37,048 nucleotides of DNA, from positions 1 through 37,048 of the forward strand of contig JABBCA010000004.1 in assembly GCA_018607135.1 (NCBI GenBank). The letters are read 5' to 3'. Every line of letters begins with the position of its first letter. The first letter of the stretch is position 1. This document shows, piece by piece, positions 1 to 37,048 of the stretch. This stretch comes from Opitutales bacterium (GTDB taxonomy: Bacteria > Verrucomicrobiota > Verrucomicrobiia > Opitutales > Coraliomargaritaceae). Position numbers and translations under genes: made by a program. Below the pieces are notes generated by a model. It saw only the letters and a list, made by a program, of their open reading frames with translations, was not told the origin of the DNA and did not search any database.

Positions 1-59
1 CCCTCATTTGATGGAGAGTTCGAAGTTGTAGAGTCATTTTACCGTTCGCTTCCATGGGA

Positions 60-190
60 AGGGTTCGGCACAAGGACATAGGGTATGACAGGTATGATCC
101 GAGGACATAGGTAACAGAACTTCTAAGGACATCGGTAACACTTCAAGTTGGCAATTATGCCATGGAAGAACACCGAACCTTACCTCTCTT
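60..190 (+). mobile_element. Decayed 5' end of an IS481-like insertion sequence
   Basis: The plus strand at 157-180 reads as a start codon followed by Met-Pro-Trp-Lys-Asn-Thr-Glu-Pro, which matches the typical N-terminus of IS481-family transposases (Met-Pro-Trp-Lys...). The similarity stops at about 180 and no transposase body follows; the acetyltransferase gene lies next. Upstream are three spaced copies of an AGGACATmGGtaaCA-like motif, which I infer belong to the terminal region of the element. The remnant therefore looks like one IS end left after deletion. Only eight codons support the family call, so the assignment is moderate. Confidence 0.5.
72..140 (+). repeat. Three spaced AGGACAT-GGTAACA motif copies
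   Basis: Related copies begin at 72 (the most diverged, with a GGTATGACA ending), 101 (AGGACATAGGTAACA) and 125 (AGGACATCGGTAACA). Spacings are 29 and 24 bp. They sit directly upstream of the eight-codon transposase remnant and may be transposase-binding repeats of the same element. Confidence 0.6.
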
Positions 191-260
191 TTCACCTCTC
201 TAGAATATACTGATCTATCTTGTGGCGCGTGGACTCGTATGCCGATCTCGTCGTAACTGT

Positions 261-722
261 TCAATCACACTGGGTTAGCTGAATGAGTGGGATCAAGTCT
301 TTGTTCTTCTTAAACCCAAGTCTTTGATAGAAGAGGAATGGATTGTCGCCGCTGGTGCGTGTATCTAGAAAAAGTTTCTTTACTCCTGTTGTTTCGGCGT
401 GCTGCACGAAGTGTTTGACTAGCTGAGTGCCAATTCCTTGGTTCTGGAATTTTGTGGCGACGAACATTTCTTCAATGCGTAGTCCCATTGCTGCGTGAAG
501 TGAGGTATAGGTCTTCACGAAAAAACAGTAGGCCAGCGGAGTCGTTTCATCAAAGTAGATCAATGCATCAAACCAGTCGGATTGTAGTAATGTGTCGATC
601 AGTGCTCTTTGCTTGGTGTCGTCGTATTCAACTTTATAATACTCGAATGAACTGCAGTAGAGGTCAAAGATCGCTTGCTGCTCGGTTGCAGTGCATTCAC
701 GTATGTGTTTGATTGTAGGCAT
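261..722 (-). CDS. GNAT family N-acetyltransferase
   Basis: A 153-residue protein of ordinary length for a single GNAT domain. It would transfer an acetyl group from acetyl-CoA to an amine; the substrate cannot be read from the sequence. The acetyl-CoA pyrophosphate-binding motif A is clear at about residues 84-110: a beta strand (EEMFVA) followed by QNQGIGTQL, fitting the Q/R-x-x-G-x-G/A consensus. Near the end, LFYQRLGFK matches motif B, where a Tyr and the GF turn are typical. It lies 13 bp downstream of the ATP-grasp gene on the same strand, so the two are probably co-transcribed. There is no signal peptide and the enzyme should be cytoplasmic. The ATG at 722 is the natural start. Confidence 0.85.
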   Translation of the reverse strand: MPTIKHIRECTATEQQAIFDLYCSSFEYYKVEYDDTKQRALIDTLLQSDWFDALIYFDETTPLAYCFFVKTYTSLHAAMGLRIEEMFVATKFQNQGIGTQLVKHFVQHAETTGVKKLFLDTRTSGDNPFLFYQRLGFKKNKDLIPLIQLTQCD

Positions 723-735
723 TGTCGAGGGGGGC

Positions 736-1692
736 TCAGATCGTGTGGAGGCTTTTTTGAAAATGCTGTCGGCGTTTGCGTTGCCGGTGAATGACTTTGT
801 CCTCGATTTCGATCATGTGTTTATTTGAGCTAATCGTATCGAGTGCCTCAAGTGCCGCTTTGAAGTTCTGTTCAAACAGTTGTCGACTTTTGTTGCGAGC
901 GGGCGAGGGGCCGTCGGCGTTAAAGCTGATAGATGGATTGGTGTTGATCTCGTAGACTTGAGGCTTCCCTTGCCAGCGGCCGAGGTCGATACGTCCGTAT
1001 TCGATGTGAGCGATCTCAAAGGTCTTTCGCACCAGTTCTTCGTGTGGCACGCTGTGGATGTTTGAAAGTTCGTCTTCGAAGTTTGCTTCAGTGGCGATGC
1101 CATCGGTCCCCATCTTGACAATACATTCATTTTGGATGACCGCGGTGTCTCGTAGATAATGGTCGCCAATTCGATAGACGGACAACTTTTTGTAATAACC
1201 TTCGGGCTCAGGCTCAGTGGCAAATTCTACAATCATGAGATTCGTCAACGGGTGGCCTTGATCCATCAGTTTGCTTAGTTCTGTTTGAACTTGCTGCGCA
1301 TCTTCAAGTGCATCGCTGAGCATACCTGAGTGGAAGCGATCGCGTCGGATGAACACCGGATAGCGTTTTGGCAGTTCTCCCATCGCAGGGCGGTAGACTC
1401 CGAATTGATTGATACCTTCTTTTTCGAGTCGTCGCAACATATGGAAACGTAGTAAGACGCTGGCGGGATTGTTTAGCACCTGCGCGCCCCCTTGTTTGAG
1501 GCAGCGGCAGATACGCGCAGCCATCTCAAGTTCCCATGCTCCGAGGCGATCCAGATCCGTGAAAATGTAGGTAGCTTGAGGGAGTTTACGTTTTAGAAAA
1601 AGTGAATCGTAGTTGAGTGCCTGAAAGTGCTTGAGTGACCGAATCGGTTTAAACGTCCGTTGATGTTCTTTACGAGAGATATAATAAATCAT
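736..1692 (-). CDS. ATP-grasp domain protein (ligase-like)
   Basis: A 318-residue cytoplasmic protein. The C-terminal half carries an ATP-grasp-type metal/nucleotide site: an Asp in YGRIDLG followed by a strand ending in VYEINTNP, where Glu and Asn would coordinate Mg-ATP. A mid-protein stretch (YPVFIRRDRFHSG) resembles the lysine/arginine-bearing nucleotide-binding strand. ATP-grasp enzymes join a carboxylate to an amine or thiol through an acylphosphate. No substrate-specific motif was recognised, so RimK, YheC/D or peptide-ligase roles cannot be separated. A GNAT gene lies 13 bp downstream. A TTAGAAT-n5-ATTCTAA dyad lies about 70 bp upstream of the start. Confidence 0.6.
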   Translation of the reverse strand: MIYYISRKEHQRTFKPIRSLKHFQALNYDSLFLKRKLPQATYIFTDLDRLGAWELEMAARICRCLKQGGAQVLNNPASVLLRFHMLRRLEKEGINQFGVYRPAMGELPKRYPVFIRRDRFHSGMLSDALEDAQQVQTELSKLMDQGHPLTNLMIVEFATEPEPEGYYKKLSVYRIGDHYLRDTAVIQNECIVKMGTDGIATEANFEDELSNIHSVPHEELVRKTFEIAHIEYGRIDLGRWQGKPQVYEINTNPSISFNADGPSPARNKSRQLFEQNFKAALEALDTISSNKHMIEIEDKVIHRQRKRRQHFQKSLHTI

Positions 1693-2145
1693 GGGTGTGC
1701 GATGAGTGGGCGTAGTCGAGAATCAAAAAAGCTAGATTCATTGCCCTCTGCAACGATTTTTAGAATGCCTTATTCTAATCACTATATCCTATGAAATCTG
1801 TGGTCTTTGAGGGGTTTATTTCACGTAGCCCATTTCATCGAGGACCGTTTAATCACGCTGTAATTACGCTTAAAGTTTAGGTCTAATTGATATCGCTGGT
1901 TTGGCGTAAATTAAGCCACGGCGGTTTAATATGTTCGAATAGTATTGGGGGAGACATTTTTATTGTTCGAGGAGGGCACGGTGTTTAACGATGACTCAAT
2001 ACGACGAGCTTATACTTAGTTTTTTTATACCAGTCAGGTTTTTGAACATGCACACTGTATCACCGAGCGCACGGTTCGCGGCCGTGGCGATTGCGCCAAA
2101 TTCTAAATAGTTGACCTTTCTTGCTCTTGCTAGCTTATAGGAATA
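1693..2145. promoter_or_regulatory. Divergent intergenic region with 7-5-7 dyad
   Basis: This gap separates the minus-strand ATP-grasp/GNAT pair from the plus-strand polysaccharide genes. A perfect dyad, TTAGAAT (1760-1766) and ATTCTAA (1772-1778) with a 5-nt centre, lies about 70 bp upstream of the ATP-grasp start and could be an operator. No convincing open reading frame or RNA fold was seen in the rest. The promoter proposed for the plus-strand operon is listed separately. Confidence 0.3.
2111..2145 (+). promoter_or_regulatory. Possible sigma70-like promoter, perhaps leaderless
   Basis: TTGACC at 2111-2116 is followed after 18 bp by TTATAG at 2135-2140, with the start codon of the PIG-L-like gene at 2146. 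If this promoter is used, transcription would begin at or within a base or two of the ATG, giving a leaderless mRNA. No Shine-Dalgarno sequence is needed in that case. The -10 box is imperfect. Confidence 0.3.
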
Positions 2146-2919
2146 ATGGACAACATTTTGATCATCGGCCATCCCGGGCATGAGCTCAGGGCTTTTCGCT
2201 GGATGGAGCAGGCGCGGCCGGTGGTGCATGTGTTGACTGATGGATCCGGTTCATTAAGTGAAGGCCGCATCGAATCGACGGCTAAAACGGTCAACTCTGC
2301 GGGTGCGCAGATAGGGAGTTATTTTGGCTGTTTGAAAGACGGCGTCTTTTACCAGGATCTGCTCGATGTCGATCCGAGTCATTTTGTAGAGGCCTTGTTC
2401 GAGATCTATCAATCTATCGTCGAGGCTGGGCCGCGTGAGCTCATGATCGTTGGCGACGCCATTGAGGGCTATAATACTGCGCATGACATGACGCGTTATA
2501 TGATTAACATTCTTTGCGCCCGATTGCGGGCAGAGGGGTATGTCGTCCGAAATTACGCTTTCAATCTGGTGGATAATCCGAGCGAAAGCGCAAGGAATGC
2601 AAAAGAAGGCGATATCGTTCTGAAATTGAGCGCAGAGGATTTCGTGCGAAAGCTGGACGCCGCGCGGAACTACCCTGAACTCAAGGAAGAGGTCGAAATC
2701 GCGATTGCTCAAGTGGGCGAAGTGGCTTTCAAAAACGAGGTGTTTACACTTATCGATGCGAGCGCTCCGGTTATTCCGACACCTTCGGGTGCGCTCTACT
2801 ATGAGGAGTTCGGACGGAAACGAGTGGCTGAGGGCAAATACGAAGAGCTGATACTTTTCGAAAGTCATATGCGCCCGTTTAGCCAAGCGCTCGAATCTGC
2901 CTTTAATGCACGCTTCTAA
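2146..2919 (+). CDS. PIG-L/LmbE-like protein with altered metal motif
   Basis: A 257-residue protein with the opening of a PIG-L/LmbE N-acetylglucosaminide deacetylase: a short strand (ILIIGHP) and then GHE where the family normally has DDE. A second motif at about residues 100-120 (GDAIEGYNTAHDMTRYMIN) may correspond to the second zinc-binding histidine region. The usual first aspartates, one a zinc ligand and one the general base, are replaced by Gly and His, so activity or metal use may differ. It is the first of three closely spaced genes with a glycosyltransferase and a kinase, suggesting a role in envelope glycan assembly. The fold assignment is inferred from short motifs. Confidence 0.45.
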   Translation: MDNILIIGHPGHELRAFRWMEQARPVVHVLTDGSGSLSEGRIESTAKTVNSAGAQIGSYFGCLKDGVFYQDLLDVDPSHFVEALFEIYQSIVEAGPRELMIVGDAIEGYNTAHDMTRYMINILCARLRAEGYVVRNYAFNLVDNPSESARNAKEGDIVLKLSAEDFVRKLDAARNYPELKEEVEIAIAQVGEVAFKNEVFTLIDASAPVIPTPSGALYYEEFGRKRVAEGKYEELILFESHMRPFSQALESAFNARF

Positions 2920-2933
2920 GAGCTGTCGTCGTA

Positions 2934-4040
2934 ATGCGTATCTTGATCTCGAATGGCACCTTAAGGCGTAGATCCGGCACGGAGTGCTACGCGATGGACT
3001 TGGGTGTCGGACTTCGTGATCGCGGGCATGAGATCGTTTTTTTTAGTCCACGCCTAGGGGCTTCTGCGCAGGAGTTGAAGGCCTTAGGTTTTCAGGTTAC
3101 GGATTGTCTCAGTGAGATTGGCACGCCCCCAGACCTTATCCACGGGCAACACACCGTGCCTGCCTTGCGTGCGGCATGTGCGTTTCCTGAGGCACCTTTG
3201 GTCTATATTTGCCACGACGCGCTGAGCCCTGCCGATGCTCCGACGCCAGCGTTTCTTACGGATCAGTATGCTGCAGTGGATCATTTGACTGCTCGGCGTA
3301 TCGAAGAGGAGGTTGGGGTATCTAGGGCCGACGTCGAGATTTTTGGCAATGTTGTGGATACAACTCAGTTTACGTGTCGAGTGCATTTTGCTGAATCCCC
3401 CCGACGGGCATTGATTTATTCGGGGTCCACACGTTCGGTTTCTCATTTCGAGGCGATCCGATCTGCTTGCGCGAAAATCGGTCTTCCTTTGGATGAAGCG
3501 GGAGAGCGAGCGAATGGTTTTTTTGACCATCCAGAAAAGCTGTTGCCTAACTACGATATTGTGTTTTGCAAGGCGCGTTGCGCGATGGAAGCTATGGCTA
3601 CTGGGGCGTATGTGATTCTTATCGGCGATAATGGAATGGGGCCAGCGATCAATCGATCCAATGTGGCCGATTTACGCTTAAAGAATTTCGGTCGAGAAGC
3701 CCTTGCCTGCGATTGCACTGAAAGCTACATTCTATCTAGGATACGAGCTTTTGACTCCGAAGAGGCTAAAGAAATGGCCGAGTGGACGCACGCTTACCTT
3801 TCCCAGAAGGGTTGGCTGGATCAGGTGGAGGCCACATATAAGGCCTTGATTACAGTTCGTGCTAAGCGTGACTTACTCCGCGAACTGCCGCTTGGGGCAC
3901 GATTGAAATACAAGGATTGGCGATTACGCCTGGATACCAAGTCTCAGCGTTTGGAGTGTGCCCAGTTAAGTGGAGCTGCGAAGTTTATCGACAGAGTCAG
4001 TTTTCAATGTGGGAAGTTGTTTCGTAAGCATAAAAAATAA
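2934..4040 (+). CDS. GT-B glycosyltransferase, GT4-like
   Basis: A 368-residue cytoplasmic or membrane-associated protein. The N-terminal Rossmann half starts MRILISNGTLRRRSGTE, the pattern of a GT4 acceptor domain, and continues with GLRDRGHEIVFFSP, the usual helix-strand pair after the glycine loop. The linker FGNVVDTTQF matches the hinge seen in GT4 enzymes (xNxVDxxxF). The second half (CKARCAMEAMATGAYVIL) corresponds to the donor-binding EAxAxGxPV region, with Glu in the nucleotide-sugar site. It would transfer a sugar to a lipid- or sugar-linked acceptor. It begins 14 bp after the PIG-L-like gene and ends 23 bp before the kinase gene, so they form an operon. Confidence 0.7.
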   Translation: MRILISNGTLRRRSGTECYAMDLGVGLRDRGHEIVFFSPRLGASAQELKALGFQVTDCLSEIGTPPDLIHGQHTVPALRAACAFPEAPLVYICHDALSPADAPTPAFLTDQYAAVDHLTARRIEEEVGVSRADVEIFGNVVDTTQFTCRVHFAESPRRALIYSGSTRSVSHFEAIRSACAKIGLPLDEAGERANGFFDHPEKLLPNYDIVFCKARCAMEAMATGAYVILIGDNGMGPAINRSNVADLRLKNFGREALACDCTESYILSRIRAFDSEEAKEMAEWTHAYLSQKGWLDQVEATYKALITVRAKRDLLRELPLGARLKYKDWRLRLDTKSQRLECAQLSGAAKFIDRVSFQCGKLFRKHKK

Positions 4041-4063
4041 AGAGTTTTCATTTATAATACTCT

Positions 4064-4803
4064 ATGCCTGAGCCTCTTATGTCGTATAGCCCATATAATC
4101 CACTTAAATCTAGCGATCCACACAACTTTTATCTTTCGCAGGATCAAAGCATTTTGGTGAAGCACTTTGTCGGGCCAGACGCCCCGAAAAAGTATCTCGC
4201 GGAGAAAGAATGAGGCTATGGGAGCAAAGCGGAATCCCCACACCAAAGACATACGAACGTAGTGACATGCCCTATTCGAGCAACTGTTTGGCTATGGAGT
4301 ATTTTGTGGCAAATACGTTGATGGAGTTTCTCAAGAAACCGGATTTAAATTCAGATAGCCTGAAGGTCGTTTTGGGTCTCCTATTTGATAGTATTGCTAA
4401 GCGCCATCAGTTGGCGCTCGAACGCGACGATATACGTTTTATTCATTCTGATCCACATTCTGGCAATGTATTGCATACGGAAAACGGACTTACCTTCATT
4501 GATCTAGAAAGGGAACTCCCCAAGCATCCTGTCCTAAAATCTGCCGTTTGGGAATTGAGCCGCTGGGGGCGTAATGTCGTGGATATTGCGGGGCGGCAGC
4601 ACCTCGACCAGGTCGTGGATGCGGTTTTAGATGCCTATTGTGATTCATCCCAAGTGCCGCTTGCTTTAGTCAAGCAAGATTACAAGCCTCCTAGGATACA
4701 GAAGCTCAAAGAGCGCTTTGGTAGAAGCGGAAAGGACACCATGCGCCGCTATGAATTTGCGTTTGGTCTGATGACTGGTATCAGAACACGTAAGCTGGCA
4801 TAG
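4064..4803 (+). pseudogene. Sugar/LPS kinase-like gene split by a frameshift
   Basis: A protein-kinase-fold enzyme resembling LPS-core/Kdo kinases is encoded in two frames. The first (4064-4213, 49 residues) carries the N-lobe with the likely ATP-binding lysine (SILVKHF, residue 33) and ends LAEKE. The second (4210-4803, 197 residues) starts on the overlapping ATGA, continues with RLWEQSGIPTPKTYE, and holds the catalytic loop HSDPHSGN and the metal-binding Asp in FIDLERE. Read through, the product would be about 246 residues, normal for the family. Either one base was lost near 4205-4210, or two coupled polypeptides or slippage make the protein. No classic slippery heptamer is present. It lies directly after the glycosyltransferase, which fits phosphorylation of an envelope sugar. 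Confidence 0.65.
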
Positions 4804-4930
4804 ACTCGCAGAAAAACTATTAAGCTCAAAAAACGGAGTGCTCTCGGGAATGCTCTAGATCTTGGAACTGTAATCGATGAGCGTGGGTTTTAGTAGACTT
4901 CACAGTAAGAGTTGCAGTGTTGGTGATTCT

Positions 4931-4980
4931 TCACTACCAGCAATTCCTCCCATGTCATCTTTTTTGCGCTCCCTGCATAT
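4931..4980 (-). repeat. Dispersed repeat copy 1, MT-EELLVV start fragment
   Basis: The segment 4936-4960 matches 31161-31185 at 22 of 25 positions, and all three differences are transitions. On the minus strand both read ATG followed by Thr-Trp/Arg-Glu-Glu-Leu-Leu-Val-Val. That opening resembles IS66-type transposases (MTREEL...), so both may be 5' relics of one mobile family. The reading frame is short in each case. Confidence 0.4.
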
Positions 4981-5025
4981 TTTGCGTTTGCCCCTTTTTA
5001 CCCTCTAGGCACAAAGACTCCTCGT

Positions 5026-5865
5026 ATGCTTTCACTTCTCATTTCAGCGCTTGTCGCTACCGCGTTGGCTGTCACCTTGATTACCTCGCAGGTAAGCACG
5101 GGGGCGACGGTCTTCTATTGTATTGTTGGATTTACTGGCACGTTTTTCTTGGTTGGATTTCTGGTTCGGAAAAAAATGTCTAGGGTCCAAGGCGAGTTTC
5201 AGGAAAGCATGCAAGCTGCTCAAGGGCGTATGCAGCGGAAGGTGCAGATGTTCCAGAACAAGCCCGGCGGAAACGTCAAGCAGATGCAACGCCAGCTCGA
5301 AATGGATCAAACAGCAATGTGCAAGGAGGGGCTAGAGTTCGCCAAGCGTCTCGAACCTTTCCGGAAGTGGTCCTTGCTCACGGGACGCCAGATTGCCACC
5401 ATGCGCCTGCAGTTTCATTATCAGCTCAAGGAGTTCGACCAAGTTGACGAGATCCTTGCCAGCTGCGGTTTCTTAAGGGGACCGATGATGATGGAACCAA
5501 TGGCGGTGGCCATGAGGATGGCGCGCTGTTATAAGAACGATGACTTGGCCGGCGCAAAAAAGGTCTTCAAGCGCAAGATTATGTGGTTTCGGGGTGATCG
5601 CGGCACTTTGCTCTACGGTTTGATGTCGTGGATCTACGTTAAGGTTGGCGAGCCTGATGAAGCTCGTCAGATTCTTTTGAAGGCTAAAGAGGCCACGGGA
5701 GGCGATACTTTCAAACGGAACTGGGAGCACCTATCCAACAATCGTGAAAAGAGCTTCTCCAATGCAGGGTTGGGGGACCAGTGGTATAGCCTCTATTTGG
5801 AGAATCCGCCCGCTCCTAAACAGCAGCGGATGCGCGGCAATGGGCGCAATCCACGTGGCTTCTAG
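5026..5865 (+). CDS. Two-helix membrane protein with helical soluble domain
   Basis: A 279-residue protein not recognised as a named family. Two hydrophobic segments occupy about residues 1-22 and 28-47, followed by RKK, so a hairpin anchor with the bulk in the cytoplasm is likely. Residues 52-95 are Gln/Met/Lys-rich and probably helical. Residues 100-240 show helix pairs with TPR-like spacing (FDQVDEILASCGF, DDLAGAKKVFK, GEPDEARQILLKAKEATGG). The tail is Pro/Arg/Gly-rich. It stands alone between the kinase gene and an inverted repeat that may end its transcript. A scaffold or assembly role is a guess. Confidence 0.7.
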   Translation: MLSLLISALVATALAVTLITSQVSTGATVFYCIVGFTGTFFLVGFLVRKKMSRVQGEFQESMQAAQGRMQRKVQMFQNKPGGNVKQMQRQLEMDQTAMCKEGLEFAKRLEPFRKWSLLTGRQIATMRLQFHYQLKEFDQVDEILASCGFLRGPMMMEPMAVAMRMARCYKNDDLAGAKKVFKRKIMWFRGDRGTLLYGLMSWIYVKVGEPDEARQILLKAKEATGGDTFKRNWEHLSNNREKSFSNAGLGDQWYSLYLENPPAPKQQRMRGNGRNPRGF

Positions 5866-5973
5866 TCCGCGTCGTCGAGAGCGTGCATCTCAACAACACA
5901 GTGCGTCGAGACCAGTGCGTCTCCTTTGCACCGCATACTCTTATACACAAGTTGGATCATTGATTTAAACCAG

Positions 5974-6066
5974 CCGCTCACGCTAGAGAGCACAGAGCAC
6001 ATAGACTGAATTCCACGTATTCTGAGATTCAAAACCGCAGTGCTCTCTAGTGAGCTAGGCGAGCGG
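5974..6066 (+). other. Long imperfect inverted repeat downstream of membrane gene
   Basis: CCGCTC (5974-5979) and CTAGAGAGCAC (5983-5993) pair with GTGCTCTCTAG (6040-6050) and GAGCGG (6061-6066). An 11-bp stem is extended by a 6-bp outer stem, with an asymmetric internal bulge and a 46-nt loop. It lies 109 bp past the membrane-protein stop and is followed by a short A-rich rather than T-rich run. It may be a transcript end structure or a small folded RNA. Confidence 0.45.
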
Positions 6067-6217
6067 GTGGTAAAAAATTAGATACTAGCAGCTCATTTCA
6101 CCGATATCTGACAATCTAGTTTGTGCATCCGCTTGTGCTGCTAATTGGGGAGTGGGCTTATGCTTACGAAAATCTACTGAAAGAGAATCGACCATCAATG
6201 ATCGTTGGTATTCATCA

Positions 6218-6298
6218 ATGCATTTCCTAGTTGTCGACGATGAACCTTTTTTTTTGCGTTTGGCGAAAGCGTGTCTCCTTGATACGGATAGTTTTGTT
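6218..6298 (+). pseudogene. Response-regulator receiver-domain fragment
   Basis: Starting at the ATG at 6218, 27 codons read MHFLVVDDEPFFLRLAKACL and then LDTDSFV. This is the first strand, acidic pair and first helix of a CheY-like receiver domain. The fragment then continues without a stop, in the same frame, into a lipoprotein signal sequence that has its own ATG at 6299. The phosphorylated Asp and the rest of the fold are missing, so it is a relic or a fortuitous in-frame join. Confidence 0.5.
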
Positions 6299-6478
6299 AT
6301 GATTCAAACTCTATTCACTTTCTTCGCACTCTTGAGCTGTTTGTTTCTTTTCGCGGGATGCGAGTCGGGGGGCACTGTTCAAGGCCAGAAGAGTGAAGGC
6401 ATTAAGTTGGGAGAGACTATCACGGTGATTGGGCATGCCACTGGCAGCGCGACAACGACTGAGGTGAAATCGAAGTAG
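6299..6478 (+). CDS. Small lipoprotein
   Basis: A 59-residue product from the internal ATG at 6299. The first 20 residues are a strongly hydrophobic signal sequence ending in LFAGC, a good lipobox with the lipid-carrying Cys at residue 21. About 39 mature residues follow, polar and Gly/Ser/Thr-rich (CESGGTVQGQKSEG...). No domain is recognised. The frame is open upstream to 6152 through a receiver-domain fragment, so a longer fusion is possible, but an internal signal peptide makes the 6299 start far more sensible. Function unknown. Confidence 0.55.
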   Translation: MIQTLFTFFALLSCLFLFAGCESGGTVQGQKSEGIKLGETITVIGHATGSATTTEVKSK

Positions 6479-6970
6479 CAATTTAACCTTAAAAGAGTAG
6501 TTAGAGGACAGGATTCAGTATTCAGAATTGAATGCGAACGATTTACGAAACTTGAGGCGTCGCCAAAATGGCCAGGTGCTGCGATTCCATAGCTACTTCA
6601 TGGTCAGGGGCTGACTCCTTTATTTAGGTTTAATGGTGTCGGAGTCGTGGCGCATGTGCGTCCCCTTGGGAGCGTGTTTTCTGTCGTTTGACGCACTGTA
6701 GACGCGCTCAATGCTTTGTATAGAAGCATGTGTTACAAGCTCTAGCTGTTGGTTTTTTCTGTCTGTGGTTTGGGCGGTGATTAAGCGGAGGACTTTATGC
6801 CGATGCCGCTCTGGCTAGACTGCGGTGGCACTTGGCGAGGAGTGGCCCTAAGGTTTGCTTTCGTTGGTCAATTGATAGTTCGCTGAACTTCATGACATCC
6901 ATTCAACTGTCAAATAGGGCTCGGAGTGCGTGAATCGAGTTCAAGTAGTTTGCTAGTCGGTAATTTAGTT
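6479..6970. other. Intergenic region without recognisable gene
   Basis: About 490 bp between the small lipoprotein and the secreted protein of the maltodextrin module. I see no coding frame with protein-like content, no strong terminator and no clear -35/-10 pair. The promoter for the downstream operon is presumably here. Confidence 0.4.
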
Positions 6971-7822
6971 ATGCCTTACCCCCGCCGAGTTTTATTTCCC
7001 ATCGCTGTGTGCTGCGCCTTTAGCAGTCTACTGTCTACTCGTTCGTTTGCGCAGACGTATATTGCAGGCGAAGATGAGGCTTTTTACGAGGCATATCAGG
7101 ATGGCTGGCAAACAGGGGATTGGAGCGGTCGTGGCTTTAAGGACTGGAAGCTCTATGCTCCCAAGTATGACTTGAGTTTGGATGCGGACGGCGAACACTA
7201 TGCGGGCTTCTTCATTGCGGAGGCATCGGTCGAGGCAGATCTTGGAGAGACTGCGCGGGAAGGGCGCGCATTCGGGATTTTTGCCAATGGCACAGGTTTT
7301 GAGGAAACAGTCGCTTTTCGTGCCTTTGAGCGTCCGTTAAATACGGGCGATGTGTTTTCGCTTCGCTTTGAATTCGATGGCTTTGGCAACAAGTTCGATA
7401 CGGATTCAGATAAGATCTCAAGTGTGGGTGTGGCTTTGCGCACCTCAGAAAGTGCAACTGAGCTTGCTGAATTGGTGAATGGGCGGGCGTTGGTCGTAGC
7501 AGTGATTGAGGGTTTGAGCACTTATCAAATTTTGGACGCGGACTCACGTTTTAATACACGTGTGTTTCTGGATCCAGCTGGCGTGGAGATCGGTGTCACG
7601 ATGCGTGAAGCGGGGCACTACGATCTGCAGATCACCACTTTAAGCGATAAGGTCGCGCATCATTTCAAAAACAGAAAGTTAAAAGAGGAGACTGCTAAAG
7701 AGGGCGAAACTGAGACGGCGTCGACTGAGCTGAAAAGCTTCGCCTTGTTCAACCTAAACGGTGGCGCGAGTAATGCCTACTTCGGCGCATTTCAACTTTC
7801 TAGACAGGAGGGCACCTTATAA
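6971..7822 (+). CDS. Secreted protein coupled to MalQ
   Basis: A 283-residue product from the ATG at 6971; the frame is open to a GTG at 6926, but 6971 places a normal signal peptide at the N-terminus (RR then VLFPIAVCCAFSSLL, ending SFAQ). The mature part is rich in Gly, Asp and aromatic residues (YQDGWQTGDWSGRGFKDWKLY; FFIAEASVEADLG) and looks like an all-beta, possibly carbohydrate-binding fold. The stretch SNAYFGAFQLSR near the end resembles the last strand of jelly-roll modules. The stop overlaps the MalQ start as TAATG, implying translational coupling and a shared role in alpha-glucan use. No catalytic motif was found. Confidence 0.65.
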   Translation: MPYPRRVLFPIAVCCAFSSLLSTRSFAQTYIAGEDEAFYEAYQDGWQTGDWSGRGFKDWKLYAPKYDLSLDADGEHYAGFFIAEASVEADLGETAREGRAFGIFANGTGFEETVAFRAFERPLNTGDVFSLRFEFDGFGNKFDTDSDKISSVGVALRTSESATELAELVNGRALVVAVIEGLSTYQILDADSRFNTRVFLDPAGVEIGVTMREAGHYDLQITTLSDKVAHHFKNRKLKEETAKEGETETASTELKSFALFNLNGGASNAYFGAFQLSRQEGTL

Positions 7823-9405
7823 TGATTAGCAATCATTCATCACTCTTTAACAAAGATTGTGGCTTGTTGATGCACCCGTCGTCTTTACCGAATCGTTTCG
7901 GGATTGGTGATTTTGGCCCTTCGGCAACACAATGGTTGGAGCTCCTGGCATCGAGCGGACAGAGCCTCTGGCAGATACTGCCACTGAATCCTGCTGGCTA
8001 TGGTGATTCTCCGTATCAAGGGTTATCAGCCTTTGCCGCGAATCCAGTGTATTTAAGCCCCGAAGCACTGCACGCGATTGATTTAATCAGTGATTACGAG
8101 TTGCGTGTATTGGAAATCGAACCGAATGATCAAGTTGATTTCACAAGTGTTTATGAGTGCAAGGCCGAGATGGTGGTGTGGGCTGCACAGCGATTTTTTG
8201 AATGGGATACGGCGCATCCTTTGCGTGAAAAATTTAATAGATTTGTGCATGATGAAGGCGAATGGCTTGAGGATTTTGCGATCTACAGTGCATTGAAACA
8301 GCATCATGGTATGCGTGCATGGACTGAGTGGCCGAAGGAGTTTCGAGATCGCGATGCCGTCGCGCTGCGCCACTTCTCTGTTGAGTATGCAAAGGATATC
8401 AATCGAGTGCGCTTCGAGCAGTTCTTTTTGGCTGAGCAGTGGGCAACCGTGCGTGAAACTGCACAGCGCTTCAATATTCGTATTGTCGGCGATTTGCCCA
8501 TCTTTGTTGCACATGATAGTGCGGATGTTTGGTGTCAGCCTAACTTGTTTCGATTGAACTCCGATGGTAGCCCGACTGTGGTTGCAGGTGTGCCACCCGA
8601 TTATTTTTCTGAAACAGGTCAGCTCTGGGGAAATCCATTGTATGCATGGGAAGTTCACCGTGCGGATGGGTTTGCCTGGTGGCGTAAACGTCTGCGTAAA
8701 ATTTTAGACTGGGTGGATGTGGTGCGGATCGATCATTTTCGTGGTTTTGATGCGTGCTGGGAAATCCCGGGAGATGCTGAGACCGCAATCGATGGCCATT
8801 GGATCGATGCTCCTGGGCGTGAGGTATTTGAAAAATTTGTCGAGGATTTCGGCCTGCCTTTACCAGTGATTGCTGAAGACTTAGGCGTCATCACTCCTGA
8901 GGTGGTGGCTTTGCGGGATGATTTTCACTTACCAGGAATTCGTATAGAGCAATTTGCATTTGGAAGTGATGAGATGAAGTCTACCTTTCTGCCAGAGACC
9001 TATGGCCCCGACTGTGTCGCCTACACCGGCACCCATGATAACGACACGGTCGTAGGTTGGTTTAATAGCTCAGCGGGTGGCAGCACCACACGCAGTCAGC
9101 AAGAGGTGGATGCCGAGCGTGCCGAGACCTTGGCTTATTTTGGCACGGACGGATCTGAGATTCATCAGGATTTTATCAATCGGCTGTATCAATCCGAGGC
9201 GGGTGCCACGATCGTGCCAGTTCAGGATTTACTCGGCTTAGGATCTGAGGCGCGTATGAACACCCCCGGCGTGGCGTCTGGCAGCTGGCGTTGGCGATTA
9301 ACTCGCTTTGATGCATTGGTCACTGCATTCGAAGCACTTGCTGTATTAACTAAGCATTGCCAACGAGGCTCAATGGCAGGCAAAGGTGCAGCAGTGAATG
9401 CCTAA
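7822..9405 (+). CDS. malQ: 4-alpha-glucanotransferase (amylomaltase), GH77
   Basis: A 527-residue cytoplasmic enzyme that disproportionates maltodextrins by transferring alpha-1,4-glucan segments and releasing glucose. Length is normal for bacterial MalQ. The GH77 signature residues are present: nucleophile Asp304 in VVRIDHFRGF, acid/base Glu352 in IAEDLGVITPEV and the third carboxylate Asp406 in GTHDNDT. The N-terminus has the usual SLPNRFGIGDFGP and LPLNPAGYGDSPYQGLSAFA motifs, and the C-terminus the NTPGVASGSWRWRL motif. Its start overlaps the stop of the secreted protein; 34 bp downstream lies an SLC45-like permease, giving a compact maltodextrin import-and-processing operon. Confidence 0.96.
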   Translation: MISNHSSLFNKDCGLLMHPSSLPNRFGIGDFGPSATQWLELLASSGQSLWQILPLNPAGYGDSPYQGLSAFAANPVYLSPEALHAIDLISDYELRVLEIEPNDQVDFTSVYECKAEMVVWAAQRFFEWDTAHPLREKFNRFVHDEGEWLEDFAIYSALKQHHGMRAWTEWPKEFRDRDAVALRHFSVEYAKDINRVRFEQFFLAEQWATVRETAQRFNIRIVGDLPIFVAHDSADVWCQPNLFRLNSDGSPTVVAGVPPDYFSETGQLWGNPLYAWEVHRADGFAWWRKRLRKILDWVDVVRIDHFRGFDACWEIPGDAETAIDGHWIDAPGREVFEKFVEDFGLPLPVIAEDLGVITPEVVALRDDFHLPGIRIEQFAFGSDEMKSTFLPETYGPDCVAYTGTHDNDTVVGWFNSSAGGSTTRSQQEVDAERAETLAYFGTDGSEIHQDFINRLYQSEAGATIVPVQDLLGLGSEARMNTPGVASGSWRWRLTRFDALVTAFEALAVLTKHCQRGSMAGKGAAVNA

Positions 9406-9439
9406 TTTTGAATTACTTTAGAACCTCTCAATTTTAATT

Positions 9440-10795
9440 ATGAAAAAACCTAATTTATCTTTCTGGCAGATCTGGAACATGAGTTTCGGCTTCTTCGGTA
9501 TCCAGTTTGGCTGGGGCCTGCAGATGGCCAACATGAGTGCCATTTACCAATACTTAGGAGCTGAAGAAAGCGACATTGCGTATCTATGGCTCGCGGCACC
9601 CGTAACCGGTCTCATCGTGCAACCGCTGGTAGGTTACTACAGCGATCGCACGTGGACGAAGCTCGGGCGTCGTCGACCTTATTTCTTGGTGGGAGCGATT
9701 CTTGCCAGCTTGGCGCTGATCGCGATGCCGAACTCGAGTGGTTTATGGATGGCTGCGGGCTTACTGTGGATATTGGACGCATCGGTGAATATTAGTATGG
9801 AGCCCTTCCGTGCGTTCGTAGGTGATAAGTTGAACAAGCCACAGCGTAAGATGGGGTTTGCGATGCAGAGTTTATTGATCGGTCTGGGTGCGGTGCTTTC
9901 TTCGTCCTTACCGTGGATGTTGAGCAATTGGTTTGGCGTTGAGAATGACGTTGGAGGCGAGAGTGCGATTCCCCAGACGGTGAAACTGGCATTTTACATC
10001 GGCGCGGGTGTGTTCTTTGCGGCGGTGTTGTATACGATTATCACGACCAAAGAATATCCACCCGAAGACATGGAGGCGTTCGAGCAAGAGAAGCGTGAGT
10101 CCGCTGGTGTCGGCAATGCATTTAAGGAAATTTTTCAAGGTATCGGCTCCATGCCGAAGACGATGAAGCAGCTTGCGGTGGTGCAGTTCTTTACATGGTT
10201 CGGACTCTTCTGTATGTGGATTTATTTCATCCCTGCGGTGGCGACGTATATCTTCGCAGGCGAACACGGTTCTCCTGAATATCAAGCCGGTGCCGAGTGG
10301 GGCGGAGTGTGTTTCTCTACCTACAATGGGGTCGCATTTATTTTTGCATTCTTGCTGCTGATGCTTGTCCGTAAATTCAGTGCGAAAGGTATCCATATGG
10401 CTTGTTTGGCCATTGGTGCGCTTGGTTTAGCTTCGGTCGCATTTGTCACCACTTCACAAATGTTGTTGGTCTCGATGCTTTGTGTCGGCGTGGCTTGGGC
10501 GAGTATTTTATCCATGCCTTATGCGATGCTTGCGAATGCGATCCCTGGAAACAAAATGGGCTTCTATATGGGCGTGTTTAATTTCTTTATCGTGCTGCCG
10601 CAAATTGCCGCGTCACTTGGCCTTGGTTTGATCCTCAAACATTTCCTTGGAGATAATACTATGAACGCAGTGCTTTTAGGTGGCGCGTCAATGCTCATCG
10701 CTGCCGTGTGCGTTCGCTTTGTCGATGACGACGAAGGAGAGACTGCTGAGATGATAGAGGATGAAGAAGCCGTGATCGAGCCAAGGACTGTGTAG
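9440..10795 (+). CDS. MFS sugar permease, SLC45/GPH-like
   Basis: A 451-residue inner-membrane protein with about 12 transmembrane helices. The loop between helices 2 and 3 reads GYYSDRTWTKLGRRRP (residues 65-80), the RRRP signature of SLC45-type sucrose/maltose carriers and their bacterial relatives. The N-terminal FGIQFGWGLQMANMSAIYQYLG is also characteristic. It probably imports maltose, maltodextrin or a related alpha-glucoside by proton symport and supplies MalQ. The C-terminal tail is strongly acidic and cytoplasmic. It follows malQ by 34 bp in the same direction and converges with uup. Confidence 0.85.
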   Translation: MKKPNLSFWQIWNMSFGFFGIQFGWGLQMANMSAIYQYLGAEESDIAYLWLAAPVTGLIVQPLVGYYSDRTWTKLGRRRPYFLVGAILASLALIAMPNSSGLWMAAGLLWILDASVNISMEPFRAFVGDKLNKPQRKMGFAMQSLLIGLGAVLSSSLPWMLSNWFGVENDVGGESAIPQTVKLAFYIGAGVFFAAVLYTIITTKEYPPEDMEAFEQEKRESAGVGNAFKEIFQGIGSMPKTMKQLAVVQFFTWFGLFCMWIYFIPAVATYIFAGEHGSPEYQAGAEWGGVCFSTYNGVAFIFAFLLLMLVRKFSAKGIHMACLAIGALGLASVAFVTTSQMLLVSMLCVGVAWASILSMPYAMLANAIPGNKMGFYMGVFNFFIVLPQIAASLGLGLILKHFLGDNTMNAVLLGGASMLIAAVCVRFVDDDEGETAEMIEDEEAVIEPRTV

Positions 10796-10803
10796 TGCTT
10801 GGC

Positions 10804-10818
10804 AGTCTCGGTGAGACT
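10804..10818. terminator. Small hairpin between convergent genes
   Basis: AGTCTC-GGT-GAGACT forms a 6-bp perfect stem with a 3-nt loop just after the permease stop and 14 bp before the end of uup. There is no strong U-tract on either strand, so termination here would be weak. It could serve both genes. Confidence 0.3.
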
Positions 10819-10831
10819 TCATCTATGATGT

Positions 10832-12730
10832 TTAAGATTCGGCCGCGAGCGATTCCCATTGCTCATAAGCTTTCAGGGTCAAGGCTTCGAGCTCTTCTAG
10901 GCGTTTTGAGTCTTCATTGAGCTTACTTTTTGGATCTTGGTAATACTCAGCGCTGGCCATTTTCTCGCTGAGTTTCGCGTGTTCGGTTTCGAGTTTTTCA
11001 ATTGTCTTTGGTAAAGTCTTAAGGGCTTCGCGTTCTTTGTTGGTGAGTTTACGTTCGGCTGGTTTCGGAGTTTCGACTGTGGTTGCGGGCTTGGTTGCAG
11101 TTTTCTTGGCAGCGGCAGCATTGGCTTTTTTTGCGTCTTCTTTTTGGAGCCATTCATCGCAACCACCGATGTATTCGTTGATTTGGCCGTCGCCTTCGAG
11201 TGCGATGGTGCTGGTGACGACGTTGTCGAGGAAACTACGGTCATGGCTCACGAGCAGAAGGGTGCCTTGGTATTCGAGTAGGCGCTCTTCGAGGAGCTCG
11301 ACGGTTTCGATGTCGAGGTCGTTGGTAGGCTCGTCGAGGACGAGAACGTTGGCTGGCTGAAGAAAGAGACGTGCGAGTAATAGGCGTGCGCGTTCACCAC
11401 CAGAGAGTTTGGTGATCGGGGAGCGCGAGGTATGGGGCGTGAAGAGAAAATCTTGCAGGTAAGTGAGGATGTGGCGCTGTTTGCCGTTGATCGAAACCAT
11501 CTCACTGTGTGGGTGGACGTTTTCGGCGACGGTGAGCTTCTCGTCGAGCGCTGCTCGGTGTTGGTCGAAGTAAGCGACTTCGAGTTTGGTGCCGTGTTCG
11601 ACGCTGCCCTGTTGTGGCTCGAGTTTTTTGAGCAGGAGATTGAGGAGCGTGGTTTTACCTGAGCCGTTGAGTCCGACGATGCCAATCTTATCACCGCGCC
11701 AGATCTTGGTGCTGAAGCCGTCGATGATCGGCTCTTTGTCCCATGCATAGTGGATATCGTCGACGGTGATGACTTTGCGCCCAGAGAGTTGGCTTTCGTT
11801 GACGCTGAGCTGTGTCTTGCCTTGCACGTTGCGGCGTTCGGCGCGCTCATCACGCATCTTCTTGAGCGCGCGCACACGGCCTTCGTTGCGGGTGCGGCGG
11901 GCTTGGATGCCTTTACGGATCCAGACCTCTTCTTCAGCGAGTTTCTTGTCAAATACGGCCTGTTGTTTGGCTTCGCCTGCGAGGAGTTCCGCTTTGCGGT
12001 TGAGATAGGTCTCGTAGTCGCAGTTCCAAGAGGTGATCTGGCCACGGTCGAGATCGACGATGCGATTGGCGACGCGGCGGATGAAAGCACGGTCGTGAGA
12101 TACGAATAGCAGTGCGACATCCGTCTTACGCAGGAATTCTTCCAGCCAGCGGATACCGGGGATGTCGAGGTGATTGGTGGGCTCGTCAAGCAGGAGAATG
12201 TGTGGCTCGGCGATGAGTGCTCGTGCCAGGAGTGCGCGACGTTTGTTGCCTCCAGAGAGGGAGGCGAAACTTTGTTCACCATCGAGTTCGACGCGGTCGA
12301 GGATGTTTTCAACTTTGTGCTCGATCGCCCAACCGTCGGTTTGATCGAGTTGATGCTGTAGCTCGTCGACTTTGTCGGCAATCGCTTCGTCGTCTGGGTG
12401 CTCGCCGAGTTCGTGGAGCATGTGGTGGTATTCCGCAACGACTTCGGCTGCTTTGCCGAGGCCTTCAGCCACGACTTCAAATACGGTGCCCTCTTTGTCG
12501 GCGGGGACCTCTTGGTCAAGTTTGCCGATACGAATATTGGGGATGGCTTCGACTTCGCCTTTATCGGGTTTGATTTGCCCGCTGATAATACGCAGGAGGG
12601 TGGATTTACCTTCACCGTTGCGGCCAATGAGGCAGATACGCTCGCGCTTTTCAATGGTAATGCCTGCGTTATCGAGCAGGAGTGGTCCACCGAAGGAGAC
12701 CGTTAAGTTTCTATAGGAGAGTAATGCCAT
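10832..12730 (-). CDS. uup: ABC-F family ATPase, Uup-like
   Basis: A 632-residue cytoplasmic protein with two ABC ATPase domains and no membrane segments. Walker A motifs are GRNGEGKST (about residue 37) and GLNGSGKTT; the signatures are LSGGNKRR and LSGGERAR; Walker B plus the characteristic DEPTNHLD and DEPTNDLD follow each. A charged linker with many Arg/Lys residues lies between the domains. The C-terminus is Ala/Lys-rich and then a predicted coiled coil ([20 protein letters not shown]...), the DNA/ribosome-binding extension typical of Uup. ABC-F proteins act on the ribosome; Uup is also linked to precise transposon excision. It is monocistronic by position. Confidence 0.93.
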
Positions 12731-12976
12731 GTGCAGGAGGGATGAACATGGAAGATCGAACGTTCAACTTCGAATTTTAGAATGGTGCATTAAGCCCTAG
12801 CTGCGCGACGGGATTTTGAAGTGTAGTGGGTTTGAATGAACCTCTATGGTTGATGGCCGAAATGTAGTCTTGGGGGCGTGACTGGAAAGTCGATAGACTT
12901 GGGGCAGACCTGTGTATCTTGAGTTCCTCATTGGATGCTGAGTGTTCGATGTGTGGTCTTTATAGTATATTCACAA

Positions 12977-13006
12977 AAAAGGCGTTCCGTTTTTGGAACG
13001 CCTTTT
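12977..13006 (-). terminator. Rho-independent terminator of the DUF481 gene
   Basis: GGCGTTCC (12981-12988) pairs perfectly with GGAACGCC (12995-13002) around a GTTTTT loop, with flanking A and T runs that extend the stem. Read on the minus strand it ends in six Ts, correctly placed 22 bp after the stop of the minus-strand gene at 13029. The symmetrical A/T tails would also allow plus-strand use, but no plus-strand gene precedes it. Confidence 0.9.
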
Positions 13007-13028
13007 AGAATGAAATTGTTTTAGCTAA

Positions 13029-14081
13029 TTAATCCCAAGAGTAGATCATTTTTGAGTAGTAGGTGGTATCTAGCTTTTCGGCAGCTGCGGGTTGGCTTTC
13101 GTATTCGTTTTTCACACCCATACGTATCTTCCAGCGTTCACCCGTGCCGAGAGGAATAACGATACCACTGTCGTGCACGACGCGGTAGTTGCCGAAGTCA
13201 TCGATGCTGGGCACGTAGGTGAGGTCGTTCTCCATGGAGAAAAATTGCTTAAATTTGTATTCGTGAGCTATGCCAAAATCTAAGGTGGCGGACGACTCAT
13301 TTTCTTTATCGTTGCTGTAAGAGGTGTTGCGATAACCGAGACCCGTGCGGGCGACGAGTTTTTGATTTTCCTTATTGATCAAGCGAAAGGAGAGACCTGC
13401 ACCCGATGTGGAGCGAAGGTCAATTTCGTCGATTTTATCTTGTTCGAGCTCGGTGCGGACATACCAACCATAGTGTTCATTGTAAAAGGACTCATAGGAT
13501 GAGCCACCTCTGATACGATCTTCGGTCTGGTCACCGTTTTTTTCGCGTTGCTCATATTCGCCGAAGAATGCGAGCTCGTCGTTTGGACTGACGAGTTTCG
13601 CGTCGAATGCGATGCCAAGGCTAAATTCTTCGGTGTTACCGTCTTTACCGAGTAGATCAAACGCGCCGCGGAATTTCCATTTGCGGCGCATGGATTCTTC
13701 TTCTTTGCGTAGTGCGACGATGGCGGGATCTTCTGCGGTTGGGCTCCACGAAGCGACCACGCGTGTGGTATCGGTTTCCAAGATGCCGTCTTCGGATTGG
13801 ATTTTTAGTTTTCCTGGTCCAGAGGATTTGACTGGGCCTGACATGGTGGTGCCACTTGCAAGACGCACGAAGACGGGCTCATCAGTTTCAAACGAGGCGA
13901 CTTGATCTTGTTGGATCTTGAGCGTGCCTGCATAGCTGGTTTGGAGATGGATGACGCCTGCATCAATGAGTGTGATCGAGCCAGTGAGTCGTGCCCCGTC
14001 CGTGGTGAGAACGGTGTCGGCTTGTGTGATTGTTTGAACTGCGAGTGTTAGGCACAGCAGAGAGCTTGGCTTCAATTTCAT
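13029..14081 (-). CDS. DUF481 (YdiY-like) outer-membrane protein
   Basis: A 350-residue exported protein with a signal peptide in the first 21 residues (ending TITQA). Residues 22-110 form a small beta domain (TDGARLTGSITLIDAGVIHLQT...). The remainder alternates polar/aromatic strands ending in Trp-Asp, typical of a small outer-membrane beta-barrel. The segment GLGYRNTSYSNDKENESSATLDFGI and the final LDTTYYSKMIYSWD fit DUF481, the YdiY family described as salt-induced outer-membrane proteins. Transport or structural role is unknown. It is transcribed separately: the ilvB terminator lies upstream and its own terminator downstream. Confidence 0.8.
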   Translation of the reverse strand: MKLKPSSLLCLTLAVQTITQADTVLTTDGARLTGSITLIDAGVIHLQTSYAGTLKIQQDQVASFETDEPVFVRLASGTTMSGPVKSSGPGKLKIQSEDGILETDTTRVVASWSPTAEDPAIVALRKEEESMRRKWKFRGAFDLLGKDGNTEEFSLGIAFDAKLVSPNDELAFFGEYEQREKNGDQTEDRIRGGSSYESFYNEHYGWYVRTELEQDKIDEIDLRSTSGAGLSFRLINKENQKLVARTGLGYRNTSYSNDKENESSATLDFGIAHEYKFKQFFSMENDLTYVPSIDDFGNYRVVHDSGIVIPLGTGERWKIRMGVKNEYESQPAAAEKLDTTYYSKMIYSWD

Positions 14082-14117
14082 GAATGTTGTCTGAATGTTC
14101 TGGGTCTGAATGCGTGC

Positions 14118-14152
14118 AAAAAAATACGGATTCCCCCGCAGGAGAATCCGTA
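14118..14152 (-). terminator. Rho-independent terminator of ilvB
   Basis: TACGGATTC (14125-14133) pairs with GAATCCGTA (14144-14152) as a 9-bp perfect stem with a 10-nt loop. On the minus strand it is followed by seven Ts (complement of 14118-14124). It lies 20 bp beyond the ilvB stop and separates it from the DUF481 gene. Confidence 0.9.
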
Positions 14153-14172
14153 GTGAGCAAATTGCGAACCGA

Positions 14173-15957
14173 TTACTCGGATTTAATCAAAATTTCCTTA
14201 GCGGAGAGGCCTTGCTTAATCATTGGCAAGACGTGCTCAGTGTAAGGCACAATGACTTCGAGGACGTAAGGGCCGTCGTGTGCGATCATTTCTTCGATTG
14301 CACCCTTGAGGTCTTCGCGTTTGACGACGCGCTTACCTGCAACGCCGAAACCTTCCGAGATCTTGATGAAGTCTGGGTAGATCGCGTCGAGATTATCAGG
14401 GCCGCCGATGTTGTCTTTGTCGCAAAGAATGGTTTGTCCACGAACACTTTCGTAGAGCAGGTCTTCCCACTGAACCACCATGCCGAGGTGTTGATTATTT
14501 AAGATGATGGTTTTGGCGTTGATCTTTTCGATCTTTGCGGTGGCCAGCTCTTGGATGTTCATCATGAAGCAACCGTCGCCATCGATATTGACCACGAGCT
14601 TCTGAGGGAAGGCGACTTTGGCACCGATCGCAGCTGGTAGACCGAAGCCCATTGTGCCGAGGCCGAGTGAGCTAATATAGGTGCGTGGCTCACGGAACTT
14701 GAAAAACTGTGCGGCCCACATTTGGTGCTGTCCCACACCAGTCGTGATGATGGCGTCGCCCTTAGTGACTTCATAGAGTGTCTCAATCGCTTCTTGCTGA
14801 GTGATGTGACCGCTCTTGTCGTAAGAAAATGGATATTCTTCCTTCCAGCCGTTGATGGTCTTGAACCAAGCGCTGAGGTCTGGCTTCTTGAACTTGCCAG
14901 CCTTTACGAGTTCAGTCATACGCTTGAGCGCATACTTAACATCGGAGTGGATTGGGTGTTGAACACGCTTGTTCTTATTGTGCTCGGAGACGTCGATGTC
15001 GATATGGACGATCTCTGCATCGGGAGCGAACTTGGACACGAGGCCTGTGATGCGGTCGTCAAAACGTGCACCTGCACAAACGAGAATGTCGCTATCGCAA
15101 ACTGCCCAATTGCCTGCAACCGTGCCGTGCATTCCAAACCAGTAGAGTGATTGTGGGTGTTCTGCGTCAAATGCGCCGAGCCCCATGAGTGTGGAGGCAA
15201 CGGGTAGGCCAGTCACTTCAGCAAACTCGCGAAGTTCGAGATGCGCTTCAGCAGAGATGATGCCGCCACCGATGTAAAGCACGGGGCGCTCTGCACCGCT
15301 GATCAGATCGAGCACGTTGAGAAGCTCCTCGTCGGTGGCTTCTGGTTTGGTGGACTCGATTTTATAGCCAGGAATGTTGATTTCGGCAGGAAACGTGGGT
15401 GCGAACATCGCTTGTTGAACATCCTTAGGAATGTCGATGACGACAGGACCCGGGCGACCCGTCGTTGCGATATGGAATGCTTCCTTAACGACGCGTGGGA
15501 GGTCTTCCTTGTCGAGAACGAGGAAGCTGTGCTTTACGATGGGCAGTGTCATTCCAAAGAAATCAGTTTCTTGGAATGCGGTCTTGCCAATAAATTGTTG
15601 ATAGACCTGACCTGTGATCGCGATCAATGGAATACTGTCCATGAATGCGTCAGCGATACAGGTCACCAGGTTGGTCGCACCAGGGCCAGAGGTCGCCATG
15701 CAGACACTGGCTTTGCCAGTGGCACGTGCGTAGCCGTGTGCCATGAAGCCACCACCTTGTTCAAAACGAGGTAGGATCGTGCGGATCTTTTCGCTCTTAG
15801 TAAGGGCTTGGTGTAGCTCCATGGACGCACCACCTGGATAAGCGAAGACGACGTCGACACCCTCGCGCTCAAGAGAGGCGACCAAGACGTCTGCACCCTT
15901 CATTTCGGGTCCAATTTCGTCCTGCTTAGGGAAGTCGATTGCTTTTTCGGTTTTCAT
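14173..15957 (-). CDS. ilvB: Acetolactate synthase large subunit
   Basis: A 594-residue thiamine-diphosphate enzyme condensing two pyruvates (or pyruvate and 2-oxobutyrate) to the acetohydroxy acids of valine, leucine and isoleucine synthesis. The sequence shows [13 protein letters not shown], the catalytic Glu66 in RFEQGG, the flavin-binding middle region, and the ThDP/Mg motif starting DGDG near residue 458 and ending NN about 26 residues later ([19 protein letters not shown]). The length is normal. The small regulatory subunit (ilvH/ilvN) is not adjacent: the next upstream DNA is non-coding. A short perfect hairpin lies in its leader. Confidence 0.95.
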
Positions 15958-15990
15958 TATGATGTGGTTGTTTTGCGTTGTGTTCTAAGA

Positions 15991-16007
15991 ACGAGCGAAG
16001 CGCTCGT
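15991..16007. other. Perfect small hairpin in the ilvB leader
   Basis: ACGAGCG-AAG-CGCTCGT is a 7-bp perfect stem with a 3-nt loop, about 34 bp upstream of the ilvB start. Its centre contains GAGCGAAGC, which recurs in other non-coding stretches of this window. A role in translation control of ilvB is possible but unproven. Confidence 0.5.
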
Positions 16008-16411
16008 GTGAAAGGGCAAGGAAGAAGACAGTAAATCGCCATCAAATCAAGCCCGTAAGATGATTCTGCTGCTGAACTGTGCTTTCTTGCGGCGTTTTTG
16101 CGTCGAATTACTGTCTTCGCGGAGTGTTCCGATGTTCGTTGCATGGAATGTATCGGGCGCGCACGCGGTTTGTTTGCTGGTTATTTGGGCTGAGTAGTGA
16201 GTGCATGGATCGATTGGTTCTTGGCGTAAATTCGTGTTGATTCGTAGGCCGTCAGCTCTCGGAATTCTACTTTCGTATCGAGAATGCTGGATTTCGCAAA
16301 GGGTGCATGGTGTGGTGATAGCTACTATGTGTTGTCCGGCGGCTCAGATGGCGGCGCTTTGTAAGGAACTATTTCATCTATCGAAAACCATAGTGAATTT
16401 ACTAATCAAAC

Positions 16412-16499
16412 TGACCCAAAGCTTACGCTTGTTCCGGTTCGCGTTGCGCCCGGTCTTGCCGCTTCGCTCGGAACGGCTGCATATTTTAGTTTGGTAGTC
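16412..16499 (+). repeat. 88-bp dispersed repeat, copy A
   Basis: This segment aligns without gaps to 23888-23975 over 88 bp, with about 72 identical positions by hand count; most differences are transitions. The first 11 bases and the central CGCTTCGCTC are identical or nearly so. Flanks are weakly similar on both sides. It is not inside a recognisable gene. Confidence 0.75.
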
Positions 16500-16600
16500 G
16501 ATGCAAGGCGACGTCGACAACCCTCATTAGTAGGGATTGGAGCAATTTGAGACACGCTCCGAGCAAAGACCCTGCGTTTTTGGATTTAAATCTGTATCTG

Positions 16601-17953
16601 CTAGATGCCTACCAATGCACCTGAGCTGTCGCCGAAGCGTGGCACTGTGCCACCTGCTTTTTCGAGCATGGCGCAGTAGAGGTTGCACATGGGCTCGTCT
16701 TTATATATTAGGTGGCGATTTCCTTCGACCGCGCCGCCTGCTAAAATGACGGGGAGGTTATTGTGCTTGTGGCGATTTCCGTCGCTGATCGCGCCTCCGT
16801 AGACGAGCATGCAACTGTCGGCTAAGGTGCGATTGGCTCCGTCTGGTGTCTTGGAAAGTTTCTCAAGGAAGCGCGCGAAGGCTTGTAGGTAAAACTCATC
16901 GATTGCTTTAAGATCTTCAATTTTGCCGACGTCGCCTCGGTGGTGAGAGAGTTGATGGTGTCCAGAGTGGATCCCTAGTTCTGGGAATGAACGCCCAGAG
17001 CCGTCGTGCGCTTGTAAAAAGGTGATCACGCGGGTGGAATCGGTCTGAAATGCCAACAGCATTAGATCATACATGGCGTCTAAATATTCGCTGTAGTTGG
17101 CGGGGATTCCAATGGGAAGTTGGATATCTTTAGGAATATCGTTGGGGTCGAAGGCCTTGGTTTGCAGGCGATGCTCGACTGCGCGCAATGAGGTGTAATA
17201 TTCCTCCAGTTGATCGCGATCTTCCGAACTGATTTTACGATTCAATCGCGCCGTGTCGTTGCGGAGTGTGTCGAGGATGCTCTTTTGGCGCAGCATGCGA
17301 TGCTCCATGAGTGCGAGTTCCTTAGGGTCGCTGGCGCCAAAGAGTTGTTTGAATACATCGCGCGGGTTGACTTGCGGCGGGAGCGGGCTGCGCTCGTTTT
17401 GCCACGCGATATTGTATTGATAGGCGCAACTGTAGCCACTGTCGCAGGTGCCGCTGGATCTGGCATTGGTGGCGGACAGTTCGAGTGAGCGAAAACGACT
17501 GCCATTGCTTAAATGATCGGCGGCCACTTGGTCGAAGGAACGCCCAAGCTGGATGTCTTTGCCGCCGGTCTTTTTGGCTTGGGCACCGGTTAAAAAGGTC
17601 GCGGTGGCGCGTGCGTGATCGCCGGGGCCGTCTCCATTGCCGTTGGCCCGCTTGTGCTCAAGGCCGCTGATCACATTCACGTAGCGGCGCAGAGGGTCGA
17701 GTGGTTTTAGGGTTCGTGTGAGGTCGTTGGTTAAACGGCCAGCAGCACCCGCATTCCAGTTGTCTTGGATGACGCCGTTCGGATGGTAAATAAATGCCAT
17801 GCGGGTCGGCGCTGTTGGGTGGCCACTTTGAGCTGCTGCTTTGAGCGACTGCAGGGGCACGAGCGATTCTAAGAAAGGCAGTGCAATCACAGAGCCCATA
17901 CCTCGGAGGAACGTTCTGCGGGGTAGTTTACGGGCTGGCTGTGAGGGGTTCAT
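16601..17953 (-). CDS. DUF1552 protein, Tat-exported
   Basis: A 450-residue protein starting with a twin-arginine signal (RRTFLRGMG at residues 12-20, then a hydrophobic stretch to about 41). Downstream it carries DUF1552 features: MAFIYHPNGV, the HARATATFLTGAQ block, and the late LGIHSGHHQLSHHRGD histidine-rich stretch followed by DSCMLVYGGAISDGNRHKHNNLPVILAGG. The histidine and aspartate content suggests a metal site, perhaps phosphatase/sulfatase-like, but no activity is established. It starts 16 bp after the DUF1592-type gene, the standard pairing in Planctomycetes and Verrucomicrobia, and would act in the periplasm after folding with its cofactor. Confidence 0.9.
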   Translation of the reverse strand: MNPSQPARKLPRRTFLRGMGSVIALPFLESLVPLQSLKAAAQSGHPTAPTRMAFIYHPNGVIQDNWNAGAAGRLTNDLTRTLKPLDPLRRYVNVISGLEHKRANGNGDGPGDHARATATFLTGAQAKKTGGKDIQLGRSFDQVAADHLSNGSRFRSLELSATNARSSGTCDSGYSCAYQYNIAWQNERSPLPPQVNPRDVFKQLFGASDPKELALMEHRMLRQKSILDTLRNDTARLNRKISSEDRDQLEEYYTSLRAVEHRLQTKAFDPNDIPKDIQLPIGIPANYSEYLDAMYDLMLLAFQTDSTRVITFLQAHDGSGRSFPELGIHSGHHQLSHHRGDVGKIEDLKAIDEFYLQAFARFLEKLSKTPDGANRTLADSCMLVYGGAISDGNRHKHNNLPVILAGGAVEGNRHLIYKDEPMCNLYCAMLEKAGGTVPRFGDSSGALVGI

Positions 17954-17969
17954 GAGTGGTCTGGTGGGG

Positions 17970-20243
17970 TTACTTAATTAGACCTATTGAAGCAGGTTTT
18001 GCGGTTGGTGCAAATTCATTGGTCAGTGCGCGGATCATTGCAGGGAATCGATAGTCTTGGCGGCGGGTTGTGTCGGCGATTCGTTGCAGGGCGGCTTCGT
18101 CTCGCCAATCGAGGCCACGGCCTGCGGCGTAGATGGAGAGTTTGCGAGCCATGTTGAGAATGAAGTCGTTGCTGCGTTGGGTCTCAAAGTAGGTAGCAAG
18201 TTGCGCGGGATTTGCGATCTCGGTGCCGTCGAAGAGTTCTTCGGAGGTGAGTTGCTTGCGTTCCTCCAGGCTGCGCAGGCCGCCGACTCCGTCGTAGTGC
18301 TCCAGGGCTAGGCCGAAGGGGTCCATGATGTTGTGGCACGAGGCGCAGTCAGGGTTGTCGCGGTGTAGCGCGAGGCTTGCTCTCAGGTCACTAGGGTCGG
18401 GCTTGCCGCTGGTTCGAGGGAGCGAGGGAATGTTATCGGGTGGTGGAGGTGGCGACAGGCCTAAGATGTTTTCGAGTATCCATTGTCCACGTAGCACTGG
18501 GCTGGTGTGATTGGGATATGAGGTAATGGTTAAGATACCGCCTTGGCTCCAGACGCCTCGGCGTGGCGTCTCTTTGATCGATACCTGACGGAAGGAATTT
18601 CCGTGCACGCCTTCGATGCCATAGTGCTGGGCAAGGCGTTCATTCAAGAAAGTGTAATCGGCATTCAGAAAATCGAGGAGTGGGCGGTCTTGCTTGAGAA
18701 CATGTAAAAAGAAGCGCTTGGTTTCCTGCTTCATCGACCAAAGTAGCTTGCGACTTTGGACATCGTAAACTCTGCGGTCGGGTTTGTGGATATCGAGGTC
18801 TCTTAGGCGCCACCATTGCCCTGCAAAATTATCTGCAAGCGCGTCTGCTTTGGGTGACTGAAGCATGCGTCCCAATTCAGCGTCGAGCTGACTATTGAGC
18901 TCGTTGCGACCAGCTAACTGAAACAGCCGATCATCGGGCATTGAGCTCCAGAGAAAATAGGAAAGCCAACTGGCGAGTGCGAATTCGCCATGCTGCTCTG
19001 GATCTTCTAAACGAAAGAGGAATGATGGAGAAGTGAGCACTGCATCGATGACCGCGTAGATGCCGTTTCGCACCTTACGATCATCGTTGAGATAATTGCT
19101 GTTTTTTAAGAAGACAGACCATAAGTCATCGGCTTCTTCTGAAAGTGCGGGGCGACGGTATGCGCGGCTCGCAAAGCGATGTATGCCGTCGCGTAGTTCT
19201 TTGGTCGAAAGTTGCTCGGGAATCGATCCAAAGTGGCGATCTAGGAATGGGCTGCTGATATCCTCTTTACTTTGAGTGGGCCCCTTGATGTGAACATCAT
19301 GAACGTTTAAGTTGCGGTCTTGCTGCTCGGTTTTGGTCTTTTTGTAGAAATCTTCGACGAGGCGAATCTCTAGTTTGTATTCGCCTGCTTGGTCGACTTG
19401 CACAGTGGCTGTGATGCGGTTAGGAGTGTCATCTTGGCTCGCGGTGATTTCGTAGTGCCCCAGTTTTTTGCCATTCAAGCGTATTTCTGCCACCGCGTTT
19501 TCTGGACCGGCTTGTTGAGCCGAGAATGTCAGTTGTAATTCGTAACTGCCATTTCCCGGAAAGAATACCATTTGCCAGATCGCATACTTTTCACCGTCAG
19601 CGTAGATGGTTCGGCCTAGCTCGTAATCGTGCCCTCCTGTGAACTCTTTCACGGAGAGCGCCCATTCATCGAATGCTAGCATTTGTGGAACTGCGATCTG
19701 TGCCGCGCGGGCGGACGCGTCAAAATAGCGTTCGATAAGTAAAGGTGAAATGGAAAGTGCTGAAGCGATGTTATCAAATCCGTAACCGGCATCATCGGCG
19801 GGCAGCGATTCGCTCCAGTCTCCATCTAGAAAGAGCAAATCGTTGATGGTATTGCTAAATTCGACTCGATTGAGTCTGCGCAGTGCGGCGGACTGCGAGT
19901 CGTAATCTGCGGCTTGCTGTATCAATTCATGACCGACTTTGGTGACGAGTTCCTTGCGCCGTAATGGAGGTAAATTACGCCCATCTGGGTGGGGCATGTA
20001 GTGGGTGCGCAGTGCTTGTAAAACTTGAGTCCACTTTTCTGGATTGGCTGCGAGGTCTGATTCTTGGTCGATACTCGTGATGTCTAAGTCGGCATCTGGA
20101 TGATCATCGCTATGGCATTCCGAACAATACTTGTCGAGTGATTGAGCCGTGGCTTCCCATGACAGTATCTCAACTGAATCACTGGCATGAGTGATTAGGC
20201 CAGTTGCTAAGAATATGAGTAGACGTCGGTAACAAAGGGGCAT
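17970..20243 (-). CDS. DUF1592/DUF1588/DUF1585 multi-domain CxxCH protein
   Basis: A 757-residue exported protein with a signal peptide ending near residue 20. Residues 40-44 (CSECH) form a c-type haem motif in an N-terminal cytochrome-like domain. The DUF1587-like segment (LRRLNRVEFSNTINDLL) follows, then a beta-rich, carbohydrate-binding-like insert at about residues 200-310 (FPGNGSYELQLTF...). The DUF1595/1592/1588 blocks include SPSFLFRLEDPE and LSYFLWSSMPDDRLF. A second CxxCH lies at residues 633-637 (CASCHNIMDPFGLALEHYD), followed by the DUF1585 tail. It probably carries haem in the periplasm, but its substrate is unknown. The DUF1552 gene follows after 16 bp. Confidence 0.92.
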   Translation of the reverse strand: MPLCYRRLLIFLATGLITHASDSVEILSWEATAQSLDKYCSECHSDDHPDADLDITSIDQESDLAANPEKWTQVLQALRTHYMPHPDGRNLPPLRRKELVTKVGHELIQQAADYDSQSAALRRLNRVEFSNTINDLLFLDGDWSESLPADDAGYGFDNIASALSISPLLIERYFDASARAAQIAVPQMLAFDEWALSVKEFTGGHDYELGRTIYADGEKYAIWQMVFFPGNGSYELQLTFSAQQAGPENAVAEIRLNGKKLGHYEITASQDDTPNRITATVQVDQAGEYKLEIRLVEDFYKKTKTEQQDRNLNVHDVHIKGPTQSKEDISSPFLDRHFGSIPEQLSTKELRDGIHRFASRAYRRPALSEEADDLWSVFLKNSNYLNDDRKVRNGIYAVIDAVLTSPSFLFRLEDPEQHGEFALASWLSYFLWSSMPDDRLFQLAGRNELNSQLDAELGRMLQSPKADALADNFAGQWWRLRDLDIHKPDRRVYDVQSRKLLWSMKQETKRFFLHVLKQDRPLLDFLNADYTFLNERLAQHYGIEGVHGNSFRQVSIKETPRRGVWSQGGILTITSYPNHTSPVLRGQWILENILGLSPPPPPDNIPSLPRTSGKPDPSDLRASLALHRDNPDCASCHNIMDPFGLALEHYDGVGGLRSLEERKQLTSEELFDGTEIANPAQLATYFETQRSNDFILNMARKLSIYAAGRGLDWRDEAALQRIADTTRRQDYRFPAMIRALTNEFAPTAKPASIGLIK

Positions 20244-20271
20244 GCCTCAATAGGGGTTGAGATCTGGGTGG

Positions 20272-20484
20272 TCATTCTCCAACAAGTTCCGCGCGTTTGA
20301 TTAGTCGGCAAAACTCCTTTTTGGTCGCATCTTTGTGCTTGCCGTCTTGTGTGCCAAGTTCTCTCATTTCTTTATAGCCGACGGCGAGTCGTTCGAGTTC
20401 AACGATTCGCAGGTAGAGTGGTTCACCAGCGTTGCTGTGCACGTCTGGGTGTGTTTTCCAGATTTGTCCTTGTTGAAGTTTCAT
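20272..20484 (-). CDS. Small conserved-looking cytoplasmic protein
   Basis: A 70-residue product from the ATG at 20484 (MKLQQGQIWKTH...); other in-frame starts lie at 20490 (ATG) and 20496 (TTG). The content is protein-like: a short strand (GQIWK), YLRIVELERLAVGYKEM, then a charged helix ATKKEFCRLIKRAELVG. I do not recognise a family. It lies 39 bp after the MFS gene and 28 bp before the DUF1592-type gene on the same strand, so it is probably part of that transcript. No upstream Shine-Dalgarno site is obvious. Confidence 0.55.
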   Translation of the reverse strand: MKLQQGQIWKTHPDVHSNAGEPLYLRIVELERLAVGYKEMRELGTQDGKHKDATKKEFCRLIKRAELVGE

Positions 20485-20523
20485 GTGCATACGCAATCGA
20501 GGAACGGCTTCAATGGCAAGGAG

Positions 20524-21816
20524 CTAAGCGCCTTCTCTGTCTGGTAATTGGGCTTGTTGAGGGAAGGGAGCATACCATGCAGCGATAAACGATGGAATGG
20601 TGGCGATCATGACAATAATGAAAAAGGTTTGATAGCCGAACCGATCAGCGAGCGTGCCGCTGATTGCGGTCGTGGGCCAGAGCACTAGATTCATGATCGC
20701 GGTGCAGAACGCGTAGTGGGTCATGTGGTATTTTCCAGGGCTTATTTGCTGCATCATGTAAAGCATGTTGGCCACGAAACCAAAGCTGTAGAAAAACTTC
20801 TCAATCGTAACGAGAGAACCGATTGTCCAGAGCGATACTGCAGCACTACCTTCTGCGGCGTAGCTCAAATAGACATAAGTCAAGTTCGGCACGTTCAAGC
20901 AAATCGCCATAGTGAACAGTGTCTTCTTGAGTCCATATTTAGAAATGAATAGCCCGCCCAAGATGCCACCAGCGAGGCTGACTACGGTGCTAATGGTGCC
21001 ATCAATGATGCTTTTTTGTGCGAGTGTTAGGCCGATGCCTCCCGTCTCAGGGTCGGCTTGTAGGAAGAGATGCCCGACTCCTAGCAGTAGGCCTTCGCCG
21101 CTGCGAAAGAGGAAGACAAAAGCAAGCATGCCCCAGATCTGAGGCTTTCGAAAAAAGTCGATCCACGCGTCGATAAAGGTCTTGCGCACGGCTGCAAAAT
21201 TTTCTGGGCGCTGCGTTTCCGAGCCTTTTGGAAGAAAGAATAGATGATAGCCTGCCAGAGCCGACATGACGGCAGCTGCGGCGCACCATGCGATGGTCCA
21301 CGAAGAGGTCTCACCTTGCCCGAAATAGCTTGCGATATACACGATCACCGCCATCGAGAAAATGCGTCCCACATTCCAAAACACGCCTTGAATACCGACG
21401 AACTTTGCCTGCGCTTTTGAATCTAAGCTGGTGATATAGATACCATCCATGCAGATGTCCTGCGTGGCGGAGCTAAAAGCGAGAATCCACAGCACACCGA
21501 TTGAAACTAAAAAATAGCTCGGCATCGGCAGGCAAAATCCGACGAGTGCCAAGAGTCCGACCATTAAAAACTCCATCACCAAGACAATCCATTTCTTGGT
21601 CTTAAACATGTCGAGGAAGGCCGCCCACAGTGGCTTGAGCGACCAGACCAATGTGATGTTACCCACCCAAAAGGTGATCTCTGCATCGGAGTGCCCGAGG
21701 TCTTTGAACATGGTTGCAGCGACCCAGGTAACCATTACATAGGGGATGCCTTCTGCGAAGTAACCTGTAGGGACCCATGACCATGGGGTGCGTTTCTTGG
21801 GGCTACTTTGGCTCAT
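20524..21816 (-). CDS. AmpG-like MFS permease
   Basis: A 430-residue inner-membrane protein with about 12 helices from the ATG at 21816; the frame runs to a TTG at 21843, which would lengthen the overlap with the upstream gene. It has PAT/AmpG-like hallmarks: GYFAEGIPYVMV in the first helix and the conserved ILAFSSATQDICMDGIYI in the fourth/fifth helix region. AmpG carriers import anhydromuropeptides, but related carriers beside glycoside hydrolases probably import oligosaccharides. Here the gene overlaps the end of a GH9 glycanase by 14 bp, which favours uptake of beta-glucan oligosaccharides. Substrate is inferred from context only. Confidence 0.8.
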   Translation of the reverse strand: MSQSSPKKRTPWSWVPTGYFAEGIPYVMVTWVAATMFKDLGHSDAEITFWVGNITLVWSLKPLWAAFLDMFKTKKWIVLVMEFLMVGLLALVGFCLPMPSYFLVSIGVLWILAFSSATQDICMDGIYITSLDSKAQAKFVGIQGVFWNVGRIFSMAVIVYIASYFGQGETSSWTIAWCAAAAVMSALAGYHLFFLPKGSETQRPENFAAVRKTFIDAWIDFFRKPQIWGMLAFVFLFRSGEGLLLGVGHLFLQADPETGGIGLTLAQKSIIDGTISTVVSLAGGILGGLFISKYGLKKTLFTMAICLNVPNLTYVYLSYAAEGSAAVSLWTIGSLVTIEKFFYSFGFVANMLYMMQQISPGKYHMTHYAFCTAIMNLVLWPTTAISGTLADRFGYQTFFIIVMIATIPSFIAAWYAPFPQQAQLPDREGA

Positions 21817-23563
21817 GGATCGAAAGTGCTCTCTGGTGCTCAAGGAAGCTTAAGGCGATTACGAGTGATGCGTTCCAATTGATGGCGACTTCGTTGGAGG
21901 CATAACTCGCGGTATGGTCGCGGTAACTTTTGGCTGGGGCTTGACTTGGATAGCCGCCATACCGCTTGAGACTATTGGCATCTTGTCGTCCACGATTGGG
22001 ACCGCCGACTAGAAAGCCAGGTATGGGTGGCTCGATTCCATCTGCCATCATTATACGATGATGCGGATGCAGCGGAGACTTGGTGCCGAACCCAGTCACG
22101 AATGAATAGCCGGTGGGGTTTTTACCGAAGGTATAATCCATCAATTCCACCGAGGTAGTGAGATACACGGGGTGTGCTTCGATATGGTTGGCAAAGGAGA
22201 GCGTTAAAATTGCGTTGAGCGGCACGATATTGGATCCCCAAATATAGTTCATTTGGTTGATGCGATAGGGGTGTGCCATCACTTCTTTTAAAATTTTTAC
22301 CGATGCTTGCTGAACCATCACTTTTGCTTTTTCGCTAACTTTTTTTGCGAAAGATTCTTCATTCAGGATGATGGAGTAGAGCGCTAAAGCAGAGACTTGA
22401 GCCCACGTCGGAGCGGAATACTTTTCAGGCAAGTCATCAATCGAGATGGAATATTTAGAATCTTTAGTTGCCAGAAAAAGTGCGGTTTTCGCCCACAAAA
22501 ATTCATCTTCAAAGTGCTGGTCGCCATAACCGCCTGTTTGCACGTCTTTGTAATTTGAGCTCTTAGTTCCCTGTGTGTAGCGGATGCTAGTGTTCTTGAG
22601 TGCCCATTGCCACGCTGCTTCTGCTTGTTGCAGGCATTGCTGTGCAAAGCTCTGGTCGACATCTCCGTAAAGTCTGGCGGCGTAGGCCATGACTGCGGCG
22701 AAATTCAAGGTAGAGCTGGTTGATTTGCCGATCATGTGCTGCAGGCTGGGGTCGTCGGCGGGCATGACTTTGCCAGCAAATTTCAATGGAGTGACCTTGA
22801 AAAAGACTCCACCATCGGCGTCTTGCATCGTCTTAAACCACTCGAGTTCGTAGCGTATTTCATCTAGCAAGTCGGAAGTGCCGTTGCCGCTTTCTGGTAG
22901 GTTTAAGCTCCCATCTGGAAAGATCGAACCAAAGCGTTCGTGAGTCATTAGTAGCAGTGAGGTGGTGACGCCTGCATTCACAATGTATTTCCCGAAATCA
23001 CCCGCATCATACCAACCGCCAGGTGATGCAGTCCGTGCATTTTGTGCTTTACCGAGGTCTTTATGATAAGGGATGGATTTGTTGAGATGGCCCGCCTTAC
23101 GTGAAAAAGGACCCGCGTGTTTGGCATCTAATGAAATGGATGCCCGCTGATAGTAGAACGTTCGGACGGAGGCATTAAGCGCATACTCGTAAATGTGATT
23201 GTGTATCTGAAATGGAGCAGAGAGCACGCCGCCTTGCACCTCAATCACATAGAGTCCTGCTTGAGTAAACTGAGAAAAATCAGCAATCGCTGCCCACTCA
23301 TCTGCGCTCTTCCAATACTCAGGCTTAGTGAGTATTCCTCGAAAGACTTCCTTCTTGCCCGTCGCATCAATTAAACGGAAGTGCTTCTGCGTATCACTTT
23401 TATGAATACTACTAAAAATAGCACGTTTGGGTCCATTTGGAAAGTAACCCACTTGGTTCATCCGAATGGATTGAGCGTCTTCTGTTTGTGACTGGAGTGG
23501 TGTCGCGCTCATTAAGAAAAGGCTAGTGGCCGAAATGCTCAGCAGGATGAGGGCATGGCGCAT
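21803..23563 (-). CDS. GH9 glycanase (endoglucanase/exoglucanase-like)
   Basis: A 586-residue exported enzyme with a signal peptide (hydrophobic residues 3-20). Residues about 30-120 form the N-terminal Ig-like CelD_N domain (RMNQVGYFPNGPKRAIF...APFQI). The (alpha/alpha)6 GH9 domain follows: the catalytic-base region GGWYDAGDFGKY with Asp186 and Asp189, the HPHHR histidine motif at 499-503, and the proton-donor Glu558 in SYASNEVAINWNA. GH9 enzymes invert beta-1,4-glucosidic bonds in cellulose, mixed-linkage glucans or related oligosaccharides. An AmpG-like permease overlaps its end, suggesting joint degradation and import. Confidence 0.93.
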   Translation of the reverse strand: MRHALILLSISATSLFLMSATPLQSQTEDAQSIRMNQVGYFPNGPKRAIFSSIHKSDTQKHFRLIDATGKKEVFRGILTKPEYWKSADEWAAIADFSQFTQAGLYVIEVQGGVLSAPFQIHNHIYEYALNASVRTFYYQRASISLDAKHAGPFSRKAGHLNKSIPYHKDLGKAQNARTASPGGWYDAGDFGKYIVNAGVTTSLLLMTHERFGSIFPDGSLNLPESGNGTSDLLDEIRYELEWFKTMQDADGGVFFKVTPLKFAGKVMPADDPSLQHMIGKSTSSTLNFAAVMAYAARLYGDVDQSFAQQCLQQAEAAWQWALKNTSIRYTQGTKSSNYKDVQTGGYGDQHFEDEFLWAKTALFLATKDSKYSISIDDLPEKYSAPTWAQVSALALYSIILNEESFAKKVSEKAKVMVQQASVKILKEVMAHPYRINQMNYIWGSNIVPLNAILTLSFANHIEAHPVYLTTSVELMDYTFGKNPTGYSFVTGFGTKSPLHPHHRIMMADGIEPPIPGFLVGGPNRGRQDANSLKRYGGYPSQAPAKSYRDHTASYASNEVAINWNASLVIALSFLEHQRALSIHEPK

Positions 23564-23608
23564 GGTGAAAATTCTGGTTCGATTATTGGGGGCTAAAGTA
23601 GTGTGTGA

Positions 23609-23623
23609 GTCTCTGATAGAGAC
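23609..23623. promoter_or_regulatory. Operator-like dyad upstream of GH9 gene
   Basis: GTCTC and GAGAC flank a 5-nt centre, a perfect 5-5-5 dyad about 46 bp upstream of the GH9 start codon. The position would suit a repressor site in the 5' leader or core promoter. No regulator gene is nearby to support this. Confidence 0.3.
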
Positions 23624-23887
23624 GCCATACGCCCTATTTAAGTCAATGCTATTGGGCGCTTTTAAATCTTTAAGTTGCTATGTAGCATGTGTATGTGCAC
23701 TTATTCATCCCTCTTAAGGCGATCTTCATTGGTTTGAGGGGGTGGGGTTTGTGTTCTGCCGCTACCACTGTAAGGGAGATACACGATGGAATCCTAAATG
23801 AACCAAATGGTGAGGGTTTGGATGCGTAGTGATCGCGATTGGAGACGCCCTCAAAAATGCAAACTAGAATAAATTAACCATTGAAAG

Positions 23888-23975
23888 TGACCCAAAGCCC
23901 ACGCTTGTTTCGGTTCGTGTCGCGCTCGGTCTTGTCGCTTCGCTCTAAACGGCTACACGTCATAGCTTGGTGGTC
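23888..23975 (+). repeat. 88-bp dispersed repeat, copy B
   Basis: This segment matches 16412-16499 in the same orientation across the whole 88 bp, about 82 percent identical. The two copies lie on either side of the GH9-to-DUF1552 gene block, 7.4 kb apart. Confidence 0.75.
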
Positions 23976-24349
23976 AAATTGGCAACGAATGGGGCATTTT
24001 TCGAGACAGTTTGCTTACGAGGGCTTATGTTTTTATTTCTGGGGAGGGCTGGATTTTGCTGCTTTAAAATTGAGATTGGGATTACAATGAGGACGTCGGC
24101 GGTCATCGTTTTTCTACTATAAAAAATGGGTATGACTATGGAGGACTCAATCGCAGTAAGTGCGCACAAGGAGGTCCGCGTGCTCGTGAAGCAAACAATT
24201 ACGCGCTCAATGCTTCGCGATAGCATCGTGTGCTACACTTTAAGCGGATCTGTTTTTCCAATGAGCACCGTGAGGAATTATAGGCTGCGACTGGCAGTAG
24301 TCTATCTCACTGCTTACTTGGGAGCGTTCGGATCCATCCGGACAGTAGC

Positions 24350-25606
24350 TCATTCGCTAAATTCTTGGAGTTCAATCATTGGTAGCTCCCACACTGGATT
24401 AGGAAGATCTGTAAGCATGATTTGAGTTGTCCATTCACGGGTGAGGCTGCCGAGTGTTTTGAGCTCTGGTTGGCTCCAACCGTCTGCGGAGATCGTGCGA
24501 ACCATAAAGCTGGATCCGCCCTCAGGTGGGCGAGTGACGAAGTAGTAAGCGTCCGTCTCCCCGCCGGGGCTGCGGGGAATCAATACGGCTGGGTTACGCT
24601 CGAAGGCGAGTTCGAGGATTTTACGACCGTCTTTGCGAGCGGTGTCTCTGGCAAAACGCTTGTCGTCTCTTGAATCCCGTCGGCTACACCAGACGAGTTC
24701 ATGATCTACTTCAGATTTGTATAGTTGTAGCGTGAGCTCGTGAAGTTCTCCTACAAACTTAGGTAGTTTACTTTGTATTTTTTTGACGAATACATCGGAT
24801 GCGATGGGCGCGGGCTTTGGTGGGTCAATAAAGACAACGCCGTAGCCTTCGTCGGCGACTTCCTCGTAGGTCTTCGTGAACACATTGCCCCATGGGTTGT
24901 GAAAAGTGAGTTCTTGCTTTCGGTCGTCATAGCCGATGATGACGCAACCGTGGCCCATCGCACCAAACACTCTTGGACGAAAAGAGATATAAATAGGACC
25001 TGTTTCTATGAGAGCAGTTTTTATTTTTAGCAGCGCATGGTCGGCGAAATTGTCTGCTTCCCATCTCAGTTGTTGACCTTCAAAGCCTAGCTTCTCCATT
25101 GCGAGGAGCATGTCGCTGGGGTAAGTGCCTTGGTTACTTGCCGATGCTTCAGATGAAAGCTGGGCGACTTCGTCTTGGTCGGTCTCGAGCCCGTGGAAGC
25201 CTGCGATCATGCTTGCGGATGCGGGAACGCAGTAATTGCCCTTTTGTTTGACCATGGGCACGTCTTTGAGCTCAAAGCGCTCGGGGAGTTCTGTGCCTTG
25301 TGAGGCATCAGCCGCTTCTAATTTTGTTTCCGCCTCGGTGCGTGCAAGTTGCTCGTGGATCCAAGCGATGTCTGTTGGGCTCAGCCGAGTCCACTTGAGC
25401 GTGAAGCTAGTGCCATCGTCACGCTCGAGTTCCACTGTCTGTTCGGTTCGATGGATTTCGACGACGGATGCGCTCAGTGTGCGTCCATCGCTACTGGTCC
25501 AAATGCGTGCGGTCTGTTGTGCGATCAGCCATATCGGCGCGAGCAGTAGGCTGAGGCTGGCCGCGCCAATTGCGCGACGTGCGACTTTCGTAAATGTCGC
25601 GTTCAT
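24350..25606 (-). CDS. SHD1 + C39-like cysteine peptidase, exported
   Basis: A 418-residue protein with an N-terminal signal or anchor (about residues 10-30). Residues 35-85 form an SHD1-like domain (RIWTSSDGRTLSASVVEI...LKWTRLSPTDIAWI), common in Planctomycetes/Verrucomicrobia secreted proteins. Residues 110-255 are a papain-like Peptidase_C39_2 domain: oxyanion Gln121, nucleophile Cys126 in GNYCVPAS, His219 in MGHGCVIIGYD and Asn237 in FHNPWG. The catalytic set is complete, so peptidase activity is likely. The C-terminal 160 residues are unassigned. A TPR protein gene ends 9 bp upstream on the same strand, so the two are probably partners. Confidence 0.8.
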   Translation of the reverse strand: MNATFTKVARRAIGAASLSLLLAPIWLIAQQTARIWTSSDGRTLSASVVEIHRTEQTVELERDDGTSFTLKWTRLSPTDIAWIHEQLARTEAETKLEAADASQGTELPERFELKDVPMVKQKGNYCVPASASMIAGFHGLETDQDEVAQLSSEASASNQGTYPSDMLLAMEKLGFEGQQLRWEADNFADHALLKIKTALIETGPIYISFRPRVFGAMGHGCVIIGYDDRKQELTFHNPWGNVFTKTYEEVADEGYGVVFIDPPKPAPIASDVFVKKIQSKLPKFVGELHELTLQLYKSEVDHELVWCSRRDSRDDKRFARDTARKDGRKILELAFERNPAVLIPRSPGGETDAYYFVTRPPEGGSSFMVRTISADGWSQPELKTLGSLTREWTTQIMLTDLPNPVWELPMIELQEFSE

Positions 25607-25615
25607 GGGCAGAAT

Positions 25616-26521
25616 CTATGGTGCCAGCACCGCTACGCTGTTTTGCATCTTCAGCGCTCGGGCGAGAGTGTATTCAAAGACACGGGGGTCTCCACTATTG
25701 CTGACCCAATGCAAGTGTTTTTCAGAGCGTTCAAGCTCCTGAGCTTTGCGAAGTTTGAGTCCGATGTAAGTATGTGCTTCCGTTTCTTGGGCAGTGTCCA
25801 TTACAAAACTGATCAATTTGTCGTGATCTATGCGATCCATTAAATAATCGACTACTGGCGAGGGCCATTGATTGACCTGTCGGTTTTTGTCAGCGTATTT
25901 CAGCGTGCCTTTGGCGGAAGCCATGTCACCTGTCTCAACGTAAGCGAAATAGGCGATGAGTAGCGGGTAGATTGGACTTTCACCTTTGCGGCCATACATC
26001 AGAGTCGAGGTCTTGGCGGTCTCTGCAGCTTTCTCAAATTCTCCGCGGCACATGAGGGTCCATGCTAGGGACTCATAATAAAAGCCATTGATGGGCTGGT
26101 CGGCTGTGGCTCGTTCAAAAGAGCTGAGTGCTTCATCGAAATCTTCGAGATTGAAGGCGGCTAGACCTCGGCCATTCCATGCATCGATATGGCGAGGGTA
26201 GCTCTGGGTAATGCTGTCGTAGGAGACAAACGCGCGCTCGTGCTCTTGATTACTCGCGTAGATCATTGCTTGCCCCAAGAGCGCAGACAGTTCGTTTGCG
26301 TTGGTCTCGAGTGCTTTATCGAATGCTTCGAGCGCACTGTCGGTGTTGCCCGCCTGCAACTGTGCATAGCCTTCAGTGACGAAGGGGTTTTCTGTGATGT
26401 AGTCGGCGCCCTCTTGAGCCTGCAATGTTCCAAGCAAGGCAACAGCAGCGCCAAGTATGCGCAGGCAACTCAAGATGAGTCTAGAAGGGGATTTGGTGGA
26501 TATGGCCTCAGTTGAAAGCAT
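25616..26521 (-). CDS. Exported TPR-repeat protein
   Basis: A 301-residue protein with a hydrophobic signal segment at about residues 15-35 (RLILSCLRILGAAVALLGTLQAQ). At least four tandem TPRs can be read between residues 45 and 220: AYAQLQAGNTDSALEAFDKALE, ALLGQAMIYASNQEHERAFVSY, GRGLAAFNLEDFDEALSSFERA and SLAWTLMCRGEFEKAAETAK. TPRs mediate protein-protein contacts, here probably in the periplasm or at the membrane. The next gene (SHD1/C39 peptidase) begins 9 bp downstream, pointing to a functional pair. The partner is unknown. Confidence 0.85.
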   Translation of the reverse strand: MLSTEAISTKSPSRLILSCLRILGAAVALLGTLQAQEGADYITENPFVTEGYAQLQAGNTDSALEAFDKALETNANELSALLGQAMIYASNQEHERAFVSYDSITQSYPRHIDAWNGRGLAAFNLEDFDEALSSFERATADQPINGFYYESLAWTLMCRGEFEKAAETAKTSTLMYGRKGESPIYPLLIAYFAYVETGDMASAKGTLKYADKNRQVNQWPSPVVDYLMDRIDHDKLISFVMDTAQETEAHTYIGLKLRKAQELERSEKHLHWVSNSGDPRVFEYTLARALKMQNSVAVLAP

Positions 26522-26839
26522 ATGGTTTAAGCTAGAGCATTATTCGTGCTCGGCACAATGTCAATTTGATGGCTTTGTTTTAAGCGTTTAACGACAGTTT
26601 TGAGCAGATTTGCGAAGCAAGTTCGCTACACAATTGGGCATGTGGATGGTTTTGAATATAGAATGGCTTACAAACGTGCATAAAAGCCAGTGCCCCCCAG
26701 CGTCGGCCTGGCGTTTTTTTCTGGCCTACAGAATGTTTAGGGAGTGGGCAATGGAGGGGCAGGCAAGAATTGCCAAACCTACAATGAGAAGTGTAGTTGT
26801 GGATTGAAACTGACACAGCGCCCTGCATCGTAGCGAGTA
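26522..26839. promoter_or_regulatory. Divergent intergenic region
   Basis: A 318-bp gap between the TPR gene (minus) and the MBL hydrolase (plus), which must hold both promoters. An intrinsic-terminator-like structure at 26682-26720 is its only strong feature. The rest shows no clear gene. Confidence 0.4.
26682..26720 (+). terminator. Orphan terminator-like hairpin
   Basis: AAAAGCCAG (26682-26690) pairs with CTGGC (26708-26712) and the T-run beyond; an alternative inner stem is CCAG (26697-26700) with CTGG (26708-26711). Seven Ts follow at 26714-26720. It lies in a divergent promoter region with no plus-strand gene before it, so it could end a small RNA or attenuate the MBL-hydrolase transcript. 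Confidence 0.5.
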
Positions 26840-27472
26840 ATGATTATCGAATCTCAAGAATTACCTCCAATCGGCACCAATGCATTTGCGCTAATTGAGC
26901 CCCAGCTCAAGGAATGCGTGATTATCGATGCGCCCGCAGAAGCGTATGATTGGGCCACCCGGATCGCAGAGCAATATGGATGCAAAATAGTCGCGCTGAT
27001 TTTAACGCATGGGCACTGGGATCATATTTTAGATGGTCATCGGTTTGCGGCTGCGGAAATTCCAATTTACGGCCACCAGGCGGACACCGAAATGTTTGAA
27101 GCGCCCGCTCGGATGTCGAGCTATGCGATCCCGGGCCTTGAAATGTTGCCGGTGCCAATTACACATTGGATCGAAGGGGGGGATATCGTGGAGCTGCTCG
27201 GAGCTAAGATGGAGATTCGTCACGTGCCTGGACACTGCCCAGGTAACATTTTGGTCTATATTGAATCTGAAGCTGCGACGATTGTTGGCGATGTGATCTT
27301 TGCTGGCAGCGTTGGACGCTATGATTTGCCAGGAGGTGATTTTGATGTCCTAAAGCAGTCGATCCAAACGCAAGTTTACAGCTTACCCAATGAAACTACG
27401 ATCTATCCAGGACACGGAGGTCAAACCAGCGTGATTCAAGAAAAAGTCAGCAACCCCTTCGTGCGTGGATAA
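26840..27472 (+). CDS. Metallo-beta-lactamase-fold hydrolase, glyoxalase II-like
   Basis: A 210-residue cytoplasmic protein with the full MBL metal set: THGHWDH (His57, His59, Asp61, His62), His132 in HVPGHCPGN, Asp151 in IVGDVIF and His192 in YPGHGGQT. The arrangement and short length match the YcbL/glyoxalase II-like subgroup, which hydrolyse thioesters such as hydroxyacyl-glutathione; the substrate here is unproven. It lies upstream of ribD and in the same direction but 61 bp away. A GACGAC/GTCGTT-type hairpin lies in the gap. Confidence 0.88.
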   Translation: MIIESQELPPIGTNAFALIEPQLKECVIIDAPAEAYDWATRIAEQYGCKIVALILTHGHWDHILDGHRFAAAEIPIYGHQADTEMFEAPARMSSYAIPGLEMLPVPITHWIEGGDIVELLGAKMEIRHVPGHCPGNILVYIESEAATIVGDVIFAGSVGRYDLPGGDFDVLKQSIQTQVYSLPNETTIYPGHGGQTSVIQEKVSNPFVRG

Positions 27473-27533
27473 ACAGAAATATATTTTTGCAGGGACGACC
27501 TTTGCGTCGTTCGCTAGCGTCACTTAAGTCTCT

Positions 27534-28646
27534 ATGGTAGATCCCAAACATGAAACTCACATGCAGCACGCGCTAGAGCTAGCGAAGTGCGCTTGGGGGC
27601 AGACCCATCCAAACCCTTTAGTGGGTGCGGTGATCGTCGAAGACGGTCGAATCGTCGCTGAAGGTTGGCATCATGCTGCAGGAGAAGCCCATGCGGAGGT
27701 TGAGGCCCTCAAGGTGCTCAATCGCGCGCCCAAAGCAGGCGCGAGTATTTATGTCACTTTAGAACCTTGTAGCACCTGCGGGCGCACAGGCGCCTGCACC
27801 GATGCAATCCTACACTCTGGGATCCAAAAGGTTGTGGTCGGCGCAGTAGATCCGAACCCAGACCATGCGGGGCAGGGCATAGAGATGCTTAGAGCCGCAG
27901 GAATTGAAGTCGTGGTGGGCGTCTTGCAAGAAGACTGCCTTGATTTGAATTTGATTTTTAACCACTGGATCGTGAATCAGACGCCCTTGCTCGCTGCAAA
28001 GATGGCCCTTACGCTTGATGGTAAGTTTGCGGCTGCTTCGGGGCATTCTCAGTGGGTGACGGGGGAGCAGGCCCGTGCCGATGTCATGCGTTGGCGTCGC
28101 TACTTTCCTGCAATTGCGGTGGGCATGAATACCGTGTTACACGACGACCCTTCGCTCACCAGTCGAATGGATGGCGAGACATGGTGCCCGATTCGTTTTG
28201 TTTTTGACCGCAATCTGCAGACCTTGGCATCCGATGCGCTGCCTCAAGTCTACACAGATACGTTCAAAGATCGAACGATAGTCCTTTGCTCAGCCGATGC
28301 GCCCACTGAACTGCACGAGAAATTGACCACTCTTGGCATTCAATGCTGGGTGCTCCCAGTGTCGACCGATGGACACCTCGATCTCGCTGCCTTTCGAAAT
28401 CGCTGTGCCGAAGACGAAATCGTGGGCGTTTATATAGAGTGCGGACCCTCGCTCGCGACGTCTCTAATCGAGGGCCGGCTTGCCGACTATTTATTCAGTT
28501 ACCAAGCGCCAAAGTTTATGAGCGACCTTGAGACGCAAGGCATCGGCAGCGGCCGTAAAACGCAGTCGATGAGCCAAGCAATACCACTTAGCAAAGTGCG
28601 CCATGCCATTTGCGGCCAAGATGTCCTCACCAGAGGCTTTTTATAA
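27534..28646 (+). CDS. ribD: Bifunctional riboflavin deaminase/reductase
   Basis: A 370-residue enzyme of riboflavin biosynthesis. It removes the amino group of the diaminopyrimidinone ribosyl phosphate and then reduces the ribose. The N-terminal deaminase domain has HAE (residues 53-55, zinc ligand His and catalytic Glu) and [11 protein letters not shown] with zinc ligands Cys79 and Cys88. The reductase domain begins near 150 ([26 protein letters not shown]). No FMN riboswitch was recognised upstream. The other rib genes are not in the window. Its end lies 38 bp before the rdgB start. Confidence 0.95.
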
Positions 28647-28672
28647 TTTCCATCCACCATCCATCATTCATT

Positions 28673-28683
28673 GAGCGAAGCTC
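28673..28683 (+). other. Hairpin next to the rdgB start codon
   Basis: GAGC-GAA-GCTC, a 4-bp stem with a 3-nt loop, ends one base before the ATG of rdgB and so occupies the ribosome-landing region. It contains the same GAGCGAAGC core as the ilvB leader hairpin. Confidence 0.4.
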
Positions 28684-28684
28684 T

Positions 28685-29287
28685 ATGTCATCCTATTCCT
28701 TAATCATCGCGTCGGGCAATGCCCACAAAGTCAAAGAATTCGAGCAATTGCTCGATGGTATTCATTTCAAGGTCTATTCCGCAAGCGTTTGCGGTGGCAT
28801 GCCCAAGGTTGATGAGAACGGGGGCAGCTTTGTTGCAAATTCCCAGATCAAGGCCGAGGCCCTCCGTGCCATCGCACCTAAAGAGGCATGGGTGATGGCT
28901 GACGACTCTGGTCTAGAAGTCGACGCCCTTGAGGGCGCGCCCGGCGTGTATTCCGCTCGCTATGCAGGGCCAGATGCTTCCGATCAAGATAATGTGACTA
29001 AGCTCCTCAAAGCGCTCGGCGACTTACCCAAGGAGCAGCGCACTGCACGATTTCGCTGTGTGCTTTGTGTGATCGACGAATTTGGCCTTGTTTCATTCTA
29101 TGATGGCAGCTGCAAAGGACACATTGCCATCGCACCTACGGGCGGCAACGGATTCGGCTACGACCCCGTATTTATCCCCGATGGCTACGATCAATCGTTT
29201 GCAGAGTTGGGGGATACCGTGAAAGGTAAACTCAGCCATCGAGCTAAGGCAGCAGAGTGGCTGAAAAGCACATTAGCCGAGTTGTAA
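28685..29287 (+). CDS. rdgB: Non-canonical purine NTP pyrophosphatase (RdgB/HAM1)
   Basis: A 200-residue enzyme that hydrolyses ITP, dITP and XTP to monophosphates, keeping damaged purines out of nucleic acids. The start at 28685 ([19 protein letters not shown]) is preferred; the frame is open back to 28610 inside ribD. Family motifs are present: SGNAHKVKE for phosphate binding, [23 protein letters not shown] with the metal-binding acidic pair, [13 protein letters not shown] and the terminal [10 protein letters not shown]. Length is typical. It follows ribD by 38 bp and may share its transcript. Confidence 0.95.
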
Positions 29288-29305
29288 TTTTTTTGAGACA
29301 AACTA

Positions 29306-29335
29306 TTGACAAGGGCGCCTCAGATTCACTTTATA
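29306..29335 (+). promoter_or_regulatory. Sigma70-type promoter of tRNA-Asn
   Basis: TTGACA (29306-29311), an 18-bp spacer and TTTATA (29330-29335). Transcription would start near 29342, about 38 bp before the mature tRNA. It is the best promoter match noticed in the window. Confidence 0.7.
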
Positions 29336-29379
29336 CGCGCTTCCTTATTGGTCCGCTGACCAATACAGAAACATTTTTT

Positions 29380-29454
<75 letters not shown>

Positions 29455-29464
29455 TTCATAATAA

Positions 29465-29499
29465 AACGTCAACCAACTGCAAAGTGGTTGACGTTTTTT
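29465..29499 (+). terminator. Rho-independent terminator of tRNA-Asn
   Basis: AACGTCAACCA (29465-29475) pairs perfectly with TGGTTGACGTT (29485-29495), an 11-bp stem with a 9-nt loop, followed by a T-run. It lies 10 bp past the tRNA CCA end. Confidence 0.92.
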
Positions 29500-29579
29500 G
29501 TTTTTATTCCTCTGAAACAACGACTTGCGGATTTTGGAAAGTGTCAACCTGAGGGGTTCAGTTTTAGGAACTGTTCTAC

Positions 29580-30715
29580 TTGCCAACGACTTACGAAAAT
29601 TTAAAAAAATACGCATTGAAGACGCAATTAACCATTTTTTTAGCCGCGTTGGCGGGTTGGATGAACCGCAAACAGCATGATGTGATCATGTATCTGCATG
29701 CGGAGAACGAAATCCTCAAAGAACAGCTGGAGAAGAAAGGCGTGAAACTGAAATTGAGCAATACTCAAAGGCGAAAGTTGGCAAAGCGCGGAAAAAAGCT
29801 AGGTCGCAAGGGGTTGTTGGACTACGCGAGTATTGTGTCGCCTGATACATACTATACTGGCATCGTAAGTTGGTCGCGCTCAAATACACAGCGAAACGCA
29901 AGATCAACACAGAGCGCCAGAAGGAGATGGAGCTGATCAAAGAGTTCTGCGTGAAGTTTGCGGAGGAGAACCTGACATGGGGCTATGGCCGTATTCAAGG
30001 CGCACTGGAGAATATCGGTTACATAATTTGTGAAGCAACAGTTGCTAATATTCTGAAAGCCGCTGGTATCCTTCCGGCTCCGGAGCGGATGAAGAAGAGT
30101 AACTGGAAGCAATTCGTTCGCTCTCATATGGATACGATTTGCGTGGCAGATTTTCTGACAACAGAGGTTTGGACGGTGAGGGGACTGGTTCGTTACCATA
30201 CGCTGTTCGTCATGAACTTAGCAAAGCGACAGGTGCAAATCGCACAGATCAACTGCCAAATGAACGGGGAAGTGATGGCGCAAGTTGCTCGTAATCTTAC
30301 CGATTCAGAGGACGGATTTCTTCAAGGTATGGAATACTTCGTGTGCGACCATGATACTCTCTTTACGAAGCAGTTTGAAGCGATCCTTGATAGCTCGGAT
30401 GTGAAGGTCTTACGAACTCGAGTGGCAACGCCGCAACAAAACGGCTTCGCAGAGCGATTCGTGAAAAGCATTAAAGAAGAGTGCTTGAACAAGCTAATCT
30501 TCTTCGGTGAAAATTCGCTAAAACGAGCTGTAAACGAGTATGTTGAACATTACCATCACGAGCGAAATCACCAAGGATTGGATAATCTAATTCCGTTCCC
30601 ACATGCCCCTAGGAATAAGGGGCAGAGCGGTTCAGTCGTAAAATTTGAACGGCTCGGCGGGTTGTTAAATTACTATCATCGAGGAAATGGAAAGGAGGTG
30701 CCGCGAATCGCGTAA
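29580..30715 (+). pseudogene. Frameshifted rve-type transposase gene
   Basis: Two overlapping frames together give one transposase of a type frequent in Planctomycetes/Verrucomicrobia. Frame one (29580-29936, TTG start) supplies LAALAGWMNRKQHDVI, HAENEILKEQL and the SPDT segment. The homologous continuation (YWHRKLVALKYTAKRK) is in another frame from about 29855, running to 30715. The five bases 29850-29854 stand where two codons are expected, so one base is missing. The rve domain retains Asp94, Asp160 and Glu195 of the second frame (VADF, VCDHDTLF, GFAERFVKSIKEE). No slippery heptamer is present, so this is more likely a mutation than programmed frameshifting. Terminal inverted repeats were not identified. 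Confidence 0.85.
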
Positions 30716-30732
30716 GAAAAACGGTTTGTTAG

Positions 30733-30761
30733 CCATCCCGGCAGGTGACCTGCGGTGATGG
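30733..30761. repeat. Two-step hairpin
   Basis: CCATC (30733-30737) pairs with GATGG (30757-30761) and GCAGGT (30741-30746) pairs with ACCTGC (30748-30753) across an internal 3x3 mismatch loop. It immediately precedes the perfect 19-bp hairpin. Confidence 0.6.
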
Positions 30762-30765
30762 TATA

Positions 30766-30809
30766 GCGAAAACGGATAGAATTCCAATTTGAATTCTATC
30801 CGTTTTCGC
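30766..30809. repeat. Perfect 19-bp inverted repeat, 6-nt loop
   Basis: Bases 30766-30784 (beginning GCGAAAACGG) are an exact reverse complement of 30791-30809, with CAATTT between. There is no mismatch over 19 bp. It lies 50 bp past the transposase stop. There is no T-tract beyond the stem, so it is not a standard intrinsic terminator on either strand. Confidence 0.85.
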
Positions 30810-30870
30810 GAACGAGATTAGCAAGATTGTAGCTGGTTGGAATTCATATTCTTACAAAATAAATTCTAAT

Positions 30871-30949
30871 TTCGTAATAGCATCCTCACTGGTCCGGTGG
30901 GGATTTGATGCCATTTTTAGAAAATAGAAACTGGTTCGTAATAGTATCC
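30871..30949 (+). repeat. Direct repeat TTCGTAATAGyATCC, two copies
   Basis: Copies at 30871-30885 and 30935-30949 match at 14 of 15 positions, 64 bp apart. The first copy leads into an ATCCTCAC/GTGGGGAT hairpin (30882-30904, with one G-U pair), and the second into the GTAGGCC segment inside the inverted-repeat-bounded element. Confidence 0.55.
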
Positions 30950-31066
30950 CCGTAGGCCGACCAGGATTGCACCCGGCAAGACGTTTCGCTACGGGCATCG
31001 TCACACACTTGAAGCTACAGACCTGATAGTGTGGATCGAGAAAGCATCTACATAACCAGTTTCTAT
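30924..31066. mobile_element. 143-bp element with 13-bp terminal inverted repeats
   Basis: ATAGAAACTGGTT (30924-30936) is an exact inverted copy of AACCAGTTTCTAT (31054-31066). Inside are two nested inverted pairs: CCCGTAG/CTACGGG (30949-30955 and 30989-30995) and CACACT/AGTGTG (31004-31009 and 31028-31033). The layout suits a MITE-like non-autonomous element or a multi-stem RNA. No target-site duplication was clearly seen. Confidence 0.45.
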
Positions 31067-31147
31067 AGTTTTGTCGCCGATAGAATGATTAAGGGGCAAG
31101 AGATGGCGTGGGCGACTTGTTGGTTCTGATTCTTCTTAACCGGATTT

Positions 31148-31197
31148 TCAGTTTATAACCACTAGCAACTCCTCCCGTGTCATCTTTAGCTCCCTGA
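31148..31197 (-). repeat. Dispersed repeat copy 2, MTREELLVV start fragment
   Basis: On the minus strand an ATG at 31183 opens an 11-codon frame MTREELLVVIN before a stop. The stretch 31161-31185 matches 4936-4960 at 22 of 25 bases. A shared GGGAGC upstream on the minus strand extends the likeness. It looks like an IS66-type transposase start relic. Confidence 0.4.
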
Positions 31198-31203
31198 GCC
31201 GCT

Positions 31204-33030
31204 TCACATCACCTCGCCGAGATGGACTAAGCTCTGGTCCTTGCGTAGAGCTTTTAAGAACTGGGCATGCAAAGTTTTGAGCCTGTAAGAGTATTCGCTA
31301 TTTATTTCCGCTGTATTATTCCCATTCAACTTAGAGTTTTGGCCTTCGATCACGCCATCCCTGAAAGCTTCGAACATATAGAAGCGATTTTTCGGGTTTT
31401 TACTGAAAGGTTTGCGACTTAAGGGCTGAATCTTGTCGGCGGAGGGGCACTGAATAGATCCATTTTTTGTGTAGGAATTATGGTAGACGGAATTGGCGAT
31501 GGCCGTCATAAAGTCATCATCCGCGCCTAGCTCTGGGGTCGCATCATGCACCAACATCACTCCTTGCATCGAGTGCGAAAAATGGCCTACATCATCCGCC
31601 CCACCAAGTAGAAGGCCATTGACCCTTTTAGTTCTACCGCCGGCAATATAGGGATAGTAAAAATAAGTTTTACCATCATCTTCGGTGTATAAGCATCCTT
31701 CGCGCTTCCAGTTTTTGAAATATTCCTGGATGCACTTCCTGTAGCGGTCAATCTGTGGATTCAACGTAGTTGTCTCCCTGATCGCCTGCAGATCCTCAAG
31801 CGCGGCAGTTGTCATGGCAAGCGTGCCAATTCCATTCAGGGCACGGTTAAAGGCACGGCGCCTGAAATCGTCTGCCAGTGCTTTTGGGATGCCCATTTCC
31901 GAATCGAGCCCAACATCCCCCTCGCAGACGGGTTTCAGCGTTGCGACGATGGCTTTGAGAAAGCTTTCGGCCTCCGCAAGCTCTTGCTGGCTGACCTGAT
32001 CGGGATGTTTCCGAGCTAGCTGTAAGGTGAGTCTAGCCGAGACGGCCATAGAATACATGAACGCCATTCCTTCGGGATCGCTTGCCTTGAGTGCAGCCAC
32101 GTCAGGATACTCGACGCATAGATCTCGGTAATGCCGAGCTGAGACACGGAGGGACTCAAGGATACGCTGATCGCCAGTAGCACGGTAGGCTTGGTAGAAG
32201 GTCAGCCAGTTTCCGACTGGAAAGAAAAACCGCATGCCCATGAACTGTTCCAACGAGGCCATGGGTTCTTCGAAGGGCGTTTCCAGAATGCTGTAATCTA
32301 GGGCCAGCGTCTCTTGGATTAGAAGGTCAATTTCCTGCTTTGTCGGCAGGTGCTCGGTGGAGAAGGGTTTCGGTGTCCACCCCTCAGGGCTTATGAACTC
32401 GGGTGTAGAGGGCATTTCTTTCAACGCTGCCATGGATGCCGTAGTCAGGCTGGGACCCCGCTCAATGCAGTGTTCACAGACGAAGGCTCCCGCCTTTTTC
32501 GCTTCTCTCTGGGTCATGGGCACGTGGTTACTGTTGACGAGAAAACGGTGGCACCCAGCCAGTTGCCATTTTAACGCGCCACTTTTCAGTGTTTGAACGA
32601 TGCCAGGCGCCTCTTCAGGGATTAGCTTCTCCGGATACATCCGACGGTATCCCTCAAAGCAGCAGCGGCTTCGCCCTGATTGTCCGGATTCGCCAATGCG
32701 CCAGCCTTCCATGTCGGCCAGTTCCAGTGTAATGATCTTCTTTTTGTCTATGAGCAGTAAATCTGGGCAGTTTTCTTCATGAACGCGCATCCAGAGAGCA
32801 TCGCAGTAGGCCTTGGTATTTGGGGCATAGGCCTTCTCGGGGATCTTGAGCCACTGCTTTCTAGCCTTTGCGCCTTTCCGGCCATATTTGCTATAGTCGA
32901 TAACGTTCTCGACGTTTTTGGCGACGGCAGTAGCGCCTGTTTTCTCTGCGGCCTGTGTGGTGCCAGTGAGCAGAAGTCCAAGGGAAAGCATTCCCATAAT
33001 AAATAGTCCATGGGGTAATTTTGTATTCAT
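31204..33030 (-). CDS. Large exported protein of unknown function, toroid-like C-terminus
   Basis: A 608-residue protein with a signal peptide ending TTQAAE (cleavage near residue 28). The N-terminal part (residues 60-195) holds seven cysteines at 76, 88, 123, 124, 160, 185 and 188, including FVCEHC, and may be disulfide-linked or metal-binding. Residues about 230-560 are helical with repeated helix pairs and aromatic loops (WLTFYQAYRATGDQRILESLRVSARHY, YFYYPYIAGGRTKRVNGLLLGG, GHFSHSMQGVML), suggesting an (alpha/alpha) toroid as in polysaccharide lyases, epimerases and glycosidases. No catalytic pair could be assigned. It lies beyond a tRNA and a broken transposase and is divergent from the 1131-residue gene. 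Confidence 0.7.
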   Translation of the reverse strand: MNTKLPHGLFIMGMLSLGLLLTGTTQAAEKTGATAVAKNVENVIDYSKYGRKGAKARKQWLKIPEKAYAPNTKAYCDALWMRVHEENCPDLLLIDKKKIITLELADMEGWRIGESGQSGRSRCCFEGYRRMYPEKLIPEEAPGIVQTLKSGALKWQLAGCHRFLVNSNHVPMTQREAKKAGAFVCEHCIERGPSLTTASMAALKEMPSTPEFISPEGWTPKPFSTEHLPTKQEIDLLIQETLALDYSILETPFEEPMASLEQFMGMRFFFPVGNWLTFYQAYRATGDQRILESLRVSARHYRDLCVEYPDVAALKASDPEGMAFMYSMAVSARLTLQLARKHPDQVSQQELAEAESFLKAIVATLKPVCEGDVGLDSEMGIPKALADDFRRRAFNRALNGIGTLAMTTAALEDLQAIRETTTLNPQIDRYRKCIQEYFKNWKREGCLYTEDDGKTYFYYPYIAGGRTKRVNGLLLGGADDVGHFSHSMQGVMLVHDATPELGADDDFMTAIANSVYHNSYTKNGSIQCPSADKIQPLSRKPFSKNPKNRFYMFEAFRDGVIEGQNSKLNGNNTAEINSEYSYRLKTLHAQFLKALRKDQSLVHLGEVM

Positions 33031-33438
33031 AATTATTACTAGTTATCGAAGAAAGAAACAAATGCAAAACATTAAGACTACGGATTTACGATCAGCTCAA
33101 CCAATGCTACAGTCGCTTTCTATTTGCGGCCGCGCTGACGGATGAGGCTTATTTTTAGAGATTGTCTATTCATTATCTTGGCGGCTAAACGCTGTGCTAG
33201 CTGAGGGATTGTCGAGTGGATAGTCATGGAGGATGGGCGACTTTGTTATCCGCTGTGAGGAGTTTCCGTTTATCACTATGAGTAACTTTTTCCAAATCAT
33301 CTTGCTAAGGCTGTTACCGCTTTGCCGCTCACTCTCCAACCCTAATCCTATCAAAAGGAAAACGAACTTTACCCCGACTGGGAACTTACCTAAAAACTTC
33401 GTAAAAGATTTTAAAGATAAACTACTGCAACCGAACTG
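33031..33438. promoter_or_regulatory. Divergent spacer between the two large exported proteins
   Basis: About 410 bp that must carry both promoters. A plus-strand frame at 33233-33439 overlaps the next start as TGATG, but its product has no domain, so it is not called. AT-rich stretches near 33395-33430 could hold a -10 region for the plus-strand gene. No operator dyad was found. Confidence 0.35.
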
Positions 33439-36400
33439 ATGAAAAACAAAACGCTGCTTCACTTTAAGGGTCTCCTCGCCAGCCTTTACCTCCTCGTTCT
33501 CCCTGCGACTGCATTCGCAGATGCCCCACGATGGTTCGCGGTTGATGAGCTGAGCGGCGACTGGGAAGGTATCATTACCCTCCAGAATAACCATAGCTGG
33601 AAAATAGAGCTGAGTATTCAAGACGCGCTCACCAACTATGAAAATGAGAAGGTTCAATCTGAACCTACACGTCTAGAAGTCATCAGATCGAACCGTCAGA
33701 TACTTTCTACGGGGGCAGTTCCTCAAGAGAGTCCAGCAGTAGCGAATAAACAAGGCGAAGTTACAGCGACTGCACGCAAAAAGATAGACCGATCCCAAAA
33801 GAAAGCTGAGGCCGCCCTGACGCTTGACAAAGAAAGGCAAGGACTACTACCCCCATCTGCAAAAGAATTCACAGGCGTGATAAAGTTCGTCTCTCTCAAT
33901 GCGGGCGAAGATAATTATAACAGAGATACGGTTTTGGAAAGGCGTGAAGATAGCCGCGGCGAGATCAAAGTGTTCGGCAGCATGAATCCACTCAGTGGTG
34001 AATTCGTGATCACTCATGCCAGAGAATATCTAAAGACACCCAGATCCTTAGGTTATGGTCGATGGCAACTTCGCGGCGTGTTCAATAAATCTTCGCCGTC
34101 TCTCTGCGGCTGGGCCGGCGGGATTAACACAGATTATTACAGCCCATTTGTTTTTGTTCCCAAGGGCCATGCCGATGACAGTTTTTACGCACCTTTCGAC
34201 ACCTCGCTCGATAGTGTTCAGTCTAAAGAAAATGCCGCAGCCATTGGCGAATCTGAAAGTGCAATCGACCGAGCTTATGATCTTAAATTTGCCGAATTAA
34301 TCAACGTTAAGAAGCAGAAACAGGCCGAAAACGATAAAATTTATCGGTCTTTATTACATCAACTAAAGCAGGACCCGAATTCAACAGACATAGATATTCC
34401 AAAGGTAGACAGTCTTTCGGAGAAAACGTCCGAGATACGTGTTAGGAACAGAGCAGACGACGCAACACCAGGCTCATGGAACGATCATTACGGTAAGATC
34501 TCCACATGGAGTGCGGCTTCCAATCAGGCGATCAAAGAGTGGTTTGATGCGGAAAATAAAAAATTCGAAGTTTATGCCTCGCAAATAAAAGACGATTATC
34601 AAGCTGAACGCGAACGAATCGGGAATGAAGAAAAGTCACGGAATATGGCTTTGCGCAGCGAGGCAAAAGAGCGTCGTAGCGTCCTTTCTGACAAACGAAA
34701 GAGTTTCAGGAATGAGCTAAAAGAAGACCCAACTGGGGAAAACATAAATATTCCCAACAGCTCCGAGATCGACACAAGCCTGAGCGTGAAGGAGCAACTC
34801 AACCAATGGTATAAAGCAGAAAGTGAGAAAATAAAATCTTGGCAGGCCACAGAAAGAGCCTCGCTGAAAACATGGGCAGATGATGCAGAGGACGCCGCCC
34901 GGAAACGATACCAGCAACGCGATTTTGAACACAATGAAAAGCGACAAGCGATCCAAGATGATTACTCGATGCGCAAAGGAGCTATTCGTTCAAAAACGCA
35001 AGAACTGGTTAACTTGCTTCAAGATGATAAAAGCGGATCCAGCCTAGTTATCCCAGAGGTTGCCGTGGCGCCGTCTGTGCAAAACCCGGTGAAGGAGTCG
35101 GAATCCTCCCCGCGCACTCGTGTGAGAGAATGGTATGCAGCAGTCGAGAGCCAGAGGAAAGAGTGGTATGAGCAGGCGTATAAGAAATTACAAAAAGAGC
35201 GGGCTGCAGAATTTGCGCAGGCAAACCAAGGGAATAAGACAGCACTAAACTTTGATGCAGAAAAAATCACGCAGTGGATTCAAAGTATGGATGATGAGAA
35301 TCCAGAGTTGCGAAAAAAATCGAATTATTATTTAAGTGAACTCGGTCCGAGCTATCGAAATTTGCTACGAGACGAGCTCTTTTTACCCGCCTTTGGTGTG
35401 GCTTTCGACGACCTTGACTCTGACGCTCGAGATGTCCTCTGGCGCGCGTTTGGAGGAAGCCCAAACGACAAAGGCCTCACGTTGCCCAAAGAAGTCACTC
35501 AAGGAGCCTCCTCAAAACTTAAAGAAATGATCCGCAGATCTTACCTATATCATCTCGCGTGCTTACGGCTGCAAAGAGAGTTGGATTTGTGGAAGCAGGA
35601 ATTGATACAATCCGTGAAGGATACGCAGCCTCAGCTCGGTTCTTTCAGGCAACTCATGGCAAAAGAAGCTACCGCTGCGATTTGGCTTAAACATTTCCGA
35701 TTGCATGAACAAGATGCCGTAAGTCTGGTTATTGACAACGCAAAGCATAGGATCGCAGATGAAGTCATAGTCGCTAGAGCAAAACAAACCGTTAAAATCT
35801 CTAAAGATGAATCCAGTCTCCCTCGACTTCTGTATTTCTGGAACCAACAGAATGATATCTACTCTTACACATCGAAGAACGGGCGACATCTAGCAGACAC
35901 AGTTATTGATAATAAAATAGACACACTTGTGTCCGCTACGATCAATCGAATTAACGAGGATTTGAAGAATATCGGAACTGGCCTTGGTGCCATTCATATT
36001 GGCTCTCGGTGGTATGCCAAGCTTCAGTCTTCATTGGGTGCTGCCATGAGCCGCCCAATAGTTGCTACTGCCGTCGCTGAATTACGAAAAAGCCGCGACA
36101 AGGATCTGATAAAAGCAATCCCCGAGATCAGCGCACGCATAAATGATATGACTGATAACGATACATTGCTAGATTTCGCAGATTCACTCTTAATCATTCC
36201 TGGCGATAAGTCGACGCAGGCAGGTCAGACAATTCAGACACTAGTCAACAAACAGCTGGCCGCAAACGATCTGGCGGCCTACATGGAGAATTTTTCGGCT
36301 TATGAACAATCATTGATGGATGAATTTGGAACAATCCAAGTTCCGAATGACTACCCTAAGCCGACTGCTGAAGAGATACAATTGGCGATCATTCGTGAAT

Positions 36401-36834
36401 TCGCCCGAAACGGTGGCAGGGTCCTTGACAAACAAACAGCTCTGCATGCGTTGCTGGGATTGTCAGATCTGAAGTTATTTTCAGAAATAACGATCAGCGG
36501 TTTGGATCTGCAAGGTGTTGGCAGAGACGACCACAATGGGTATCTTGCCTACTATTTTCATAGAATGACAGTTGAGCCAAGAGGCAGCTTGCAAGAACTT
36601 ATGGGGGCTGGATCTGGCATGAGTGGCCTCATCCAATATCTGTATGTTATGATGGACGCTACTGAACTTGAGGTGGTGCACAAATTTGTTCTAACACCTA
36701 GCGGCTGGGCTTCACCGTCCGTCAGGCGCAGTATTTTGTTGGGAACCTACATCAATCCGAACATTAGTGAGCGAGAAAGGACGAAACTCGCTCGCGATGT
36801 TCTCGACCGGCGTAAGGGGGCTCTGAAAAAATAG
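33439..36834 (+). CDS. 1131-residue exported protein with internal coiled-coil repeats
   Basis: A giant exported protein with a signal peptide (residues 1-27, ending AFADA). Residues 28-240 look beta-rich (SGDWEGIITL, GYGRWQLRGVF), perhaps a lipocalin-like or carbohydrate-binding domain. Residues about 270-600 are highly charged and helical, with three diverged repeats, each beginning with a Lys-rich helix and an acidic-IP motif (LKQDP...IDIP at 309-321, LKEDP...INIP at 427-439, LLQDD...LVIP at 526-539), then W-F/Y-x-A helices (W368, W457, W565) and long coiled coils. From 617 a HEAT-like helix pair (MDDENPELRKKSNYYLSELG) starts a helical C-terminal half. No family is recognised. An envelope scaffold or secreted structural role is a guess. 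Confidence 0.75.
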   Translation: MKNKTLLHFKGLLASLYLLVLPATAFADAPRWFAVDELSGDWEGIITLQNNHSWKIELSIQDALTNYENEKVQSEPTRLEVIRSNRQILSTGAVPQESPAVANKQGEVTATARKKIDRSQKKAEAALTLDKERQGLLPPSAKEFTGVIKFVSLNAGEDNYNRDTVLERREDSRGEIKVFGSMNPLSGEFVITHAREYLKTPRSLGYGRWQLRGVFNKSSPSLCGWAGGINTDYYSPFVFVPKGHADDSFYAPFDTSLDSVQSKENAAAIGESESAIDRAYDLKFAELINVKKQKQAENDKIYRSLLHQLKQDPNSTDIDIPKVDSLSEKTSEIRVRNRADDATPGSWNDHYGKISTWSAASNQAIKEWFDAENKKFEVYASQIKDDYQAERERIGNEEKSRNMALRSEAKERRSVLSDKRKSFRNELKEDPTGENINIPNSSEIDTSLSVKEQLNQWYKAESEKIKSWQATERASLKTWADDAEDAARKRYQQRDFEHNEKRQAIQDDYSMRKGAIRSKTQELVNLLQDDKSGSSLVIPEVAVAPSVQNPVKESESSPRTRVREWYAAVESQRKEWYEQAYKKLQKERAAEFAQANQGNKTALNFDAEKITQWIQSMDDENPELRKKSNYYLSELGPSYRNLLRDELFLPAFGVAFDDLDSDARDVLWRAFGGSPNDKGLTLPKEVTQGASSKLKEMIRRSYLYHLACLRLQRELDLWKQELIQSVKDTQPQLGSFRQLMAKEATAAIWLKHFRLHEQDAVSLVIDNAKHRIADEVIVARAKQTVKISKDESSLPRLLYFWNQQNDIYSYTSKNGRHLADTVIDNKIDTLVSATINRINEDLKNIGTGLGAIHIGSRWYAKLQSSLGAAMSRPIVATAVAELRKSRDKDLIKAIPEISARINDMTDNDTLLDFADSLLIIPGDKSTQAGQTIQTLVNKQLAANDLAAYMENFSAYEQSLMDEFGTIQVPNDYPKPTAEEIQLAIIREFARNGGRVLDKQTALHALLGLSDLKLFSEITISGLDLQGVGRDDHNGYLAYYFHRMTVEPRGSLQELMGAGSGMSGLIQYLYVMMDATELEVVHKFVLTPSGWASPSVRRSILLGTYINPNISERERTKLARDVLDRRKGALKK

Positions 36835-37048
36835 ACCTCACCTGACCTGCGTTCTTTAGAGAGTGTTGCTTGGCGGCTTTCATGCAGATGGCGGATACTC
36901 TCATTACGTGCACGAATGGAGGAGCGGGACGAGAGAGCCTATGCACGGCCAATGAAAACATTACAGGGCCTTGGCTGGGCTGAAGGTGCGAGGTGTTGAT
37001 TGCGGGCGGCTACAATGACATGTAATCTGGCGTTGCATAAATTAGTTA
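36835..37048. other. Right-end non-coding stretch
   Basis: About 210 bp after the 1131-residue gene up to the window edge. No coding frame of substance, RNA gene or terminator with a T-tract was seen. Confidence 0.4.

Follow-up and report, generated by a model that had tools for sequence, protein, structure and literature searches.

The linker chains of annelid haemoglobin join a small barrel to a coiled coil, but their domain order differs from that of the 1131-residue protein described here, they contain an LDL-A domain and they lack a helical rod; the likeness is one of architecture only. The tethering rods of the Exo70/CATCHR group are helical too, but eukaryotic and cytosolic. Calycin and lipocalin-like proteins (Blc, YxeF, SP_0198) form up-and-down barrels of eight strands. 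The calycin signature consists of Gly-X-Trp on strand A and an Arg on the last strand (PMC3367933). Finally, the FilP/Scy rods of Actinobacteria combine a small N-terminal domain with a rod of eleven-residue periodicity and have grown by intragenic duplication (PMC9858780). The 1131-residue protein may show a similar combination, which we regard as a parallel only: FilP and Scy are cytoplasmic, have an N-terminus of the DivIVA type, and no sequence relation to them was found or is expected.

The gene for this protein lies in a genome of 3.53 Mb in 106 contigs; the named carriers of related proteins (Pelagicoccus, Puniceicoccaceae, Opitutaceae) place it in the order Opitutales of the Verrucomicrobiota. 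The window, that is, the whole stretch of DNA analysed (37,048 nucleotides), is an entire contig, C22, which is not a contaminant: both other genomes of the genus share its acetolactate synthase-like gene at 96-97% identity. The list of open reading frames and the translation show a frame that is intact over 1131 codons; the product has only two cysteines, at residues 223 and 708. At 0.466, the GC3 of this gene is the lowest in the window (other genes, 0.476-0.645), a weak hint that it may have had a different history.

Table 1. Features of the gene for the 1131-residue protein (positions are those of the window).
Feature	Coordinates	Strand	Evidence
Whole gene, 1131 codons + stop	33439..36834	+	ORF and translation
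Sec-type signal peptide, residues 1-27, AFA|DA site, no lipobox	33439..33519	+	hydropathy maximum 1.64 at residues 9-27; sequence reading
Probable beta domain, residues 28-250, G40-D-W42 near start, inserted charged loop ~66-140	33520..34188	+	position and G-x-W-x-G start as in family barrel
Helical stalk, residues 266-600; predicted helices 271-311, 359-429, 450-529, 558-595	34234..35238	+	model, pLDDT about 60-83 in 360-500, lower elsewhere
Repeat unit R1, residues 297-417 (I-P 320, W357, W368)	34327..34689	+	BLASTP, profile and shuffle tests, Trp spacing
Repeat unit R2, residues 418-514 (I-P 438, W457, W468, W479)	34690..34980	+	BLASTP, profile and shuffle tests, Trp spacing
Repeat unit R3, residues 515-598, helix cut short (I-P 538, W565, W576)	34981..35232	+	BLASTP, profile and shuffle tests, Trp spacing
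Helical rod common to Opitutales family, residues 599-955 (NLLRDELFLPAFGVAFDDL, SRWY)	35233..36303	+	profile 35.9 bits, hhalign 95%
C-terminal tail, residues 956-1131, without detectable relatives; a hairpin followed by helices, weakly modelled	36304..36831	+	family-tail score not above shuffles; pLDDT <50

According to the preliminary description, the protein belonged to no known family. This holds for the curated collections: there was no match in Pfam, NCBIfam, PHROGs or PADLOC and none meaningful among PDB sequences, and none of them claims the whole protein. It does not hold in general. Searches with the full-length protein found no relative in 372 genomes of the order, genome contigs, viral contigs or plasmids, and the sole route to relatives was a class-level search with the C-terminal piece: residues 601-1131, compared with 384 genomes of the class, recovered one frame of 861 residues (E = 0.0018). 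Its product has five clear relatives (32-39% identity) among 252 genomes of its GTDB family, and a profile of these six proteins matches residues 597-949 of the 1131-residue protein with 32 bits. When the coil was left out, the rod domain scored 35.9 bits (E = 2e-7 for a million proteins), as against at most 6.0 for 200 shuffled sequences and the reversed sequence, and hhalign aligned rod domain and family with a probability of 95% (E = 4.5e-8; 18% identity over 288 aligned columns). On this comparison we regard residues 599-955 as homologous to the rod of a rare, undescribed family of exported Opitutales proteins. Other weak matches, obtained with the N-terminal and the C-terminal piece (L010-L014, L016-L025), were set aside; the six examined (L010, L011, L012, L016, L017 and L024) are unrelated proteins.

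A whole-genome search with the full family profile omitted the 1131-residue protein, since scoring was limited to two first-look candidates in each genome. A global alignment that put the N-terminus in the wrong place was left out of account. With a profile that included it, no other carrier was found among the 43 genomes of its own taxonomic family, nor in samples of 187 genomes of the order and 194 of the phylum. The C-terminal region of the family is not recognisable in it (score 9.6, against a shuffle mean of 13.9), and for this reason we file it as a divergent relative sharing one domain and not as a full member.

Members of the family, of about 850 residues, are found in Pelagicoccus sp. 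SDUM812002 and SDUM812005, Puniceicoccaceae bacterium K14 and metagenome-assembled Opitutaceae genomes (L033-L038, L039-L044). Like the 1131-residue protein they have a signal peptide, a G-x-W start of the N-terminal domain and the homologous helical domain; in their middle is a coiled coil, which the stalk of the 1131-residue protein may be as well. All six members carry a hydrophobic segment at the N-terminus together with a W-x-G start. Their coil, however, comprises about 90 residues without repeats, compared with about 330 residues of repeats here. Their C-terminal part consists of a conserved GPFGPDYPGAxYLNAxYRGD region and a tail with Cys, and these last ~230 residues have no recognisable counterpart in the 1131-residue protein. 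The model of relative L033 (mean pLDDT 76) contains a barrel (43-171), a coiled coil (199-264) and a helical domain (285-715; pLDDT about 90 over much of its length), followed by a long hairpin and helices. A family fold of lipocalin-like barrel, short coiled coil and helical rod is thus moderately supported by modelling. The C-terminal ~230 residues of L033-L038, in which the GPFGPDYPGAxYLNAxYRGD region is strongly conserved and the Cys-bearing tail has a long beta hairpin, are matched by no library. The coil of the same proteins (about 225-260) is close to the UVR motif of UvrB; the UvrB matches that family profile A2 drew there across the phylum were rejected, as the UVR coil looks alike.

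The N-terminal region had been described as beta-rich, which is plausible from its position and motif, but the model is unreliable there (pLDDT about 28). Its G-D-W-E-G motif sits where the W-x-G start of the family barrel does, and residues 28-250 scored 17.7 against the family barrel profile, a marginal result given that the best of 60 shuffles reached 17.4. Position, motif and this marginal match together suggest that a barrel may be present. In L033, the protein for which the barrel was modelled, it is well defined, has eight strands and resembles the annelid linker barrel (Z 11.0, rmsd 4.3, 130 residues) and the lipocalin SP_0198 (Z 9.3, rmsd 2.4, 84 residues), a likeness of modelled fold. 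The Gly-X-Trp of the calycin signature is present in the 1131-residue protein and in five of the six relatives. By contrast, the last-strand Arg is not invariant, the corresponding sequences being PYVLKRG, PYVLSRG, PFILQQG, PYILQAG, PFVLEAG and PFCARRG in the relatives and SPFVFVPKG in the 1131-residue protein. Because only half of the signature is found, we call the family domain barrel-like and do not assign it to the calycins.

Between the N-terminal region and the rod lies the stalk. The preliminary description proposed a three-fold repeat, and repeat detection returned significant self-similarity, so the proposal stands. With the units cut without overlap, BLASTP gave E = 7e-5 for R1-R2, 6e-5 for R2-R3 and 7e-4 for R1-R3, at about 22% identity, and profiles built from two units recognised the held-out third with 19.6, 21.8 and 14.5 bits. 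None of about 1000 shuffles per unit that preserve the heptad register matched the real scores; with the eleven-residue register preserved, 0, 1 and 1 per 1000 reached them for the three units. All of these statistics rest on non-overlapping units; a leave-one-out test with overlapping units gave inflated values and was discarded. Each unit leads from a helix end (L-x-x-x-D) through a loop with I-x-I-P (LVIP in R3) into a long charged helix, which starts with W-x-x-A-x(6)-K-x-W, the Lys being third from the end in every unit. The pattern first described was real as a repeat but one step out of register: its WFDA in R1 contains the second tryptophan, while WYKA in R2 and WYAA in R3 contain the first. 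The equivalent pairs are W357/W368, W457/W468 and W565/W576, exactly eleven residues apart in all three units, with a third tryptophan in R2. Four pairs in the stalk have this exact spacing; a Monte Carlo test that allowed every spacing from 2 to 30 gave P of about 1e-4, so the eleven-residue spacing is not due to chance. Distances between I-P landmarks (118 and 100) and between tryptophan landmarks (100 and 108) differ because the loops differ in length. The three-unit stalk, which would have arisen by ancient internal duplication, is so far unique to the 1131-residue protein; the rod domain has relatives.

The model of the whole protein was built from seven aligned sequences and has a mean pLDDT of 48, with a peak in the stalk (74-83 in residues 410-480). 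Two long stalk helices of 71 and 80 residues are modelled between outer ones of 41 and 38. These lengths would suit an antiparallel pair of long helices with a helix of half the length on either side. Hydrophobic periodicity of the long helices peaks at 3.64-3.66, significantly only in the second (H2, P = 0.03; H1, P = 0.16); a period of 3.65 is near the plain-helix value of 3.63 and so is no proof of a coiled coil. The eleven-spaced tryptophans may drive oligomerisation of the stalk. If each loop-plus-helix unit, with its two eleven-spaced tryptophans and its I-x-I-P corner, were a new modular block, units could stack antiparallel into an extensible ruler or fibre of the envelope whose length is set by unit number, a notion that we consider speculative and rather improbable.

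We favour, with a probability of about 0.45, the reading that the 1131-residue protein is a stand-alone extracytoplasmic scaffold with a barrel-like end, a repeat stalk as spacer and a helical rod. No catalytic family matches it, which fits such a role; its presence in only one of the 43 genomes of its taxonomic family speaks against it. The earlier suggestion of a HEAT-like C-terminus is not confirmed: the model makes this half helical, but no HEAT fold and no other repeat family was matched, and neither Pfam nor NCBIfam gave a HEAT or armadillo profile match even at E values of 1 and 0.1. A solenoid scaffold of the HEAT type, interrupted by a coiled coil, is accordingly quite unlikely: the half is all-helical and helical rods (Exo70, cullin and spectrin) head the Foldseek list, but helix lengths are uneven, a repeated hairpin is missing, and the structural matches are mixed, with Z values of at most 8.2, which is noise for helical bundles, in a model of low to middling confidence. 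Exo70 itself, the top row for both models, was rejected: the match is not significant (E = 0.011 and 0.059), its full alignment has an rmsd of 24, and it lies below the noise level of helical bundles. A few low rows (Z about 6.3) reflect the resemblance of the long-helix outline to several helical toxins; a pore-forming or otherwise membrane-acting toxin is nevertheless hardly credible, as the stalk has no hydrophobic helix or hairpin, no toxin family was matched, and the relatives lack the stalk altogether.

Export, which had also been proposed, is borne out by the N-terminal signal peptide, called by hydropathy and inspection and the only export signal found; the protein very probably leaves the cytoplasm by it. 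The strongest later hydrophobic segment, residues 1004-1022, has a mean of 1.14, compared with 1.64 for the signal peptide, and does not resemble a membrane helix. On inspection the cleavage site has no Cys and no lipobox, and neither a second membrane segment, an outer-membrane barrel, a hydrophobic C-terminal segment nor a sorting signal of the LPXTG or PEP-CTERM kind was detected. The suggested surface tethering thus finds no anchor, and a periplasmic or secreted location is the best reading of the sequence. A surface-exposed adhesin or tether, whose stalk would carry the barrel off the outer membrane and let it hold on to polysaccharide or a neighbouring cell, would agree with export, with the long stalk and with the polysaccharide-degrading gene set nearby (GH9, GH77 and CBM60 domains); in the face of the missing anchor and of the unrelated neighbours of the relatives, we consider it unlikely. 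No neighbour of the family genes is conserved across the family outside one genus; since the neighbours of the relatives vary from genus to genus, the gene stands alone. Absence from the other 42 genomes, the minimal GC3, the IS3-type transposase 2.7 kb away and the unrecognisable last 230 residues of the family would all suit an accessory gene that was acquired or is decaying, with a stalk that selection no longer maintains, but the frame is intact and the key motifs of the common rod domain are kept (NLLRDELFLPAFG, RWY), which leaves this explanation improbable.

Several other elements of the window deserve mention. A 608-residue protein encoded at 31204-33030 (- strand) is exported, has a Cys-rich stretch and matches nothing in Pfam or NCBIfam. 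The same genome has two paralogues of it (53% and 49%; contigs C69 and C15), and another genus of the family has a 69% relative; neither paralogue adjoins a gene like the 1131-codon one, and a partnership of the two neighbours is not supported. The IS3-type frames are located at 29580-29936 and 29870-30715, and just behind them is a perfect-looking palindrome (30766-30809; 22-nt arms, no loop), which may be a terminator or an element end. At 16601-20243 (- strand), a DUF1552 gene adjoins a gene of the PSD/PSCyt type (DUF1592/1588/1587/1585/1595) that carries a CBM60 domain, with GH9 and an AmpG-like transporter alongside, possibly a polysaccharide-use cluster.

As a scaffold, the 1131-residue protein would be taken out of the cytoplasm by its signal peptide. 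The small N-terminal barrel-like domain, judging from the modelled fold of the relatives, would probably bind a ligand or a partner peptide, and the stalk of long charged helices would join it to the packed-helix rod, which probably docks on another component of the envelope. In place of the short coiled coil of the relatives, the three-unit stalk, presumably a product of old internal duplication, would serve as a spacer setting the end-to-end distance and may oligomerise through its eleven-spaced tryptophans. The function is probably structural. Being carried once in 43 genomes, the protein is accessory; it may be degenerating, or may have taken on a specialised task that goes beyond the role of the family.

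The genome encodes many uncharacterised proteins, and as one among them this protein is of modest interest. Nevertheless, an apparent orphan is here tied to a small family found in no curated library, and one lineage seems to have given an exported scaffold a longer stalk through internal duplication. Should the unit be a self-standing rod element, this would be a natural case in which a spacer evolves in length through the copy number of its units, in an envelope, that of the Verrucomicrobiota, which has been little studied, and the unit might serve as a design part.
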